Shown: positions 1 through 64,000, counted from the first letter of the stretch. The stretch is DNA of 64,000 nt from an uncultured Acidimicrobiaceae bacterium (GCA_905182135.1 CAJJAG010000005.1:1-64000); one strand, 5' to 3'. The notes: generated from the letters alone by a model not told the origin. Program-made: numbers and translations.

Positions 1-67
1 CATCGGCGGTGGAGTGGACGGCGGTGGTAAGCAGCGCGGCCGTAAGAAGCACTTGTAGAAGTTTCAT
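1..67 (-). CDS. Partial gene for an exported protein (N-terminus only)
   Basis: Only the first 22 codons lie in the window; the gene runs off the left edge. The reading frame starts at an ATG whose bases overlap the TGA of the upstream lipoprotein gene in an ATGA arrangement, which points to translational coupling. The visible peptide begins MKLLQVLLTAALLTTAVHS: one Lys and then a hydrophobic stretch, which is a plausible Sec signal peptide. The function cannot be told from this fragment. The coupling suggests it belongs with the upstream lipoprotein, also an envelope protein. Confidence 0.6.
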   Translation of the reverse strand, partial: MKLLQVLLTAALLTTAVHSTAD

Positions 68-1032
68 CGGTTGAGAACCTGTAGCGCTATGTTGCGAGGG
101 CGCCACTGATTGGCGGCTGCTGGCCACTCGCCGGTTTCGAAGCAGTCGGCCCAGCCAAGTGCATCAGTGCCAGAGAGCTTCCATCTCCCAAGCGCGTCCG
201 AGTCCAGCACGAGCTGATACGCGTGGATGGCGTGCAGGCCTGGGCTGGACTCGCTCCTTCCGGCATCGATCAGGGTGCTGTCCCGATAGGCCCCGTGGAC
301 GGGGTTCATTGGCCGGCATGCGACGATTTCGAGTATCTGGAGCTCTTCGAACCTGTAAAGGCGGAAGAGCACGTTGGCTGCTGAATCGGTCCGCAAGTCC
401 TTGGCGATAAAGGACGGCTCAAAATAGAGATTGTCGTTGACGAACCTCGCCGTGAGTTCACCGGCGCGAGTTTCGTAGCTGTCTGTGAGCAGCTGACTTG
501 TCCGTGGATCGCGTGTGAACGAGGTTGGGTCTGCTGAGACATCAGCCCAGTACTTGTCGAACTCGTTGATGAAGTCGAAGGCGGATTCGATGAGTTGGGT
601 GTTGACACAGTCGCCGGTGGCGACGGGGGTGGTCACGTGGGTGGCGGTGATTGAACCGTTGGCGGCGATCGCTGTTCGGTAGAGGGAATCTCGGACGGTG
701 TCGAACACGGTGTCGCCGGTCCAGGCGCAGATGGTGAGGGTGACGAAACCTGCGTCATCGATCGTGGTGCTGAGCAGATCATAGGCGAAGGTCTCAGACG
801 GACCTTCGCCTGCGGCTATCTCGCTGTTGAGCTGGGCAACTGCTGCCTCGATGAGGTCATCACTGCTTGCCGAAGCGGTTGGAGGTAGAGGTGTCTCCAC
901 TGTTCGCTGCGTTGCCGTCTCGACGAGAGGAGATGGAGTGAACAGTGCTGCGGTATCGCCTCCTTCGTTACAAGCGGACGCGAACAGTGAAACAGCAATC
1001 AATACGCTGAAACACGTTTCATGTCGTTTCAT
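64..1032 (-). CDS. Putative secreted lipoprotein of unknown function
   Basis: A 322-residue protein with a typical lipoprotein signal: a charged start (MKRHE), a hydrophobic core and a lipobox ending FASAC, so Cys21 would be the lipidated residue. The next stretch (about residues 22-60) is rich in Thr, Ser, Pro and Ala, as in a cell-surface linker. The remainder is a globular domain that I do not recognise. It is acidic and has several aromatic pairs, and its length suits a periplasmic or surface-attached domain. The stop codon overlaps the start of the next exported-protein gene by four bases, so the two are probably one transcript. No Shine-Dalgarno sequence is obvious before the ATG. Confidence 0.75.
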   Translation of the reverse strand: MKRHETCFSVLIAVSLFASACNEGGDTAALFTPSPLVETATQRTVETPLPPTASASSDDLIEAAVAQLNSEIAAGEGPSETFAYDLLSTTIDDAGFVTLTICAWTGDTVFDTVRDSLYRTAIAANGSITATHVTTPVATGDCVNTQLIESAFDFINEFDKYWADVSADPTSFTRDPRTSQLLTDSYETRAGELTARFVNDNLYFEPSFIAKDLRTDSAANVLFRLYRFEELQILEIVACRPMNPVHGAYRDSTLIDAGRSESSPGLHAIHAYQLVLDSDALGRWKLSGTDALGWADCFETGEWPAAANQWRPRNIALQVLNR

Positions 1033-1138
1033 TGTTTGTCAATCTAGAACAGTTCTGCGTTTTGCGCAATGGGTTGGGTCGGGCGCTGTCGTAAGTGGGG
1101 CGGCAAAGGCGTCGCCCTCGGGACGTGCTGATGTTCCA

Positions 1139-1180
1139 ACCGAGTTGGGTGACCGAGTTGGGTGACCGAGTTGGGTGACC
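1139..1180. repeat. 13-bp tandem repeat, three copies plus three bases
   Basis: The unit accgagttgggtg is repeated perfectly at 1139, 1152 and 1165, followed by a partial acc. It lies in the roughly 230-base spacer between the divergent lipoprotein and MOSC genes, upstream of the MOSC start. It is one of nine tandem duplications found in spacers of this window. Confidence 0.95.
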
Positions 1181-1259
1181 TTGGTTGATGCTTCTTCTGC
1201 GGGGGGCTCTGAGATACGCAGTGAAATATGGCGCCTGCAGGTCGGTGTACGTTGGGGTA

Positions 1260-2102
1260 ATGGGTGAGTTTTTGGTTGGCAAGGTCGAGGCGCTGTTTCG
1301 GTATCCGGTCAAGTCGATGCAGGGCGAGCGGCTGAGCTCAGCGCAGGTCGGGGCCATGGGCCTCGTTGGTGATCGGGCGTTTGCTGTGCGCGAGCCGCAG
1401 GGCCGAGTGCTGACCGCAAAGCGCACCAAGGAACTGCTTGGGTGGTCTGCAGCATTTGGCGAGTGCGCCGATCCTGGTGGCCGCAGCCCGCTGATTACAG
1501 CTCCGGACGGCGAGACCTTTGAAGCAACGGACGATACTGCTTCGGCCCGCTTGTCCGAACGGCTTGGACGAGACGTGATCGTCGAGCGGGCCGGGTCGAG
1601 CGCTGAGGCCTTTGGCGAACTCGATGCCGACACGATCTTTGCTGGCATTCCTGCCGCGGAGGTTCTTGAGGGGAAGCCACGCCAACTTCCTGCCGGAGCA
1701 GATCGCTATGGCTTGGCGACCGGAACGTTCTTCGATTCGGCGCACCTGCACGTGTTGGGCACTGGCACGCTCGACCATCTGGGTTCGCTGATCGGTGAGG
1801 GTGCAGACATTGATGTGCGTCGCTTCCGCCCGAACATGCTGATTCGAACCGACGACGGCGTGACCGGCTTTGTCGAGGATGCGTGGATGGGACACCGATT
1901 GCGGATCGGCGCGGTCGAAGTGTCGGAGATCTGGCCGACGTTGCGGTGCGTCATGACCACGGTTGCCCAAGCCAGTGTTGCCCGTGATCTGCGGGTGCTC
2001 AAGACCATTGTGCGTGAGCACGACACTGATCTCGGAGCATTCGCAAGTACCTCGGTTCCGGGCGAGGTACATGTGGGCGATCCAGTCGTTCTTGTTACCT
2101 GA
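1260..2102 (+). CDS. MOSC domain-containing protein
   Basis: The 280-residue protein begins with the MOSC N-terminal beta-barrel signature (KVEALFRYPVKSMQGE). It ends with a MOSC core whose conserved Cys230 sits in LRCVMTT. MOSC proteins are relatives of the molybdenum cofactor sulfurase C-terminal domain and of mARC/YiiM reductases; they bind molybdenum cofactor and often reduce N-hydroxylated compounds. The substrate here is unknown. The frame stays open 25 codons upstream, but those codons encode an unrelated basic stretch, so I chose the ATG followed by GEFLVGKVEA. The VOC gene follows after 7 bases and is probably co-transcribed. Confidence 0.88.
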   Translation: MGEFLVGKVEALFRYPVKSMQGERLSSAQVGAMGLVGDRAFAVREPQGRVLTAKRTKELLGWSAAFGECADPGGRSPLITAPDGETFEATDDTASARLSERLGRDVIVERAGSSAEAFGELDADTIFAGIPAAEVLEGKPRQLPAGADRYGLATGTFFDSAHLHVLGTGTLDHLGSLIGEGADIDVRRFRPNMLIRTDDGVTGFVEDAWMGHRLRIGAVEVSEIWPTLRCVMTTVAQASVARDLRVLKTIVREHDTDLGAFASTSVPGEVHVGDPVVLVT

Positions 2103-2109
2103 AGGCCTT

Positions 2110-2982
2110 GTGATTGCTTTGACCGACCCGCAGCGGCCAGGCTGGGGCATGATCAATGGGCTTCCTCGAATCGCCATCGCTATGACTGCAGCCGAGTACC
2201 TCGTTGCGGTTGAGACGTTCCGCACGGTCTTTGGCATGCATGTCAACGACATGTCTGACCGCACAGTGCCCGAACTTGGTGCCCATGTCGGCATGTGCCA
2301 ACCGTTGGGGGGCAGCAATGTGGAACTGATGGCTCCGAGCGATCCAGACGCGCCCTTGAGCCTGGCGTTGAACCGATTCCTGGACCGTCGGGGAACTGGC
2401 CTCTATGCGCTCATGCTCGAGGCCGACGATCCCAATGCCGAGGCTGACGAGCTTGCACTGCGCGGGATGAACGTGTTGCCATTGATGACTGGTGCAACTG
2501 GTCGCGACCTGCATCCGAGCTCGACCCATGGTGTGCTCATGCGGGTCTATCCAACGGGATCTGTGAGTCAACCCGACGAGCCAACTGCCGAAGCACCCCG
2601 ACTGTCGGGAATCGTGCGAGTGATCATGGCGACCGACGATGCGTCTGTTGCGGCCAAGGCCTATAGCCATGGTCTTGGTCTGGACGTGACCCATGCTGAG
2701 CCTGACGCTGAGCGTGGGGTGCTAGTTGCCAGCGCTACCGCTGCTTGGGGTGCAGCGATCGAGCTGGTTTCACCGCTGGATGAGAGTCGCCCCTTTGCGG
2801 CTGCGGTCGCATCGCATTTGCGGGACAAGGGGCAGGGCATGGTGGCGTTAGTGCTGTCCGCCGATGCCCCTGCTTATTCTGCTCAGCTTCTGGCAGCGCG
2901 TGGTCTGGATTCTGACCTGCACGGCCCATTTGGCGCCGAGGTAACGGCCTTTGGCACCCGGTTCGTTATTGCGGCGAACTGA
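2110..2982 (+). CDS. VOC (glyoxalase/bleomycin-resistance fold) family protein, two modules
   Basis: The 290-residue product has two VOC-like modules of about 130 residues. The first starts around PRIAIAMTAAEYLVAVET and the second around SGIVRVIMATDDASVAAK; both show the pattern of a short strand followed by a helix leading to a GL or GM before the next strand. VOC proteins include glyoxalases, methylmalonyl-CoA epimerases and extradiol dioxygenases. The metal ligands are not clear enough here to choose among them. The GTG start follows the MOSC stop closely and has gaagg five bases upstream. ATG codons at 2149 and 2182 are alternative starts. Confidence 0.75.
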   Translation: MIALTDPQRPGWGMINGLPRIAIAMTAAEYLVAVETFRTVFGMHVNDMSDRTVPELGAHVGMCQPLGGSNVELMAPSDPDAPLSLALNRFLDRRGTGLYALMLEADDPNAEADELALRGMNVLPLMTGATGRDLHPSSTHGVLMRVYPTGSVSQPDEPTAEAPRLSGIVRVIMATDDASVAAKAYSHGLGLDVTHAEPDAERGVLVASATAAWGAAIELVSPLDESRPFAAAVASHLRDKGQGMVALVLSADAPAYSAQLLAARGLDSDLHGPFGAEVTAFGTRFVIAAN

Positions 2983-3046
2983 GTACCAGGACGCCATTAG
3001 TGCCGAGAGGTTCAATGCTGGGTGGGCTTCTGGGCGATTTACCCGG

Positions 3047-4117
3047 TTACTTCCAGGATTGGAGTTCGGGTAGGACCTCGGCGGCGAATAGACGCATGCT
3101 GGCTTCGGCCTCGTCGAATGGAATGCCCCCGAAACGAAATGCCGGGGCAGCTTCGAAGGGGCCGATTAGTTCCCATCGAGCTCGATATGACTCGAGGACC
3201 TGTTCGGGTGTTCCATGGGCAGTTGCGCTAAGGAAGCCCTCGAGGAAGCCAGATTCACCCATGCGACGAAGTGCCCCTGCGGCGCCGGCGTACGCCTCGT
3301 AGCCGCTCAGGCCCTGGAAGTGGTCACCCATAATTTCGTAGTGTTCGAGCACGCTCTCGAGATAGGGCGCAATGTAGGCCGGACCGCGTTCTGCGGCCAC
3401 GTCGGGGTCTTCGTGGCAGTAGACGAAGTCGCAGATCAGCGGTGCGGGAGGTTCGGTGTTGTGGAATTCGCGGTGCAACTCTCGCCACTTGTTGATCGAC
3501 GGCATGCGTGCGGACCAGGAGCGGTCGGCAAACATGACCATGGAAGCGCCGAGGCGGGCGGCGGCCTCGACTGAGTCATCTGATGATGCAACGGCGTAGG
3601 TGCGCCCAGCGAATGATCGCTCGGGGGCCGGCCGGATCGGTGTGCGTTTCTGGGGGTAAAAGGGGCCGTCGCCTTCGATGTAGCCGGTTTCAAGCGCGGC
3701 TTGCACCATCATTGAACCCTCGTCGAAGCGGCCGCGCGACTCGTCCATCTCGATGCCGCGGAAGTGGTCGTACTCGCGGCGGCTCAGACCGCGACCCATG
3801 CCAAAACGCAGCCGTCCGTCGGCGATGTGATCGAGCATTGCGATCTTCTCGGCGACCTGCAGGGGTTCGTTCCACGGCATGATCACGGCGGCGGTGCCCA
3901 CGTCCACATTTTTGGTCTGTGAGACGATCGAGGACAACCACTGGGTGTTGTCGGGGCAGAACGAATAGTCGTAGAAGTGGTGTTCGGCTGCCCACACGAC
4001 ATCGAAGCCGAGCTCGTCGGCGAGCAGTGCCAGGGCTGTCTCTTCCCGGTAGACCTGCCCGTCGCTCATATTGTCCCAGCCGTGGCTGGCGAACACGGTT
4101 TGAATTCCGACGTCCAT
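3047..4117 (-). CDS. LLM class (luciferase-like) flavin-dependent oxidoreductase
   Basis: The 356-residue TIM-barrel protein has family hallmarks: an N-terminal VWAAEHHFYD segment, LQVAEKIAMLDHIADGRLRFGMGRG, and a C-terminal LESYRARWELIG helix region. Such enzymes use FMN or coenzyme F420 to oxidise or reduce small organics; in actinobacteria F420 is common. The substrate is unknown. The start was placed at the ATG preceded by an aaggagac Shine-Dalgarno sequence; six further upstream codons are open but look like leader. It is convergent with the VOC gene, and its promoter region contains the heptad repeat at 4182. It is one of four LLM proteins in the window. Confidence 0.88.
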   Translation of the reverse strand: MDVGIQTVFASHGWDNMSDGQVYREETALALLADELGFDVVWAAEHHFYDYSFCPDNTQWLSSIVSQTKNVDVGTAAVIMPWNEPLQVAEKIAMLDHIADGRLRFGMGRGLSRREYDHFRGIEMDESRGRFDEGSMMVQAALETGYIEGDGPFYPQKRTPIRPAPERSFAGRTYAVASSDDSVEAAARLGASMVMFADRSWSARMPSINKWRELHREFHNTEPPAPLICDFVYCHEDPDVAAERGPAYIAPYLESVLEHYEIMGDHFQGLSGYEAYAGAAGALRRMGESGFLEGFLSATAHGTPEQVLESYRARWELIGPFEAAPAFRFGGIPFDEAEASMRLFAAEVLPELQSWK

Positions 4118-4181
4118 GTCGTCTCCTTGCGTCAAATGAGACTCTAGCGATGTTCGAATTCAGATGAGAATTTTGCGGATG

Positions 4182-4244
4182 AACCAGGAACCAGGAACCA
4201 GGAACCAGGAACCAGGAACCAGGTACGAGGGGCGAGGCACGAGG
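4182..4244. repeat. Heptanucleotide tandem repeat (6 perfect, 3 degenerate units)
   Basis: The unit aaccagg occurs six times in a row from 4182 to 4223. It is followed in the same seven-base register by tacgagg, ggcgagg and cacgagg up to 4244. The array fills much of the 150-base spacer between the divergently transcribed LLM and SDR genes. Heptad arrays like this resemble the short tandemly repeated repetitive sequences known from cyanobacteria. Confidence 0.97.
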
Positions 4245-4267
4245 GACGGTGGTGGCACACTGTCGGA

Positions 4268-5185
4268 ATGACAATCCCAGGTTGGACGGTGGCTGGTATG
4301 GCGGACATCTCTGGGCGCGTGGCGATCGTCACCGGTGCCAATTCCGGGCTGGGCTACGAGACGGCGAAGGCGCTGGCAGGCCATGGTGCCCATGTGGTGA
4401 TCGCCAGTCGAAACCAGCAGAAAGCCGAAGCGGCCAAGCAGGCGCTGCTCATCGATCTGCCGGACGCGTCACTTGAGGTCATCACGGTCGACCTTGCGGA
4501 ATTGTCCACGATTGAAATGTTTGCTGACACCTTTGCGGAGCGACATGACCGGCTCGACCTGTTGATCAACAATGCCGGCATCATGATGGTTCCGAAGGGG
4601 TTGACGGCCGACGGCTTCGAGAGTCAGCTCGGGACCAATCACCTTGGCCACTTCGCGCTCACGGGTCGCCTTTTCGAACGATTGGCATCGACCGATGAAG
4701 CGCGGGTCGTGACGGTGAGCAGCCTGGCGCACCGGTCGGGAACTATCGACTTCGACGATCTGATGTCTGACCAGTCTTATCGGCCCAAGGCCGCCTACAG
4801 CCGATCGAAACTGGCGAACCTGTTGTTTGCTTTTGAATTGCGACGACGCTGCCAGGCCGCCGAAGTCGACGTCATGTCGGTGGCGGCTCACCCAGGTGTC
4901 TCCTCAACTGAGCTCGGCGATCACTTGTTGGCCAACATCTTCATGCAGCCGCTCAAGCTGCTTGCAAAGGTTGCGCTGCAAGATGCCGCTGCTGGAGCCC
5001 AGCCCACCTTGCGAGCCGCTACTGATCCATCTGTTACAGGTGGGGAGTATTTCGGGCCAAGCGGTAGGGGTGAGGTCCGGGGCAGGGCGACGAGAGTCAG
5101 CGCTTCGGCCAACGCCAACAACCCCGCCATGGCTGAACAGCTGTGGGACGTGAGTCAGGAATTGACTGGCATCGAGTACCCCTAA
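4268..5185 (+). CDS. SDR family oxidoreductase (retinol/protochlorophyllide-reductase-like)
   Basis: The 305-residue short-chain dehydrogenase has the cofactor motif TGANSGLG (residues 22-29), an NNAG motif in LLINNAGIMMVPKG, and the catalytic pair Tyr177-x3-Lys181 in YSRSK. The N-terminal W-x-AGMADISGR stretch and the long C-terminal segment ending in a WDVSQELTGI helix are typical of the RDH/POR-like SDR subgroup. These are NADP-dependent and act on varied aldehydes, ketones or alcohols. The ATG at 4268 is favoured because the leader up to residue 15 matches that subgroup. An ATG at 4298 would leave a shorter protein that still has the cofactor site. Confidence 0.87.
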   Translation: MTIPGWTVAGMADISGRVAIVTGANSGLGYETAKALAGHGAHVVIASRNQQKAEAAKQALLIDLPDASLEVITVDLAELSTIEMFADTFAERHDRLDLLINNAGIMMVPKGLTADGFESQLGTNHLGHFALTGRLFERLASTDEARVVTVSSLAHRSGTIDFDDLMSDQSYRPKAAYSRSKLANLLFAFELRRRCQAAEVDVMSVAAHPGVSSTELGDHLLANIFMQPLKLLAKVALQDAAAGAQPTLRAATDPSVTGGEYFGPSGRGEVRGRATRVSASANANNPAMAEQLWDVSQELTGIEYP

Positions 5186-5247
5186 CCGCAGGTGGGCCTG
5201 GCTGGTCCGAGGTGCTCAGCAGGTCAGGGCGCGCCCGACCCGCGACG

Positions 5248-6531
5248 TCACCTGATGGTGTCGCCGTTGGGGGTGGTGATGGTGATGTCTCTGTCGGGTT
5301 GGCGGTGGACGGTGTAACCGCGTTCTTTGAGCCAGTTGTGTCTCGGGCATGAAGGCAGGCCATTGAGTTGGTTGGTGAGCCCGCCCCGGGCTGCGGGTTT
5401 CAAGTGATCTATGTGGCAGCGGCTTGTTGGCACATGACAGCCGGGCCAGTAGCACTCGGCGGTGGCGAGGACGACGCCGAGACGGGCGAGGCCGGTGAAC
5501 AACCGAGTTTCGGAGCTCATGTCAATGGTGACCCCGGAAGCATTCTGCACGACTCGCCGCAGGCTCGATACCAGACTGTCGGCAAATGCTGCTTGAGCGG
5601 CGATTGGGTGTCCATCGATATCGGTGATGTTGTACGTATCGGGATCGAGCAGGCGGGCGGGAGCGTTGATCCAGCGACGGAGGAGTTCTTCGTATGCGTC
5701 GGCGGTCCACACGATGTTGTGGACTCGTTTCACCGGGGCCGACGGCTTGTCGCTGTTGGCGGCATCGATGGCAATTTGACAGAGGGCGTCAGCACAACGT
5801 TGTTCGTTCGAACGCGCCAGCAGGTCTGTGCATGTATCTGCACCGTGGATCTTTTCGGCTTGGGACCAATCGTGGTTAAATTCGGCTTGTACATAGGCCC
5901 GGAAGACTTGGTTGAACGAGGAACCTTGCAAGGAGCCCAACTGGGCATCAAGCTTCCAGACCTTGCTGAAGTGATCCTGTGACAACCAGGCTCGGCGTCG
6001 GCCAAAGGATGGGTCCGCTGCGGGTTCAGGGCCGTCGCTGTCGTGGACTTCGAGCCAGCGAGCCACCTTTTTGGTAAGTCGGTGCATGCCGTAACGATGG
6101 GCTTGTTTAAGGAACCATTTTTGGTCGATCAGGAACCGGTCACGGGTACGAGGGTTCGCGAACGCCCTGCCTAACAGAGCGGCTTTGTCGACGGAGAGGT
6201 CGGCTTTGCGCCATACAGCGGCGATCAGCGCGGCGTCGATGATCATGCGACGGATTTGGTCTAGGCGATGGGACTCGGCGCTTGATACGCCGGCGACGTG
6301 TTCGAACATGACGCGGGCGCTGACATGGCCGTGGTCATAGAACGTGCGACTGGCGTCGATCTGAGCCAACAGATCGACCGCTGCGATCGCCGCCAATCGA
6401 CGAGTCTGCTCGACAGCTTGGATCTCAGCCACAGCGTGCTTTGATGACCCGAGTGACGGCGCACCTGCATTGACAACCTCGGTTAACGAGGTGATCGCAG
6501 GATCAAGATATGAGCGCACAGCAGCAGTCAT
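5248..6531 (-). CDS. DUF222/HNH endonuclease domain protein (13E12 repeat-like)
   Basis: The 427-residue protein has an all-helical DUF222 region followed by a C-terminal HNH nuclease motif at about residues 357-400. The key elements are CYWPGC, CHIDHLKP, a mid-motif Asn and CPRHNWLK, giving paired Cys for structural zinc, a His-Asp-His core, and a final HN. Proteins of this architecture are multicopy in actinobacterial genomes, where their role is unsettled; mobile or DNA-processing functions have been proposed. I placed the start at an internal ATG encoding MTAAVRSYL because the 20 codons before it are low-quality leader. It converges on the SDR gene. Confidence 0.85.
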   Translation of the reverse strand: MTAAVRSYLDPAITSLTEVVNAGAPSLGSSKHAVAEIQAVEQTRRLAAIAAVDLLAQIDASRTFYDHGHVSARVMFEHVAGVSSAESHRLDQIRRMIIDAALIAAVWRKADLSVDKAALLGRAFANPRTRDRFLIDQKWFLKQAHRYGMHRLTKKVARWLEVHDSDGPEPAADPSFGRRRAWLSQDHFSKVWKLDAQLGSLQGSSFNQVFRAYVQAEFNHDWSQAEKIHGADTCTDLLARSNEQRCADALCQIAIDAANSDKPSAPVKRVHNIVWTADAYEELLRRWINAPARLLDPDTYNITDIDGHPIAAQAAFADSLVSSLRRVVQNASGVTIDMSSETRLFTGLARLGVVLATAECYWPGCHVPTSRCHIDHLKPAARGGLTNQLNGLPSCPRHNWLKERGYTVHRQPDRDITITTPNGDTIR

Positions 6532-6910
6532 CGACACAACAGAAATCGATAGGAGTGAGGGGCTCGGAGAGCAAAGTCTCTCAAAGAGCAAGGTCTAGAG
6601 ATAACGGCTAAAGACGTCCGGCACCAGAGATGCTCTATTACCTTATCCCGAACACCAGTTCGATACAACTAAATATTAACATTGAAGCAATAACAGAAGA
6701 TCAGGAGCGAACCGGGCAGAATCGAGCCCAGCAGCATTGCCTGGTCAACCAACTGACGCGACGCAGTTGAGAAGACAGCAACGGCTGCCACACCCGCTGG
6801 GTCGCTTCGCATTTGGCCTTCTCACATGGTGAACGGAGACGCTTGCCGTCAAGTGCGATCGGCAGACGGGTCACTTCTGTTCGTTGAAGCACGCGTGCCA
6901 TGCTGAGAAG
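6532..6910. other. Spacer between the HNH and dehalogenase genes
   Basis: These bases lie between two divergent genes. Positions about 6640-6700 are clearly AT-richer than the surroundings and include an aaatattaac tract, so promoters for one or both genes may lie here. No convincing gene or RNA is seen. A minus-strand open frame over 6701-6991 overlaps the dehalogenase start and is probably chance. Confidence 0.5.
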
Positions 6911-7819
6911 ATGATCGCAGCAGACGAGACCTTTGACGGCACGTGGCCTTTTTCTGCCCAGTTCTTCGACGGTGCAGGATTTCGCCAGCACTACGTGGAC
7001 CAGGGCGAGGGCGAACCCATCATCTGCCTACATGGCCAGCCGACCTGGGGGTATTTGTATCGCCACATGATTGGTCCCTTGTCGAAACACAACCGGGTCA
7101 TCGTTCCTGATCACATGGGCTTCGGCAAGAGTGGCACGCCCCAGGATCGTGAATACACGCTGCAGAGCCATACCGAGAATCTGGCTGCATTGATCGAGCA
7201 TCTGGATTTGCGAGACATCACTTTTGTGATTCAAGACTGGGGTGGCCCCATCGGCACCGCGTACACCGTGCGCAACCCTGATCGAGTCAAGCGCTTGGTG
7301 TACATGAATACTTTGAACGGCTACGGCGGAAACAGCAAAGACCTCCCCAGCCCGAACGAGGCACCATGGTTACGGTGGATTGGTGAAGGTCTAGAGAATG
7401 GGCGCACCGAGCAGGTGTTGCGCAACCTGGGATCCACGGTGCTCTCGGTCATGAAGATCATCGGCTTTGACGTGCGCAAGGTCGACGACACGTGGATCCG
7501 GGCGTATTCGGAGCCGTTTCCGGATTGGGACAGTGCAATCGGCGGCTATGAGTTCCCGATCGACGTGTACCTCGCTCGTATCCGTGACTACGTACTAGCT
7601 GGTGCGGCGGGGGTGCCAGCGCTTGCCTCGAAGCCTGCCATTTTGCTGGAAGGAATGGCAGACAAGGGCATAGACCCCCAGCGAGCTATCGCTGACTTTC
7701 GTGGCATCTGGCCAACCAGTCCCGTGGTCGAGCTCGAGGGCGTTGGCCACTTCTGTCAGGAAGATGCCCCTGAAATACTGGTTGCCAGTATTCGGCAGTT
7801 CCTGCAAGCCAACCCTTAG
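6911..7819 (+). CDS. Haloalkane dehalogenase-like alpha/beta hydrolase
   Basis: The 302-residue alpha/beta hydrolase resembles the DhlA-type haloalkane dehalogenases. The oxyanion loop reads HGQPTWGYLYR, the nucleophile is Asp109 in VIQDWGG with the adjacent Trp110 in the halide-binding position, the likely acid is Asp251 in GMADKG, and the base is His280 in GVGHFCQE. An Asp nucleophile followed by Trp separates dehalogenases and fluoroacetate dehalogenases from Ser esterases. Such enzymes hydrolyse carbon-halogen bonds to alcohol plus halide in the cytoplasm. The start is the ATG preceded by gagaag; an ATG nine codons upstream is possible. No halide transporter or regulator is next to it. 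Confidence 0.85.
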   Translation: MIAADETFDGTWPFSAQFFDGAGFRQHYVDQGEGEPIICLHGQPTWGYLYRHMIGPLSKHNRVIVPDHMGFGKSGTPQDREYTLQSHTENLAALIEHLDLRDITFVIQDWGGPIGTAYTVRNPDRVKRLVYMNTLNGYGGNSKDLPSPNEAPWLRWIGEGLENGRTEQVLRNLGSTVLSVMKIIGFDVRKVDDTWIRAYSEPFPDWDSAIGGYEFPIDVYLARIRDYVLAGAAGVPALASKPAILLEGMADKGIDPQRAIADFRGIWPTSPVVELEGVGHFCQEDAPEILVASIRQFLQANP

Positions 7820-7907
7820 TGGCTGATGTCGGCGATGGCTTCAGACCGTTTCAGCGGTTGATGCAGGGCCGATGCGGTGGCGGGTGGCTGGTTGTGGGTC
7901 GTGGTGG

Positions 7908-10757
7908 TTACAGCGCTGACGCGACGACGTCGAGCACGTCATCGCCGTAGTTTTCGAGCTTTGCTGGGCCGATGCCGGAGATGGCGATGAGTTCCTGCTC
8001 GGTCTCTGGTTTGGCCCTGGCGATGGCACGCAAGGTGGCATCGTGGAACACGACGTAGGGCGGTACGCCGCGTGCGGTTGCGATCTCGGATCGCCACGAG
8101 CGCAGGACCTCAAACATTGTTTCGTCGGCCTCGGACAGTGGTGCTTCGTCGACACCGCTCGAGGCTTTCTCGACGATGTGGCTGATCTCGGCGATAGGGA
8201 ATACCATCTGTGCGCCAGATGGGGTTTTGAGAGCAACGTCGCTGTTGCTCAGATACATCACTTGCCCTTCGATTCCACCCGATACAGCGACGGTGTCGCC
8301 GACAGAGATGTCAGATCCCGGCGAGTTTGACGACCGTTTCGAGCCAGTGGGCCGCTTCGCCCGAGGGAACACTTCAGTGGAACGGCGGCGTTCTTGTATC
8401 GGCGGCGCTTCCGACGCGAGCTCTGCGATGAACGGGCTTGGCTGGGCGGCGTCGGCAAGGATCACGACTTGTTCTTGGCAACGAGTGATGGCCACGTGGA
8501 AGATCCGGCGTTCCTCTTCGACATCGTCGCAAAGTCGGTGGGGTAGAGCGCCGTCGTCTGCGCCCAGCACGATGACCCGGGGCCATTCCATGCCTTTGAC
8601 CCGGTGGACAGAGGACAACATGACGCCACTCTTGGTCTGCGGGCGGTCCATGGTGGATTGCAGCCACGATTCAAATGTCGCAAGATCGGGATGGATTGCT
8701 GCGGCCCGCTCTAGTGCAGCCAGGTCGTCTTCGTGGGCTGGCTTGTTCAGCTGTCGACTACTTCGATCAAGACTCTGTGCAGAAGAGATGAGCCCGGCCG
8801 CATTAAGTACTGCTTTCACTGCAGATCGGCTGTCGCCGGTTTTGGTGGCCCGGCCTATCGCCGCGATGTCGTCGCAGAACTTGAGCCACTTCGTTGCATG
8901 GCGCTCTTGCATAGCGTCGGATGCTTCGCGCAGGCGTTGCAATGTCATCGTTGTCGGCAAGCTGGTCGAGTTAGCGACGCCGTTGAGTCCCCGGCTTGGT
9001 CTGCGGATGGCTTCGAGAACGTCGGAGCGCTTGGCCTTGTCGGGCGCTTGGCCGAGACGGATCCATGCGAAGAGGGCGCGGACCATCGACCGATTGAGAG
9101 AGTTGCCCGAGAGCTCGTCTTGGGTAGGTATGCCTCGATCGACGAGCGCTGCCTTTATTGGAATCAGGCTCGCATTCACCCGAGTCAGTACGGCAATGTC
9201 GTGCGGTTCGACTCCGCTCTCGAGCCATGCGGTGATCTGATCGGCGGCTTCGACTGCCAGTTCGCCACTGGGATGCTTGCGCACATCGAGCGCGGTTGCA
9301 TCCTGGATTGCGTCGGGGCCGGCGTTGATCGTCTTTGGCACGCGGATGCGGTTGTATGAGAGCAGGTTGGTGGCGGCCTGTACGACAGGTTGGGGACAGC
9401 GGTAGTTGGTTTTGAGGGCGTACTTTGTAGCGCCCGGAAACCAAGTGTCGTACTCGATCAGGAAGTGTGGGTCAGCGCCGCTGTAGGCGTAGAGAACCTG
9501 ATCGTCGTCGCCCACGCCAAAGACCTGCAGCCGGGGCGAAGCGAGTAAACGAAGCAACAGCACATACGCGGGCGTCAGATCCTGAAACTCGTCGATGAGC
9601 AGGTGTCGACATCGGCGTTGCCAGCGTTGTCGCAGTTGGCCGTCGCGAAGTAGGACTTCGATGGCGCCGTAAATTTGTTCGGTGAAGTCGACCTGACCAT
9701 TTTCGTAGATGCGGCGTCGGTAGTCGTCGAAGCAGGAGGCGAACCCGTCAAGGTCGTCGCCCGACGCTTCGACCGATGCTGGACTCTCGAGGCCCAGGCG
9801 TGCCAGGTTGAGCGCCTCGAGGTAGACGGCCATGGGGTCCTTGTTTGCTTGCCAGTTCACCGACAACAGCTCGTCCAGGATCTGGCGTTGGCCCTGTTCG
9901 TCGAGCAGTCCAATGCCAGGGCGACCTTCACGTAGGATCGCCCAGCCCAGCGAGTGCACGGTGCGGACCGTATTACTGGCGACCCCAGCACGCCCAGCAA
10001 GCTCGGCAGCGGCGCGTTTGTTGTAGGCAACAGCGATCACGCTTTCGGGCGACAACCCGCGGTCGTCGAGCAAATGGCGAAGCCGTGCTGCCATGGTGCG
10101 CGTCTTACCCGACCCGGCCGGGGCGATGACCCGGGCGGCGCCCGCGGGGTGCAAGGTCGCCGTGCGCTGATCGCCGGCGAGTGCTTCGTCAGAGGTGGAG
10201 TAGGAACGGTCGATGTGCACGATTCGCCCGGTTTCGACTTCTTCGCCCGAAATGACGGTGTGGCCGACTGGCTCAACGGGGCCGGTGGGGCCACCGTCGA
10301 CCCAGGCAGGGGTCCCGTCGCGAAGCAGGACGTCCGCGGGTCCGGCGATGGTTGCCTGCACAAGCCGTTCGGCCTTGGCCCCAAACCACCATTTGATTGC
10401 TGGTGCGCGCATGTCGTAGTTGTTGGCGAAGAGAAGGAAGCGCAGCCGTTCGAGCGGAAACAGGAAGTCGGCATCGATCGACCAGACATCGCGGGGAGTC
10501 GTCTCTAGCTTTGACCATGCGTCGCTCTCGATTCCCCATCGGATGACAACCGGTTCTCGACGAACCCAATGCAGATGGAGAGTGAGGATGAGTGCCTCGA
10601 GTGTCGGGCCGTCTGCGAGCACAGCATCGGTGAGTTCGACAATCTCGATGGAGCTGAACGGTGCCGGAATCTCAGCACCAGCTGCGACGACAATGCCGCG
10701 GCCGAGAGCGGCAGGGACAGTCTCGAGCATGTCGTTACTGGCAGTTGCTGCTGTCAT
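7908..10757 (-). CDS. UvrD/Rep-family DNA helicase with HRDC domain and N-terminal extension
   Basis: The 949-residue SF1A helicase has Walker A APAGSGKT near residues 212-219, motif II LLIDEFQDLTPA, motif III GVGDDDQVLYAYSGADP, motif IV NYRCPQP, motif V SSVHRVKGMEWP and motif VI VAITRCQEQVVI. The C-terminus (about 870-945) is an HRDC domain (VFHDATLRAIARAKP, ISGIGPAKLENYG), as in UvrD2-type proteins. UvrD2 and UvrD place Walker A near the N-terminus. Here about 200 residues precede it and contain a Trp-rich domain (IKWWFGAKAERL) that I cannot name. The start was set at the ATG encoding MTAATASND. A 68-bp stretch within the extension recurs at 11928. Confidence 0.9.
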   Translation of the reverse strand: MTAATASNDMLETVPAALGRGIVVAAGAEIPAPFSSIEIVELTDAVLADGPTLEALILTLHLHWVRREPVVIRWGIESDAWSKLETTPRDVWSIDADFLFPLERLRFLLFANNYDMRAPAIKWWFGAKAERLVQATIAGPADVLLRDGTPAWVDGGPTGPVEPVGHTVISGEEVETGRIVHIDRSYSTSDEALAGDQRTATLHPAGAARVIAPAGSGKTRTMAARLRHLLDDRGLSPESVIAVAYNKRAAAELAGRAGVASNTVRTVHSLGWAILREGRPGIGLLDEQGQRQILDELLSVNWQANKDPMAVYLEALNLARLGLESPASVEASGDDLDGFASCFDDYRRRIYENGQVDFTEQIYGAIEVLLRDGQLRQRWQRRCRHLLIDEFQDLTPAYVLLLRLLASPRLQVFGVGDDDQVLYAYSGADPHFLIEYDTWFPGATKYALKTNYRCPQPVVQAATNLLSYNRIRVPKTINAGPDAIQDATALDVRKHPSGELAVEAADQITAWLESGVEPHDIAVLTRVNASLIPIKAALVDRGIPTQDELSGNSLNRSMVRALFAWIRLGQAPDKAKRSDVLEAIRRPSRGLNGVANSTSLPTTMTLQRLREASDAMQERHATKWLKFCDDIAAIGRATKTGDSRSAVKAVLNAAGLISSAQSLDRSSRQLNKPAHEDDLAALERAAAIHPDLATFESWLQSTMDRPQTKSGVMLSSVHRVKGMEWPRVIVLGADDGALPHRLCDDVEEERRIFHVAITRCQEQVVILADAAQPSPFIAELASEAPPIQERRRSTEVFPRAKRPTGSKRSSNSPGSDISVGDTVAVSGGIEGQVMYLSNSDVALKTPSGAQMVFPIAEISHIVEKASSGVDEAPLSEADETMFEVLRSWRSEIATARGVPPYVVFHDATLRAIARAKPETEQELIAISGIGPAKLENYGDDVLDVVASAL
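10451..10518. repeat. 68-bp dispersed repeat, copy A (inside the helicase gene)
   Basis: This segment encodes part of the N-terminal extension of the helicase, around SKLETTPRDVWSIDADFLF. It aligns without gaps to 11928-11995 in the same orientation, with 58 of 68 positions identical by hand alignment. The most conserved parts are its first 33 bases and the last 14 (ctagctttgaccat). Confidence 0.9.
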
Positions 10758-10916
10758 GGTGCCCACGCAGTGCGGCACGCACGACTCGTTCCCTGGTCCT
10801 TGATGCCGCCCAGTGAACACGCTTCTTCTGGTGTTGCATGCCGTAGCGGGTGCCAAAGTAGCCCAGGCGAACATTGTTGGAATGATGATCGGGCGCTATG
10901 CCGCTGCTGAAACTGA

Positions 10917-10960
10917 CCTTGGAACCTTGGAACCTTGGAACCTTGGAACCTTGGAACCTT
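10917..10960. repeat. 8-bp tandem repeat, 5.5 units
   Basis: The unit ccttggaa is repeated five times, followed by cctt, in the 330-base spacer 10758-11086 between the helicase and DUF6174 genes. The rest of that spacer holds no gene I can support. The array resembles the heptad array at 4182 in base content and placement but has an eight-base period. Confidence 0.97.
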
Positions 10961-11086
10961 GAGGGCTAGTGAGCGCAGCGAGGGTTTTGATGTCGTACGT
11001 GACGGCGGCATCGAAGATGGCTGCGTTCCGTGCTGCGATCGTGGGTGGAAGAGTGGGTTGTGCCAGCGGCTGAGTGTTTACGGTGC

Positions 11087-11995
11087 TTATTGCTCTAGGA
11101 ATTCGGTGATGGTGTAGTCAGATTCCTCATCAGCGATGAGCTCGTTCCAGTCGATGAAGACGTTCGATGGGAAACCCAGTTCGGGGTCGTATTCGACGGT
11201 GTAGGAGGACGCCTCATCGATCGCTCGGTCGACCTCGGCGAATATCGCTTCGACCGTGAGTACTAGGTCGCCGTAGGCCTCGATAGTGATCGTGTCGACG
11301 TCGAACACGTCGATGCCGTCGAGCGTGGCAGCGATGACTTCGCCGTTGAGGGCTGAAGCTTCGTATGGCCCGATGTACTCGATCGGGCAGAAGCAGATCC
11401 TTTCGAATGTGAAGTCATAGGCACTGATGGCAGCTTGTTGCCATCGTTCGACGGCTGCCTGAAATTCTTGTCGGTTTGCTGCTTGGGCGTCGGCGGGGTC
11501 GGCGATGAACTGGGTGACGACGAGTACGAAGCCGCCATCGGAGGCGAGCTCGGGCCCATTGAAGATGTAGGTATGAGGCAGGCCTAGGTCGGAGCCATAG
11601 TCGATTTCCACGGGAAAGTCGCCAGTGTTCAGCGCGTTTTCGATGTCCTCGAAGATGTCCTCGACCGAGAGATAGGGCGCTGTGGCAATACGGGTCTCAT
11701 CAAATACGAGAGTCGAGGTGGAGGCTCCATCGGCGTCGACGACTACTTGCCAGGGGCCTTGGTCGCATTCACATTGCAGCGTGTAGCGGAACGAGTATGA
11801 CAGCGGCCGGTTGGCTTGCCAGCGTGCTTGTGCAGACGTCAAGAGTTCGCGCTGGTTAGCTGCTGCAACATCGTCAACATTGTCAACGATGTGGTCGGGG
11901 GCCGCTGTTGGTGTTGGGGCCGCTGTGCGAGCGGAAACAGAAAGCCGGCATCGATCGACCTGGCATCGCATGCGTTCGTTTCTAGCTTTGACCAT
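11087..11995 (-). CDS. Two-domain DUF6174-like protein with an atypical N-terminus
   Basis: After a basic leader the product has two similar modules. The first (about residues 48-165) starts ARWQANRPLSYSFRYTLQC and the second (about 175-300) starts ERWQQAAISAYDFTFERIC. Each has a Cys-x-Cys (CEC, CFC) and a VDADG or ATLDG segment followed by a helix ahead of a YDPELGFP-type strand. This fits DUF6174, usually found in small lipoproteins or secreted proteins. No signal peptide is visible. The first codons, from the ATG at 11995, coincide exactly with copy B of the 68-bp repeat, so the original 5' end may have been replaced. The start is uncertain; a further start about 32 codons upstream is open. 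Confidence 0.65.
   Translation of the reverse strand: MVKARNERMRCQVDRCRLSVSARTAAPTPTAAPDHIVDNVDDVAAANQRELLTSAQARWQANRPLSYSFRYTLQCECDQGPWQVVVDADGASTSTLVFDETRIATAPYLSVEDIFEDIENALNTGDFPVEIDYGSDLGLPHTYIFNGPELASDGGFVLVVTQFIADPADAQAANRQEFQAAVERWQQAAISAYDFTFERICFCPIEYIGPYEASALNGEVIAATLDGIDVFDVDTITIEAYGDLVLTVEAIFAEVDRAIDEASSYTVEYDPELGFPSNVFIDWNELIADEESDYTITEFLEQ
11928..11995. repeat. 68-bp dispersed repeat, copy B
   Basis: This is the second copy of the element at 10451-10518, in the same orientation and about 1.4 kb away, with 10 substitutions and no gaps. Its right end coincides with the putative ATG of the DUF6174 gene. On the minus strand it is read in a different frame from copy A, giving a Cys- and Arg-rich peptide. 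Confidence 0.9.
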
Positions 11996-12246
11996 CTGTC
12001 TGTTTGTGGTGTCTGTTCGCGGCGCCTGTTGGTACTGCAGACCGTGGGGAGGTGCCCAACAGGGCGGGTGCGCTCTGTCCATGAGCAGCACGTAGATGTC
12101 GCAGATCTCAATCAGTTTCTGTTGGGTGTCTGGGTTGGGTCTTCGTCGCGCCGCAGTCGATAGCTTGGTAACTCACCAGCGGTGCAAGCGAACGACTTTG
12201 CGCTGCAGATTTGGCAGCAGCCAGCACGGCCTTAGAGGAGTTCGCG

Positions 12247-14232
12247 ATGTTTGATGAAGGGTGGAGCGAGACGTTTACCGAGTGGCTTGAAGAGTTGCGC
12301 GCTCGTGTGGAACATGAAGACGCCGCTATACGACTTCGCGATGCCGCCATAGCGCTTCGGGCTACTAGCTTTGCCAGCTCGCTTGAGTCTTTTGATGACG
12401 ACGGCCTGGCTCACATGGTTGACGAGAACATGACCATGGCCGATGGGGTTGGTGTAGTTGGCGCCCGCGACGACCAGCGCGTATTGGTTGATCCGGCGAC
12501 CGCGACGTTGATGACCATCGCAGCGATCCTGCATCGCCGAAAATTCTCGCATCGGATCACCGCCGCCGACGTTGCAAACCGGGTGCTTGCTCTCGAAGGC
12601 CCACTTGGGCTGCTGGATTTCGACCTGGCCAGCGGCGGCCAGCTCAACGACAGCCGGGGGAACCCTCTGGATCGGTCTGGGTTAGGTGGGCGCAACCTGG
12701 CTGTTCCGGAATGGGTCGATGGTTTCGACGTGGGGCGATTGTTGGTTGCGTGGCGCGAGGGTGACCAGGTCCGCTTTGAGGTGATCGATGACGGCGATGT
12801 CGCGAGCGACGGTGCGACAGAGTGGCAGGCAATCGCGGATCGGATCCAGAAGTCGGCCGCCGATGGCGTTGGCGTTGTTCTAAACCATGTGATGTTCGAT
12901 CTGACGTTGCAGAACCCATCGTTCTTTACGGCAACAGCCCTGCCCATCGACGAGTTGCTCCGGGCCAACGGTTATGCCAATCGAGGTGAACAATGGGGTC
13001 CGGCTGATAGCGACTGGAAAACGCCTGGCCAGGCAGCGCTAGCTTCCCGGCTTGGGTTGGCAGCGGAGACCTATGGTCTGCAGCGCCATGCTCAGCTGGC
13101 ACTTGCCAGGCTTATCGAGATCTGGCGCGAGTGGTCTGGCTTCCATACCTTTGGCGATGGCGAGTTACCTGAGATCGACGTCAGCGAGATCCAGGACATC
13201 CTGAAGGTCGAGAAGGTGCCGTTGGCCTTCTTCGACATGCATGAACCTGAGGCAGCGCTGTCGATCCGTGCAGCAATGAGCGAGGCGTCGACCGAGACCA
13301 CCGACGGGTCAGCCATGCGAGAGACTGCGCTTGATCTGCTTGCTGATGAGCTGCATCAGGCCGACCCGGACTCGATTGCGGCGCTGCTGCTGACCGGACG
13401 AAGCCGGGAACTGCATGGTCAGGTGCGAAGCGCCGAGGCTGCCTACCGTCAGGTCCTGCGGCGCGACGAGACCAACGGCGCCGCACTGGTGAAGTGTCTG
13501 AACGCAGCCGTTGATGCAAGTCGATTCGACGAGGGGGCGCGGCTGGTACGCCGATTGTCTGGCCCCGACTCGACGAACGAGAGGATGCTGCAGAGTTATG
13601 CCGAGGAATTGATCACGGCCAGTCGCAACGAGTCGTGTCCGTGTGGGTCGGGGCGCAAGTACAAGCAGTGTCATCAAGACGTGCCGTTGCTTCCTGAACC
13701 CATTGCGACGCGAGCGATGCTTTTGAAGCTCGAAATGTATGCCGAACAGACGGTGCTTAACCAGCGGTACGCCCCTGGCGGGGGTGGCGGTGCTCAAGCA
13801 GAGTTGGTGGGATTCCCCGAGGCTCGGGACTTCATGATTCATGAAGGCGGCCTGCTTGGTCGGTTCCTGCAAAATCGCGCCGAGGTGTTGCCACCGAGCG
13901 AACTTGAACGGCTTCGATCATGGCAGGCCGGTCGGCGTGACCTGTATGAAATCGTGGACGTTGACCCCGGCGTTGGCATGAATCTTCGGAACATGCGGAC
14001 CGGCGACGAACAACAAATTGTTGAGCAGAACAGTTCACAGGAAGCGGAGTTAGGTCAGCTTCTGTTGCTGCGACTTGAAACAATCAACGGTGTGACCACG
14101 TCCTATGGGCAAGGCATATTGGTTCCCGGAAACCATGGCGACCGGGTGCTCGAGATCATGGAGGACCTCGATATCGAGGATCTGCTTAGGTGGTTCGTGG
14201 GCCTGCTGACGGACGCCCCTGCAGCGGTGTAG
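12247..14232 (+). CDS. SEC-C motif protein with TPR-like region
   Basis: The 661-residue protein has a zinc-binding SEC-C motif near residues 463-475 (CPCGSGRKYKQCH). The preceding 80 residues look like tetratricopeptide helices, for example AALLLTGRSRELHGQVRSAE and AALVKCLNAAVDASRFDEGA. The N-terminal 400 residues are acidic and helical and I do not recognise them. SEC-C motifs occur at the end of SecA and in diverse nucleic-acid or protein-binding proteins, so a scaffold or adaptor role is likely, but the function is unknown. The ATG at 12247 has gaggag six bases upstream, which decides the start. It lies between two helicase genes that are read in the opposite direction. Confidence 0.75.
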   Translation: MFDEGWSETFTEWLEELRARVEHEDAAIRLRDAAIALRATSFASSLESFDDDGLAHMVDENMTMADGVGVVGARDDQRVLVDPATATLMTIAAILHRRKFSHRITAADVANRVLALEGPLGLLDFDLASGGQLNDSRGNPLDRSGLGGRNLAVPEWVDGFDVGRLLVAWREGDQVRFEVIDDGDVASDGATEWQAIADRIQKSAADGVGVVLNHVMFDLTLQNPSFFTATALPIDELLRANGYANRGEQWGPADSDWKTPGQAALASRLGLAAETYGLQRHAQLALARLIEIWREWSGFHTFGDGELPEIDVSEIQDILKVEKVPLAFFDMHEPEAALSIRAAMSEASTETTDGSAMRETALDLLADELHQADPDSIAALLLTGRSRELHGQVRSAEAAYRQVLRRDETNGAALVKCLNAAVDASRFDEGARLVRRLSGPDSTNERMLQSYAEELITASRNESCPCGSGRKYKQCHQDVPLLPEPIATRAMLLKLEMYAEQTVLNQRYAPGGGGGAQAELVGFPEARDFMIHEGGLLGRFLQNRAEVLPPSELERLRSWQAGRRDLYEIVDVDPGVGMNLRNMRTGDEQQIVEQNSSQEAELGQLLLLRLETINGVTTSYGQGILVPGNHGDRVLEIMEDLDIEDLLRWFVGLLTDAPAAV

Positions 14233-14650
14233 TCGCATGTAATGCAAACGTTGTTTCACGAAAGCCCTCTACTTGGCTATTTTGAATAAGTTCCTTATCG
14301 AAGGATGCAGATACACCTCTACCTGTGTTCGAATGATCAAGATCGGTGGGTGCTCGGCAAGAGACAGCGCTGGCTGCGACGCTCACGAGGGTTTACCCCG
14401 GCCGAACTGGGCGAACGCAGCCGTACTTATTAGCCGGACTGGCGGACTACGTCAGCCACTGCGACGAACGACCCATCGCCATCACCTGGGAACTGCGCCA
14501 CCCACTCCCCGGTAACACCTTCGCTAACTTTCGAGCCGCTGTGGCGTGACGGCTTCCACCCAGATAGATCCCTGATTCCAGGTTCTCGTTAAACAGGTGA
14601 CGTTGGCGCTCGGCAATGGCACTCAACCAATCAGCTCGCATGACCACAGG
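14233..14650. other. Spacer with a weak small open frame (14346-14549, plus)
   Basis: The region separates two convergent genes. The only coding hint is a 67-codon plus-strand frame from 14346 to 14549 with GC-rich third positions in its second half (around DERPIAITWELRHPLP). It matches no family I recognise, starts with GTG without a clear ribosome site, and could be a gene remnant. No terminator hairpin was obvious. Confidence 0.35.
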
Positions 14651-17600
14651 TCATCCCCGAGTGGGTGATCCTGCGCAAGCCTCCACGAAGCCGCAGAGTG
14701 CGCCGACGAGGGGCAACTGTTCAGGGTGGGCGCAGTTGGTGTCGAGCAGTGCGGGGCTGGCGACTACGAACGCGGCGACTTGTGCCCGTGACAATGCGAC
14801 GTTGAAGCGGTTTGTGCTGAACAGGAAGTTGATACCGCGGGGTGCGGCGTCAGCGCTTGATGAGGTCATCGAGTAGATCACGACGGGTGCTTCGCGGCCT
14901 TGAAACAGGTCGACGGTGCCGACGAGCACGTCATCGTGACCTTGGGCCGCGAGTGCTTCTCTGATGGTCTGCACCTGCGCGTTGAATGGCGTGATCACCA
15001 GCACGTCGGCAGGGGTCACTGGCCTGGGTGGTTTACCCTCGACTCGCAGTGTTGAACCGAGTGCTGATGTGACCAGTTCGGCGACCCGGGCGGCTTCTTC
15101 GAAGCTGCGGCCGCTACAGCCTTGGTGAGGGACCGGTACCCAGTAGAGCCCGGCAGCGATCTCATCGATCGAGCGGGCAGGAGCGTGCGGCTCGACGCTG
15201 AGGCGTTCTTGGTAGAACGTGTCGCTGACGAACGAGCAAACCGACGCGGGCATCCGCCATGTCGTATCGAGGAACACGCCTTGCGCCTCGTTGATGGTCT
15301 GAGCGTCGCCACATACGTGCGCCAGCGCAGAAGCGGACGTGCCAGGTTGGTGGCTTCCCTGCACCGGTTGATCGAGCTGTTGCGGGTCACCCAGCAGCAC
15401 CAGGTTCTTGGCCGAGGTCGCGGCGGCGATCGTGTGCGCCAGGCTGAACTGGCCGGCCTCGTCGATTACCAACACGTCGATGGCGTGGCGCATGTCAGTT
15501 CGAGCGAACAGCCAGGCAGTACCTCCGATTACCTCGACGTCACCAACGTGGAGTGCTTCTGCGCCGTCGCTGCTTTGCTTGGTCCACTTGACGCCGGCGA
15601 TCTCGGGGTTTTGGGAGCCGACCTTCAACATGGCGAGATCGGGCGCAACTTCGGCGAGTTTTTCGAACAGGTTCTCGACCACCCGATGGCTGTTTGCGAC
15701 CACACCAACTCGTTTGCCGGCAGCTACCAGTGCCTTGATCATGTGTGCACCAGTGAACGTCTTGCCTGTACCTGGCGGGCCCTGCACCGCCAGATAGGAC
15801 TCGTCGAGTTCACCGGCGACCCGTATCACCGCGTCGGATGCAGACTCGCCGGCCAGACGCAGTGGCTTCGCGGCCGTTGTTCGGGGAAGCGCACGCGTCA
15901 ACAGATCACGAATCGCAGGGAACTCACCCCGGTCTTCATCGCTCGGGCTGTTGGTGAGCCAGCTCTGACCGACTTCCTCGATCGCATCTTGGAGCAAGTC
16001 GGTATTCATTGGCTTACCGGGAATCAGGTTGTTCGGTAGCGGATTGGTATTTGTCTTGCCGCGTTTGATTGTTAGCCAGCCGGCAGCGGCGTCGACCATT
16101 TCGATTTTGACGCTCTTATGGCTGCCCACGTCGTTAGGTGCATGATCATCCATCATGCTGTGCGGCTTGAGCTTGTGCGGCTGTTCCGGGTCGAAACTAA
16201 AATGATGAAGCAGCGACCGACTGACTGAGCCGACCTCGCCCTCATAGCTGAGCGCCGCGACGGCCTCAGAGTCATGCCAGAGGTCCTCAGGCGACATCGC
16301 TCGTTGCGTGAACAGCCGCCACCAACTGGGTTTAGTCTCACGCTTGTGCCACTCGAGCAGATGGGCCAACAGCCACTGCCCCTGCTCGGAATCGCTTCGG
16401 GCATCCTGGCCCTGGGCGATGTCAGCAAGAAGCTCGACCCGCAGTTGGGCTACACGGGCTGACCGCTCGTTGGCTTCTTCGCCCCGCAGGACTTCTTCTA
16501 CCGGGCGCCGCTCGATCGTGCCCCAGCGAGTCTCTGCGTCAGAGCGTTGCAGTTCGAGCCACTCACGAAGCCCGTGTGTCGACAGGCAGTCATCACGGTT
16601 ATAGGCCTCGATGTCATCAAGGATTGCCTGGTCGGGCGCTTCGATCCATTTCTCGTACTCGACGACGCTGGCCATGCCCGACTGCACATCTGTCTCGCGA
16701 GCATCGCGATAGAAGACCTCGAGATCCTTGATCGAGAGGCTCGATTTCGAGATACGCACCGCATGCCTAGCTACCGCGTATAGGTCGACGAACACTTCGT
16801 TACGAAGCAGATGGTCGACCTCTTCTTCGCGGCTCGCATGACGTGACGCGAGCCGCTTCATTACCGATACCTCGTAGTCGGCGTAGTGATAGACGTGCAT
16901 CTTTGGATCACGGGCCAGGCAATCAATGAAGAAGTCGACAATATTTTCGAAAGCCACCAGTTCAGCATCCGAATCGTGCGCCCACCACGAACTGAAGTCA
17001 TCGCTGGCGTTAGAAACGCCCCACAGATACTCCAGGCCCGAACCATCGTCGCCGCGATACGGGTCACCCTCAAGATCAAAGAACAGATCGCCGGCGCTCG
17101 GTTCGGGCAACAGCCGGAAACCACCCGCCGGGTTGAGGGCTGGATCGACGAGCTCAAAGCGCGGCTCGTCGACCGCGGTCGTGACCTGCAGTTGGGCTTG
17201 GTGACGGAGGCGCTCATAGGTCGCGGCAAGCATGCGCGGCGGGCCCTTCCCCTCGACAGCTTCGGCCAAACCCTGAACCGTCGTGATACCAACGCCGGCC
17301 AGCGACTTGATCTGTGGCTTACCCAGCCCAGCCACCCGGCTCAAGTGATCGTCAGTCTTTCGGCGCTGCTCACACACCTCGTTCCAAGGACAGATGCCGC
17401 AGTGACTCACCGGATCGGGATAGGTCTCGGATGCCAGGTCGATTGGCTCGGTTGCAGCGATGAGTCGCAGGCGTGCCCGGCGGTGAAAGGCGGCAACATC
17501 GTGGGTCGCGAACGAACTGATCTCGCGATTGCCAAGCACGATGTGTACGCGCTGGGGTCGAACGCCCTGAATGGCTTCGAGTTGGGCGGCGTAGTCAGCC

Positions 17601-18055
17601 AACTGCACCAGCGCAGAGACCTTGAGGGTGCGGGCCAGCTTGGTGTCGTAGGGCTCATAACCGAACGGACCAAGATCGGTGTTGAGATGGTTGCTTCGAA
17701 AGAGAAAGTCAGCGTGGCCCCGCCAGGAACCGTCGAAGAACGTCGCCTGGAAGATGACGTCGACCCCTGCTTGCATGGCCTCGACGGTTGCGGTGTGAGC
17801 CTGCTGTAGCTCTTTCGCGCTAGAGCACCCGGGAATTTCGACCACTGAAAGGCCCTGGGCCTTTAGGTCCTGGAGATAGGCCGCCTCGTGAGTCAGGCCA
17901 AGGTTGCGAATGAGTTCGGCCTCAGAGCGGTCATCGACTGGGCGGTCGAGTTCGCGTCGGGCGACAAGCAAGTTCAACTGGGTCAAGTGCTCACACGCCA
18001 AGTGATTGACGATGTCTGAAGGGCTGAAGATGAGACGTTCGTCGAAAAGCTGCAC
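14651..18055 (-). CDS. RecB-like (TM0106-type) nuclease fused to SF1 helicase
   Basis: This 1134-residue enzyme combines three parts. First comes a RecB/Cas4-like nuclease with GHADFLFR and a YDTKLART segment; Cys20 and the C-x2-C-x5-C in CGICPWNEVC (about 219-228) are likely Fe-S ligands. Next is a DnaQ/RNase H-like segment (FFDLEGDPY near 322, YNRDDCLSTHGL near 485). Last is a SF1B helicase with Walker A VQGPPGTGKT near 755, Walker B VLVIDEAGQF near 858, LLGDPQQL, VDLFQGREAPVV and NRFNVALSRAQ. The order matches the TM0106-type RecB nuclease/helicase family, related to Dna2. It probably unwinds and trims DNA in repair or against foreign DNA. The family's in vivo role is not well established. 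Confidence 0.9.
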   Translation of the reverse strand: MQLFDERLIFSPSDIVNHLACEHLTQLNLLVARRELDRPVDDRSEAELIRNLGLTHEAAYLQDLKAQGLSVVEIPGCSSAKELQQAHTATVEAMQAGVDVIFQATFFDGSWRGHADFLFRSNHLNTDLGPFGYEPYDTKLARTLKVSALVQLADYAAQLEAIQGVRPQRVHIVLGNREISSFATHDVAAFHRRARLRLIAATEPIDLASETYPDPVSHCGICPWNEVCEQRRKTDDHLSRVAGLGKPQIKSLAGVGITTVQGLAEAVEGKGPPRMLAATYERLRHQAQLQVTTAVDEPRFELVDPALNPAGGFRLLPEPSAGDLFFDLEGDPYRGDDGSGLEYLWGVSNASDDFSSWWAHDSDAELVAFENIVDFFIDCLARDPKMHVYHYADYEVSVMKRLASRHASREEEVDHLLRNEVFVDLYAVARHAVRISKSSLSIKDLEVFYRDARETDVQSGMASVVEYEKWIEAPDQAILDDIEAYNRDDCLSTHGLREWLELQRSDAETRWGTIERRPVEEVLRGEEANERSARVAQLRVELLADIAQGQDARSDSEQGQWLLAHLLEWHKRETKPSWWRLFTQRAMSPEDLWHDSEAVAALSYEGEVGSVSRSLLHHFSFDPEQPHKLKPHSMMDDHAPNDVGSHKSVKIEMVDAAAGWLTIKRGKTNTNPLPNNLIPGKPMNTDLLQDAIEEVGQSWLTNSPSDEDRGEFPAIRDLLTRALPRTTAAKPLRLAGESASDAVIRVAGELDESYLAVQGPPGTGKTFTGAHMIKALVAAGKRVGVVANSHRVVENLFEKLAEVAPDLAMLKVGSQNPEIAGVKWTKQSSDGAEALHVGDVEVIGGTAWLFARTDMRHAIDVLVIDEAGQFSLAHTIAAATSAKNLVLLGDPQQLDQPVQGSHQPGTSASALAHVCGDAQTINEAQGVFLDTTWRMPASVCSFVSDTFYQERLSVEPHAPARSIDEIAAGLYWVPVPHQGCSGRSFEEAARVAELVTSALGSTLRVEGKPPRPVTPADVLVITPFNAQVQTIREALAAQGHDDVLVGTVDLFQGREAPVVIYSMTSSSADAAPRGINFLFSTNRFNVALSRAQVAAFVVASPALLDTNCAHPEQLPLVGALCGFVEACAGSPTRG

Positions 18056-18100
18056 TGCCTTATGTATAGGGCAACTGTGACGCTCGTGAGTTGGTCATGA

Positions 18101-18463
18101 CAAGAGGCTCACATCAGTGACGTCGAGGTCCACACGACCAACCTCTGGTTTCTACGGCTCTGCCGCAGCGTGGCCGCATCGGCTGGTGGGCAGTTGACCG
18201 GGGCATTCGATATGGCTCAACGTCGGGCGCTCGGCCGTGAACTCGTCACAATCCGAACTGATATCGGCATCGTGCCCTTTGCTGACATGGCTTGGCAGGT
18301 CGCCGAGCGACGCACAGAACACGCCCTCTCAACGCTGTCGTGTGAAGCGCTAGTTGCCGGCAACCATCTAGGCGCCCAAATCTGCGTTTGGAGCGGCGAT
18401 CACGGGCCGAACCTTCGGGCCGAATGCCAGCAACACAACGTCGCCTATTGCACAATCAGCTGA
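18101..18463 (+). pseudogene. Possible PIN-domain protein remnant
   Basis: A frame opens after a stop at 18098-18100 and has no ATG; the first usable start is the GTG at 18170, giving 97 residues. The C-terminal part (SCEALVAGNHLGAQICVWSG, then RAECQQHNVAYCTI) has the helix-strand layout of a PIN nuclease C-terminus. The N-terminal strand with the first catalytic Asp is missing, and the usual mid-domain Asp is replaced by Ser-Cys. I read it as a decayed VapC-like gene. A short intact gene of unknown function is the alternative. No antitoxin gene is evident beside it. The rest of the spacer 18056-18564 shows nothing else. Confidence 0.35.
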
Positions 18464-18564
18464 GCAACAAGGCTGACCCGAACAAGTCAGCGAGCGTAAC
18501 TGCAGATGGCTGTTGAGAAGCGTGCCAACATGGCCACTTCCGCCGACGCATCAAGAAGCGAGCC

Positions 18565-19716
18565 ATGCTCACCAATCAACGTTCGCTCTTCGCTCTTCCC
18601 GATGGCCTGCACTATCTGGACTGTGCCTCCCGCAGCCCGTATCCGCTAGCGACAACGCGGGCAGGCAAAGCGGCCGTAGAACGAATGCTGGTGCCAGCAT
18701 CGAAGACGCCCGACGACTACTTCGCCAAGTCAGAAGCATTCCGCAACAACGTCGCCAAACTCGTTGGGTGTTCCGCCGACCAAGTCGCCATCGCACCAGC
18801 GGTCAGCTACGGCATCGGCGTCGCCGCGCACAACTGGGCACTTCGCCCCGGCCGAACAGTCGTGGTTCCCGAAGAGGAATTTCCCAGCGACGTCTACGCG
18901 TGGATAGCGGCATGTGAACGCACCGGTGCCTCGATGGTCACCGTTGAACGACCTGCTCAAGGCCAGGGGCTGGCAGCACGCTGGTCACAGGCGATGATCG
19001 ATGCCATCGACGACAGAACCGCCGTTGTAAGCCTGTCCACCGTGTTATGGGCCGACGGCACGGCGTTCGATCTTGCCGCCATCGCTCGCAAAGCCCGCGA
19101 AGTCGACGCACTCGTAGTGATCGATGCAACCCAATCACTCGGTGCTGTCCCATTCGCGTACGCAGATGTTCAACCTGACCTGTTGCTTTGTTCTGCATAC
19201 AAGTGGCTGTTCTGCCCTGACCAGTTCGCGATTTCTATTGTTGGTGAGCGACTGATCGACGCAACGCCGTTCGAGCACCACTGGAGCAACCGTGCCGGAA
19301 GCCAAAACACCACCGGGACAGGCCTGAGAGACACCTTCAGACCAGGAGCCCGACGATTCGACGTTGGTGGTCACGCCAACGATGTCACCCTGTCGATGGC
19401 CAATGCCTCGCTCGAACAAGTCTTGGCGTGGGGACCAGCACAGGTAGCGGACTACTGCACCCATTTGATGGCACCCTTGCTCGCCCATCTGGAATCGAGC
19501 CCGTACGCCATACCCGGGCCCGACGATCACTTCGGGCACATCGTCGGCATCCGCCACACCGATGTCGCGACGACGCAACGAGCCATGAGCGAGATCGCCA
19601 AGCGCAACATTCGCGTTTCGCTGCGAGGCGACGCCATCCGCGTCTCGCCAAACGTCTACAACACCCCCGACGACATCGACGTGCTGCTGGAAGCGCTGGA
19701 CGCAGCGCTGCGCTAA
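18565..19716 (+). CDS. Class V aminotransferase-fold PLP enzyme (cysteine desulfurase/kynureninase-like)
   Basis: The 383-residue fold-type I PLP enzyme has Lys213 in CSAYKWLF as the Schiff-base lysine and the preceding VVIDATQSLGAVPF strand carrying the Asp that contacts the pyridine nitrogen. The sequence ends with a small C-terminal domain (IRVSPNVYNTPDDIDVLLEAL). These features fit class V aminotransferases such as isopenicillin-N epimerase-like or desulfurase-like proteins. No mobile Cys loop typical of SufS/NifS is evident, so cysteine desulfuration is not assured. The substrate is unknown. Neighbours give no pathway link: the M20 peptidase gene converges on it. Confidence 0.82.
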   Translation: MLTNQRSLFALPDGLHYLDCASRSPYPLATTRAGKAAVERMLVPASKTPDDYFAKSEAFRNNVAKLVGCSADQVAIAPAVSYGIGVAAHNWALRPGRTVVVPEEEFPSDVYAWIAACERTGASMVTVERPAQGQGLAARWSQAMIDAIDDRTAVVSLSTVLWADGTAFDLAAIARKAREVDALVVIDATQSLGAVPFAYADVQPDLLLCSAYKWLFCPDQFAISIVGERLIDATPFEHHWSNRAGSQNTTGTGLRDTFRPGARRFDVGGHANDVTLSMANASLEQVLAWGPAQVADYCTHLMAPLLAHLESSPYAIPGPDDHFGHIVGIRHTDVATTQRAMSEIAKRNIRVSLRGDAIRVSPNVYNTPDDIDVLLEALDAALR

Positions 19717-19802
19717 CGGGACTTCCGAACGCACCGACCAACGCAGGCAGATGGTGCAGCGCAACGTCTCTGATCAGCTCAGAACCAACACGGCCTTGGC
19801 CA

Positions 19803-21230
19803 TCAGCGGCGGGCGTGAGCGTCGATGACATGGGCCGCACACGCCGTGACCTTACGTGCCGTCGGCAGATGCAGAAACTCGTTTGGACCGTGGGCGTTTG
19901 ACTCTGGGCCAAGCACGCCGGTGATCAGGAACTGTGCGTCGGGGTATCGCTCACCCAGCATCGACATAAACGGAATGCCACCGCCGATACCCATGCCGCC
20001 CGCAGGCCTGCCGAAGTGGCTCATGGAAGCAGCAGTGAGAGCCTCGGCCAGCCATGGTTCGGTTACCGGCGCATTCCACCCATTTCCACCTTTGGTCGCA
20101 GTGACAGTGACCGTGGCATTCGACGGAGGGTCTGCGCTGAGCACCTCGATCAGCAACTTGGCGGCTTCCCCGCAATCAACCGTTGGCGGCAACCGGAACG
20201 AGAGCCCAAGGGTCGTAAAGGGACGCAAGACGTTGCCGGCCTCGGCAAGCGACGGCACGCCATCGATGCCGACGTAACACAACGTTGGCTCCCACGTCGT
20301 TGCCAACAACATGTCGGCAGCACTTCCGTGCGGTGCCTCGGTCGTGCCCGAATACGCGATGTCATTACGTACATCAACGCCTGTTGCGGCCGCAGCATGT
20401 GCCTCGGCGATGCGGCCCTCGGGAATCTCGGCGTGCAGCCCATCGAGCAGGATTCGACCCGTCACTGGATCCTCGATGCGATCGAGCAGTTGACGAAGCA
20501 CCCGCATGCTTGTTGGGGCCGCGCCGCTCGTCAGACCAGAGTGCATGCCCCGGTCCAGCACATCAACACGTAGCTCAATGCCTACGCCACCCCGCAATGA
20601 TGTCGTTGCCCACAAGGCGTCATAGTCGGCAGCGCACGAATCGAGACAGACGACCAAACTGATATCGCCAAGGAAATCGCCGAGCTGTTCGAGATGGGCA
20701 GGCAGGTCGACGCTGCCGCTTTCTTCGCTTGCCTCGATCAAACCCACACACCGACAATGCGAGCCACCGGCATCGCGCAACGCGTTGAGGGCCCCAATGA
20801 TGGCAAAGGCCGAATACCCGTCGTCTCCACCGCCGCGCCCATACAAACGGTCGCCCTCGAGCACCGGCGTCCACGGGCCAAGGCCGTCACGCCAACCCGT
20901 CATCTCAGGTTGCTTGTCAAGATGCCCGTACAACATCACCGTGTCTTGCGACGTTGGATCTCCGAAGGCAGGAACCTCAATCGTGATCAGCGGGGTGCGG
21001 CCCTGGATCTCATGCACAACAACATTGGCGTCAGCCGGCGCGTTCTCAACACACCAAGAACGGATCAGCTCGACCGCGTCAGCTAGGTGCCCCTCGGCGG
21101 CCCAATTCGGTGCATACGCCGGCGACTTCGCAGGAATCGCGATGTAGTCGAACAAGACGGGCAACGCCGCGTCCCATAAGGCATCTACCGAAGCATCTAC
21201 CTGGGGCACCGACAGCTGAGACAAGGTCAT
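19803..21230 (-). CDS. M20 family metallopeptidase (dipeptidase-like)
   Basis: The 475-residue di-zinc hydrolase has the M20 signature elements in order: VMLYGHLDKQPE (first His ligand), YGRGGGDDGYSAFA (bridging Asp), EASEESGSVDLPAHL (catalytic Glu pair), CLDSCAADYDALW (Asp ligand) and a late VLGPESNAHGPNEF (His ligand). The layout matches M20 dipeptidases of the CNDP/DapE-like group. It would cleave dipeptides or acylated amino acids in the cytoplasm, as no signal peptide is seen. The ATG encoding MTLSQLSVP was chosen; the frame upstream is open but unrelated in character. Confidence 0.9.
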   Translation of the reverse strand: MTLSQLSVPQVDASVDALWDAALPVLFDYIAIPAKSPAYAPNWAAEGHLADAVELIRSWCVENAPADANVVVHEIQGRTPLITIEVPAFGDPTSQDTVMLYGHLDKQPEMTGWRDGLGPWTPVLEGDRLYGRGGGDDGYSAFAIIGALNALRDAGGSHCRCVGLIEASEESGSVDLPAHLEQLGDFLGDISLVVCLDSCAADYDALWATTSLRGGVGIELRVDVLDRGMHSGLTSGAAPTSMRVLRQLLDRIEDPVTGRILLDGLHAEIPEGRIAEAHAAAATGVDVRNDIAYSGTTEAPHGSAADMLLATTWEPTLCYVGIDGVPSLAEAGNVLRPFTTLGLSFRLPPTVDCGEAAKLLIEVLSADPPSNATVTVTATKGGNGWNAPVTEPWLAEALTAASMSHFGRPAGGMGIGGGIPFMSMLGERYPDAQFLITGVLGPESNAHGPNEFLHLPTARKVTACAAHVIDAHARR

Positions 21231-21553
21231 AACAACATGCTGGCACACCGAACCCAAGACCGGGAGCAGCGCCTGATTCTTAGCCGGCCAGCGGGTCAAA
21301 CTGATTGGCGATGGCGATCGACGATGGTGATGAAGGTCGAAGTCGAGTCCCCCGAACTCGCCGACTGTGTTCGCGTCGACACCGTAGGCGTGCCCGTTGG
21401 GGCTGACCCCGGCCTCGTTCTCGGCGAGAGCACCGCTGCGGGAGCCGTCGCTGTGGTCCCTGTGGGTGTGGATATCGGGTGTGGATGCGGTGTGTGTGGG
21501 CGACGCCGGTGGCCGGATCGTGCGCCGAGAGCCCGCTCACCTACGATGAGGGC
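21231..21553. other. Spacer with a possible RtcB-like fragment
   Basis: This stretch separates the divergent M20 and LLM genes. A plus-strand frame around 21325-21500 encodes VAVVPVGVDIGCGCGV, which resembles the GVDIGCG active-site segment of the RNA ligase RtcB. Nothing else of that 400-residue family is present, and the DNA is locally G/T-rich and repetitive, so either a decayed fragment or chance similarity is possible. The promoter of the LLM gene presumably lies at the right end. Confidence 0.3.
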
Positions 21554-22576
21554 ATGGTCGAAAAAGCACCAGCGATCCGGTTCGGGCTCTATGACCTGCT
21601 CGAGGCCCGGCCCGGCATCGGTCTTGACCGGTTGTACCGCGAACGGTTCGAGCTGATCGCCGCCGCCGAGAATGCAGGGCTCTGGGGGTACCACACCACC
21701 GAGCACCACCTGACCCCGCTCGACGCGACACCATCGCCGAGTCTGTTCCTGGCCGCCGCAGCCCAACACACCTCGACGATCCGCCTGGGTTCATTGGTGC
21801 ACGTACTGCCGCTGTACGAGCCGATACGACTGGCCGAGGAACTCCTGATGCTTGACGCGCTGACCGGCGGCCGGCTCGAGATCGGATTCGGCAAGGGCGT
21901 CAGCTCACCCGAACAACGCCTGCTTGGACGCGACCCCGACGAGCGCGAGGCCAACATGGGCGATGTCCTCGAGCAGGTGCTTTCCATATTTTGCGGCGAA
22001 CCGGTCGACGGCGCGGCGGTCCCTTTCCAGCCGGTACAGAAGCCCTACCCGCCGCTCTGGTACGCCGGCAATGCCGACTACGCCGGACGGCACAACCTGC
22101 ACGTCGTGCTCGGTGGTTCCGCAGACCGCATTATCGAGAACGCGAACCTGCACAAGCAGACCGCTGCAGCCCACGCGAACAGCCCACGCCGGCTCAACCC
22201 TGACCCGGTGCCGACGACCGCTTTCTCTCGCCATGTCTTGGTCGGCGCCGACAGCGACAGTGCCCGGCGTCGAGCGATCGAATCGTGGAAGGCCTATGAC
22301 CACAACATCACCACCCACTTTCGCAGGATCGGCGAACCACGCGAGTCGAACCCGACCCTCGACGGCGACGGCGCCCTAGCGATCGAACAGGGCCTGCTCG
22401 CCGCCGGTGATCCCGACGATGTCGCAGCGAACTTGCTGGAAGTCGCGGCCCACTCCCAGGTCGACTACTCGCTCGCCTCATTCTGCTGGGGATCGCTTGA
22501 CCACGCTGAGGCAATGGCATCGTTCGAATTATTTGTCACCGAGGTGATCCCCCGGGTGCAGGCAGCCCTCGCCTGA
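21554..22576 (+). CDS. LLM class flavin-dependent oxidoreductase
   Basis: The 340-residue luciferase-like TIM barrel has GYHTTEHHLTPLDATPSPSL near the N-terminus, LPLYEPIRLAEELLMLDALT, RLEIGFGKGVSSPE, and a C-terminal DYSLASFCWGSLDHAEAMAS region. The THH/EHH motif and the RLAEE helix mark the alkanal monooxygenase-like branch, which uses reduced FMN with oxygen, or F420. The substrate is unknown. The start is the ATG preceded by gatgagggc, a reasonable ribosome site. The protein is more similar in layout to the one at 3047 than to the two F420-type relatives at 24197 and 26357. Confidence 0.88.
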   Translation: MVEKAPAIRFGLYDLLEARPGIGLDRLYRERFELIAAAENAGLWGYHTTEHHLTPLDATPSPSLFLAAAAQHTSTIRLGSLVHVLPLYEPIRLAEELLMLDALTGGRLEIGFGKGVSSPEQRLLGRDPDEREANMGDVLEQVLSIFCGEPVDGAAVPFQPVQKPYPPLWYAGNADYAGRHNLHVVLGGSADRIIENANLHKQTAAAHANSPRRLNPDPVPTTAFSRHVLVGADSDSARRRAIESWKAYDHNITTHFRRIGEPRESNPTLDGDGALAIEQGLLAAGDPDDVAANLLEVAAHSQVDYSLASFCWGSLDHAEAMASFELFVTEVIPRVQAALA

Positions 22577-23015
22577 CGCCGTGGGCCTGCGACACGCAGT
22601 GGATGAACTGGATCGGGAACGCACTCAACCCCGAGACGGATGCGATCGTTCCACACATGCTGGTCATCTCGCCGCAGATCCTGACAAAGAACACGCTTCG
22701 GCCATAGGCCAGCGAGCGGCTACGTACCGGATGAGTATTCGCAACCAGGCATGCCATCAGCGCACGTCGCGAGTAGCTCCATACAGCGACCTTTTCGACA
22801 CCCACAGCGTCAGCACCGCGAGGAAGTGACGGACCAGTTTGGCTGAGGCGTAATCTTCGGGCTGTCGTCGTCGAGCTGCCGCTGATGACGAGCGTGCTTA
22901 TGTACTCATGTACTCATGTGCTCTTGAGCTCTTGAGCGTGGATCGTGGATCGTGGATCAAGGACCCTCGCATCCTTTGAGATCGTTAAGATCGCTATGAA
23001 GCGACGGGAGCAAAC
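22577..23015. other. Gene-free spacer upstream of the deacetylase-like gene
   Basis: No gene could be supported here. A minus-strand frame (22536-22805) encodes a somewhat hydrophobic peptide but overlaps the LLM gene and matches nothing known. The right part carries the repeat array at 22901-22957. The ribosome site (gggag) of the next gene lies just before 23016. Confidence 0.5.
22901..22957. repeat. Composite 8-bp and 7-bp tandem array
   Basis: Five eight-base units that change gradually (tgtactca twice, then tgtgctct, tgagctct, tgagcgtg) run into three perfect copies of cgtggat at 22937-22957. It lies about 60 bases upstream of the histone-deacetylase-like gene, so it could sit in or near that promoter. 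Confidence 0.93.
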
Positions 23016-24119
23016 ATGGCCACGGGATTCTTCTGGGACGAAACGACCTTCTGGCACTCGGGAGGCAACTACGTCGACATTTTGCCGGCCGGTGGGCTGG
23101 TGCAGCCGAAAGTAGCGAGCGGCCTACCAGAGACGCCAGAGAGTAAGCGGCGCTTCAAGAACCTGATCGAGGTCACTGGACTGGCAGCAGAGCTCGACAT
23201 GCGCGGCGCAACGGCGGCGACCGATGCCGAGCTACTACGGGTGCATCCGCGGAGTTATCTGGACGCGTTCAAAGCACTCTCGGACGCGGGCGGCGGCGAG
23301 CTCGGGTATCACACACCGTTCGGCCCGGGTGGCTACGAGATCGCCGCCCAGTCCGCTGGTCTCGTGGTGCAGGCACTGCGCTCAGTCTTGAGCGGCGAGC
23401 TACAGAATGCCTATGCGCTGACTCGCCCCCCAGGCCACCATGCTCTGCCCGATCGCCCCAACGGGTTCTGCCTGTTCGCCAACATCGCAATAGCGATCGA
23501 GGCCGCTCGAGCCCAGGGCCTGGCCGGCCGCATCGCGGTCATCGATTGGGACGTACATCATGGCAACGGCACCGAGGCGATCTTCTATGACCGCGACGAC
23601 GTGCTCACCGTGTCGATCCATCAGGACCGCAACTATCCGCTGGACAAGGGTGCAGCCCAAGATCGAGGCACTGGAGCCGGCGCCGGGTTCAACCTAAACG
23701 TGCCGTTGCCACCCGGGTGCGGGCACAACAGCTACCTCGAAGCCATGGAGCGTCTTGCCCTGCCGGCCGTGCGGGCGTTCGCCCCCGATGTGTTGATCAT
23801 CGCCTGCGGCTTCGATGCCGCAGCGATAGACCCGCTGGGTCGCATGATGTGTCACCAGGCGACCTATGGGGCGATGACAACCCAAGTAATGGAGCTCGCC
23901 GCAGAGGTCTGCGACAGCCGTCTGCTCATGGCGCATGAGGGCGGCTACTCCGAGGTGTACGTGCCGTTCTGCGGTCATGAAGTGCTCGCGACCATGGCAG
24001 GAAGCTCGATCACCGCGCCAGATCCGTTTGGTGAAACATGGATCCTACGTCAACCAAACGCGGAGTTCGACGCCTTCGTGTCAGGACTGATCACGCGGAT
24101 GGCCGAGGCGGCGGTCTAA
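23016..24119 (+). CDS. Histone deacetylase-family amidohydrolase (class II HDAC-like)
   Basis: The 367-residue arginase/deacetylase-fold enzyme has the tandem catalytic histidines His141-His142 in RPPGHHALPDRPNGFC. Its zinc ligands are Asp179 and His181 in DWDVHHGNGT and Asp267 in CGFDAAAIDPLGRM. The bacterial members of this family are acetylpolyamine amidohydrolases or deacetylases of other small acylated amines, acting in the cytoplasm. The Tyr near the C-terminus in EGGYSE fits the transition-state Tyr. The start is supported by gggag seven bases upstream. The following LLM gene is 77 bases downstream and may be in the same transcript. Confidence 0.92.
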   Translation: MATGFFWDETTFWHSGGNYVDILPAGGLVQPKVASGLPETPESKRRFKNLIEVTGLAAELDMRGATAATDAELLRVHPRSYLDAFKALSDAGGGELGYHTPFGPGGYEIAAQSAGLVVQALRSVLSGELQNAYALTRPPGHHALPDRPNGFCLFANIAIAIEAARAQGLAGRIAVIDWDVHHGNGTEAIFYDRDDVLTVSIHQDRNYPLDKGAAQDRGTGAGAGFNLNVPLPPGCGHNSYLEAMERLALPAVRAFAPDVLIIACGFDAAAIDPLGRMMCHQATYGAMTTQVMELAAEVCDSRLLMAHEGGYSEVYVPFCGHEVLATMAGSSITAPDPFGETWILRQPNAEFDAFVSGLITRMAEAAV

Positions 24120-24196
24120 CGCCCGCCCAGCAGAACGTCAAGTACTGCCGCCGAGATCTACATGATCAGCGATTGGATGCAAGCGGCGTCGATGAC

Positions 24197-25099
24197 ATGC
24201 GCAATGCTTGCTACGTGAAGATCCGTATCGCCCTGGCGACCAACAACACGCCTGCTGACCCCGACGAGTTCGCCAGCTTCATCGACGGGCTCGAGGCACG
24301 CCGGTTCGACACGGTCTGGCTATCGGACACCCCAATGGCGCCGGTGATCGAGCCGAAACTAGCGCTTGCTATGGCAAGCGCCCGCACCACCCGCCTGAAG
24401 CTCGGAACAAACGTGGTGGTAGCCGGGCGCAACCCGATGCTACTGGCGAAGGAACTCGCCCATCTGGATCGCCTCACCCACGGACGGCTGCTGCTGGCGT
24501 TCATGCCCGGTATTGGCAGTCCCAAAGAGCGGGCTGCTCTGGGCACCATCGGCATGGACCGCACGACACGGATCGAGCAAACGATCGAACTCTGCCGGGC
24601 CTGGTGGGCCGGCGAGCCAGTCACCGCCGAGGTCGGCGGCTGGAGCTACGACGCCATCAAGGTTGGCCCGCCACCGGTCCAAGACCCGCTCGAGATCTGG
24701 CTTGGTGGCAATGGGCCTCGGGCCTTGCAACTCACCGGCACCCACGCCGACGGCTGGCTTGGCTCGCGGGCAACCCCAGCCGAGGCGAACTCACATGTTG
24801 CAACCATCATGGCGGCCGCCACCGAGGCCGGCCGATCAATTGACGACGACCACTTCGGGATCAGCATCCCGTACTCACGGGTTCCGCTCGATGACAAACA
24901 GATCGCCGCCATGATGCGCAAAACTGATGCTGACCGAGCCGACATTCTGCCCTATGGCGCAGATGAACTCGCCGCTCTACTGCAACGCCACATCGACGCA
25001 GGCATGTCCAAGTTCGTCCTGCGACCTATGGCCACGCCCGACGGCTGGGAAACCGAACTTGACTGGCTGGCCGAACACGCCATGCCATTCCAAAACTAG
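24197..25099 (+). CDS. F420-dependent LLM class oxidoreductase
   Basis: The 300-residue TIM-barrel protein has the features of F420-dependent reductases. These are SFIDGLEARRFDTVWLSDTP, a LGTNVVVAGRNPMLLAKELAHLD block that places the bulge strand and helix, GRLLLAFMPGIGSPKE, and EIWLGGNGPRALQL. Such enzymes reduce or oxidise small ketones, imines or double bonds with F420H2. The ATG encoding MRNACYVK was used; a GTG six codons later (VKIRIALAT) gives a start closer to the family norm. Neither has a strong ribosome site. Confidence 0.87.
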   Translation: MRNACYVKIRIALATNNTPADPDEFASFIDGLEARRFDTVWLSDTPMAPVIEPKLALAMASARTTRLKLGTNVVVAGRNPMLLAKELAHLDRLTHGRLLLAFMPGIGSPKERAALGTIGMDRTTRIEQTIELCRAWWAGEPVTAEVGGWSYDAIKVGPPPVQDPLEIWLGGNGPRALQLTGTHADGWLGSRATPAEANSHVATIMAAATEAGRSIDDDHFGISIPYSRVPLDDKQIAAMMRKTDADRADILPYGADELAALLQRHIDAGMSKFVLRPMATPDGWETELDWLAEHAMPFQN

Positions 25100-25116
25100 C
25101 GACACGCCGCTAAGTC

Positions 25117-25162
25117 AGTGACACCAGACAGTGACACCAGACAGTGACACCAGACAGTGACC
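25117..25162. repeat. 13-bp tandem repeat, 3.5 units
   Basis: The unit agtgacaccagac repeats perfectly at 25117, 25130 and 25143, followed by the first seven bases of a fourth. It sits in the spacer where the LLM gene and the methyltransferase gene converge. Confidence 0.97.
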
Positions 25163-25250
25163 TCCTCCGAGAGAGGGGTAGACGGGCGCCGACCTCGACC
25201 AACAACGAACCAGTGCCTGTCACCGGTCCAAGTTCGTCAGCGGACCGTTG

Positions 25251-26264
25251 CTAACCAATCACAGCCCGCCAGGAAGAAGCATCGTTTAGTTGGCGGAGCT
25301 CCAGGCTCCATGAGAGCACCTCGCCGATGTCGTAGTGGCGTGCAGGTACCCGCAGCAGCCGGTTTCCCCAAGAGGTTGGTGGAAGCAGAGGCGAGGTGTT
25401 CAGCTGAACCTCATCATCGAAAATCGCCTCGAACCAAACGCAGAAGCCGTCCACGAGGCCTGCCTGGGTTACGACCCGTTCACAGGTATGACTTCGTTCG
25501 AGATCGGCGCCAGATTTCAACGTCATCAGATCAAATTCGAGCACTGGGACCGGCTCGCTAAGCAAGCATTCGACAGCGCCGCGACGCAAGAGAACATGGT
25601 CGCTTCCCTGCTCAAGGGCGTGTAAAGGATCTGCGGTAAACGGTGAACTCGCAAGGCTGGTGAAGTCCAAACCCTGACCCAAGTTCATATCCCAAATGTG
25701 CGGAACGCGGTGCTGCTCGTGGAGACGAACTGGTTCTACGAACAACCGGAATCGGCCCGGGACAATACGCCCGCCACCACGCAGAACACGGTCCCGAAGA
25801 TCCAACAAGTTGGCGATCATGTTCTCGCCGAACAACTCATCGTTGAGTTGTTCATGCACAACAACATCTATCGGTTCACCGGTGGTCCATTCCCGACTAT
25901 TCGTTTGCACATAATCGATATTGCTGAAACCGTTTTCAGCGCCAACGTCCTTGGCAAGACGGATGACATCGGCATGGTCTAGTGCGTACACCTTCGCCGC
26001 TCCAGCGCTGCTGGCCATGAACGCAAGCAGACCAGTCCCCGTGCCCAGGTCGACAACAACGTCGCCCTTATTCACCGCGTTCGCGATGCCCTGCCGATAC
26101 GCATCGACCCGAACAGAATCAGCCAGCATTTCCTCGTGATGGCCAAGGGTGGAGAACTGCTCACCGTTGATCAGGTCATACACAATGCCCATCAACCATT
26201 CATTTCTGGCCAAGCGCCCCGCGCAGAAACCAAGAGCGGCACGTACAGCGCGAGTCAGGATCAC
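25251..26264 (-). CDS. PRMT-like SAM-dependent methyltransferase
   Basis: The 337-residue class I methyltransferase has motif I VDLGTGTGLLAF (residues 71-82), an acidic strand end in VYALDHADVI, and a VVHEQLNDELFGENM segment in the place of the double-Glu loop of protein arginine methyltransferases. The upstream GHHEEMLADSVRVDAYRQ also matches PRMT N-terminal helices. Bacterial relatives of this type may modify arginine residues, but the target is unknown, and only some of the PRMT catalytic residues can be seen. The start is a GTG; an ATG at 26192 would remove a short basic leader but keep the whole domain. Confidence 0.75.
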   Translation of the reverse strand: MILTRAVRAALGFCAGRLARNEWLMGIVYDLINGEQFSTLGHHEEMLADSVRVDAYRQGIANAVNKGDVVVDLGTGTGLLAFMASSAGAAKVYALDHADVIRLAKDVGAENGFSNIDYVQTNSREWTTGEPIDVVVHEQLNDELFGENMIANLLDLRDRVLRGGGRIVPGRFRLFVEPVRLHEQHRVPHIWDMNLGQGLDFTSLASSPFTADPLHALEQGSDHVLLRRGAVECLLSEPVPVLEFDLMTLKSGADLERSHTCERVVTQAGLVDGFCVWFEAIFDDEVQLNTSPLLPPTSWGNRLLRVPARHYDIGEVLSWSLELRQLNDASSWRAVIG

Positions 26265-26356
26265 ACAGTGAGGTTAGGTGCCGCTGTTCATGTCGCGACG
26301 AGGGCCGACCTGCAGGTGCCACAGCAAACCGGTGCCAAGCACCGGTTCGCCATTGA

Positions 26357-27271
26357 TCAGACCAGTTGGCTAAGGCAGGCGCGTGTCCGCTCATAGTCAT
26401 CTTTGGTGGGCCCGAACTCGACAGCCATGATGGTGTCGACGCCGTGATCCGCGAACTCTTGCAGACGCGTAGCCACCTCGTCTTCTGACCCAATGACCGC
26501 GAAATCTTCGGGTCCGGCAAGACCCTCGCGGTCAAGCATGGCCCGGTAACTGGGCAACTGACCGTAGACCTTGAATTGCTTGGCAGCGAAGGCCCGACCA
26601 GCCGCCACATCGTCGGTGCACAGAACCGGCACGCCAGCAAGGATCCGCGGCTTCGGGCGACCAGCTTGCTCGGCCGCCTGACCAATCACAGGGACAGTAT
26701 GGGTCCGCAAGGTTTCCAGGCCTGTCATCCACAAGACAGTCCCGTCTGCCATACGCCCGGCGAGCTTCAGCATCTGCGGGCCCAGGGCAGCCACGTAAAG
26801 CCGAGGAGCCTCGACCCCCTTCATCAGCGCCGAGCCACGCCCAGTCAACGTCTCGCCTTCAAACGAAACCTTTTCGTTGCGCAGCGCCGGCGCCAGAATC
26901 GAAAGGTATTCCCGGGCATGACGGATCGGCTTATCGAAGGGGATTCCCCATTGGCCTTCAACTACTGGTTTGTGAGCGAGCCCGATTCCCAGAGACAGCC
27001 GCCCATCGCCGATAAGCGATGCAGTGGTGAGCGCCTGTTGCGCCATTGCCAACGGGTGACGAGGCCAGGTAGGCACGACCCCGGTACCGAGCTCGATATC
27101 AGGAACTTCGCGCCCCGCAATAGCCAAAGAAGTCAGCGCATCAGGCCCCCACGGCATATGGGGTATCCAATACGAGCTGAACCCGGCCACCTGCGCTTGC
27201 GTCACGTCGGCGACGAGGTCATCGCCACTGAGCAGAGTTCCGGCAGCGCCGTAGAAGATTCCTATGTCCAT
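26357..27271 (-). CDS. F420-dependent LLM class oxidoreductase (TIGR03564-like)
   Basis: The 304-residue protein has the F420 LLM layout: MDIGIFYGAAGTL, IELGTGVVPTWPRHPLAMAQ, RLSLGIGLAHKPV, and a late APRLYVAALGPQMLKLAGRM with the nucleotide-ring loop. It is close to the TIGR03564 subgroup of F420-linked proteins. The start is the ATG with gggagg about ten bases upstream; the long upstream frame is leader. It diverges from the esterase gene, and the 117-base spacer between them must hold both promoters. Confidence 0.87.
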   Translation of the reverse strand: MDIGIFYGAAGTLLSGDDLVADVTQAQVAGFSSYWIPHMPWGPDALTSLAIAGREVPDIELGTGVVPTWPRHPLAMAQQALTTASLIGDGRLSLGIGLAHKPVVEGQWGIPFDKPIRHAREYLSILAPALRNEKVSFEGETLTGRGSALMKGVEAPRLYVAALGPQMLKLAGRMADGTVLWMTGLETLRTHTVPVIGQAAEQAGRPKPRILAGVPVLCTDDVAAGRAFAAKQFKVYGQLPSYRAMLDREGLAGPEDFAVIGSEDEVATRLQEFADHGVDTIMAVEFGPTKDDYERTRACLSQLV

Positions 27272-27388
27272 GACACATTGTCCTCCCAGCTCTGCACACA
27301 GCCAAATTTGCCAGCGACAACAACAACGCACACGAGCCAACGAGACACGCGTTTCGGCGCAGCCAGCGTTGGTAGGCCACACTTGGTC

Positions 27389-28303
27389 ATGCCCGTTGAT
27401 GCCGATATTGCCGAGATGCTCGCAGCCGCACAGGCCGCCGGGATTCCACCACTGAGCTCAGGGACACCTGACCAAGCCCGTACCAACTATTTACGGGCGC
27501 CGAAACCAGCCGGCGATGAACTCGTTCGAGTCGAGAATCGAGCGATCCCTGGACCAGCCGGCGATATAGCGGTGCGCCTCTATGCGGATTCGGACGCCTC
27601 GGGCCTGCCCATGATCGCATTCTTCCACGGTGGGGGATGGGTGCTATCGAGCATCGAGGGGCACGACTCGCTCGCCCGCCGCCTGGCCGCCCGCACCGGG
27701 GCTCTGGTCGTGTCCGTCGAGTATCGCCTGGCCCCAGAGCATCCGTTCCCCGCGCCCCACGACGACTGCTGGGCAGTCACCGCCTGGCTCGCCGAACATG
27801 GCGCATCACTGGGTGGAGACCCTGACCGTGTGTCGGTTGCTGGCGACAGTGCCGGAGCGAACCTGGCGGCGGGAGTCGCCCTGCGAGCCCGTGACGAAGG
27901 CCTGCTGTTGACCTACCAGCTACTCATCTACCCATGCGTCGACGACCGGCAAACGCGGCCATCAATGGTTGACAACGCCAGCGGCTACTTCCTGTCGGCC
28001 GCCGACATGGCCTGGTTCTGGGACCATTTCGTGCCCGCTGAACACCGCGACAACCCCTATGCCATACCCGCGAGAGCAACCGATCTGAGCGGGCTGGCCC
28101 CCGCCCACATCCAGACCGCCGAATATGACCCATTACGCGACGAAGGCGAAGAGTGGGCGGCGCGATTGAATGCAGCCGGCACCCCCGCGACCGTCACCCG
28201 TTTCGACGGCACAGTTCACGGATTTGTCGCCCGTTGGGAACAGATGTCAGGCGCACTCGCTGCTCACGACGAGTTCGCCGAGGTCGTGAAACCGAACATC
28301 TGA
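27389..28303 (+). CDS. HSL-family alpha/beta hydrolase (esterase)
   Basis: The 304-residue esterase of the hormone-sensitive-lipase family has the oxyanion HGGGW motif in AFFHGGGWVL, the nucleophile Ser in GDSAGANLA, the acid Asp in EYDPLRDEG and the base His in GTVHGF. These proteins hydrolyse short-chain esters in the cytoplasm. A similar HSL esterase is encoded at 53201, but the two are clearly diverged. The ATG encoding MPVDADIAEML was chosen as the first in the domain; the 271 codons of open frame upstream are antisense to the LLM gene and are not real. Confidence 0.9.
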   Translation: MPVDADIAEMLAAAQAAGIPPLSSGTPDQARTNYLRAPKPAGDELVRVENRAIPGPAGDIAVRLYADSDASGLPMIAFFHGGGWVLSSIEGHDSLARRLAARTGALVVSVEYRLAPEHPFPAPHDDCWAVTAWLAEHGASLGGDPDRVSVAGDSAGANLAAGVALRARDEGLLLTYQLLIYPCVDDRQTRPSMVDNASGYFLSAADMAWFWDHFVPAEHRDNPYAIPARATDLSGLAPAHIQTAEYDPLRDEGEEWAARLNAAGTPATVTRFDGTVHGFVARWEQMSGALAAHDEFAEVVKPNI

Positions 28304-28373
28304 TCAAGATCCGCAGCGCCTGGAAACGCCTATCGGCAAAGCGACGGTGCTGGCCAGGCACAATGGTCACCGC

Positions 28374-30104
28374 ATGACCGATCCCATAGCCACACTCACG
28401 AAACTTCTCGAACCCATCTTCTCTGAAATGAATGGTGGCGATCCGGCTGACCCGGTCGTCCGTCCTTCTGACCGCGCCGATGCGCAGATCAACGGTGCTC
28501 TTGCGCTCGCCAAAAAAGTTGGCGCAAATCCGCGTGATCTCGCTGAGAGCGTCACCGAGTCAGCAGCGTTGACCGACGTGGCCAGTTCACTTGAGGTCGC
28601 AGGTCCTGGCTTCATCAACGTCGAGTTCTCTCAGCCCTTCCTCGAGTCGCTGCTGGCCGAGGTCGCAAACGACGATCGTCTCGGCGTGGCTGCCGCCACC
28701 GACCTGAAGACCGTGGTAATTGACTACTCGGCGCCAAACGTGGCCAAGGAAATGCACGTCGGCCATCTCCGCTCGACGGTTATTGGCGACTCGCTGGTGC
28801 GGATGATGGAGTGCCTGGGTCATCAGGTCATCCGAGAGAACCACATCGGCGACTGGGGACGCCCGTTCGGCATGCTCATCGAGCACCTGCTCGACCTTGG
28901 CGAAGACGTTGCGTCTAGCGGACTGTCCCAGGGCGACCTTGACAGCTTCTACAAGGAAGCAAACGCCAAGTTCGCCGAATCCGAGACGTTCCAGGAACGC
29001 GCTCGACAACGTGTTGTGTTGCTGCAAGGTGGCGACGAAGAGACCCTCGTCCTGTGGCGTCGACTGGTCGATATGTCGAACGCGTACTTCAACAGCGTCT
29101 ATTCGACGCTTGGCGTGCTGCTGACCGATGACGACCTAGCCGGCGAGAGTCGTTACCAGCCGCTTATGGAAGGCGTGTACCAGCGTCTTGACGACGCCGG
29201 GCTGCTCTCGGAAGACGACGGGGCAATGGTGGTTTACCCCGATGGGTTCAAGAACCGCGACGGAGACCCGCTGCCCATGATCGCCAAGTCACGGACGGGC
29301 GCATTCATGTACGCCACCAGTGACCTGGCGTGCGTCGTGGACCGGGTCGAACGATTGGGGGCGGACCTGATGCTTTACGTGGTCGGAAGCCCGCAGGCCA
29401 ATCACCTCGAAATGGTCTTCTCTGTTTGTGCGAAGGCCGGCTGGCTCGTCGAGCCGACCGAGGCAGTGCACGTTGGCTTCGGCAACGTGCTCGGTGCCGA
29501 TGGCAAAATGATGCGCAGCCGGGCCGGCGATTCGGTGAAACTTGCTGACCTTCTCGACGAAGCAATCGAACGAGCCGAGGCGGCCATTGCCGAGAAGAAC
29601 CCAGAACTGGCGGCCGACCAGCGTGCCAAGGTTGCCGAGATGGTCGGCATTGGGGCTCTCAAGTACTTCGACCTCTCCACCGACCGGATCAAGGACTACC
29701 AGTTCGATTGGGACCGGATGCTGGCATTCGAAGGCAGTACGGGGCCCTACCTGCAGTACGCACACGCACGGATCTGCTCGGTGTTTCGCCGTGCCGACAT
29801 CGAGCGGGCGTCGGTCCGCCAGGTTCCGATCGCTCTCATCGAACCACAAGAACGCGCCCTGGCCTTGCGGCTGCTTGCCTATCCGACGGCCATCACGGCG
29901 AGCCTTGGCACCTATGCACCCCACAAGCTCTGCACCTATGTGTACGAGCTGGCGTCGGACTTTTCGTCGTTCTACCAAGAGTGCCCAATCCTGAAGTCCA
30001 AAGAACCAGTCCGCTCAAGCCGCCTCGCACTCGCCGATCTGACCGCACGCGTCCTCGCCCACTCGCTTGGGCTGCTCGGCATTGCTGCGCCGGAAGAAAT
30101 GTGA
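28374..30104 (+). CDS. argS: Arginyl-tRNA synthetase
   Basis: The 576-residue class I aminoacyl-tRNA synthetase charges tRNA-Arg. It has the N-terminal additional domain (ADAQINGALALAKKVG), the HIGH-type motif HVGH at residues 128-131 in PNVAKEMHVGHLRSTVIGD, and a KMSKS-equivalent GKMMRSR at about 377-383. The C-terminal helical anticodon domain ends FSSFYQECPILKS, as expected for ArgS. Its length is normal. It is the one clear housekeeping translation gene in the window, and it stands apart from its metabolic neighbours. Confidence 0.95.
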   Translation: MTDPIATLTKLLEPIFSEMNGGDPADPVVRPSDRADAQINGALALAKKVGANPRDLAESVTESAALTDVASSLEVAGPGFINVEFSQPFLESLLAEVANDDRLGVAAATDLKTVVIDYSAPNVAKEMHVGHLRSTVIGDSLVRMMECLGHQVIRENHIGDWGRPFGMLIEHLLDLGEDVASSGLSQGDLDSFYKEANAKFAESETFQERARQRVVLLQGGDEETLVLWRRLVDMSNAYFNSVYSTLGVLLTDDDLAGESRYQPLMEGVYQRLDDAGLLSEDDGAMVVYPDGFKNRDGDPLPMIAKSRTGAFMYATSDLACVVDRVERLGADLMLYVVGSPQANHLEMVFSVCAKAGWLVEPTEAVHVGFGNVLGADGKMMRSRAGDSVKLADLLDEAIERAEAAIAEKNPELAADQRAKVAEMVGIGALKYFDLSTDRIKDYQFDWDRMLAFEGSTGPYLQYAHARICSVFRRADIERASVRQVPIALIEPQERALALRLLAYPTAITASLGTYAPHKLCTYVYELASDFSSFYQECPILKSKEPVRSSRLALADLTARVLAHSLGLLGIAAPEEM

Positions 30105-30408
30105 CTCGATAATAAGAGCGAAAGCCCTTAAGGTCGGTCGAGCAACAAGAATTTCAGAGTCACTGGCGTCGTGCACAGCAGGATTGGTGATCTGCTTGCC
30201 TAAACGAAAGGACCCGAGGGAAGCACCGTGCTCGTATTCCATCCACCAGTTCAGCCGGGTCCAACGGCAAAAAGTTGCGTCGAAAATGCAGCCGACCAAG
30301 CACAAAAGAAGCACGCCTTCAAACGGGTACCGGTGACACCGCAGCGAGCTGGCGCAGCCCCGCCGTTTGCATGACGAGTGCGCCGGCCGCGACGCTGGGG
30401 GAGTGACT
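30105..30408. other. Gene-free spacer between argS and the acyl-CoA synthetase gene
   Basis: Open frames on both strands here are short or overlap argS, and none matches a family I know. Codon use is irregular. Nothing clear is visible except the ribosome site gggggag ahead of the next gene. Confidence 0.5.
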
Positions 30409-32025
30409 ATGTCTTCTCATCTGCAGGACCTACGGCTTGGCGATCTCCCCGCACGAGCCGCTCGGCAGTGGGGTAGCGATCCTGCTGTCCATTTCGTCGA
30501 GCCCAACGGCACCGTCCAGTCCGAGACATACACCGAATTTTCCGACAACGTCGACCGGGTCGCCAAGGGACTCCTGGCCATTGGCGTCGAGTGTGGCGAC
30601 CATGTTGGAATCTGGATGACCAACCGCCCCGAATGGCTTCACGTGATGTACGCCGTGGGCAAGGTCGGCGGCTGCCTGGTGCCATTAAACACGCGTTATC
30701 GATCTGACGATATGGCGTTCACCGTCGTCAACGCCGAGTGCGCTCATCTGATCACGATCGATCAGTCAGGGCCGATCGACTATCGGTCGCTGCTCGCCGA
30801 GGCCCGTTCCGAAATCGAAGCGGCAGGTCATCTTCGCAGCATCGTGATGTTGGGCGAGCAGCTCGATGGCAGCACCTCGTGGGAACAGATGCTGGACGCA
30901 GGTCAGACGATCACCGACCAAGCCCTTGCCGATCGGGCCACCTCGGTGGATCCGGACCAGCTCATGATCCTGGCGTACACGTCGGGCACCACCGGCTTGC
31001 CCAAAGGCGTGATGCACTCGCACCGGCCCATCCTGAACATTCGAGAACGAGCACAGATACTTGGCCACACCAAGAACGACGTGCATCTGAACTACCTGCC
31101 GCTGTTTCACATCTATTCGCTGTCCGAGGTAGCGGTGACGGCAGCGCTCACCGGCGGAAGTCAGGTTCTCTTCGAGAACTTCGATGCCGACGCCACCCTT
31201 GATGCTGTCCAGGCTTTCCGCGGGACGGTGTTACACGGCTTCGACAGCCATTGGGGCGAACAGTTGGCGGCCCAAGCACGCAAGCCGCGTGACCTTGGGT
31301 CACTACGGATCGGCAGCCTGCCTGCTGGCATGGGATCGACTGTGCCGATCGCTCGTCGCAGCCAGGACATCTGTCGAACCATCAGCGGTTTCGGCATGAG
31401 TGAGTGCTGGTCCTTCATCTGCGTATCGCACCCCAGCCACACCTTGGAACAACGCACCGAAGCCTCTGGCTATCCCATGGACGGCGTCGAGGTTGAGATC
31501 CGTGACCCTGACACCGGTGCGGTCATTCACGACGGCACACCTGGACAGTTCTTCATCCGTAATTTCACCGTGACCGCTGGCTACTGGGCGAACCCCGAGG
31601 CCTCGGCCGAAGCGATCGTTGATGGCTGGCTAGACACTGGCGACATGGCATCTCTGCGACCCGACGGCCATGTGGTCTTGGTGGGCCGTTACAAGGACAT
31701 GCTCAAGGTCGGCGGAGAGAATATGTCGCCAGCCGAAGTAGAGGGCTACCTGCTCGACGTCGACGGCGTAGCCGAAGTAGCGGTCGTGGCCTACCCCGAT
31801 GAACGGCTCGGCGAAGTCCCTGTCGCCTACGTCGTGAGAAGCAAAGGCACGACCGACGAGTTGGTCAACGAAGACAGCTTGATCGAACCATTACGCGGAC
31901 GCATCGCCAGTTACAAAATTCCGCGAGCCGTCCTGTTCGTCGACGAGCTTCCTATGACGCCCTCAGGCAAGATCCGCAAGGTCGAACTACGAGCCAACGC
32001 CCTCCAGGACCTGGCCAACCGTTAA
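30409..32025 (+). CDS. Fatty-acyl/aryl-CoA synthetase (AMP-forming)
   Basis: The 538-residue ANL-superfamily ligase activates a carboxylic acid to its CoA thioester via an acyl-AMP. It has the P-loop YTSGTTGLPKGVMHSH, a FGMSEC motif contacting the substrate, GWLDTGDMASLRPDGHVVL with the hinge Asp, RYKDMLKVGGENMSPAEVE (A8 region) and the catalytic Lys in TPSGKIRKVE. The chain length of the substrate cannot be read. The ATG at 30409 has gggggag upstream. It converges on the amidohydrolase gene. Confidence 0.92.
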   Translation: MSSHLQDLRLGDLPARAARQWGSDPAVHFVEPNGTVQSETYTEFSDNVDRVAKGLLAIGVECGDHVGIWMTNRPEWLHVMYAVGKVGGCLVPLNTRYRSDDMAFTVVNAECAHLITIDQSGPIDYRSLLAEARSEIEAAGHLRSIVMLGEQLDGSTSWEQMLDAGQTITDQALADRATSVDPDQLMILAYTSGTTGLPKGVMHSHRPILNIRERAQILGHTKNDVHLNYLPLFHIYSLSEVAVTAALTGGSQVLFENFDADATLDAVQAFRGTVLHGFDSHWGEQLAAQARKPRDLGSLRIGSLPAGMGSTVPIARRSQDICRTISGFGMSECWSFICVSHPSHTLEQRTEASGYPMDGVEVEIRDPDTGAVIHDGTPGQFFIRNFTVTAGYWANPEASAEAIVDGWLDTGDMASLRPDGHVVLVGRYKDMLKVGGENMSPAEVEGYLLDVDGVAEVAVVAYPDERLGEVPVAYVVRSKGTTDELVNEDSLIEPLRGRIASYKIPRAVLFVDELPMTPSGKIRKVELRANALQDLANR

Positions 32026-32033
32026 CGATTCAC

Positions 32034-32062
32034 GAGGGACATGTACGACGTAGCCGTCCCTA
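32034..32062. terminator. Weak hairpin between convergent genes
   Basis: The arms agggac (32035-32040) and gtccct (32056-32061) can pair with a 15-base loop. They sit in the 47-base gap where the CoA synthetase and amidohydrolase genes converge. There is no T-run, so this is only a candidate terminator. Confidence 0.25.
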
Positions 32063-32072
32063 GGTAGGACCG

Positions 32073-33281
32073 CTAGGCGGCGGCAAGATCTGCAGGAAGA
32101 GCAGCGCCCATCATGTCTTCGAAGTTGGCTGCATAGAAGCGATGGCGAACGTCTTCGGACGCGTCGCCCAAACTGCGTTCGAAACGCTCGACAGGGCGTC
32201 GTCCACCCTCCACGTGCGGGTAGTCGGTCGAGAACATGCAGATGTCGGATCCGATGTTGTCGATGATCCATCCGACGTCCTCGGTCGGGTAAGGCGTCGC
32301 ACGGACCTGGCGTTGCACATAATCGCTGGGGCGCATCGACAGATTCTGTAACCGTTCTTCGTGACGGCTGAACGCATCGAACGCCGACTCCATCTGCTTC
32401 ATCCAGCTCGGCAACCAGATGGCGCCCAGCTCGACGACGCCGATCTTCAAATCGCTGAACCGTTCGAGCACCCCATCGAAAATCATGGTGGCGAGCGTCT
32501 GCTGCGGAGCCCGCGGGATTCCCATGTAGTCGACCGACCGGAAGTTCTCGTCACCGCCGTGGAAATCAGGGGGAATGGGCAAGCCGTTGTTGAAATAGGC
32601 AGGGTCAATTATTTGGCCAGTCCCGCCGACATGGAACGTAACCGGCACGCCGGCCTCTTGCGCCAATGCCCACACCGGGTCCAAACCGTGGTGACTAGGC
32701 GAGTGGCCGGCCGGACAACCGGATGCAACGAGCAATGCAGCTGCACCCTGGTCCAAACATTCCTGAGCCATATCTTTTGCCCGATCAAAATCGGCGAGGG
32801 GCACATAACACGTGGGCAACATGCGCTCGTCGACACTGCAAAAATCGATCATGCCCCGGTTGTGGGCACGAGCCGCTCCATACGCAAGATCAAGATTTCC
32901 GCTGTGCTCCCACCGGTGTAACCGGCCATTCTGGAAGGTGTTGAACACCAATTGGCTCGCAACGCCGATCATGTCAATTGCGCGTGGGCGATCTTCCTTG
33001 ATGAAAGATCCGGTGGCATCGAAGTTCTTGCGCATCATGATCTCGGCAGCTTCAGCGGCTTGGTACGCATGAGAGCCATGCTGCTCGGTTGCCTGGTTGA
33101 GAGCGTCGTCGACGCTGGCATCGTCGTTGCTGGCTGTGCCGAGCAGGTGTAACTCGTTCGCGTCGTCGGCAGGTTCGATCAATTCACGAATAGCGGGGTC
33201 GGCGTAGTCAAACAGCCACCGAGCGGTCTCCATGATGTGGGAGTCTGCGTCGTGAACCAGTCGTCCTTCGATGTAAGCCAT
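32073..33281 (-). CDS. Amidohydrolase family protein (PF04909-like)
   Basis: The 402-residue metal-dependent hydrolase has the first metal-site pattern HDADSHIME near the N-terminus, VTFHVGG in the middle and FSTDYPHVEGG near the C-terminus, as in amidohydrolase-2 proteins. These include decarboxylases of aromatic acids and lactonases, often in aromatic catabolism. The D-x-H instead of H-x-H at the first site is common in this group. The start is the ATG at 33281; its promoter region is shared with the divergent SDR gene. Confidence 0.88.
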   Translation of the reverse strand: MAYIEGRLVHDADSHIMETARWLFDYADPAIRELIEPADDANELHLLGTASNDDASVDDALNQATEQHGSHAYQAAEAAEIMMRKNFDATGSFIKEDRPRAIDMIGVASQLVFNTFQNGRLHRWEHSGNLDLAYGAARAHNRGMIDFCSVDERMLPTCYVPLADFDRAKDMAQECLDQGAAALLVASGCPAGHSPSHHGLDPVWALAQEAGVPVTFHVGGTGQIIDPAYFNNGLPIPPDFHGGDENFRSVDYMGIPRAPQQTLATMIFDGVLERFSDLKIGVVELGAIWLPSWMKQMESAFDAFSRHEERLQNLSMRPSDYVQRQVRATPYPTEDVGWIIDNIGSDICMFSTDYPHVEGGRRPVERFERSLGDASEDVRHRFYAANFEDMMGAALPADLAAA

Positions 33282-33443
33282 AACTTGACGATACTCACCG
33301 CGCCGGCGGCCGGGGAAACGAGACGCATAGCCGGAGTCCAGTGAGCCCCGATCTCACAGCGTGGCCTCGCAGCCGATCCCTATCGAGCCGACAGCTGACC
33401 AGCCACTTTCCTCTGAGAACCGCGCCCGAACTACGTTCGAAGC

Positions 33444-34232
33444 ATGAGTGAACGGTTTGTAGACAAGGTCGCAGTCATTACTGGCGGAGCATCAGGCATT
33501 GGCGCGGCGACGGCTCGCCGGTTGGTCAGCGAAGGGGCCTCGGTCGTGCTTGGTGACCTTCAAGAAGAGGCAACCGTCGCGCTTGCCCAAGAACTGGGCG
33601 ATTCGGTCATCGCTCATGTCATCGACGTAACCAACCTGGAAGCGGTCGAGGCAATGATGGCTGAAGCAGTGAACGAGTTCGGACACCTCGACATTGTGTT
33701 CAACAATGCCGGTATCAGTTCTTTTGGCCGAGTCGACGAACTGGACATTGACGAATGGCATCGCGTCATTGACGTCGACCTGAACGCAGTGTTCTACGGC
33801 TGTCGGGCTGCCTTGCCACATCTACGAGCGAACGGCGGCGGCGCCATCGTGAACACCGCATCGATCTCGGGGCTGTTTGGAGACTGGGGACTTCCGGCCT
33901 ACAACGCGGCCAAGGGTGCGGTTATGAACCTAACCCGGGCGCTCGCGGCCGACCACGCCCGTGATGGGATCCGCGTCAATGCAGTCTGTCCAGGAGGCGT
34001 GGTTACTGCCATGACTGACTCACTGGCCAATAGCCACCGGGCCCAAGAGCACTACGAGCGCCTGGTACCCATGGCCCGCATGGGTCAGGCAGACGAGATC
34101 GCTAGTGCGGTCGCGTTCCTGGCCAGTGACGACGCGTCGTATGTCACCGGCCATGGCCTAGTGGTCGACGGTGGCGTCACCGCAACCACAGGCCAACCGA
34201 ACTTCTCCGCGTTGGCCGAGCGCTGGTGGTAA
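33444..34232 (+). CDS. SDR family oxidoreductase (FabG/dehydrogenase-like)
   Basis: The 262-residue classical SDR has the TGGASGIG cofactor motif, NNAG in VFNNAGISSFG, and the catalytic Tyr153-x3-Lys157 in PAYNAAKGAVMN. The C-terminal SYVTGHGLVVDGGVT is typical. The Asp after strand two (VVLGDLQEE) suggests NAD rather than NADP. The function could be a 3-hydroxyacyl or alcohol dehydrogenase. It is divergent from the amidohydrolase and probably uses the shared spacer promoters. Confidence 0.88.
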   Translation: MSERFVDKVAVITGGASGIGAATARRLVSEGASVVLGDLQEEATVALAQELGDSVIAHVIDVTNLEAVEAMMAEAVNEFGHLDIVFNNAGISSFGRVDELDIDEWHRVIDVDLNAVFYGCRAALPHLRANGGGAIVNTASISGLFGDWGLPAYNAAKGAVMNLTRALAADHARDGIRVNAVCPGGVVTAMTDSLANSHRAQEHYERLVPMARMGQADEIASAVAFLASDDASYVTGHGLVVDGGVTATTGQPNFSALAERWW

Positions 34233-34349
34233 CGAGTTAAGCGCCGGAGCTATGCCTGCAGCGGCACGCGGGCCAGGTGCCGATGTCAGATGCGAGACTG
34301 TGTATTGATTGATGTCCCCAGGACGCTAGTCAGCGACCACGGACTAGGG

Positions 34350-35156
34350 CTAGAGGTCAGCTGCTTCGGCGGCGGTCAACGAGGCGAACTTTGGTGCGCG
34401 CTTTTCGACAAAGCTGGCCACGCCTTCTTTGAAATCAGCACGGCGTAGCGATCGAGCCATCAAAGCGTTTGTCTCGTCGAGTGAGTCAGCCAGAGTCTGT
34501 TCGTAGTGCGCCCATACCTGATGCTTGATTACCGCCATCGAGGTCGAAGCCACATTGTCGGCCATGTCGCGTGCGTACGCCATGACGGTGTCCATTAGTT
34601 CGTCGGCTGGCACCGCATGATTTACAACGCCGAGTTTGGCAGCCTCATCGGCTAAAAAGACACGCCCAGACATAAGAAGATCCATCGATACCGCCGGCCC
34701 AACAAGTCGAGGCAATACCCAAGAAACGCCATGCTCTGCGACGAGCCCACGCCGCGAGAACGCGGTGGTGAACTTGGCACCTTCGGCGGCAAAGCGGATG
34801 TCGGCCATCATGGCGTGCACAAACCCGAGACCCGCACATGCCCCATTGATGGCGGCGATCACGGGCTTGGGAATCGAGGTTGCGTGAGTATGGGTACGAG
34901 TCTCTGGATCACTGCGGGTTCCTCCGGCAGCGCCGATGCCTTGCAGCATGTCCATATCGGCGCCAGCACAAAAGCCGCGACCGGCACCGGTGATAACAAT
35001 CACGCGGACATCGCGATCGTCAGCAGCGCGGTCTAACGCGTCGAAGTACGCACGGCCCATTGGCCCAGTCCACGCATTCAACCGGTCAGGCCGGTTGAGC
35101 GTGATCGTGGCCACACCATCGGCGGCTTCGTAGAGAACTACATCATCGACAGTCAT
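34350..35156 (-). CDS. Enoyl-CoA hydratase/isomerase family protein
   Basis: The 268-residue crotonase-fold protein has oxyanion segment GRGFCAGADM and the RRGLVAEHGVSWVLPRLVG segment around the active site. The usual first catalytic Glu (in the GGGCELA position) is not there (ACAGLGFVHAMM), but a Glu is present in the second segment, so activity may differ from simple hydration. It lies 46 bases downstream of the acyl-CoA carboxylase gene and is probably in the same operon. Confidence 0.87.
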   Translation of the reverse strand: MTVDDVVLYEAADGVATITLNRPDRLNAWTGPMGRAYFDALDRAADDRDVRVIVITGAGRGFCAGADMDMLQGIGAAGGTRSDPETRTHTHATSIPKPVIAAINGACAGLGFVHAMMADIRFAAEGAKFTTAFSRRGLVAEHGVSWVLPRLVGPAVSMDLLMSGRVFLADEAAKLGVVNHAVPADELMDTVMAYARDMADNVASTSMAVIKHQVWAHYEQTLADSLDETNALMARSLRRADFKEGVASFVEKRAPKFASLTAAEAADL

Positions 35157-35202
35157 GGTTTCTCCCAGGTCAAGCGGTCGTTACCGCGACCCTAGCTTGT
35201 CG

Positions 35203-38200
35203 TTACGGTCGGAACTCCAGCGGACGTGGACCCAAGTTTGTAGGCAGATTGACTAGTCGATAGGCCGTAGGTAGCCATTCACAGATCAATCGGCGGGTAT
35301 CGCGCGGGTCAACCATCTCTTCAAGCTCAAATCGGTTGAGCGGGCCAATCGGCCCACGTGCACTCTCGATGCGAGCGTTCAATTCAGCCCGCAATGCAGC
35401 GGGATCATCGGCCTCGGCCAATTGCCGCTTGTAGGCCGCTTCGATGCCGCCCTCTGGAGGAATACCACCAGTATCGGCGGCTGGCCATGCAATCCGCATG
35501 GTGGCATTGGACCTGGGAGTCGCATAGTTATTGCCGGCGACACCGAAGCTGCGCCGCATCAGCACACTGAACATAGGCACGGTCGACTGAGCGGCCGCAA
35601 CCATCCAGGTCGCACCCTTGCGGATCGTGCCGTTGATCTCGTGTTCGATGCCCACAGCGAAACCGGGATTGTCGACCAGATTAAGAACCGGTACATGGAA
35701 CAAGTCGCATAGATCCAAGTGGCGGGTTAGTTTGTCGCACCCGTCGGCGGTCAGGGCGCCACCATTTATATGGCGGCTGTCTGAGGCGACAATCCCCATG
35801 GGGTAACCGTTGAATCGGGCAAACCCAACGACTTGATCGCTGCCCCAGAGTGCGCCAATTTCAAAGAACGAACCCTTGTCAGCCAGCAACGCGATGGCCC
35901 GTCGAATATCGAACGTGGTGGTGCGGTTACGAGGGACGATCGTGAACAACTCTTCGTCTCGACGGTCCGCCGGGTCAGAGGTCGACGACGAAAGCACCGT
36001 TGGTGCTTCATACACACTCGATGGTAGGTACGACAGGAACTGGCGCGTCATGGCAACAGCCTCTTGCTCGCTCTCGGCCAGATTGTCAACCGAACCGTTC
36101 CGGCAATGGATACGCCAGTCGCCCAGGTCTTCTTTCGTCACGTCGTAACCCATGGCATGGCTGACAACAGGAGGACCAGCGACGAATAGCTGGGCGGTGT
36201 CTCGGACCATGACCGAAAAATGGCCAAGCACGGCTTTAGCTGCGCCTAAGCCAACAACACTGCCGAGCAGCATGTTGACGACCGGCACAGTAGCGAGTTG
36301 GCGGGCGTACATAGAGCTACCTAGATGGCCAGGCAGGAATGAGCCTCCGCCGCCCGAGACGCGAGGCCGGCCAGCCTTGATTGCACCACTGGATTCTTTG
36401 GCAGCGCTATCGCCAGTTTCTTTCTGCTTCGGCACCATGCTTGCCACGCTGCCACCACCGCTGGATCCGTCTAGCAAGCGAATTGACGGCATCTGCAACT
36501 CGATCGAAAGTCGATCGAGATAAGTACTTTTTGCCCCGATTGCCCCATCGCTGTGACCACCACGTGAAGTGAAGTCGTCGGCGCAGACGATCGACGGGCG
36601 TGCCTCGATCATGCCGTGGCCGCCAACCATGTTCGCCGGCGTGAATGCGTCGATATCTCCAAACTCGTTATAGGACGCAAAGCCAGCGATGCTGCCGATC
36701 TCGCGGAACGACCCGTCATCGAGAAGTAGATCAATACGTTCGCGACATGTGAGCTTGTTGCGGTTGCGCTGGCGAACCACACCAGGGTCAGCCGAGCCCG
36801 GAGCCAATCGCTCATGAGCGAGCTTCTCAAGCATCGCTACATCGTCGAGCGTTGGCCCCCATGTGTTCTCGCCACGAGGAGCTGTGGCAACTGCGCCATC
36901 GGCACTGGGCGCAATCACGGCCAGCACATCGCCAGCAATGACGGGATCGCCTTCGCCGACAGCGGCGAGTTGGGTGACAACACCGGAACATGGTGCGGTA
37001 ACCAGCGTTTCCATCTTCATGGCAGTCACTACGAGCAACGTGTCGCCGACGGTGACATCGTCACCAACAGCCACGTTGACCTCGATCACTGCGCCGACGA
37101 GAGGAGACTCAACAGCCTGCTCACCTTCCTCCAGAGGCAACGATCGAGTAGGCGCCGCTGGACCCGGCGCACCCGCTGATGCTGGCTGTCCAACCTGTGA
37201 CTCGAGCATCACAATCATTGGACTAGCCACCGCAGCCGCAGCAGTCAGCCCTGGTTCGTTCGCCAACAAGGTTGTACGGGCGTCGCCAGAACGAACAGCA
37301 TCATGAGCCAAGATTGCATTGAGCTGACCCAAGTTGGTGGCCAACCCGCCAATGTGAAATCGGTGCACAGCTCGGCGGGCGTTGTCGATTGCAGCCTCGT
37401 GTGTTCCACCATTGGTGGTCACGATGACCTTTGCGAGCAGCGGGTCGAACTGGGGTGGTGGGCTCCACCCGGCGTACCCGGCGCCATCGACGCGAACGCC
37501 CGGGCCTGATGGTTCGCGGTACCCCGTGATCGTGCCGGTGCCTGTTGCGACAACGCGGGCTTGAACCGACCAGCCTCGCGGCTCGCCCACCGCGGCCTGA
37601 TCGCCTAATCCAAGTGACGCGAGCGATTCGCCCATGGCAACCCGAAACTGGACCTGCACTAAGTCAGTGCCCATCACCTGCTCGGTAATGGTGTGCTCAA
37701 CCTGGATCCTGGGGTTGCATTCGATGAAGAAGTAGTCGCCGGTCGAAGGCTCAATCAGAAACTCGACCGTTCCTGCATTGCAATAGTTCGCTCCAGAGAC
37801 GAGCGTCAACGCATCAGCCAGGATCTGTGCTCGTAGGGCTGGGTCCAGGTTCGCGGCTGGTGCGATCTCGATCACCTTTTGGTTACGCAGTTGCACAGAA
37901 CAGTCGCGTTCAAAAAAGTGGACGACAGCGCCGGTGTTATCTGCCATAACCTGGACCTCGATATGTCGAGGGTCCACAACTAGGCGTTCGAGAAATACCG
38001 AGCCATCACCGAATGCGGCACGGGCCTCGCTTTGGCAGCGTTCAAATGCATCGGCGAGTTGGCCTGGTTCCATGACCGCTCGCATACCGCGTCCACCACC
38101 GCCGGCGGCGGCCTTCAGCATCACGGGATAACCAATCGACTCTGCTGCCGCAATGGCATCGTCTGTTGTGGGAACCGCTGTTGGGCTTCCTGGAACAGTT

Positions 38201-38586
38201 GGGATATTGAGCTGGGCAGCCAGAGCGCGCGCTTGGAGCTTGTCGCCGAAAAGGTCCAATGCCTCAGGGCTCGGCCCGACGAAGGTCATGCCAGCCGCAG
38301 CGCAGCGACGTGCAAACTCGGCGTTCTCGGACAGGAAGCCATAACCAGGGTGCACCGCGTCACAGCCAGCGTCGACACCGGCTTGGATAACCGCATCGAT
38401 ATCTAGGTATGCAGCGACCGGGTCACCTGCTGCTGGAAGCATCACGGTCGTTGTTGCGACGGTGGTGTGTAGCGCGGCGGCATCGGCTGGCGGAGCGATT
38501 GCTACCGTCTCGATCCCTAACGCTGCAGCAGCGTGTGCGATACGCACAGCGATCTCGCCGCGGTTGGCTATAAGAACTCGTTCCAT
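35203..38586 (-). CDS. Single-chain biotin-dependent acyl-CoA carboxylase (BC-BCCP-CT)
   Basis: This 1127-residue enzyme has all parts of a carboxylase in one chain. A biotin carboxylase starts MERVLIANRGEIAVRIAH and has HPGYGFLSEN and the EHTITE segment. A biotinyl domain carries the biotin Lys524 in TAMKMETL. A C-terminal carboxyltransferase of the PccB/AccD type starts around ERLAPGSADPGVVRQRNRNK and contains NPGFAVGIEHE. Most actinobacteria split these between AccA and AccD chains. Single-chain long-chain acyl-CoA carboxylases are known in some mycobacteria. The reaction would be ATP- and biotin-dependent carboxylation of an acyl-CoA. The ATG at 38586 is preceded by aggggaag. Confidence 0.92.
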   Translation of the reverse strand: MERVLIANRGEIAVRIAHAAAALGIETVAIAPPADAAALHTTVATTTVMLPAAGDPVAAYLDIDAVIQAGVDAGCDAVHPGYGFLSENAEFARRCAAAGMTFVGPSPEALDLFGDKLQARALAAQLNIPTVPGSPTAVPTTDDAIAAAESIGYPVMLKAAAGGGGRGMRAVMEPGQLADAFERCQSEARAAFGDGSVFLERLVVDPRHIEVQVMADNTGAVVHFFERDCSVQLRNQKVIEIAPAANLDPALRAQILADALTLVSGANYCNAGTVEFLIEPSTGDYFFIECNPRIQVEHTITEQVMGTDLVQVQFRVAMGESLASLGLGDQAAVGEPRGWSVQARVVATGTGTITGYREPSGPGVRVDGAGYAGWSPPPQFDPLLAKVIVTTNGGTHEAAIDNARRAVHRFHIGGLATNLGQLNAILAHDAVRSGDARTTLLANEPGLTAAAAVASPMIVMLESQVGQPASAGAPGPAAPTRSLPLEEGEQAVESPLVGAVIEVNVAVGDDVTVGDTLLVVTAMKMETLVTAPCSGVVTQLAAVGEGDPVIAGDVLAVIAPSADGAVATAPRGENTWGPTLDDVAMLEKLAHERLAPGSADPGVVRQRNRNKLTCRERIDLLLDDGSFREIGSIAGFASYNEFGDIDAFTPANMVGGHGMIEARPSIVCADDFTSRGGHSDGAIGAKSTYLDRLSIELQMPSIRLLDGSSGGGSVASMVPKQKETGDSAAKESSGAIKAGRPRVSGGGGSFLPGHLGSSMYARQLATVPVVNMLLGSVVGLGAAKAVLGHFSVMVRDTAQLFVAGPPVVSHAMGYDVTKEDLGDWRIHCRNGSVDNLAESEQEAVAMTRQFLSYLPSSVYEAPTVLSSSTSDPADRRDEELFTIVPRNRTTTFDIRRAIALLADKGSFFEIGALWGSDQVVGFARFNGYPMGIVASDSRHINGGALTADGCDKLTRHLDLCDLFHVPVLNLVDNPGFAVGIEHEINGTIRKGATWMVAAAQSTVPMFSVLMRRSFGVAGNNYATPRSNATMRIAWPAADTGGIPPEGGIEAAYKRQLAEADDPAALRAELNARIESARGPIGPLNRFELEEMVDPRDTRRLICEWLPTAYRLVNLPTNLGPRPLEFRP

Positions 38587-38712
38587 GGTCTTCCCCTGAA
38601 GATGTTTCAATGCAAAGATTGCCCTCCAGCGGCGTCATTACCAAAACGATGCGAGCTGAGAGGTCGCGACAGCGGTGCGCCAGCAGGTGTCGCAGCTTGT
38701 TAACGTCACCGG

Positions 38713-39639
38713 ATGCGTAAGTTCCTGATCGACACCGATACCGCTAGTGACGATGCTGTTGCCATGTGCATGGCGTTGCAGCATCCTGACATCGACGTCG
38801 TCGGTTTCACCGTTGTTGCCGGAAATGTGCCACTGGACCAAGCGGTCCAAAATGCCCTTTACACCGTTGAGTTGTGCGGCGCGAACACGCCAGTAATCGC
38901 AGGGGCTGGGGCGCCGCTTGTACGCGATCTAGAGACGGCTGAGAACGTCCATGGTCAAGACGGTCTTGGCGATATTGGACTAGATCTGCAAGGTCGCACA
39001 CCGACGCCCGGATGGGCCCCTCAGTTCATTGTGGACACCATTCGAGAGAATCCCGGCGAAATCACCCTGGTCGCCATTGGCCCGCTTACCAACCTGGCTA
39101 TCGCCTTGCTGTGGGCACCCGATATTGCCGACAAGGTTGAGCGGGTCGTCATTATGGGTGGCACAGGCGAACACGGCCCCGGCAATATTTCACCCACCGC
39201 CGAGTTCAATTTTTGGGTCGACCCTGAGGCCGTTCGGGTCGTACTGCGCTCGGGTATGCCAATCGAACTCGTTGGCTGGGACATCTCGATTGCATCAGCA
39301 GTCGTCACGGAAACTCGCCGAGCAGAGATGCGTGCTCTCGGCAGCGAACTGGCCGACTTCAGCATCGATATCCAGGCAACTCTGCAGGCATTTGCCTTTG
39401 AAGAGACCAGGCTCGAAGGCCCCGACTTCCCCGATCCGATCGCGTTGGCACATGCCATTGATCCGGCACCAGCAACGACAGAGTTCTTAGGCGTTGATAT
39501 CGCGATCGGCCCGGACCCGATGCGAGGGACGCTCATCGTGGACCACTACGGCTTTGCGCAGATGAAACCGAACGTAACGATCGTGACCCATTATCCCGAA
39601 GACCACTTCTTCGCGATGCTGTACGAATTGCTCAGCTAA
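38713..39639 (+). CDS. Nucleoside hydrolase (inosine-uridine preferring type)
   Basis: The 308-residue protein begins MRKFLIDTDTASDDAVAMCM, the calcium-binding DxDxxxDD signature of nucleoside hydrolases, which cleave the N-glycosidic bond of ribonucleosides. Other landmarks are ENVHGQDGLGD and ISPTAEFNFWVDPEAVRVVL. It is probably involved in nucleoside salvage or degradation in the cytoplasm. It diverges from the carboxylase gene. The substrate preference is not certain. Confidence 0.9.
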   Translation: MRKFLIDTDTASDDAVAMCMALQHPDIDVVGFTVVAGNVPLDQAVQNALYTVELCGANTPVIAGAGAPLVRDLETAENVHGQDGLGDIGLDLQGRTPTPGWAPQFIVDTIRENPGEITLVAIGPLTNLAIALLWAPDIADKVERVVIMGGTGEHGPGNISPTAEFNFWVDPEAVRVVLRSGMPIELVGWDISIASAVVTETRRAEMRALGSELADFSIDIQATLQAFAFEETRLEGPDFPDPIALAHAIDPAPATTEFLGVDIAIGPDPMRGTLIVDHYGFAQMKPNVTIVTHYPEDHFFAMLYELLS

Positions 39640-39692
39640 GCCGAGCTGACACGTCAGCGAAACCATATGACTCGGCTGTAGGCCGACGAACC

Positions 39693-39726
39693 AACGCATG
39701 GAGCGCTACGAACGCATGGAGCGCTA
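39693..39726. repeat. 18-bp tandem duplication, about 1.9 units
   Basis: The unit aacgcatggagcgctacg at 39693-39710 is followed directly by a second copy that is intact to its 16th base (39726). It spans the last bases of the spacer between the nucleoside hydrolase and the convergent TauD-type gene. Confidence 0.9.
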
Positions 39727-40644
39727 GTCGAACAGTTGGGATTTCATTGCTTCGGCTTGTGGGCTCAGCTCAGCCGACGCATGGTTCACCGCAGATTCAG
39801 TCACGGGATCACCAGCAATTCTGGTGTGCCACATGCGTCGGGGCTCGTCCATCTTCCACGGGACACCGCGATGCATGACGCAGCGGTTATCCCAAATGAC
39901 GGCCTCGCCAGCGGTCCACTGATGCTGATAGGTGCGTGGCGGCTGGGACGCAGCCGCGTTCAGCTTGTCGATCAGGGCCGTTGAGTCGGCTTCGCTCATG
40001 CCAACAATGTTGTGGGCATGACGCCCAAGAAGCAGGTTGGTTCGACCAGTGACCGGATGGACCTTGGTCAATGGCCGAAGCGACACGTCCATGTCGTGAT
40101 AGCCATACAGCCCGTAGGAGCCGTCCTCCTTCATGGTCGGCAGCAGATTTGATCGGCCCATGCTGTAATACAGCGAGTGGTACGCCTGCTTGCCTTCGAG
40201 TAATTCTTTGGTGGCATCGTCGAGTGCGTCGTAGGCAGCCCGGGCATCTGTCCAGCCGGTGTCACCTCCGCTGGGCGGAACGATCTCGGCAGTGAACACA
40301 GCGCCCTTAGCTTGGACCGGCATATAGGTGCTGTCGAAGTGCCAGTCTTGGTTGCCCTTCAGCGACTTGACCAAATCGTTGTCTTCAGCTGAATGGACCG
40401 TGCCATCGCTGGTGATGTTGGAGATGGCGGCAGCGGTGAATTCAAGCTCACCGAACCGGCGGGCGAACGTGTCCTGTTCGTCTTTGGACAAGAACTGGCC
40501 GGGGAAGATCAGCAGACCATATTCAATCCACGCGTCGTACACATCGGCGAAGGACTCTTCGTCCAGTTCGCGAACGTCGAGATCGTGGACCCACGCCCCG
40601 AACGTCGTGTTTTCGATCGGCGAAATACGCAGCCTGGTTTTCAT
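39724..40644 (-). CDS. TauD/TfdA-family Fe(II)/2-oxoglutarate dioxygenase
   Basis: The 306-residue protein has the iron ligands His102-x-Asp104 in DWHFDSTY and the distal His in CVMHRGVPW. The later Arg in WHTRIAGDPV would bind 2-oxoglutarate. TauD/TfdA enzymes hydroxylate a wide range of substrates, releasing sulfite, chloride or similar groups; the target is unknown here. The ATG at 40644 follows a ggggtgg ribosome site. A 23-bp direct repeat in its upstream region could influence expression. A second TauD-type gene is at 46409. Confidence 0.88.
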   Translation of the reverse strand: MKTRLRISPIENTTFGAWVHDLDVRELDEESFADVYDAWIEYGLLIFPGQFLSKDEQDTFARRFGELEFTAAAISNITSDGTVHSAEDNDLVKSLKGNQDWHFDSTYMPVQAKGAVFTAEIVPPSGGDTGWTDARAAYDALDDATKELLEGKQAYHSLYYSMGRSNLLPTMKEDGSYGLYGYHDMDVSLRPLTKVHPVTGRTNLLLGRHAHNIVGMSEADSTALIDKLNAAASQPPRTYQHQWTAGEAVIWDNRCVMHRGVPWKMDEPRRMWHTRIAGDPVTESAVNHASAELSPQAEAMKSQLFD

Positions 40645-40667
40645 TACAACCACCCCAATCGAACAAT

Positions 40668-40713
40668 AGTCAATAGTTGAGCGAGAGCAAAGTCAATAGT
40701 TGAGCGAGAGCAA
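40668..40713. repeat. 23-bp perfect direct repeat upstream of the TauD-type gene
   Basis: Bases 40668-40690 and 40691-40713 are identical, each beginning agtcaatagtt. The repeat lies 24 bases before the TauD-type start, within its likely promoter or 5' leader. The whole spacer 40645-40948 holds no gene I can support, so the repeats are the only clear feature. They could be tandem operator sites or a plain duplication. Confidence 0.95.
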
Positions 40714-40948
40714 ATAGCAGTTTGGTTCGATAGGAAAACTTATTGCCACGGACGGCACGAATACGGGTGCTTCACCGTCACCGTCGACACCGCCTGTGCA
40801 TGACCACAGCAACGCTGCGAACGGTGCTCCGTGTATCGCCCTAGAACCGTGTGCCAGGCACTTCTGCTCGACAAGGTTGGCCGATTTAGGGCCGGATGCC
40901 TTCGACCTGCGCCGAATCGGCTCGCCACGCGAGCTTTGCCAAATGGCG

Positions 40949-43189
40949 CTAGTTCGGGGGTTCAGTGACGATGATGCCATCAGCCGCCAGGGTAACAATT
41001 TCGGTGCGGCTGAATCCAGCTGCATGTAACACGGCATCGTTATGTTCGCCCAAGGTCGGTGCCGGCATGAGCGAACGAATCGGCGTGGCCGACATTGCGA
41101 TCGGAGTGAGGAGGACGGTGAATGGTCCGACCTCGGGCTGATCGACGGTGCCCCAGCTAGATCGAGATTGCAAATGTGGATCCTGCGCCAGGTCAGGCGC
41201 CTTGGCAACCTTGGATGCAGCAAGACCATGTGCCTGTAACAGGATCGCAAGCTCATTAGCGTCATGTTCACTGGTGACTGCAGAAAAAGCTAAGTCGAAC
41301 GCATCATGGTCAAAGGGTGCGTCTGCTTCGAGGCCCAGATCAAGCAGGTCGCACAACGAGACAAGCGCAGCCTGGTCGATGATGGAGACCGCAATCCATT
41401 CGTCATCGCCAATGCAGCGGTAGATGCCTTGGGCCAGGTACTGGTCATCTCGATTACCGTTGGGTCGAAAGGGCCCATCGATTTGTGCTTCGAGGATTCG
41501 GTCACCGATTGCAGCCACGGTCGACTCGAATTGGGCCGCCTCGATCGTGGCGCCGCCGGTGCCGTGGGTCAGGCCACTCCAAAGCTGGCTGAGTACGGCC
41601 GATGTTGCGTGAAGGCCAGCGATCGGGTCAGGCCAGGCAATGCCGCCCTTCCATGGTGTCTGATCTGCGTACCCAATCAACGAGGACAGCCCGGCGTGCG
41701 AATCAACCGAGGATCCGTAGGCAAGCCAATGCTCGGCGGGGCCGCTTCGCCCGTACCCGGGCATGGTCAAATAGAGGAGATCCGGATTGAGCTCATGCAG
41801 CCGAACTTCGTCGAACCCAAGCTGGGGCATGACTCTGCTACTGAAATTCTCGAGCAGTACATGGAAGTCGGGTACAAGTCGTGCCAGCACGTCCTGGCCT
41901 ACATCAGTCTGCAGATCGAGCGCCAAGGATCGTTTGCCCAAGGCGTATTTCACGAAATGGGTGTTGCGGTTCCATTGACGTTCGCCCGGATCGTCGTTGG
42001 GGAAAAACCGGGTTGCTTCGACCAATGACGGAGGGACGCTCTGGGGGCCGCGGTGCCATGGGGCCTCGATCCATATGACATCGGCGCCTAGGTCGCTCAG
42101 AATGCGTCCACACATCGGTCCAGCCCAGACGCGAGCCAGGTCGAGCACACGCAGACCTGCAAGCGGACCATCGGTTACCGAACCCGGTTGCCAGGATGTT
42201 CCGTTGCCACCGGGCTGCTCGTGGCTTACCTGGAATGGCGGGCCAGGAACAGAGTGCGCTCGATCGGAGGCGAGTGGCTCAAAGAATGAGCGGTCGACCA
42301 ACTGCGGGTCCTCGAGTAACTCGAGCGGGTCGAGCAGCGGCGCTGCTGGGATCCTCATAGCCTGAAAAAGGTCAACGACCTCGGTGACGGGACGAGTGCT
42401 CAGCCACTCGTTGAGCGGCTCATCGAGCACCGCTGGGTATCGCTGGAAGTCCATGACCGAGTCGATATCGGGTCGATCGAGCAGCTCAAGTAGCCCGGTG
42501 ACGGCCAACAATCCTTCGACCTGGGGCCCGGTCACCGCAGTGATCGAGATCCAACCGTCGTTGCAACGGTATGGCCCGTTGGGTTGGCCCTGGCCGGTGT
42601 AGCGATTTCCCATCCGACAGAAAACATCGCCAGTCATGAACCAACGCAAGAGCGTGACTTGGTGCAGCGCTGCCATTACTTGGACATGCGAGATCTCGAC
42701 TGTTTGGCCATGGCCAAGCCGGTCGCGAGCCAGCAAAGCCGCCATGGTCCCAACAAAGCCATATAACCCTGCCGCTACCGCTGGCTGATCGGGCGGCCCC
42801 CGGAGCGGCTCGCGTTCAGGATCGCCGTACAGATAGGCATGGCCGCTTGCGGCGTAATCGGTCAGGTCGGTGCCAAGCCAGCTGGCATGATCCCCTGACA
42901 TGCCGAACGGACTGATCTGGAGGCGCACCAGGTGAGGGGCATCGAGCACACGGGGAGTGAGGGGTCGAGGTGCTGCGCTTTCGATGACAACGTCGACCGT
43001 TGCGAGGTCGATGTCGTCGATAGCCACGGGTTGAGCATTCGCGTACAGGTATGACTGCTTGTGGGGGCCGAGGTTGCTCTGGCCAACGATCATGACGTGA
43101 GCACCGCCGTCGGCAAACATCTTGGCGCAATACGCACCGGCCATCGACCCAGCGAATACCACAACAACAAGATTCCGCAGCGGCTTCAT
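40949..43189 (-). CDS. Two-domain CaiB/BaiF CoA-transferase
   Basis: The 746-residue protein contains two class III CoA-transferase modules in tandem, where usual family members have one module of about 400 residues. The first (residues 1 to about 330) starts LRNLVVVVFAGSMAGAYCAK and has GTDLTDYAASGHAYL. The second starts GLRVLDLARVWAGPMCGRIL and has the ALDL and ENFSSRVMPQLG signatures and SVDSHAGLSSL. Each has an Asp near the expected catalytic position. The enzyme would move CoA between carboxylic acids. Its start overlaps the EamA gene stop by ATGA, so the two are translationally coupled. Confidence 0.88.
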   Translation of the reverse strand: MKPLRNLVVVVFAGSMAGAYCAKMFADGGAHVMIVGQSNLGPHKQSYLYANAQPVAIDDIDLATVDVVIESAAPRPLTPRVLDAPHLVRLQISPFGMSGDHASWLGTDLTDYAASGHAYLYGDPEREPLRGPPDQPAVAAGLYGFVGTMAALLARDRLGHGQTVEISHVQVMAALHQVTLLRWFMTGDVFCRMGNRYTGQGQPNGPYRCNDGWISITAVTGPQVEGLLAVTGLLELLDRPDIDSVMDFQRYPAVLDEPLNEWLSTRPVTEVVDLFQAMRIPAAPLLDPLELLEDPQLVDRSFFEPLASDRAHSVPGPPFQVSHEQPGGNGTSWQPGSVTDGPLAGLRVLDLARVWAGPMCGRILSDLGADVIWIEAPWHRGPQSVPPSLVEATRFFPNDDPGERQWNRNTHFVKYALGKRSLALDLQTDVGQDVLARLVPDFHVLLENFSSRVMPQLGFDEVRLHELNPDLLYLTMPGYGRSGPAEHWLAYGSSVDSHAGLSSLIGYADQTPWKGGIAWPDPIAGLHATSAVLSQLWSGLTHGTGGATIEAAQFESTVAAIGDRILEAQIDGPFRPNGNRDDQYLAQGIYRCIGDDEWIAVSIIDQAALVSLCDLLDLGLEADAPFDHDAFDLAFSAVTSEHDANELAILLQAHGLAASKVAKAPDLAQDPHLQSRSSWGTVDQPEVGPFTVLLTPIAMSATPIRSLMPAPTLGEHNDAVLHAAGFSRTEIVTLAADGIIVTEPPN

Positions 43190-44082
43190 GGTTTAGGTGC
43201 GGCCGTTGCTTGGCGGGTGTTAGCCGTGACCAGCAGGTACACGCCACCAATGATCAGGACACCGCCCGCTACTTCGGCGATGCCGAGTCGCTCGTTACGA
43301 ATAAGCCATCCGAAGAACACGCCGAACAATGGAATCATGTAAGCCGTTGAGGCTGCCTGGGTCGGTGTGGCCTGGCGAACGACGGTCGCGAGTAGAGCGA
43401 ATGTCACGGCGTTCGCGGGGATGGCTGCGTAAAGAAGCGGAGCGAACAGGCCGATGGTCCACTCGGTGTCTGCGGTGCCTTCGACCAAGAGAGCAAACGG
43501 GATCAGGCACAGCGCTGACATGTAGAGCTGCACACCAACGAGCATGATTGGACTGACGTTGGTCATGTCCTGCCACTTCATGTAAACGTTGCCGAACGCC
43601 CATGCCACCGCGGCGATCAGCAAGCTCAGAATACCGATCGCGGCCGAACCGCCTCCGAGCGACGGTGCCGCCAACAGCAGGGTGCCAGCGAACCCCACGG
43701 CCAAGCCAGAGGCCGCTAACCGGCTAACCCGTGTCTTCATGAGTGCGAGGGCAAGCACCGCTGTAAACAATGGCATGGTGCTTGCAATCAGCGAAGCAAC
43801 ACCTGCTGACACCCGGCTGACGCCAAAGACTAAGAACCCGCTGGAGACCGTTGTGATGCTGAATGACACGATGAAAATGTGCAGCAGGTCGCGTTTGTTC
43901 GTGGGGAATGTCTCGCCTCGCAAAAATGCGAAGCCAAGTAAGAACGTGCCGCCGATGACGGTGCGCATACCTGCGATAAGCAGTGGCGTCGAATGATCGA
44001 GCGCGAATTTGAGTGCGGTGAAATTACCACCGATTAAAACGGCGACAAGTACAACGACGGCCAGTACTTTTTTAGAACTCAT
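43186..44082 (-). CDS. EamA/DMT-family transporter
   Basis: The 298-residue polytopic membrane protein has about ten hydrophobic segments, beginning VLAVVVLVAVLIGGNFTAL, and two EamA repeats. The C-terminal repeat starts at AIGILSLLIAAVAWAFGNVY. DMT transporters move metabolites such as amino acids or organic anions across the inner membrane. The stop overlaps the CoA-transferase ATG, and the start follows the NIPSNAP stop by ten bases, so it may bring in the substrate handled by these enzymes. Direction and cargo are unknown. Confidence 0.87.
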   Translation of the reverse strand: MSSKKVLAVVVLVAVLIGGNFTALKFALDHSTPLLIAGMRTVIGGTFLLGFAFLRGETFPTNKRDLLHIFIVSFSITTVSSGFLVFGVSRVSAGVASLIASTMPLFTAVLALALMKTRVSRLAASGLAVGFAGTLLLAAPSLGGGSAAIGILSLLIAAVAWAFGNVYMKWQDMTNVSPIMLVGVQLYMSALCLIPFALLVEGTADTEWTIGLFAPLLYAAIPANAVTFALLATVVRQATPTQAASTAYMIPLFGVFFGWLIRNERLGIAEVAGGVLIIGGVYLLVTANTRQATAAPKP

Positions 44083-44092
44083 TGGACGTGGC

Positions 44093-44416
44093 TCAGGGTC
44101 GTGGTCCCCACGGCGCTGGATTCAGCAGTTGCACGTCTTGGGCAGAGATGCAGGATCGAATCTGGACGGCAAACTTCATGAAGTCGTCGTCGGCGAAGAG
44201 TCCGGACCAAAATGCTCGTCGGTCGGCGTCGTCGTCGAAGCGCCACATATGCACGAGTTGATGTAGCCGTCCGGTGTCAGAGGTGAAGTAACCGACCAGA
44301 TGCTCGGCGTAGCCACCAGCGACCAGGATAGGCCAGCCCTCTTCTTTGTATAGCCGAATGACTTCGGGCATCTGCCCAACAACGATGTCGTAGGTGCGCT
44401 TCTCGTAAATCGGCAT
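44093..44416 (-). CDS. NIPSNAP-family protein
   Basis: The 107-residue protein matches the small NIPSNAP alpha+beta barrel: MPIYEKRTYDIVVGQMPE, LVGYFTSDTGRLHQLVHMW and RAFWSGLFADDDF. Its biochemical role is not established; in bacterial operons NIPSNAP proteins often sit with degradation genes. It is the first gene of a three-gene transcript (NIPSNAP, EamA, CoA-transferase). The ribosome site aagtagg lies within an 11-base inverted repeat shared with the divergent amidohydrolase gene. Confidence 0.87.
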   Translation of the reverse strand: MPIYEKRTYDIVVGQMPEVIRLYKEEGWPILVAGGYAEHLVGYFTSDTGRLHQLVHMWRFDDDADRRAFWSGLFADDDFMKFAVQIRSCISAQDVQLLNPAPWGPRP

Positions 44417-44421
44417 GACTT

Positions 44422-44469
44422 GAACCTACTTGGCGGCCTGTCTGCCAACCCTTATCGGCAAGTAGGTTC
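44422..44469. promoter_or_regulatory. 11-bp perfect inverted repeat between divergent start codons
   Basis: The left arm gaacctacttg (44422-44432) and the right arm caagtaggttc (44459-44469) are perfect inverted copies with a 26-base spacer. The arms end 5 and 6 bases from the NIPSNAP and amidohydrolase start codons. Each therefore supplies the same ribosome-site-like aagtagg for its own gene. Protein-mediated or RNA-level coordination is possible. Confidence 0.6.
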
Positions 44470-44475
44470 GCGAGT

Positions 44476-45510
44476 ATGGCGAACTATGACCGACACGAGT
44501 GGCTGGCGAAGCGACATGAGGTCGCGATCGACCCCAAGCGCCCGATCATCGACCCTCATCATCATCTCTGGGACCTAGAGGCAAGCACTTATCTTGCGGC
44601 CGAACTCGGCCAGGACACCCAGGCATCGCACAATGTGACCCACACCGTGTTCGTGGAATGCAGCTCGTCCTATGACGAGGGGGCTAGCGCCGCGTTCGCG
44701 CCAGTAGGAGAGACCCGGTTCGTCGCAGAGCAGGCGGAGCAGACGTTGTTGATTGGTGGCCCGACTATCGCTGGAATCGTTGGGCACGCCGATTTGTCAC
44801 TCGGCGCCGCAGTCGAGGATGTGCTCGCGCAGCATCATGACGCAGGCGCTGGCCTCTTCCGAGGTGTTCGTCACGGAACGAACTGGAGCCCGCACCCTGA
44901 CGTGAAAAATGGCCACCACGAACCTGGTCCTCGCTTGCTTCTCGACCCAGGGTTCCAAGCTGGAGCGGCTCGACTCGCGCAGATGGGTTTCAGCTTTGAT
45001 GCGTGGCTGTACTTCGATCAGTTGCACGAACTTGCCGACATGGCACGAGCGGTCCCTGAGTGCGCCATAGTCGTCGACCATCTCGGCGGGCCGCTCGGCA
45101 TCGGGCCACACGCAACCGATCGTGGCGAGATGATGCAACGATGGCGAGACGGCATCGCCCAAGCCGCCAGCTGTTCGAATGTGATGCTCAAAATCGGTGG
45201 ACTCGGAATGGAGCACTATTTCGGCACAAGCTGGGCCGGTCGTGACACACCGCCTACTTCTGAAGAAGTGGCGTCGTTTTGGCATGACATGGTGCATACC
45301 GCTATCAGCGAGTTTGGGCCGAGCCGATGCATGTTCGAGTCGAATTTTCCGGTGGACCGCCAAACGCTGCCGTACACCGTGTTGTGGAACTCGTTCGAGA
45401 TCCTTGCAGCGCCCTATACAGAAGCCGAACAGCACGAACTGTTCTTTGGCACGGCGAACAGGTTCTATCGACTCGGTGCAGAGCCGGCCTCAGAGGTCGG
45501 TGTCGGCTGA
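44476..45510 (+). CDS. Amidohydrolase family protein (TIM-barrel)
   Basis: The 344-residue hydrolase begins with a metal-site motif in PIIDPHHHLWD and continues with VIVDHLGGPLG, RCMFESNFPVDR and an FGTANRFYRL ending. That is the amidohydrolase-2 pattern, as in 4-sulfomuconolactone or gluconolactone-type hydrolases. The substrate is unknown. It diverges from the NIPSNAP operon and probably shares regulation through the inverted repeat. Its 3' end overlaps the carbonic anhydrase gene by 21 bases on the opposite strand. Confidence 0.88.
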   Translation: MANYDRHEWLAKRHEVAIDPKRPIIDPHHHLWDLEASTYLAAELGQDTQASHNVTHTVFVECSSSYDEGASAAFAPVGETRFVAEQAEQTLLIGGPTIAGIVGHADLSLGAAVEDVLAQHHDAGAGLFRGVRHGTNWSPHPDVKNGHHEPGPRLLLDPGFQAGAARLAQMGFSFDAWLYFDQLHELADMARAVPECAIVVDHLGGPLGIGPHATDRGEMMQRWRDGIAQAASCSNVMLKIGGLGMEHYFGTSWAGRDTPPTSEEVASFWHDMVHTAISEFGPSRCMFESNFPVDRQTLPYTVLWNSFEILAAPYTEAEQHELFFGTANRFYRLGAEPASEVGVG

Positions 45511-46062
45511 AAGCTGTTCGGAGGCGGTGTCCGCATTTGGGAAGTCCAGGGTGACCTCGTGCAAGAGACCATCGGTCACGTCGTAGACGAAACCGCGAAT
45601 GTGCAGCTTGTGCTTGATGAACGGCGTCATATGAAGCCGCTGGATCGACTGGCGGACGTCGTCGTAGGGGTCGTCGAATGTCTCGAGCGACCACCACGGC
45701 TTAATGCCGATCTCCTCGTTGAGTTCGGAGCGAAAATCTGCTTCGTTGACCTGTTGTAAGCCGCAATCTGTGTGATGAACCAGCACGATCTCGCGTGTGC
45801 CCAAGAAACGTTGCGAGAGACAGAGCGACCGTATGACGTCGTCGGTAATGACCCCGCCGGCATTGCGAATGATGTGTGCGTCGCCGTTGTCCAGACCAAG
45901 CACAGCGAATGCATCGATTCGTGCGTCCATGCAAGCAACAACGGCGAGCTTGGCCGCCGGCTCCACAGCGAGTTGACTGTCGTGGAAGCGAGCGGCGTAC
46001 TCCTTGTTGCGCTCGACGAGCGAACCAGCGATCGGTTGGTGGTCAGGGTCCTGACAGGTCAT
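45490..46062 (-). CDS. Beta-class carbonic anhydrase
   Basis: The 190-residue zinc enzyme interconverts CO2 and bicarbonate. The motifs are Cys44-x-Asp46-x-Arg48 in CMDARID and His97-x2-Cys100 in VHHTDCGL, giving the Cys2His zinc site and the Asp/Arg gate pair of beta-carbonic anhydrases. Its short length suits the small bacterial form. It lies within 10 kb of the biotin carboxylase gene, which uses bicarbonate, but the two are not in one operon. Confidence 0.92.
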   Translation of the reverse strand: MTCQDPDHQPIAGSLVERNKEYAARFHDSQLAVEPAAKLAVVACMDARIDAFAVLGLDNGDAHIIRNAGGVITDDVIRSLCLSQRFLGTREIVLVHHTDCGLQQVNEADFRSELNEEIGIKPWWSLETFDDPYDDVRQSIQRLHMTPFIKHKLHIRGFVYDVTDGLLHEVTLDFPNADTASEQLSADTDL

Positions 46063-46108
46063 GGCGCTTCTGTTCCTTCTCGAATTGCGTAGATATGAAT
46101 AAACATAT

Positions 46109-46259
46109 TCAAAGTTTGATGTTTGGCAACCTCTGTTCTGATCCTATGACGAATGCCCTGGCTGAAAGGGCTGTTGGAGCGACGGCGAAGAGCACACCGA
46201 CACCCATGGCGAGGCCGGCCACGGTGAACAGTCGCCGAAGGCCGCGTCTGGAGTTTCAT
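46109..46259 (-). pseudogene. Decayed gene with a signal-peptide start (probable frameshift)
   Basis: The ATG at 46259 opens with MKLQTR in one frame. The neighbouring frame, over about 46255-46109, encodes RRLFTVAGLAMGVGVLFAVA followed by PTALSARA, which together look like a Sec signal peptide with an AxA cleavage site. It then stops after 14 more residues. Joining the two requires a one-base shift near the first six codons, as in a disabled gene. The mature protein is nearly all gone, so its original role is lost. The remaining spacer (46063-46408) contains only the 18-bp repeat. Confidence 0.35.
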
Positions 46260-46260
46260 G

Positions 46261-46302
46261 TTGGTCTGGGATCCACCGTTGGCCTGGGATCCACCGTTGG
46301 CC
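46261..46302. repeat. 18-bp direct repeat, 2.3 units
   Basis: The unit ttggtctgggatccaccg at 46261 is followed by ttggcctgggatccaccg at 46279, with one mismatch, and then by ttggcc. It lies directly upstream, on the minus strand, of the signal-peptide remnant. Confidence 0.9.
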
Positions 46303-46408
46303 GGGTCAGGAGTCGTGCCTTTGCGATAGAGCCAGGTACGTGTTCCGGTCGCTCAGATTGATGGCTGCACGATCCGATTGCATCGTTCGACCAATAGAGC
46401 GCGTCCGA

Positions 46409-47293
46409 CTAATCGTCGTTCCAGTCAGCAGGTGAGCCAGCGACCGTGATGCGGCGCATCACTCTGCGCTCATTAGCGATGTCGTAGCCGAGGAGGCGAT
46501 GCAACGTCGTGCGGTTATCCCAGACGACCAGGTCGTTGACCTGCCATTGGTGTTCGTATACGACATCATGCACCGACAGTTGGGCCTCGATCTGGGCGAA
46601 CCGCTCGCGGCTGTTGGCAAGGTCTTGGTCAACAATGTGCGAGGCATGGCCACCCATGTAGAGCGACTTGGACCCATCACCGTTACGACGAACCCATCGG
46701 TGCTCGACCGGCGGGTACTTGGCCCGCTCTTCATCGCTCATGGGCTCCATTCGACCAGGATTATTCCCGCGCGAATATTCATAACTGTGCACGAGGCGAA
46801 GCTCATCGATCTCGGCGCGGTCCTCGGTGGGCAGCAGGCTGAACGCCCGGCGCATGTCGGCGAACTGAGTCTGCCCACCCTGGTTTGGCACTTCGACCGC
46901 ATAGAGCATCGTGCACAGTGCCGGGATTTCTCGGAACGAGCTGTCGGTATGCCAACGCTGTGTGCCGCGTAGAAAGACAGCTTGTGGCTCGTCGACCTCA
47001 ACCAGGTTCCCATCAGGACGAACATTGCTGAGGTTGAAAATTTCGGCATGGTCAGGATGACGCTTATCTGGTTCCGGGAGTATCTCAAGCTCACCGAACG
47101 CTCGTCCAAGTTGCACCAGTTGAGCCGGCGATATCACGCCAGTTTTGGCGTCGTGACTTCGGAAAACGAGCACCGCGTGCGACTGCAAGCCCTCTGCCAA
47201 CAGATCAACAAACTCGCTACTGGGCGTGGCCGCTGGATCAAAATCCCTAACGAAGGCACCAAGTGGCGCAGCCAAAGGTTCAAACTCGATCAC
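46409..47293 (-). CDS. TauD/TfdA-family Fe(II)/2-oxoglutarate dioxygenase
   Basis: The 294-residue enzyme has iron ligands His115-x-Asp117 in RWHTDSSFRE and the distal His in TTLHRLLGYD. The Arg in RRVMRRITVAG would bind 2-oxoglutarate. It is the last gene of the four-gene cluster SDR, aldolase, PhyH, TauD. The GTG start overlaps the PhyH stop codon as GTGA, which decides between this and an earlier TTG at 47311. The substrate is unknown. It is not closely similar to the TauD-type protein at 39724. Confidence 0.87.
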   Translation of the reverse strand: MIEFEPLAAPLGAFVRDFDPAATPSSEFVDLLAEGLQSHAVLVFRSHDAKTGVISPAQLVQLGRAFGELEILPEPDKRHPDHAEIFNLSNVRPDGNLVEVDEPQAVFLRGTQRWHTDSSFREIPALCTMLYAVEVPNQGGQTQFADMRRAFSLLPTEDRAEIDELRLVHSYEYSRGNNPGRMEPMSDEERAKYPPVEHRWVRRNGDGSKSLYMGGHASHIVDQDLANSRERFAQIEAQLSVHDVVYEHQWQVNDLVVWDNRTTLHRLLGYDIANERRVMRRITVAGSPADWNDD

Positions 47294-48093
47294 GCGAACT
47301 GCAGCAGACAATCATCGGCCCCGGGTTGAACCGGCGAGAAGTCACGCGCTGCGTAATACTCCGGGCGCTCATAGGACTCTCCCCGATTGTCCACCGGACA
47401 CACATTGATATACAGCAATAGGCGACGCAGCGGGCTGATGTTCACGGACGATCCGTGTACGACCGTCATATCCATGAGCAGCATCGAACCAGCGGTTCCC
47501 GTGATCGCCTCGAGGCCATAGTCGCCGACTAGGCGGCTCATAGTGTAATCAGTGATGTCGTAGCGGTACTTGGAGACAGCCTCGAAGTCGGGTGCATCAG
47601 GATCGATTGCGGCCGTGGAGACGAGTCCTTCGTGATGACTGCCAGGAACAGCCAGCAAGGGCGCGTTCACATGGGTGACATCGTCGAGGAAGACGGCGAT
47701 CATGATGCCGCGCGGGTCGGGGACCCCGTCGACACGATGATAGGTGCCGAAGTCTTGATGCCAGGCCACGATCGAACCGTTTGTCTGTTTCATATTGATG
47801 CGCGACTGATGTACGAAGAAGTCGCTATCGAGCAACTGTTGGCTTGGGTTGACGAGCGCTGGGTGATGAACGAGGGCGCTTAATCGCTCGTCGAACAAGT
47901 GCATACCCCAACACACATGTGGTGAACCATCGGCTTCGCGTCCGACCTCGGGGCCAGGACGTTCCAAGACCTCCAGCGCAGCGGTCTGCAACACGTCAAC
48001 TTCGGTGGCCGAGAACGCATCAGGGAGCACCACCCATCCACGCTCTCGATAACTAGCGGTCGCTTCGTCGCTCAGCGTTATCTGGTCAGTCAT
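47290..48093 (-). CDS. Phytanoyl-CoA dioxygenase (PhyH) family protein
   Basis: The 267-residue Fe(II)/2-oxoglutarate oxygenase has His112-x-Asp114 in AWHQDFGTYHR, a distal His213 in VVHGSSVNIS and Arg223 for 2-oxoglutarate in PLRRLLLY. PhyH proteins hydroxylate acyl-CoA or small molecules in bacteria. The ATG overlaps the aldolase stop (ATGA), and the stop overlaps the TauD-type start (GTGA). The gene is therefore translationally coupled on both sides. Confidence 0.88.
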   Translation of the reverse strand: MTDQITLSDEATASYRERGWVVLPDAFSATEVDVLQTAALEVLERPGPEVGREADGSPHVCWGMHLFDERLSALVHHPALVNPSQQLLDSDFFVHQSRINMKQTNGSIVAWHQDFGTYHRVDGVPDPRGIMIAVFLDDVTHVNAPLLAVPGSHHEGLVSTAAIDPDAPDFEAVSKYRYDITDYTMSRLVGDYGLEAITGTAGSMLLMDMTVVHGSSVNISPLRRLLLYINVCPVDNRGESYERPEYYAARDFSPVQPGADDCLLQFA

Positions 48094-48869
48094 GTGGTAG
48101 CGCCTTCTCGAATAGCGGAAATTCCTGATGATAAGGCTGAGGTCATCAGCCCGATGTCGTAGCTATAGCTGACCATCCGGAAGCCGCGGCGTACCCAGTC
48201 GGCGCCGGTGGCTACGTCGCCTGCTAAGCATGCGGCTGCTTTGCCGTGGGTCTCACACGCATCAAGGATTGCGTCGATTCCAGCCTGCATCGTCGGGTGG
48301 TTTGTATCTCCGGGCACACCAAGGGAAAGTGACAGGTCGCCGTGTCCGAGATGGGCGACGTCGACGCCAGGAACCGACATGATCTCCTCGGCATTGGCAA
48401 CACCTTTGGCCGACTCGATAAGCACGCAGACCATGGTTCGGTCGTGCGCTCCCTCGATGATCTCAGGCACCGTTTTGGCGCTGTAGTCATCGTGTGCCCC
48501 GCCGAACATGGCACCTCGTTGACCCGTTGGCGGGTAGCGCGTCAGGCGGACAAGTTCCTCGGCCTGCTCGGCTGTCTCGCACATCTGGAACAGCAAACCC
48601 ATGGCTCCCAAGTCCAACAGTTGGGCAGTGTGCTCGTGGGTCGTTGCTCGAGGCCGAACGAGCGGCACGATGTCAAGCCCCCGGCACAACGCGAGCTGCT
48701 GCTTGATCTCGCTATAGGAGAAGCCGCTGTGTTCCATGTCATAGAAAACGAAGTCGGCACCCGCTCCCTGCAAAATTTGCGGTAGGCCGGCACTGAGAAA
48801 CTCAAAAACCATGGTGCCGTACAACGTCTCGCCAGCAGCTAGTCGTTCTTTCACGGGGTTCGATCGCAT
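48090..48869 (-). CDS. HpcH/HpaI-family aldolase
   Basis: The 259-residue TIM-barrel aldolase has DMEHSGFSYSEIKQQLALCR, which includes the active-site His47 and acidic residues, VRPRATTHEHTAQLLDLGAM, GRxxGxx-type PTGQRGAMFGG, and VAHLGHGDLSLSLG. The family cleaves 2-keto-3-deoxy acid derivatives to pyruvate plus an aldehyde, with a divalent metal. It follows the SDR gene and is translationally coupled to PhyH. The start is the ATG encoding MRSNPVKERL; the frame open before it is long and non-conserved. Confidence 0.88.
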   Translation of the reverse strand: MRSNPVKERLAAGETLYGTMVFEFLSAGLPQILQGAGADFVFYDMEHSGFSYSEIKQQLALCRGLDIVPLVRPRATTHEHTAQLLDLGAMGLLFQMCETAEQAEELVRLTRYPPTGQRGAMFGGAHDDYSAKTVPEIIEGAHDRTMVCVLIESAKGVANAEEIMSVPGVDVAHLGHGDLSLSLGVPGDTNHPTMQAGIDAILDACETHGKAAACLAGDVATGADWVRRGFRMVSYSYDIGLMTSALSSGISAIREGATT

Positions 48870-49017
48870 AACGATGAAGCTAGTTCCTGACGCTGGCCAA
48901 GTTTTAGGCGACGACAGCGTGCGGACCGGCCGGGCGGCTAGACCCGGTTGGTCGGTGGCGAAATGTTCCTTGGCCAGTCGACCATTTCGCCATGGCCATT
49001 CAGACCGTAAGGAGCAT

Positions 49018-49794
49018 TTAGATGTGACCAGACGATCCACCGTCGACGCTGATGGCTTGCCCGTTGATGTAAGCCGCAGCGTCGGAACACAGGAAGACTA
49101 CGGCGTTGGCTACTTCTTCAGGAGTGCCATAACGCCCAACGGGAACGCCTTTGGAGTTGGCGGCCATTATCTCTTCTTGTGACTTGCCGGTTGACTCGGC
49201 GAGTTCACTGGCAGCGCGATCCCACATGGCAGTGTGGATCAAGCCCGGCAATATCGAGTTGACAAGAACGCCGTCTTGCCCGTATTTGCCGGCGAGTGCC
49301 TTGGCGGTTGAGATCATGGCCGACTTGGTTGCTGCGTAGTCGATGAGGGCCGCATTTGGGTACAGCGCTCCGACCGTAGAGATCATGACGATGCGCCCCC
49401 ATTGCTGTGCCCTCATGCGGGGGAGGACATGGCGAGTGCATCGGACAGCCGACATCATGTTGAGCTGAAAGAGCTGTTCCCAGTCGGCGTCATCCATATA
49501 AAGGAAGTTGCGTGACGGCGACGCACCGACATTGTTGACCAGAATGTCGACGTCGCCCATCTCTGCTGTCGCTCGTTCTAGGAAGTCATTGGTCGAGTCG
49601 GCATTGCTCATGTCGGCGACATAGCCACGAATGGTTTCGCCATACGCCGTCAGTTCGTTGACAGCATCTTGGCCTCGGGCACAAAAAGCGACCGTTGCCC
49701 CATGATCGGTGAGCAACCGAACGGTCGCTGCGCCAATACCCATGCTCGCCCCTGTCACGATGGCGTTTCGCCCCGTGAGGTCAAGATCGATCAT
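49018..49794 (-). CDS. SDR family oxidoreductase, first gene of the dioxygenase/aldolase cluster
   Basis: The 258-residue classical SDR has the TGASMGIG cofactor motif (14-21), NNVGASP, and catalytic Tyr153-x3-Lys157 in IDYAATKSAMI, with the C-terminal YINGQAISVDGGSS typical of the family. It is the first gene of the SDR, aldolase, PhyH and TauD set. The gap to the aldolase start is 148 bases, larger than the overlaps between the later genes. It probably oxidises a hydroxyl product or reduces a keto intermediate. The start has ggggga upstream. Confidence 0.88.
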   Translation of the reverse strand: MIDLDLTGRNAIVTGASMGIGAATVRLLTDHGATVAFCARGQDAVNELTAYGETIRGYVADMSNADSTNDFLERATAEMGDVDILVNNVGASPSRNFLYMDDADWEQLFQLNMMSAVRCTRHVLPRMRAQQWGRIVMISTVGALYPNAALIDYAATKSAMISTAKALAGKYGQDGVLVNSILPGLIHTAMWDRAASELAESTGKSQEEIMAANSKGVPVGRYGTPEEVANAVVFLCSDAAAYINGQAISVDGGSSGHI

Positions 49795-50011
49795 TACATT
49801 TCCCCCGATATCGCCGTCGACAACTTCTCGTCGCCCCAAGATTGTCTCGGAAGCACCACCCGCTCGTCAACCCGACGGGCAAAACGGCCATTCGAACCGC
49901 CTGCCGACTTTGACTTAGATCCCTTCTGGCGTGACTGGTCGAGCCACGACCGATTAGCGCGACCTCGCGGCTTGCCGCCAAGATGGCGAGGCCGACCTGG
50001 GGGAACTGACC

Positions 50012-50794
50012 GTGGACTATGAAACGATTCTGACCGACGTTGTGGATGACGTACTGGTCATCACGATGAACCGGCCCGAGAAACTAAATGCCTGGACCCC
50101 CAAAATGGGGCTCGAGATGGCAACAGCGGTCACTGCGGCGAATGACGACAAGAACATCATCGCCATTGTGGTGACCGGTGCAGGTCGCGGTTTCTGCGCC
50201 GGTGCAGATATGTCTGAGGTCTTCCAGGCGCAACTCGACGGCGAAGAAGAAGACCGCACTCCGCTCGATTGGGTTGGTCTTATGCGCTCGTGCAAGCCAA
50301 TCATCGCAGCTATCAACGGCCCAGCAATCGGTGTTGGGTTGAGCCAGCTCATGTCGATGGACCACATCATTGGCGCGGCCGGAGCAAAGCTCAGCCTGCG
50401 GTTTGTCAAGGTGGGGGTCGTGCCCGAGCTCGCCAGCTCACACCTTGTCCCGATGCGCGTTGGCTTCGGCAAAGCCAGTGAGCTCATGCTCACCGGTAAG
50501 ACAATTCTGGCCGAAGAGGCCGCCGATATCGGACTCATCGACCAATGTGTCGAACCCGAACAACTTCTCAACGCAGCTCACGAGATGGCGCATGCCATGG
50601 GCGAAAATCCACAAGCGTCCTTGGCTTTCACTAAGCAACTTTTGACCAGGAACATGAGCGAAGCATCACTCGACGATGTGCAACGCCTGGAACTCAAAAT
50701 GCTGAAGCAGGCCTATGAAACGCCTGAACACCAGGAAGCGATTGCCGCCTTCCTTGACAAGCGTGAGCCTGACTTCAAAACCGCCCGCGGTTAG
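50012..50794 (+). CDS. Enoyl-CoA hydratase/isomerase family protein
   Basis: The 260-residue crotonase has the oxyanion segment GRGFCAGADM and a VGVVPELASSHLVPMRVG active-site region that holds one Glu. The first Glu of the canonical hydratase is not at its expected place (IGVGLSQLMSMDH). The GTG start is supported by gggggaa ten bases upstream. It diverges from the SDR-aldolase cluster through a 217-base spacer (49795-50011) that contains no gene. Confidence 0.87.
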   Translation: MDYETILTDVVDDVLVITMNRPEKLNAWTPKMGLEMATAVTAANDDKNIIAIVVTGAGRGFCAGADMSEVFQAQLDGEEEDRTPLDWVGLMRSCKPIIAAINGPAIGVGLSQLMSMDHIIGAAGAKLSLRFVKVGVVPELASSHLVPMRVGFGKASELMLTGKTILAEEAADIGLIDQCVEPEQLLNAAHEMAHAMGENPQASLAFTKQLLTRNMSEASLDDVQRLELKMLKQAYETPEHQEAIAAFLDKREPDFKTARG

Positions 50795-50953
50795 CCCCGC
50801 TTTCCGCTCGTTCTTCGCCGAAACCTTGTCTGATCTGAATCAGCGATGGTCTCGGCGCTCAGTTCGCGCTCGGAACCAAGGGCGTCGTAAGCAGCAGTCC
50901 CATCTTGTCGAATCGTGCGTCAGCGATTGGCTCGTTGACGCCAGCCATGGTTG

Positions 50954-52183
50954 TCATCCGGCCATGTGGCGAACGGCGCCGAGCAGCACGGAGGCGCCTT
51001 GTTCGGCCTGTTCGATGGAGATATTCTCGGCCTCGTTGTGTGACAGGCCTTCGTCGCAAGGCACGAAAATCATGGAGGTCGGGTAGTGCGCTGCCACGTA
51101 GCAGGCATCGTGACCAGCACCTGAGACCATACGTTGATGGCTGAAGCCAAGCGCCTCCACCGATGCTTCGACCGCAGCGATGCAGTCATCGTGGAACTTC
51201 ACAGGCGGCGAGTCGGTGTCGACATGGATCGCGGTCGTGACCCCGTGGCGCTCGACCTGTGCGCTCACGATGTCACGCATAGCAGTGTCCATGGCCATGA
51301 GCGTGTTGCCATCGGGGTTTCGCATATCGAGCGAAAAGGTGATCTTCTCGGGAATCGTGTTTGGCGAGATTGGTTCGCTTCGGAACTGGGCAAAGGTGGC
51401 GCGAGCCCATGGTGCGTGTTCGTTGGCCAGCGCGTACACGCCACCCAAAATATCGCCCAGCGCTCGCGCCGGATCTTTTCGCACGTCCATGGGGGTTGGC
51501 CCCGCGTGAGCCGGGTGCCCACCGAGTTCGACGGTGTACCAACGAAACCCTTGCACCGCGGTCACGATGCCGATGTCGACCTGGTCAGCTTCCAGAATGG
51601 GGCCCTGTTCGATATGGAGCTCAAACGCTGCGGTGTACGGGCGAGGCCGTGCGGGAAGGTCGCCGTCCCAGCCAAGCCGAACGAGTTCTTCGCCAACTGA
51701 CACGCCGTCGAAGTCCTGATGCTTGAGGGCCTGCTCGAGTGGCAGTGCTCCTCCCCAGACTGCAGAGCCCATCATCGATGGTTGGAAGCGAGAGCCTTCC
51801 TCGTTCGTCCAGACGACGATCTCGAGTGGAGCTTCGGTCGTTACGCCCAGGTCGTTCAAGGTCTCGATCACTTCGAGGCCGCCTAACACGCCGTACACGC
51901 CGTCGAAGCGCCCGCCGGTTGGCTGGGTGTCCAGGTGTGATCCGGTCATGACCGGCGGCAAGTCTGGGTTGGTACCGGCGCGCGTCGCGAACAGATTACC
52001 GATTTCGTCAAACTCAAACGTGCAACCAGCGTCGGCCGCCCAAGACATGAACAGGTCGCGGCCTTCCTTGTCGTTATCGGACAACGCCTGACGATTCGAC
52101 CCGCCTGCTACGCCCGGCCCAATCTCGGCCATAGCCATAAGTCGCGACCACAATCGGTCGCCGTTCACTCGATCAGCTGTCAT
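50954..52183 (-). CDS. M20 zinc hydrolase of the carbamoylase/allantoate amidohydrolase type
   Basis: The 409-residue enzyme has MTGSHLDTQPTGGRFDGVYGVLG with a His and a bridging Asp, TNEEGSRFQPSMMGS with the catalytic Glu, FELHIEQGP as the His ligand in the central region, and SGAGHDACYVA near the C-terminus. This pattern is that of M20 N-carbamoyl-L-amino acid hydrolases, beta-ureidopropionases or allantoate amidohydrolases. It points to ureide or pyrimidine degradation, but the exact substrate is open. The ATG is supported by ggtgaag. It diverges from the SDR gene. Confidence 0.9.
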   Translation of the reverse strand: MTADRVNGDRLWSRLMAMAEIGPGVAGGSNRQALSDNDKEGRDLFMSWAADAGCTFEFDEIGNLFATRAGTNPDLPPVMTGSHLDTQPTGGRFDGVYGVLGGLEVIETLNDLGVTTEAPLEIVVWTNEEGSRFQPSMMGSAVWGGALPLEQALKHQDFDGVSVGEELVRLGWDGDLPARPRPYTAAFELHIEQGPILEADQVDIGIVTAVQGFRWYTVELGGHPAHAGPTPMDVRKDPARALGDILGGVYALANEHAPWARATFAQFRSEPISPNTIPEKITFSLDMRNPDGNTLMAMDTAMRDIVSAQVERHGVTTAIHVDTDSPPVKFHDDCIAAVEASVEALGFSHQRMVSGAGHDACYVAAHYPTSMIFVPCDEGLSHNEAENISIEQAEQGASVLLGAVRHMAG

Positions 52184-52246
52184 GGCTTCACCTATTTCTT
52201 GACGAACCTGTTTAGAGCAAGGTAGGCGATTTCGATCCAACTGTGC

Positions 52247-52261
52247 GATCGTGGAACGATC
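52247..52261. promoter_or_regulatory. Short inverted repeat in a divergent promoter region
   Basis: The arms gatcgt (52247-52252) and acgatc (52256-52261) are separated by gga. They lie in the 103-base spacer between the divergent M20 and SDR genes. A six-base palindrome could be an operator or chance. Confidence 0.25.
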
Positions 52262-52286
52262 AGGGCAGACAACTTCAGGGGAAGAC

Positions 52287-53204
52287 ATGGGAATCTGTGA
52301 CGACAAGGTAGTCATCGTGACCGGCGCAGGCCGTGGGATCGGACGTGGTCACGCGATCGAGTTCGCTCGCCAGGGCGCCAAGGTCGTAGTCAACGATATG
52401 GGAGGCGCCCGAGACGGCGAGGGTGGCGACCTGACAGCAGCACAGGAGGTTGTCGCCGAGATCGAGGCGATGGGTGGCGAGGCAGTTGCCAATGGAGATG
52501 ATGTCTCGAGTTGGGATGGTGCCGCCAACATGGTGAACCAGGCCGTCGAGCACTTCGGCGTGCTGCATGTTCTGGTGAACAATGCCGGCATTTTGCGCGA
52601 CCGGATGTTGGCGAACATGACCGAAGACGAGTGGGATGCCGTCATCAATGTGCATCTCAAAGGCACCTTTGCGCCAGCTCGACATGCTGCCGCATATTGG
52701 CGCGACATGATCAAGAAAGACACACAGGTCGAGGGTGCTGCGCTGATTAACACCAGCAGCACATCGGGCCTGTTTGGCAATCCGGGACAGACCAACTACG
52801 GCGCAGCCAAGGCCGGAATCGCATCGTTCTCAATCACTGCGTCGGCCGAGCTCGGCCGTTACGGCGTGACGGTCAACTGCATTGCTCCAGGCGCCCGCAC
52901 CCGCATGACCGAGGACCTGCCCTACGGGCAGCAAGAAATCGAGAAAGGCACATTCGACTTCCTGCACGCTGACAATGTTGCACCCACCGTGGTCTGGCTG
53001 GGGTCGAACGAACCGGCTGCCCGCGAAGTCACCGGACGAGTTTTCCTTGTCAATGGCGGAATGATTAGCTGCATGGAGGGCTGGGAAGGCGGTCCCAAGG
53101 CCAGAAAAGATGACCGTTGGGATCCCGCCGAACTCAGTGACGTGATCCCGGGCCTAGTCGCTAAAGCCAAAGAAAACGTGATGACCCGCCGTCGCTCCAG
53201 CTAG
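52287..53204 (+). CDS. SDR family oxidoreductase (hydroxyacyl-CoA dehydrogenase-like)
   Basis: The 305-residue SDR has TGAGRGIG at 12-19, NDMGGARDGEGG with an insert typical of MFE2-like hydroxyacyl-CoA dehydrogenases, NNAGILRDRMLANMTEDEWD, and Tyr171-x3-Lys175 in NYGAAKAG. The RDRMLANMTE sequence after NNAGI is a strong hint for this subgroup, which oxidises (3R)-hydroxyacyl-CoA. The start is the ATG with aggggaag upstream. Its 3' end overlaps the convergent esterase by four bases. Confidence 0.9.
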   Translation: MGICDDKVVIVTGAGRGIGRGHAIEFARQGAKVVVNDMGGARDGEGGDLTAAQEVVAEIEAMGGEAVANGDDVSSWDGAANMVNQAVEHFGVLHVLVNNAGILRDRMLANMTEDEWDAVINVHLKGTFAPARHAAAYWRDMIKKDTQVEGAALINTSSTSGLFGNPGQTNYGAAKAGIASFSITASAELGRYGVTVNCIAPGARTRMTEDLPYGQQEIEKGTFDFLHADNVAPTVVWLGSNEPAAREVTGRVFLVNGGMISCMEGWEGGPKARKDDRWDPAELSDVIPGLVAKAKENVMTRRRSS

Positions 53205-54103
53205 GCCAGAGCGGTTGCAGCTGCGTCTGCGATCTGAGTGATTGCGGCCTTGCCAGCGTCACACAGAGGGGCGAGTTGGAAGAAGGCGTGGATCATGCCG
53301 TCGTAGTTCGTATGGGTAACGTCGACACCGGCAGCTTCGAGCTTGCGCGCATAGGCGATGCCTTGGTCTCGCAATGGATCAAACTCGGCAGTGATTACAA
53401 CCGCTGGTGCGACTCCTTGGTGAGATTCGGCGAGTAGTGGCGACGCTCGCCAATCCAGCGCGTCGGGCTGGTAGTTATGCATGAACCAGTCCATGGTCTC
53501 TTTGGTAAGCAAATAGCCTTCACCGTTTTCGGTCATCGACGGCGACACATCATCCACATCGACATGGGGGTATACCAGCAGTTGCGCGGCAAGATCAATA
53601 CCAGCGTCACGGGCCATCAGCGCCAAGACAGCAGCGAAGTTGCCTCCAGCGGAGTCACCTGCGACCGCGAGCTTGCTGCCCAGACCGAAGTTGTCCCGAT
53701 CAGCAGCGAGTGTCTGGAGTACTGCCCAGGCATCATCGATGCCGGCAGGAAATGGATGCTCGGGGGCCAACCGATAATCAATGGACACCACCGTCGCTCC
53801 TGACTCACGTGCAAGCTGTCGACAAGGTTGATCGTGCGTGTCGAGGTCGCCAATGACGTAGCCGCCGCCATGGATGAACATCAGGATGCCGTGCGGGCCG
53901 TTGTTGCTATAAATCCGGCAAGGCACGCCAGCAATCACAGAATCCTCGACTCGGTAGAGCCCTGGTCCAGGCCCTGCGACGTTGGCTAAGACCTGGTAGC
54001 CAGCCCGACGGTCGGCAACGTTTTGCTCCCAGATTGGTGGGAGCGCTGCGGCTGCAGCGTTCGACGCTTCGACGAGGGGTGCGATCTGCGGATCAAGAGG
54101 CAT
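53201..54103 (-). CDS. HSL-family alpha/beta hydrolase (esterase)
   Basis: The 300-residue esterase has the HGGGYV oxyanion motif, the nucleophile Ser in VAGDSAGGNF, the acid Asp in AEFDPLRDQG and the base His in DGMIHAFF. It follows the BVMO gene on the minus strand with a two-base gap, so the two are almost certainly co-transcribed. An esterase next to a Baeyer-Villiger monooxygenase is the typical partner that hydrolyses the ester the oxygenase makes. Confidence 0.92.
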   Translation of the reverse strand: MPLDPQIAPLVEASNAAAAALPPIWEQNVADRRAGYQVLANVAGPGPGLYRVEDSVIAGVPCRIYSNNGPHGILMFIHGGGYVIGDLDTHDQPCRQLARESGATVVSIDYRLAPEHPFPAGIDDAWAVLQTLAADRDNFGLGSKLAVAGDSAGGNFAAVLALMARDAGIDLAAQLLVYPHVDVDDVSPSMTENGEGYLLTKETMDWFMHNYQPDALDWRASPLLAESHQGVAPAVVITAEFDPLRDQGIAYARKLEAAGVDVTHTNYDGMIHAFFQLAPLCDAGKAAITQIADAAATALA

Positions 54104-54105
54104 GA

Positions 54106-56034
54106 TCAAGTTTGCAGTGCGCGTGGCTCGACCAGGTATTCGTCGAGGTCGGCGTGACGCGTCCACTCGTAGAAGTCGACGTTGCGGTACGGGGAATTCA
54201 CCACGATGCGGCCACGGTCATTTCGGTAGTACGTCGACATGCCCGGATGAGTCCACACCATGTTTTCGTGGGCCGCGTCAACCTGGTCGTTGTATGTGGC
54301 GTGAACCTCGGGGAGGATGTCAACGCTGCCCAGATCGTCAGCAGCCATCTGCTCGATCAGGTCAATGATGTAGTGCATTTGCATCTCGATCACATTGATC
54401 AAGCTGCCGCCATGACCTGGCTGCAGATTGGGGCCGTAGAGGGTGAAGAAGTTCGGGAAGTCCGGCACGGTGGTGCCCAGATAGGCCTTGGCGTTGTCGT
54501 CCTGCCACGCGTTGCGAAGTGACTGACCGCCGCGACCGATGGTCTCGTAGGTGTTGATAAATCGCAAAACATCGAAGCCCGTCGCAATGATGATCACATC
54601 GGCTTCGAAGACGTCATTGGTGTCGGTGGTCACCGAGGTGGCGTCGACGGAGGTGATGCTGTCGGTGACCAGGGTGACGTTCTCGTTGCGCAGCATGCGA
54701 TACCAACCGTTGTCCATCAGCATGCGCTTGCCGAAGGGCGGATACTTCGGAACAACGACATCGAAAAGGTCTTGACGATCACCGAGCTCATCGCGAATGT
54801 AACGCTCGAAGAAGCCGCGGTGGCCGTCGTTGGCTGCGTTGAGTGAACGTTCGCTGTGTTCCCAGTTCGGATCCTTTTGCAGGGCCGAGTGGTTCCGGTC
54901 GTTGAATGTCCAACCAAGGCGTACCCGGTACCACGCCTGATAGATGGGATTCTCGCGCAGCAGGAATCGCAGTGCTTCGGGTACGGGTCGACGGAACTGT
55001 TCGAATGGTGCGGCCCAATGGTTCGAGCGTTGGAAGATGGTGAGCGATTCGACCTGATCCTTGATCAACGGAGCGATCTGCATGCAACTGGCTCCATTGC
55101 CAATGATCGCCACCCGTTTGCCCTCGAGTTCGACGTCATCGCGCCATCGAGAGGTGTGAAACGATGGCCCTTCGAACGATTCGAGTCCGTCGATGTTCGG
55201 GATCACTGGCGGATTGAAGATCCCGGCACCACTGATCACGATCGTTGCATGTTGGACCTCTACTGACCCATCGGCTCGACGAACAGTGACCTCCCAGTCC
55301 TGTTCGGTTTCGCGATACTCGGCTCGTTCGACGGTTGTCGCGAGTTCGATCTTTGGGCGAAGACCGAACGTCTCGGCCACATGGTTCAGATACCCCCACA
55401 ACTCGTCTTGCAACGCAAAGAACTCAGGCCAGTCGTACTGCATGAAGGAGAACGAGTACAGATGGTTCGGTGTGTCCACACCGGCGCCTGGATAGGTGTT
55501 CTCGAGCCAGACGCCACCGATGTCATCGTTCCTTTCGAGAACCGTGAACGGGATATTCGCGGCTTGCAGGTGCACGGCTGCACACAAGCCGGAAACACCT
55601 GCGCCAATAACGATGGCGCTAAACCCTTCGGGGACATCGATTGGATTGGTGGCAATGGGCTGCTGTCCGAGCTGTGATTTGGTGAAGGGTCCGTAGATAT
55701 CTGGGATCTCTTCGTCCATCGCTACGTGCAACATCTTCACGAGCAGTTCAGGCTCAGGGTCAGCGATCGCAACCGGCCGACCGTTGCGCCAACTGAGCAT
55801 GGCTTCGAGCGCAGCCTCGCGGACCTCAGTCTGGTGTTCGGGGCGAAGGCCGCCGGTGTCGTTGTCGCCCATTCCCGGCTGGCGTCGAGGACGGTACGGG
55901 TCCTCAAGCCAGTGCATCTCGCCGGTGAGTTGCACCAGAACCATCAGTAATGTCGGAATATTGGCTACCTGTACAGCTTCGATGTACTGCGTTTCTTCGG
56001 TGGCCGTCATCGGATCGTCGGGCGGAGTGAACAT
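54106..56034 (-). CDS. Baeyer-Villiger-type flavin monooxygenase (HAPMO-like)
   Basis: The 642-residue FAD- and NADPH-dependent enzyme has a roughly 140-residue N-terminal extension, as in 4-hydroxyacetophenone monooxygenase. The first Rossmann motif is VIGAGVSGLCAA (residues about 143-150), followed by ERNDDIGGVW, the fingerprint FEGPSFHTSRWR, and a second Rossmann site VAIIGNGASCMQI. The fingerprint has Arg after the Trp where Pro or Asp is usual, so the exact type is not certain. It would convert a ketone to an ester or lactone using O2 and NADPH. The esterase gene follows two bases later. Confidence 0.88.
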   Translation of the reverse strand: MFTPPDDPMTATEETQYIEAVQVANIPTLLMVLVQLTGEMHWLEDPYRPRRQPGMGDNDTGGLRPEHQTEVREAALEAMLSWRNGRPVAIADPEPELLVKMLHVAMDEEIPDIYGPFTKSQLGQQPIATNPIDVPEGFSAIVIGAGVSGLCAAVHLQAANIPFTVLERNDDIGGVWLENTYPGAGVDTPNHLYSFSFMQYDWPEFFALQDELWGYLNHVAETFGLRPKIELATTVERAEYRETEQDWEVTVRRADGSVEVQHATIVISGAGIFNPPVIPNIDGLESFEGPSFHTSRWRDDVELEGKRVAIIGNGASCMQIAPLIKDQVESLTIFQRSNHWAAPFEQFRRPVPEALRFLLRENPIYQAWYRVRLGWTFNDRNHSALQKDPNWEHSERSLNAANDGHRGFFERYIRDELGDRQDLFDVVVPKYPPFGKRMLMDNGWYRMLRNENVTLVTDSITSVDATSVTTDTNDVFEADVIIIATGFDVLRFINTYETIGRGGQSLRNAWQDDNAKAYLGTTVPDFPNFFTLYGPNLQPGHGGSLINVIEMQMHYIIDLIEQMAADDLGSVDILPEVHATYNDQVDAAHENMVWTHPGMSTYYRNDRGRIVVNSPYRNVDFYEWTRHADLDEYLVEPRALQT

Positions 56035-56118
56035 TTCACGAACGTACCTTGCGTGTAGCGCGTATTTGGCATCAGGGTGCGAATCGTGCTGCGCTGTAGC
56101 AACAACGAATGGGGAACA

Positions 56119-57507
56119 ATGCTGACCGGAGCTGAATATAAGGCGTCACTCGATGACGGCCGCAAGACCTATTTCGAGGGCGAGAAGATCGACGACCTGG
56201 TGGGACATCCGCTGCTGGGTCAGACAGCTGACATTACAGCGAAGGCATACGACAACTTCTATGACCCCGCGCCCGATGCCATATCGCCACTGCTTAGCGT
56301 GCCGCAGTCTGCTGATGATCTACGGGAACTGATTCCCATGCTGCACCACGCTGGGATGATGGCGCACGTCACCTCGTCATCGATCCAGACGTTGAAGACG
56401 GCTGCGGGCCGCATGGACGGCGTCAAGCCCGACTACATCGAGCGCATTGGCCACTACATCGATGAAGCGCAACGCGGTGATGTGCGGATCACGCAGTGCA
56501 TCACAGATGCCAAGGGCGACCGCTCGAAGAAACCGTCGGACCAGGATGACCTCGACAGCTATACGCGCGTTGTTGACCGGCAGCGAGACGGTGTTGTCAT
56601 CCGTGGTGCCAAGTTGCACATCACCGGTGCCTCATTTGGCCATGACTTGCTGACGATTCCGACCAAGGCCATGAAGCCTGGCGAAGAGGATTGGTCGATT
56701 GGTTGCATCGTGCCGGTGAACGCCGAGGGCGTGAAGATCATCAACACCACCTACGCGCCTCGCCACGACGACGTTCGCACGTTCCCGGTTTCGGGCAACT
56801 ATCACTACCCCGAAGGGTTCGTGATCTTCGACGACGTTTTCGTGCCGCACGAGCGAGTCTTCCTCGACGGTGAAACGTCGATGGCAGCGGTGTTCGCTCA
56901 CAGTCTTGGCTTGTGGGAGCGGCTCGGTGGTCTGTCGGCATTGGTCGAAGAGTGTGACCAACTGGTCGGCTTCGCCCAACTCGTTGCTGAGTCGAATGGC
57001 ACGGCCGGCATCTCGCACATTAAAGAAAAGATCAGCGAGATGATCATTCACGCCACCCTGGTTCGTGCGTCACTCGAGGCTGCCATCATGAACTGCAGCA
57101 TCGGACCTGACGGAGCGGCCTTCCCGAACGAACTGTTCGTTAATGCTGGGAAGTTTCACGCGGCAGCAAACTACAACCTGATGGTTCGTCACCTGCACGA
57201 CATCGCTGGGGGCGCAGTACTCACCGCGCCCGCACCTTCCGACTTCGAAAATGCCGAGGTCGGCGATCTCGCCCGCAAGTACATGTCGACCGGCAAAGGC
57301 GTCGACGGCGAATACCGGGCGAACCTGATGCACGCCATTCGAGACCTGACTGCCGATGCATACGGTGGCTGGAAGTTCGTGACCAATCTGCAGGCTGGTG
57401 GAGGTTTGTATGCGCAGCGCATCGTGACTCGTCGCCACTACGACATGGACAACGCAAAACGCAAAGCATTGGACATCGCTGGCATGTCTGAGGACGACGT
57501 TGGTTAA
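56119..57507 (+). CDS. HpaB/4-hydroxybutyryl-CoA dehydratase-family protein
   Basis: The 462-residue protein has the family's acyl-CoA-dehydrogenase-like layout: MLTGAEYKASLDDGRKTYFE, LDSYTRVVDRQRDGVVIRGA, and VFAHSLGLWERLGGLSALVEE near the active site. It resembles 4-hydroxyphenylacetate 3-monooxygenase and 4-hydroxybutyryl-CoA dehydratase. From memory of the dehydratase, the [4Fe-4S] cluster needs several Cys and a His in this region; the Cys is replaced by Leu here. A flavin-dependent hydroxylase or isomerase role is therefore likelier than the Fe-S dehydratase, but this is an inference. The ATG is preceded by ggggaaca. Confidence 0.82.
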   Translation: MLTGAEYKASLDDGRKTYFEGEKIDDLVGHPLLGQTADITAKAYDNFYDPAPDAISPLLSVPQSADDLRELIPMLHHAGMMAHVTSSSIQTLKTAAGRMDGVKPDYIERIGHYIDEAQRGDVRITQCITDAKGDRSKKPSDQDDLDSYTRVVDRQRDGVVIRGAKLHITGASFGHDLLTIPTKAMKPGEEDWSIGCIVPVNAEGVKIINTTYAPRHDDVRTFPVSGNYHYPEGFVIFDDVFVPHERVFLDGETSMAAVFAHSLGLWERLGGLSALVEECDQLVGFAQLVAESNGTAGISHIKEKISEMIIHATLVRASLEAAIMNCSIGPDGAAFPNELFVNAGKFHAAANYNLMVRHLHDIAGGAVLTAPAPSDFENAEVGDLARKYMSTGKGVDGEYRANLMHAIRDLTADAYGGWKFVTNLQAGGGLYAQRIVTRRHYDMDNAKRKALDIAGMSEDDVG

Positions 57508-57602
57508 CTGATTCTGGGCGCTGGCGTCAAACCTCCGCAGGCGTTGCCGACGAGGCTCAGAGCTGGGCAGGGCGCGATAGGAAGCCGTGATCTAGAGTCA
57601 CG

Positions 57603-57659
57603 TTGGCTGACACCACGTTATTTGGCTGACACCACGTTATTTGGCTGACACCATGCTTG
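57603..57659. repeat. 19-bp tandem repeat, 2 perfect units plus a decayed third
   Basis: The unit ttggctgacaccacgttat occurs at 57603 and 57622, and a third copy from 57641 keeps its first 13 bases. The third copy contains an ATG (57653) that opens a nine-codon frame ending in TGA at 57679, just ahead of the amine oxidase start. The repeat lies in the leader of that gene. Confidence 0.95.
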
Positions 57660-57689
57660 TTGGCTACTACCCCGTTTGAGGATGTGCCT

Positions 57690-59612
57690 ATGACCGATCT
57701 CGCTGCACCACCAACCACGATTCACCCGCTCGACCGTCTGGCCGTCGAGGAAACTCAACAGGCTGTCGAGATTGTTCGCAACGATGAGCGTTTCGGGGGC
57801 CGCATGCGGTTTGCCAGCGCCGACTTACACCTTCCGCCGAAGGCTGAGGTCCTTGCGCACCAAGCAGGTATGGCCGTTGCTCGGGCAGTCGACATGGTCG
57901 TGCTAGACCCGGCCGACGGGTCAACTCATGAGATCGTGGCCTCCTTGACCAATGGGGCAGTAGCGAGCTGGCGGCGAGTCGAGGGCGTGCAGCCATCGAT
58001 CATCGTGAATGAGTTCAGCGAGTCCGAAGAAGCCATGCGGAACGACCCGGACTTCCAGGCTGCCATGGCCAAACGTGGCATTACCGACATGAGCCTGGTC
58101 ACGATCGATCCCTGGACAGCTGGGAACTATGGCGATCCTTACGAGAACAACAACCGCATCGTCCGTGGACTTGTCTTCGTGCATGGCACCCCAGGCGACA
58201 ATCAATATGCGCGGCCCATCGATGGTCTCATGGTCATCTTTGACCTAAACGCGAACAAGATCCTTCGTATTGACGACGAGCGCGTGTTGCCGGTTCCCGA
58301 GGAATCTGCAGAATCCGCGGAATGGTCCCGGCATCACATGCCGACAGATCGCGAACGCACCGATATCAAGCCCCTCGACATCACCCAGCCCGAGGGCCCG
58401 AGCTTCCAAGTAGATGGCGATCACGTGAGCTGGCAGAAGTGGGATCTGCGGGTCGGCTGGAGCACCCGCGAAGGACTGGTGATCAATACGGTTACCTATA
58501 CCGAAGGTGACCGGGTCCGCCCCGTGCTGTACCGAGCCTCGCTGGCCGAAATGACTGTGCCCTACGGAGACCCATCATCGACACAAGCTCGAAAGAACGC
58601 GTTCGATGCCGGAGAATACGGCATGGGCTTGCTTGCTAATTCGCTCTCACTGGGCTGCGATTGTCTGGGCGACATCCACTATCTCGACGCACACTTCTGC
58701 GACGCCGAAGGCGCAGTCATCGAGATTCCTCAAGCGATTTGTATCCACGAAGAGGATTTCGGCATTAGCTGGAAGCACAGCGACTTTCGCACGCAACAAA
58801 CCGAGGCGAGGCGCCTTCGACGACTCGTCGTGTCGTTCATTTGCACAGTCGGTAATTATGAGTACGGCGTGTATTGGTACTTCTACCAAGACGGTCGAAT
58901 CGAAAATGAGATCAAGCTCACCGGCATATTGAGCACAGGCGCCCTGGACACCGGCGAGGAAACGGCGTACGGCACCAAGCTCGGTGATCATCTGTATGGC
59001 CCGAACCACCAGCACTTCTTCTGCACCCGACTGGACATGACTGTCGACGGGTTGGCCAATTCGGTTGTCGAGATTGACACCGTCCAGGCGCCGCCGGAAG
59101 AGAACCCCTATGGCAATGCGTTTCGTGGTCAGACCACGGTGCTGGCAACTGAACAGCAAGCCAAACGTCGAATCGATCCCTTGGCCGCCCGCTATTGGAA
59201 GGTTGTGTCCAACGACGCGACCAACAAGATGGGAACCCCCACGGGTTACAAGCTCATCGCTGGCGAGAACTGCATGCCGTTCGCGACAGAAGAGTCCTCG
59301 ATCAAGGCCCGCGCTGGCTACATGTGGAACCACCTGTGGGTCACCCCCTATGCCGAAGACGAACGATGGCCAGCTGGCACCTATCCCAATCAGTCCGCTG
59401 GCGGCGAGGGGTTGCCAGCGTGGACAGCAGCCGATCGGTCGGTCGAAAATACCGATGTCGTCGTCTGGTACACGATGGGTCACAACCACCTGCCAAGTCT
59501 GGAAGATTGGCCTGTCATGCCCGTCGCCTGTATTGGTTTCACCCTGAAACCGAGTGGCTTCTTCGACTACAGCCCTGTCATGGATCTACCACCGTCGTCG
59601 CATTGTCATTGA
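57690..59612 (+). CDS. Copper amine oxidase (primary-amine oxidase)
   Basis: The 640-residue enzyme oxidises primary amines to aldehyde, ammonia and hydrogen peroxide. Tyr390 in CTVGNYEYGVYW is the precursor of the topaquinone cofactor. His440 and His442 in PNHQHFF and His600 in GHNHLPSLEDWP are the copper ligands. The YGMGLLANSLSLGCDC segment matches the substrate channel and FDAGEYG the catalytic Asp area. No signal peptide is present, so it is probably cytoplasmic, as in Arthrobacter AGAO-like enzymes. The start is the ATG encoding MTDLAAPP with gagg upstream; the frame begins earlier but within repeat DNA. Confidence 0.93.
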   Translation: MTDLAAPPTTIHPLDRLAVEETQQAVEIVRNDERFGGRMRFASADLHLPPKAEVLAHQAGMAVARAVDMVVLDPADGSTHEIVASLTNGAVASWRRVEGVQPSIIVNEFSESEEAMRNDPDFQAAMAKRGITDMSLVTIDPWTAGNYGDPYENNNRIVRGLVFVHGTPGDNQYARPIDGLMVIFDLNANKILRIDDERVLPVPEESAESAEWSRHHMPTDRERTDIKPLDITQPEGPSFQVDGDHVSWQKWDLRVGWSTREGLVINTVTYTEGDRVRPVLYRASLAEMTVPYGDPSSTQARKNAFDAGEYGMGLLANSLSLGCDCLGDIHYLDAHFCDAEGAVIEIPQAICIHEEDFGISWKHSDFRTQQTEARRLRRLVVSFICTVGNYEYGVYWYFYQDGRIENEIKLTGILSTGALDTGEETAYGTKLGDHLYGPNHQHFFCTRLDMTVDGLANSVVEIDTVQAPPEENPYGNAFRGQTTVLATEQQAKRRIDPLAARYWKVVSNDATNKMGTPTGYKLIAGENCMPFATEESSIKARAGYMWNHLWVTPYAEDERWPAGTYPNQSAGGEGLPAWTAADRSVENTDVVVWYTMGHNHLPSLEDWPVMPVACIGFTLKPSGFFDYSPVMDLPPSSHCH

Positions 59613-59685
59613 GCCGAAATACCAGCAGCCGGGCACGAGTCAGCACTCACCTGGTTGACGATCACTTCTATCGGACACCCGGGGC

Positions 59686-60645
59686 GTGACCGACGCGCAG
59701 CCTTTCGTTCCATCGGTGTTCTTGCTTGTGCCCGGCCCATGGGAAACAGAGGCATCGTTACTGGAAGCGCTCGTGGCCGTGACGCTGTCGCTTGGGACGT
59801 TCGACGACCGCCCGATAGCAGCAGATCACGTCCGTTTTGGGTTAGTGCAGGACCCGGCCGGGTTCGGGAATGCGATGTCGTGGTCACGTGATGGACAACG
59901 AGACGACCTCGTCGCTGAGGCAAATAGCTGCACGGCTGCAGCACTGATCGAGATTGGCACGACGCTCGACCTTGCAGTCCCTGCTCTACGCCCAATCAGT
60001 GAGGCACTTCGTGACGCTGGCGGCGTTGGTGTGCGAGTTGAATCATCGGGTGCGGCCGTGGACTGGTCGAATTGGTTTACGGCGCTTGATTCTCAGGCGG
60101 CCTACGAACTTGTTCATCACACAACGCTCCTTGTGGCAAACAAACAGGTGAGCTACACGACAGGAATGCATGCCTTTCTGCGACCCGACGCGCTCGTCCA
60201 CGGTCATGACCCCGACTTGTTGTCGGTGTTTTGTGGCCACCAAGTAGTCGAGGATCCCGCTCTGTGGACCGGGCACGCCTTCGCCGCTGATGCCGACCAG
60301 CCACGCCGCGCTCTTGAACGTTGGCCCGACTACCGCTTTGTACCCGACGATGGCCGGCATAACCCGTTTGGGGTTTGGCGTATGACCGAGCCGGGGGTGC
60401 CGGGTCTTGGCGCTGTCGACCCATTACCCATGGTTGTCCCGCCGCTCGTGGTGACCCTGGCGGCAGCCGAACACGAACGAGGACGGCCACTTACAAAAGA
60501 AGACGTCGAAGCGCTCGTCGCAGGGGCCACGGCCATGCAGGTGTCGGCAGCCGTCGCGATCCAGGCTGAACGCGCCCGCGGCTACGCGGACATCGAACCT
60601 CGCCTGGCATGGGAACAGTGGCAGATTGTTCGCACCATGGGCTGA
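59686..60645 (+). CDS. Unknown protein, possibly DUF4261-like
   Basis: The 319-residue protein starts with a GTG and has no signal peptide or membrane segment. Its centre reads SSGAAVDWSNWF and GMHAFLRPDAL, which faintly recalls DUF4261 proteins. The C-terminal part is helical and rich in Ala and Glu (VDPLPMVVPPLVVTLAAAE). I cannot assign a function. It lies 73 bases downstream of the amine oxidase and 46 bases upstream of a crotonase gene, so it may be part of the same transcript. Confidence 0.7.
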   Translation: MTDAQPFVPSVFLLVPGPWETEASLLEALVAVTLSLGTFDDRPIAADHVRFGLVQDPAGFGNAMSWSRDGQRDDLVAEANSCTAAALIEIGTTLDLAVPALRPISEALRDAGGVGVRVESSGAAVDWSNWFTALDSQAAYELVHHTTLLVANKQVSYTTGMHAFLRPDALVHGHDPDLLSVFCGHQVVEDPALWTGHAFAADADQPRRALERWPDYRFVPDDGRHNPFGVWRMTEPGVPGLGAVDPLPMVVPPLVVTLAAAEHERGRPLTKEDVEALVAGATAMQVSAAVAIQAERARGYADIEPRLAWEQWQIVRTMG

Positions 60646-60691
60646 CAGCCACATATTCATCTCAAGAAGCCCTGGAGCTAGGGTGATAGCG

Positions 60692-61441
60692 ATGAGTTTT
60701 GAACAGATCGAAGTTTCCGTCGCCGCTGGCATTGCCACGGTCATGCTGAATCGGCCCGACGCACTGAATGCCATCACACCAACGATGTTGGGTGAGTTGA
60801 ATCAGGCCTATGACGAGCTAGCGGCGAATAGCGACGTACATGTGCTGGTGCTAACAGGTGCCGGACGGGCGTTTAGTGCTGGTGTAGATCTGAAAGCGCT
60901 CGGTGATCGGGAACTTACCGGGGGCAGCGTCGGCGATATCTTGGACATTCCAGCCCGAAGCATGACAGACAAGTTGGCCAACGGGCGGCTGATTACGATT
61001 GCCAAAGTGAACGGTTTCTGCTTCACAGGTGCGCTTGAATTAGCGCTGGCCTGCGACCTTATGGTTACGGCCGAAAAAGCCAAAATGGCGGACACCCACG
61101 CGAAGTTTGGGCTGCGTCCGACGTGGGGGATGAGCCAGCGGCTTCCGGCACTGGTCGGTATGGCCAAGGCCCGCGAACTCAGCTACACCGCTCGTACATT
61201 CACAGGCGCAGAAGCCGCAGCCATGGGTATGGCCTGCCAGTCTGTGCCGTCCGACGAGCTCGACCAGGTTGTCACAGACCTGGCTGTTTCGGTCGGTGAA
61301 TCCAGCACGGGCTCATTAGCGGCCTATCGGGATCTGTACCGGGCAGCCGAAGCCTCCGGACTCGACGCGGGTCTGGCCTTTGAGTACAGCCATGACTATG
61401 AGATCACCGACACCGACGAACGTTTGGCGGGCTTCCGCTAG
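60692..61441 (+). CDS. Enoyl-CoA hydratase/isomerase family protein
   Basis: The 249-residue crotonase has GRAFSAGVDLKALG as the oxyanion segment and GALELALACDLM, which supplies the first catalytic Glu. The second (FGLRPTWGMSQRLPALVG) has Trp where many hydratases have Glu. The mix suggests an isomerase- or hydrolase-like variant. The ATG at 60692 has agggtgat upstream. It ends 46 bases before the molybdenum hydroxylase gene. Confidence 0.87.
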   Translation: MSFEQIEVSVAAGIATVMLNRPDALNAITPTMLGELNQAYDELAANSDVHVLVLTGAGRAFSAGVDLKALGDRELTGGSVGDILDIPARSMTDKLANGRLITIAKVNGFCFTGALELALACDLMVTAEKAKMADTHAKFGLRPTWGMSQRLPALVGMAKARELSYTARTFTGAEAAAMGMACQSVPSDELDQVVTDLAVSVGESSTGSLAAYRDLYRAAEASGLDAGLAFEYSHDYEITDTDERLAGFR

Positions 61442-61487
61442 CTCACGAATTGAAGCACTTCGTCGCTTCGCGGTGTACACAAGAGCC

Positions 61488-63794
61488 ATGGTTGACGAAA
61501 ACGTTCTCTTCATCACCGGCCAAGCCACCTATATCGATGATTTAGACGTGCCGATCTTGGCAGGAGCGGCGCATGCGGTGTTCGTCCGCTCGACCGCAGC
61601 GCATGCCAGAATCCGAGTCGACCTCGACAGCGCTCGGGGCGCTCCTGGCGTCCTCGTTGCGATCGCCGCAGCAGATAATCCAATCTTGCCGACGCTGGCA
61701 TATTCGCCGGATCACCCGCTGCGGTTTGCTCAGCCGCTGTTGGCTGAACACAAGGTGCGTTACGTCGGCGAACCAGTTGCGGTCGTAGTCGCGGCGACAC
61801 GAGCGCAGGCGGTCGATGCGGCCGAACTCGTTGTCATTGATTACGACGAGCTAACTCCTGTGCTGAGCACCCATGACGCTTTGTTTAGCGACGTGCGGCT
61901 ATTCGACCTGCCAGACCAGGCCCGGCTTGGTGCCCATTCCGGCATTGCCGATACCGAAACGACCAACGTTATTCGGACCCACGTTGACGACGGGCTGGGC
62001 CAGAGATTCGAGCCTGCCGTCTTCGAGAACGCCGACGTGGTTATCGAGCATGAGTTCCGCAATCCACGCCAACTCGCCGCACCAATTGAGTGCCGCGGTG
62101 CAACCGCTACCTGGACCGACGATGGGCACTTGCACGTCTGGGTCAGCACCCAGACGCCCCACAGCTACCGAAGCCGCATCGCTCCGATGTATGACCTGGC
62201 GCTATCGAGCATTCACGTGATCGCTGGGCCGTTCGTTGGCGGGGGGTTCGGTGGTAAGGGCGCTCCCGGTCCTGAAGAGCAGCTCATTCCGTATCTCGCC
62301 CGTCTCGTCGAGCGCCCCGTTCGTTGGGTCGAATCTCGAACCGAGAACCTGATGTCGGCGCCGCACGGCCGAGCCGAAGATATCCATCTTTGGCTGGCTG
62401 GAACCAGCGATGGGGATTTGCAGGCCGTCAAGGTGCAGATGCACAAGGACGCGGGCGCCTACGCCAGTTCTGGCGCGGGTTTACCGAATCGATGGACGGC
62501 CCCGATGCTGGCGGGGACTTATTCGATCAGCCACACCGAGTTCGAGCAGATCACCCATGTCACGAACCGGCCACCTGTTGCCGCTCTCCGCGGAGCAGGT
62601 CGCGGACCGGTCATCGCAGCACTTGAGCGAGCGGTTGACATGTTCGCATCAGAAATCGGCATGGACCCAGCTGAGCTGCGTCGTCGGAACCTGCTGACTG
62701 CTGCCGATATGCCCTATGCCTCGCCGACCGGAGCCTTGTACGACGATGCAGACTACGCCGAAGCGTTGGAACGGGTGTTGGTACTAGCTGACTATACGGC
62801 GCTGCGAGCGACCCAGGCCGTGCGCCGGGCGACGCCAACGGAACTCCAAATCGGTATCGGAATTGCGAGTTACAACCATCGAACGTGCGGCGGCGGAGGC
62901 GAGTCGGCGTTGGTTCGTATAAACGCCGACGGCAGCGCAACGGTCGTAACGGGCACGACGTCACAGGGTCAAGGCCACGAAGCCACGTGGCGTAAAATTG
63001 CGTCGGGTGAGCTTGGCATCGCGCCTGAACGAATCACCGTTATCGAAGGGAATACCGATGAGATCTCAACCGGCGTAGGCGCCATTGGTTCCCGCTCGGT
63101 GCAGACCGCTGGTCTGGCGATTCACGAGGCTTCAGCCGACGTGGTGTCACAGGCTGCAACGCTTGCTGCCCAGATGCTCGAAGCCGCCGAGGCCGATGTT
63201 GTGCTCGATCGCCAAGCGGGCACCTTCCATGTGGTCGGCACACCAAGTCGATCGCTGGGTTGGGCAGACCTTGCCATCGAGATGCAGGCACGCGACGAGC
63301 AACTCAGTTGTGACCATGTCTATGAGAACGGCGGCAAGGATGTGTATCCATCGGGATGCCACGTCGCTGTTGTTCAGGTCGACGCCGAGACTGGCGAATG
63401 GAAACTAATCCAGTACGCAGCGGTGGATGATGCCGGGGTGCGCGTGAATGACCAGATCGTGCAGGATCAACTGCGTGGTGGCATCGCTCTGGGAGCGGCC
63501 CAGGTGATGGGTGAAGAGGCGCTCTTTGACGATGCTGGCAACCCGTTGACGACAAGCTTCCTGGATTACCAGATCGCTTCGATCGACCAGTTCTGCCAGA
63601 TCGATCTCGAAGCGCAAGTTGTGCCAAGCTCTTTCAACGCCGGCGGCTACAAGGCGGTTGGCGAGTCTGGCCCAATCGGGGCGACACCCGCGGTTCACAA
63701 TGCAGTCCTCGACGCAATCGCTCACCTCGGGGTCCGTCATATCGATATCCCGTGTACACCCCAGAAGGTCTGGCAAGCGATCAACAGTGCGTGA
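61488..63794 (+). CDS. Molybdopterin-binding large subunit of a xanthine dehydrogenase/CO dehydrogenase-type hydroxylase
   Basis: The 768-residue protein has the large-subunit features: VGEPVAVVVAATRAQAVDAAE, the molybdopterin-contacting GGGFGGKG, AALRGAGRGPVIAALE, TTSQGQGHEA, and the catalytic Glu726 in KAVGESGPIGA. The family usually has GEGG or GESG there. These enzymes hydroxylate aldehydes, N-heterocycles or CO at a molybdenum centre. The partner FAD and [2Fe-2S] subunits are not in this window on either side. The N-terminus begins directly at the ITGQATYIDD segment, shorter than most relatives. The start is the ATG encoding MVDENVLF. Confidence 0.9.
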   Translation: MVDENVLFITGQATYIDDLDVPILAGAAHAVFVRSTAAHARIRVDLDSARGAPGVLVAIAAADNPILPTLAYSPDHPLRFAQPLLAEHKVRYVGEPVAVVVAATRAQAVDAAELVVIDYDELTPVLSTHDALFSDVRLFDLPDQARLGAHSGIADTETTNVIRTHVDDGLGQRFEPAVFENADVVIEHEFRNPRQLAAPIECRGATATWTDDGHLHVWVSTQTPHSYRSRIAPMYDLALSSIHVIAGPFVGGGFGGKGAPGPEEQLIPYLARLVERPVRWVESRTENLMSAPHGRAEDIHLWLAGTSDGDLQAVKVQMHKDAGAYASSGAGLPNRWTAPMLAGTYSISHTEFEQITHVTNRPPVAALRGAGRGPVIAALERAVDMFASEIGMDPAELRRRNLLTAADMPYASPTGALYDDADYAEALERVLVLADYTALRATQAVRRATPTELQIGIGIASYNHRTCGGGGESALVRINADGSATVVTGTTSQGQGHEATWRKIASGELGIAPERITVIEGNTDEISTGVGAIGSRSVQTAGLAIHEASADVVSQAATLAAQMLEAAEADVVLDRQAGTFHVVGTPSRSLGWADLAIEMQARDEQLSCDHVYENGGKDVYPSGCHVAVVQVDAETGEWKLIQYAAVDDAGVRVNDQIVQDQLRGGIALGAAQVMGEEALFDDAGNPLTTSFLDYQIASIDQFCQIDLEAQVVPSSFNAGGYKAVGESGPIGATPAVHNAVLDAIAHLGVRHIDIPCTPQKVWQAINSA

Positions 63795-64000
63795 CACGCG
63801 ACCGCTACCGAATTGCCGAGTTGGGTCTCGACGCTAGGGGGCGGACCGGCGCGTTCTGCAGCATTGTCACCATCGTCTTCGCAACTCAGAACCCACATGG
63901 GCAGCGTCAAAGGTTGCCGCCAAGGTGCCAGGCCAGTTTGCAGACAGCGTTGCTGCCTAGAACAGATGTGTTCAGGGCCAGAGGTGAAGCGGCGAGAGGC

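Follow-up and report, generated by a model that had tools for sequence, protein, structure and literature searches.

A Rare Aldolase-Oxygenase Gene Pair Shared by Acidimicrobiia and Proteobacteria, with a Possible Role in Small-Acid Catabolism

The class II pyruvate aldolases HpaI/HpcH, GarL, and YfaU/RhmA share with the aldolase described here their fold, their catalytic residues, and an expected chemistry that releases pyruvate. The trans-3/4-proline hydroxylase H11, the Leu hydroxylase GriE, and the ectoine hydroxylase EctD use small free amino acids or ectoine as substrates rather than CoA esters and are the proteins closest in fold and sequence (27 to 36% identity) to the PhyH-family oxygenase that accompanies this aldolase. 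TfdA/SdpA-type 2-oxoglutarate dioxygenases are the nearest solved relatives of a TauD-family oxygenase at the same locus. The nonphosphorylating L-rhamnose route, which uses either 2-keto-3-deoxy-L-rhamnonate aldolase or an SDR together with an FAH-type hydrolase, deploys the same kinds of enzymes (HpcH aldolase, SDR, and FAH hydrolase) on a 2-oxo acid with an oxygen at C4, and an FAH gene follows the genes discussed below in two genomes. That route, however, has no 2-oxoglutarate oxygenases, all equivalog scores here lie below cutoff, and no sugar dehydrogenase, dehydratase, or sugar importer was seen with the genes described here. Searches of a collection of open-access papers for this combination of enzymes found none that pairs these families. 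All parts of the module belong to known families, none is a known named enzyme by curated cutoffs, and their assembly is undescribed.

The locus and its enzymes

The window, i.e., the whole stretch of 64,000 nucleotides analyzed here (GCA_905182135.1, CAJJAG010000005.1:1-64000), comes from an uncultured Acidimicrobiaceae bacterium. It harbors four minus-strand open reading frames exactly where the original prediction had placed an operon of four genes running in one direction. These encode an SDR-family oxidoreductase (49018 to 49794; 258 amino acids; Pfam adh_short_C2, 3.8e-55), an HpcH/HpaI-type class II aldolase (HpcH; 48090 to 48869; 259 amino acids; Pfam HpcH_HpaI, 5.3e-30), a PhyH-family Fe(II)/2-oxoglutarate oxygenase (PhyH; 47290 to 48093; 267 amino acids; Pfam PhyH, 2.4e-23), and a TauD/TfdA-family Fe(II)/2-oxoglutarate oxygenase (TauD; 46409 to 47293; 294 amino acids; Pfam TauD, 6e-54). 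A mechanically assigned GTG start for HpcH (49040) was replaced by the ATG at 48869, as orthologues align from M(R/K)xN; TauD starts at the GTG at 47293. Both overlaps that had been predicted are present: plus-strand tcat at 48090 to 48093 corresponds to minus-strand ATGA, with the PhyH ATG over the HpcH TGA, and tcac at 47290 to 47293 corresponds to GTGA, with the TauD GTG over the PhyH TGA. Overlaps of like kind (ATGA and TGATG) were found again in other Acidimicrobiia, and this recurrence argues that the 4-base overlaps are not due to chance. The proposed translational coupling of HpcH, PhyH, and TauD is in agreement with these overlaps. It does not extend to the SDR gene, since a gap of 148 bases (48870 to 49017) separates SDR from HpcH and is poorly conserved even in alignment with the nearest relative, L026.

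HpcH is a member of its superfamily (PF03328, 104.8 bits; cutoff, 25) but falls below every NCBIfam equivalog cutoff (119 to 137 bits against 369 to 441), including that of the HpaI equivalog TIGR02311, 4-hydroxy-2-oxoheptanedioate aldolase (136.9 bits; cutoff, 368.8). Indeed, none of the four window proteins reached a curated specific function in NCBIfam. Residues D44, E46, H47, R72, E152, and D178 are kept across the clade to which HpcH belongs, and we assign their catalytic roles (an acidic/His/Arg set) from general knowledge of HpaI. HpcH differs from HpaI/HpcH, GarL, and YfaU/RhmA in that it belongs to a separate DMEHSG/AHDDY subfamily and has oxygenases, not homoprotocatechuate or sugar-acid genes, as partners.

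In PhyH, H112, D114, H213, and R224 are invariant among 28 sequences and form the HxD...H triad and 2-oxoglutarate-binding Arg of the family; the corresponding residues of TauD (H115, D117, H265, and R277) are likewise conserved. The metal and 2-oxoglutarate roles of these residues in both proteins are taken from general family knowledge. A structure model of PhyH (pLDDT 83, low around residues 107 to 113) matched the fold of H11 best (TM score, 0.84 to 0.85; 36% identity), followed by GriE and then EctD. PhyH shares with these three enzymes the HxD...H motif and an HQ-(S/F)-(R/K)-(I/V)-N-x-K stretch, whereas its GMHL and WHQDFGTYHRVDG motifs are specific to the module and its partner is an aldolase. 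Assignment of PhyH as the ectoine hydroxylase EctD/ThpD (TIGR02408) was rejected on its score (134 bits against a cutoff of 336.5) and on the EctD-type motif WHSDFETWHxEDGMP, which reads WHQDFGTYHRVDGVP in PhyH. Plasmid-borne PhyH relatives (31 to 37% identity) had no partner common to their contexts.

TauD scored 184 bits against Pfam TauD (cutoff, 27) and 104 bits against the taurine dioxygenase equivalog PRK09553 (cutoff, 313). The solved chains nearest to it, 5bke and 5j92, are both labeled 2,4-D-type dioxygenases. In contrast to TfdA/SdpA-type enzymes, the window TauD has no herbicide degradation context, and its orthologues (51 to 73% identity) accompany the aldolase-oxygenase pair in environmental genomes. 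The window also carries a second TauD-family gene (39724 to 40653, minus strand; 2.6e-55), with approximately 27% identity to the module TauD genes of other loci and with a 746-residue CoA-transferase III protein (40949 to 43189), an EamA transporter, and a NIPSNAP gene as neighbors. Elsewhere in the window are a hydantoinase/carbamoylase-family amidase above its NCBIfam cutoffs (50954 to 52315, minus strand) and an HpaB-type flavin hydroxylase (56077 to 57507, plus strand).

Conservation of the HpcH-PhyH pair

A scan for HpcH in 84,980 species genomes yielded 79 loci, onto which the window genes were mapped; as the short peptide patterns used came from one protein, the scan finds close relatives only. 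The neighborhoods of some GC-rich loci were read by tblastn, as open reading frame calling favored antisense frames. Acidimicrobiia contributed 26 loci besides the window (L026 to L049, L061, and L065), and PhyH lies directly 3' of HpcH in all 25 in which the contig continues. With the window included, the two genes are adjacent in 26/26 Acidimicrobiia loci with both sides visible, and their frames usually overlap or touch. Among 12 loci from Proteobacteria, with HpcH proteins in the range of 55 to 63% identity, PhyH is adjacent in 10, in the order PhyH-HpcH in eight, HpcH-PhyH in one, and divergent in one. Of the other two, L051 has the initial portion of a broken PhyH gene after HpcH, and L056 has HpcH alone, with a PhyH of 58% identity elsewhere in the same genome.

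In a tree of 78 HpcH proteins, a quick search without bootstraps and with long branches outside the clade of interest, the proteins of all these Acidimicrobiia and proteobacterial loci, and no others, fell into one clade (SH-aLRT, 100). No close PhyH was found in five genomes checked from outside this clade. HpcH and PhyH distances are correlated (r = 0.95 overall, 0.83 within Acidimicrobiia, and 0.96 within Proteobacteria; Mantel, 0/2000). Coselection of HpcH and PhyH across two phyla is thus well supported, and the core of the module is this aldolase and this oxygenase, not four genes. A sister HpcH subfamily without PhyH (L069 to L095, from Mesorhizobium, Aestuariivirga, and others) mostly has a 2-hydroxyacid dehydrogenase gene after it and, on an annotated Mesorhizobium plasmid (L144), a NanR-type regulator and a sugar-type ABC importer.

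The SDR gene behaves differently. Its product has the motifs TGxxxGxG, NNxG, and YxxxK. The gene lies beside HpcH in one of the 26 other Acidimicrobiia loci (L026, from the same genus) and in none of the Proteobacteria; orthologues (64 to 67% identity) in seven further pair-carrying genomes are on other contigs or far away. Together with the poorly conserved gap, this led us to reject the SDR as a module member; it is a local neighbor that probably falls outside the conserved module. TauD holds an intermediate position. It follows PhyH in 20 of 24 assessable Acidimicrobiia loci and is absent from four (L032, L043, L045, and L049), and most Proteobacteria have none or one from a different subfamily, which in L050, L052, L053, L054, and L057 is close to the pair. 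TauD is therefore the usual third member in Acidimicrobiia, yet it is dispensable: its close orthologues are missing from those four loci and from L059 and L062, so the pair does not need it to persist. The original prediction of aldolase, oxygenases, and SDR as one unit holds for HpcH and PhyH and, in most Acidimicrobiia, for TauD, and fails for the SDR, and the search that it proposed, for the same four families in the same order in Acidimicrobiia, found the SDR linked in L026 only. The conserved set is narrower than the four-gene operon first described and better conserved than could be known from the window.

We considered whether the genes are ordinary neighbors, i.e., cotranscribed enzymes with unrelated substrates. 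The SDR fits such a description, but the HpcH-PhyH adjacency with overlapping frames survives rearrangement across two phyla and the two proteins diverge in a correlated manner, which makes this explanation very improbable for the pair.

The module is rare and patchy. Of 148 genomes of the order, 4 had strong PhyH orthologues; of 395 sampled from the class, 1 had a close HpcH (the window's own); and no further copies in new genomes turned up among 301, 109, and 26 relatives of proteobacterial carriers. These absences are soft, because the window genome has a completeness of 60% and many of the relatives are metagenome-assembled genomes. This wider sampling showed rarity and added no anatomy.

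Importers, neighboring genes, and a possible pathway

The original prediction had proposed looking nearby for a shared transporter or a CoA ligase. No CoA ligase recurs among the neighbors examined, whereas in Proteobacteria an importer of the TRAP or Dpp-type ABC class repeatedly lies beside the pair. The order is DctP-DctM-PhyH-HpcH in Oceanibacterium hippocampi (L059; DctP at 6277 to 7302) and in L060, and L052 combines DctP and DctM (TRAP) with an orthologue of the window TauD (50% identity) and a second TauD. A Dpp-type ABC set ends in PhyH-HpcH in L053, L054, L057, and L058, with TauD divergent from it in the first three. In the genome of L056, the same ABC set (L141; 81 to 84% identity) has PhyH at its end and no HpcH, so that the imported compound is tied to PhyH. 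For the DctP proteins of L060 and L052, the nearest characterized chains are TTHA0766 (lactate), TakP (2-oxo acids), and 7ug8 ("Ketoacid-binding protein"). In TakP, pyruvate is held by Arg177 and by a cation whose ligands are Glu214, the Trp215 carbonyl, Glu240, and Gln156 (PMC1839085). The L052, L059, and L060 binding proteins retain Arg177 as well as an acidic residue where TakP has Glu214; that of L052 does not retain Glu240.

No importer was identified beside the window genes. In two genomes of the same genus (L029 and L046), genes for an FAH-type hydrolase and a D-2-hydroxyacid dehydrogenase come after the trio of HpcH, PhyH, and TauD; the best curated model for the hydrolase, 2,4-didehydro-3-deoxy-L-rhamnonate hydrolase, scored below cutoff. 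FAH enzymes from this group take 2,4-dioxo acids as substrates, compounds of the class that the aldolase also uses. In both genomes, the gene immediately upstream of HpcH encodes an ABC ATPase; it was rejected as a solute importer, as it best resembles FtsE/LolD-type ATPases, and recurrent flanking genes in Acidimicrobiia (DLH hydrolase, methyltransferase, and others) were rejected as partners because they look like lineage synteny. An Amidohydrolase_2 gene lies 0.9 kb past TauD in the window (44476 to 45510, plus strand) and has a 60% orthologue approximately 5 kb past the trio in L046 (12042 to 13037), so that it is possibly linked to the trio within the genus. In L028 (10222 to 12124) and L061 (10238 to 12130), TauD is directly followed by two consecutive sulfotransferase-like genes, and HpcH is preceded by an XdhC-like gene.

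Our preferred reading, which we rate a little short of an even chance, is that of an uptake-linked module for the catabolism of a small free acid. Import of the acid would come first, in Proteobacteria through the TRAP or Dpp-type transporter adjoining the pair. PhyH, as a member of the proline hydroxylase/GriE/EctD clade, would use O2 and 2-oxoglutarate to hydroxylate a 2-oxo acid at C4; alternatively, its substrate may be an amino acid whose product would be converted by a transaminase encoded elsewhere. The metal-dependent HpcH would then cleave the C3-C4 bond of the 4-hydroxy-2-oxo acid, yielding pyruvate and an aldehyde. At loci that have it, TauD may provide an auxiliary entry step, e.g., by oxidatively cleaving an ether- or N-linked precursor in the manner of its TfdA-type relatives, and the SDR would be at most a local addition handling an aldehyde or alcohol. 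Of the originally proposed sequence of hydroxylation, C-C cleavage, and a redox step, the first two, with a retro-aldol cleavage after the hydroxylation, still make the best chemistry, in an order that we infer.

What has been shown is the coselection of HpcH and PhyH, the conservation of their catalytic residues, and the linkage to importers; from these we infer the C4 site, the substrate class, and the part played by TauD. The TRAP binding proteins, with their lactate and 2-oxo-acid receptor relatives, and the PhyH fold favor this reading. The FAH hydrolase and 2-hydroxyacid dehydrogenase of L029 and L046 also favor it in that they point to 2-oxo- and 2-hydroxy-acid chemistry, but they occur with the trio only in these two genomes of one genus. 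The nearest relatives of PhyH, moreover, act on amino acids or ectoine and not on 2-oxo acids; an amino acid substrate would need a transaminase, and none recurs beside the pair. Dpp-type importers carry very different cargo, and the lack of TakP Glu240 in the L052 binding protein, of an identified importer next to the window genes, and of TauD at some loci also counts against this reading.

The nearest relatives of TauD raise the possibility that this TfdA-like enzyme does the key step, hydroxylating the carbon next to the carboxylate in an ether or amine (aryloxypropionate-like or opine-like) and releasing pyruvate or glyoxylate, with PhyH and HpcH processing the other half. The 2,4-D-type labels of these relatives, the other-subfamily TauD genes near the pair in five loci, and the Dpp-type importer, which suggests a larger conjugate, are consistent with this alternative, but the six loci that are missing close TauD orthologues make it rather unlikely.

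A biosynthetic module, in which HpcH works in the aldol addition direction and PhyH tailors the product into a hydroxylated amino acid or similar natural product, would suit the presence of the biosynthetic hydroxylases GriE and EctD among the nearest PhyH relatives. We consider it distinctly unlikely given the repeated linkage to importers with solute receptors, the absence of recurrent biosynthetic genes beside the pair, and the occurrence of the sister HpcH subfamily in regulator/dehydrogenase/importer clusters.

At L051 (4499 to 9199), PhnD and PhnE (a phosphonate importer) and the Fe-alcohol dehydrogenase PsrA are encoded upstream of an HpcH of the clade, the one with the broken PhyH partner. 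A phosphonate-related pathway could be read from this context, but approximately 800 bases separate the phosphonate genes from HpcH, the adjoining PhyH is a remnant, and phosphonate genes are in none of the other loci examined. We therefore rejected it as exceedingly unlikely.

Since unrelated aquatic bacteria have kept the pair together, in many cases next to nutrient importers, an undescribed route for breakdown of a small organic acid is probable. A bolder form of the preferred reading, in which a PhyH-clade oxygenase hydroxylates an imported 2-oxo acid at C4 for a dedicated HpaI-type aldolase, would represent an unrecognized logic in Actinomycetota and Proteobacteria, acid shortening without CoA activation; we regard this as a speculative possibility that is somewhat unlikely to hold in full. 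The module can now be defined as one HpaI-type aldolase clade with a near-constant PhyH partner. It is carried by freshwater and marine Acidimicrobiia, mostly uncultured, and, among named and deposited strains, by Oceanibacterium hippocampi CECT 7691, in which a TRAP importer adjoins it. Should the reaction order prove correct, these aquatic bacteria would shorten small acids in a CoA-free and oxygen-dependent manner, and functions would be assigned to two groups of enzymes that databases name by family only.
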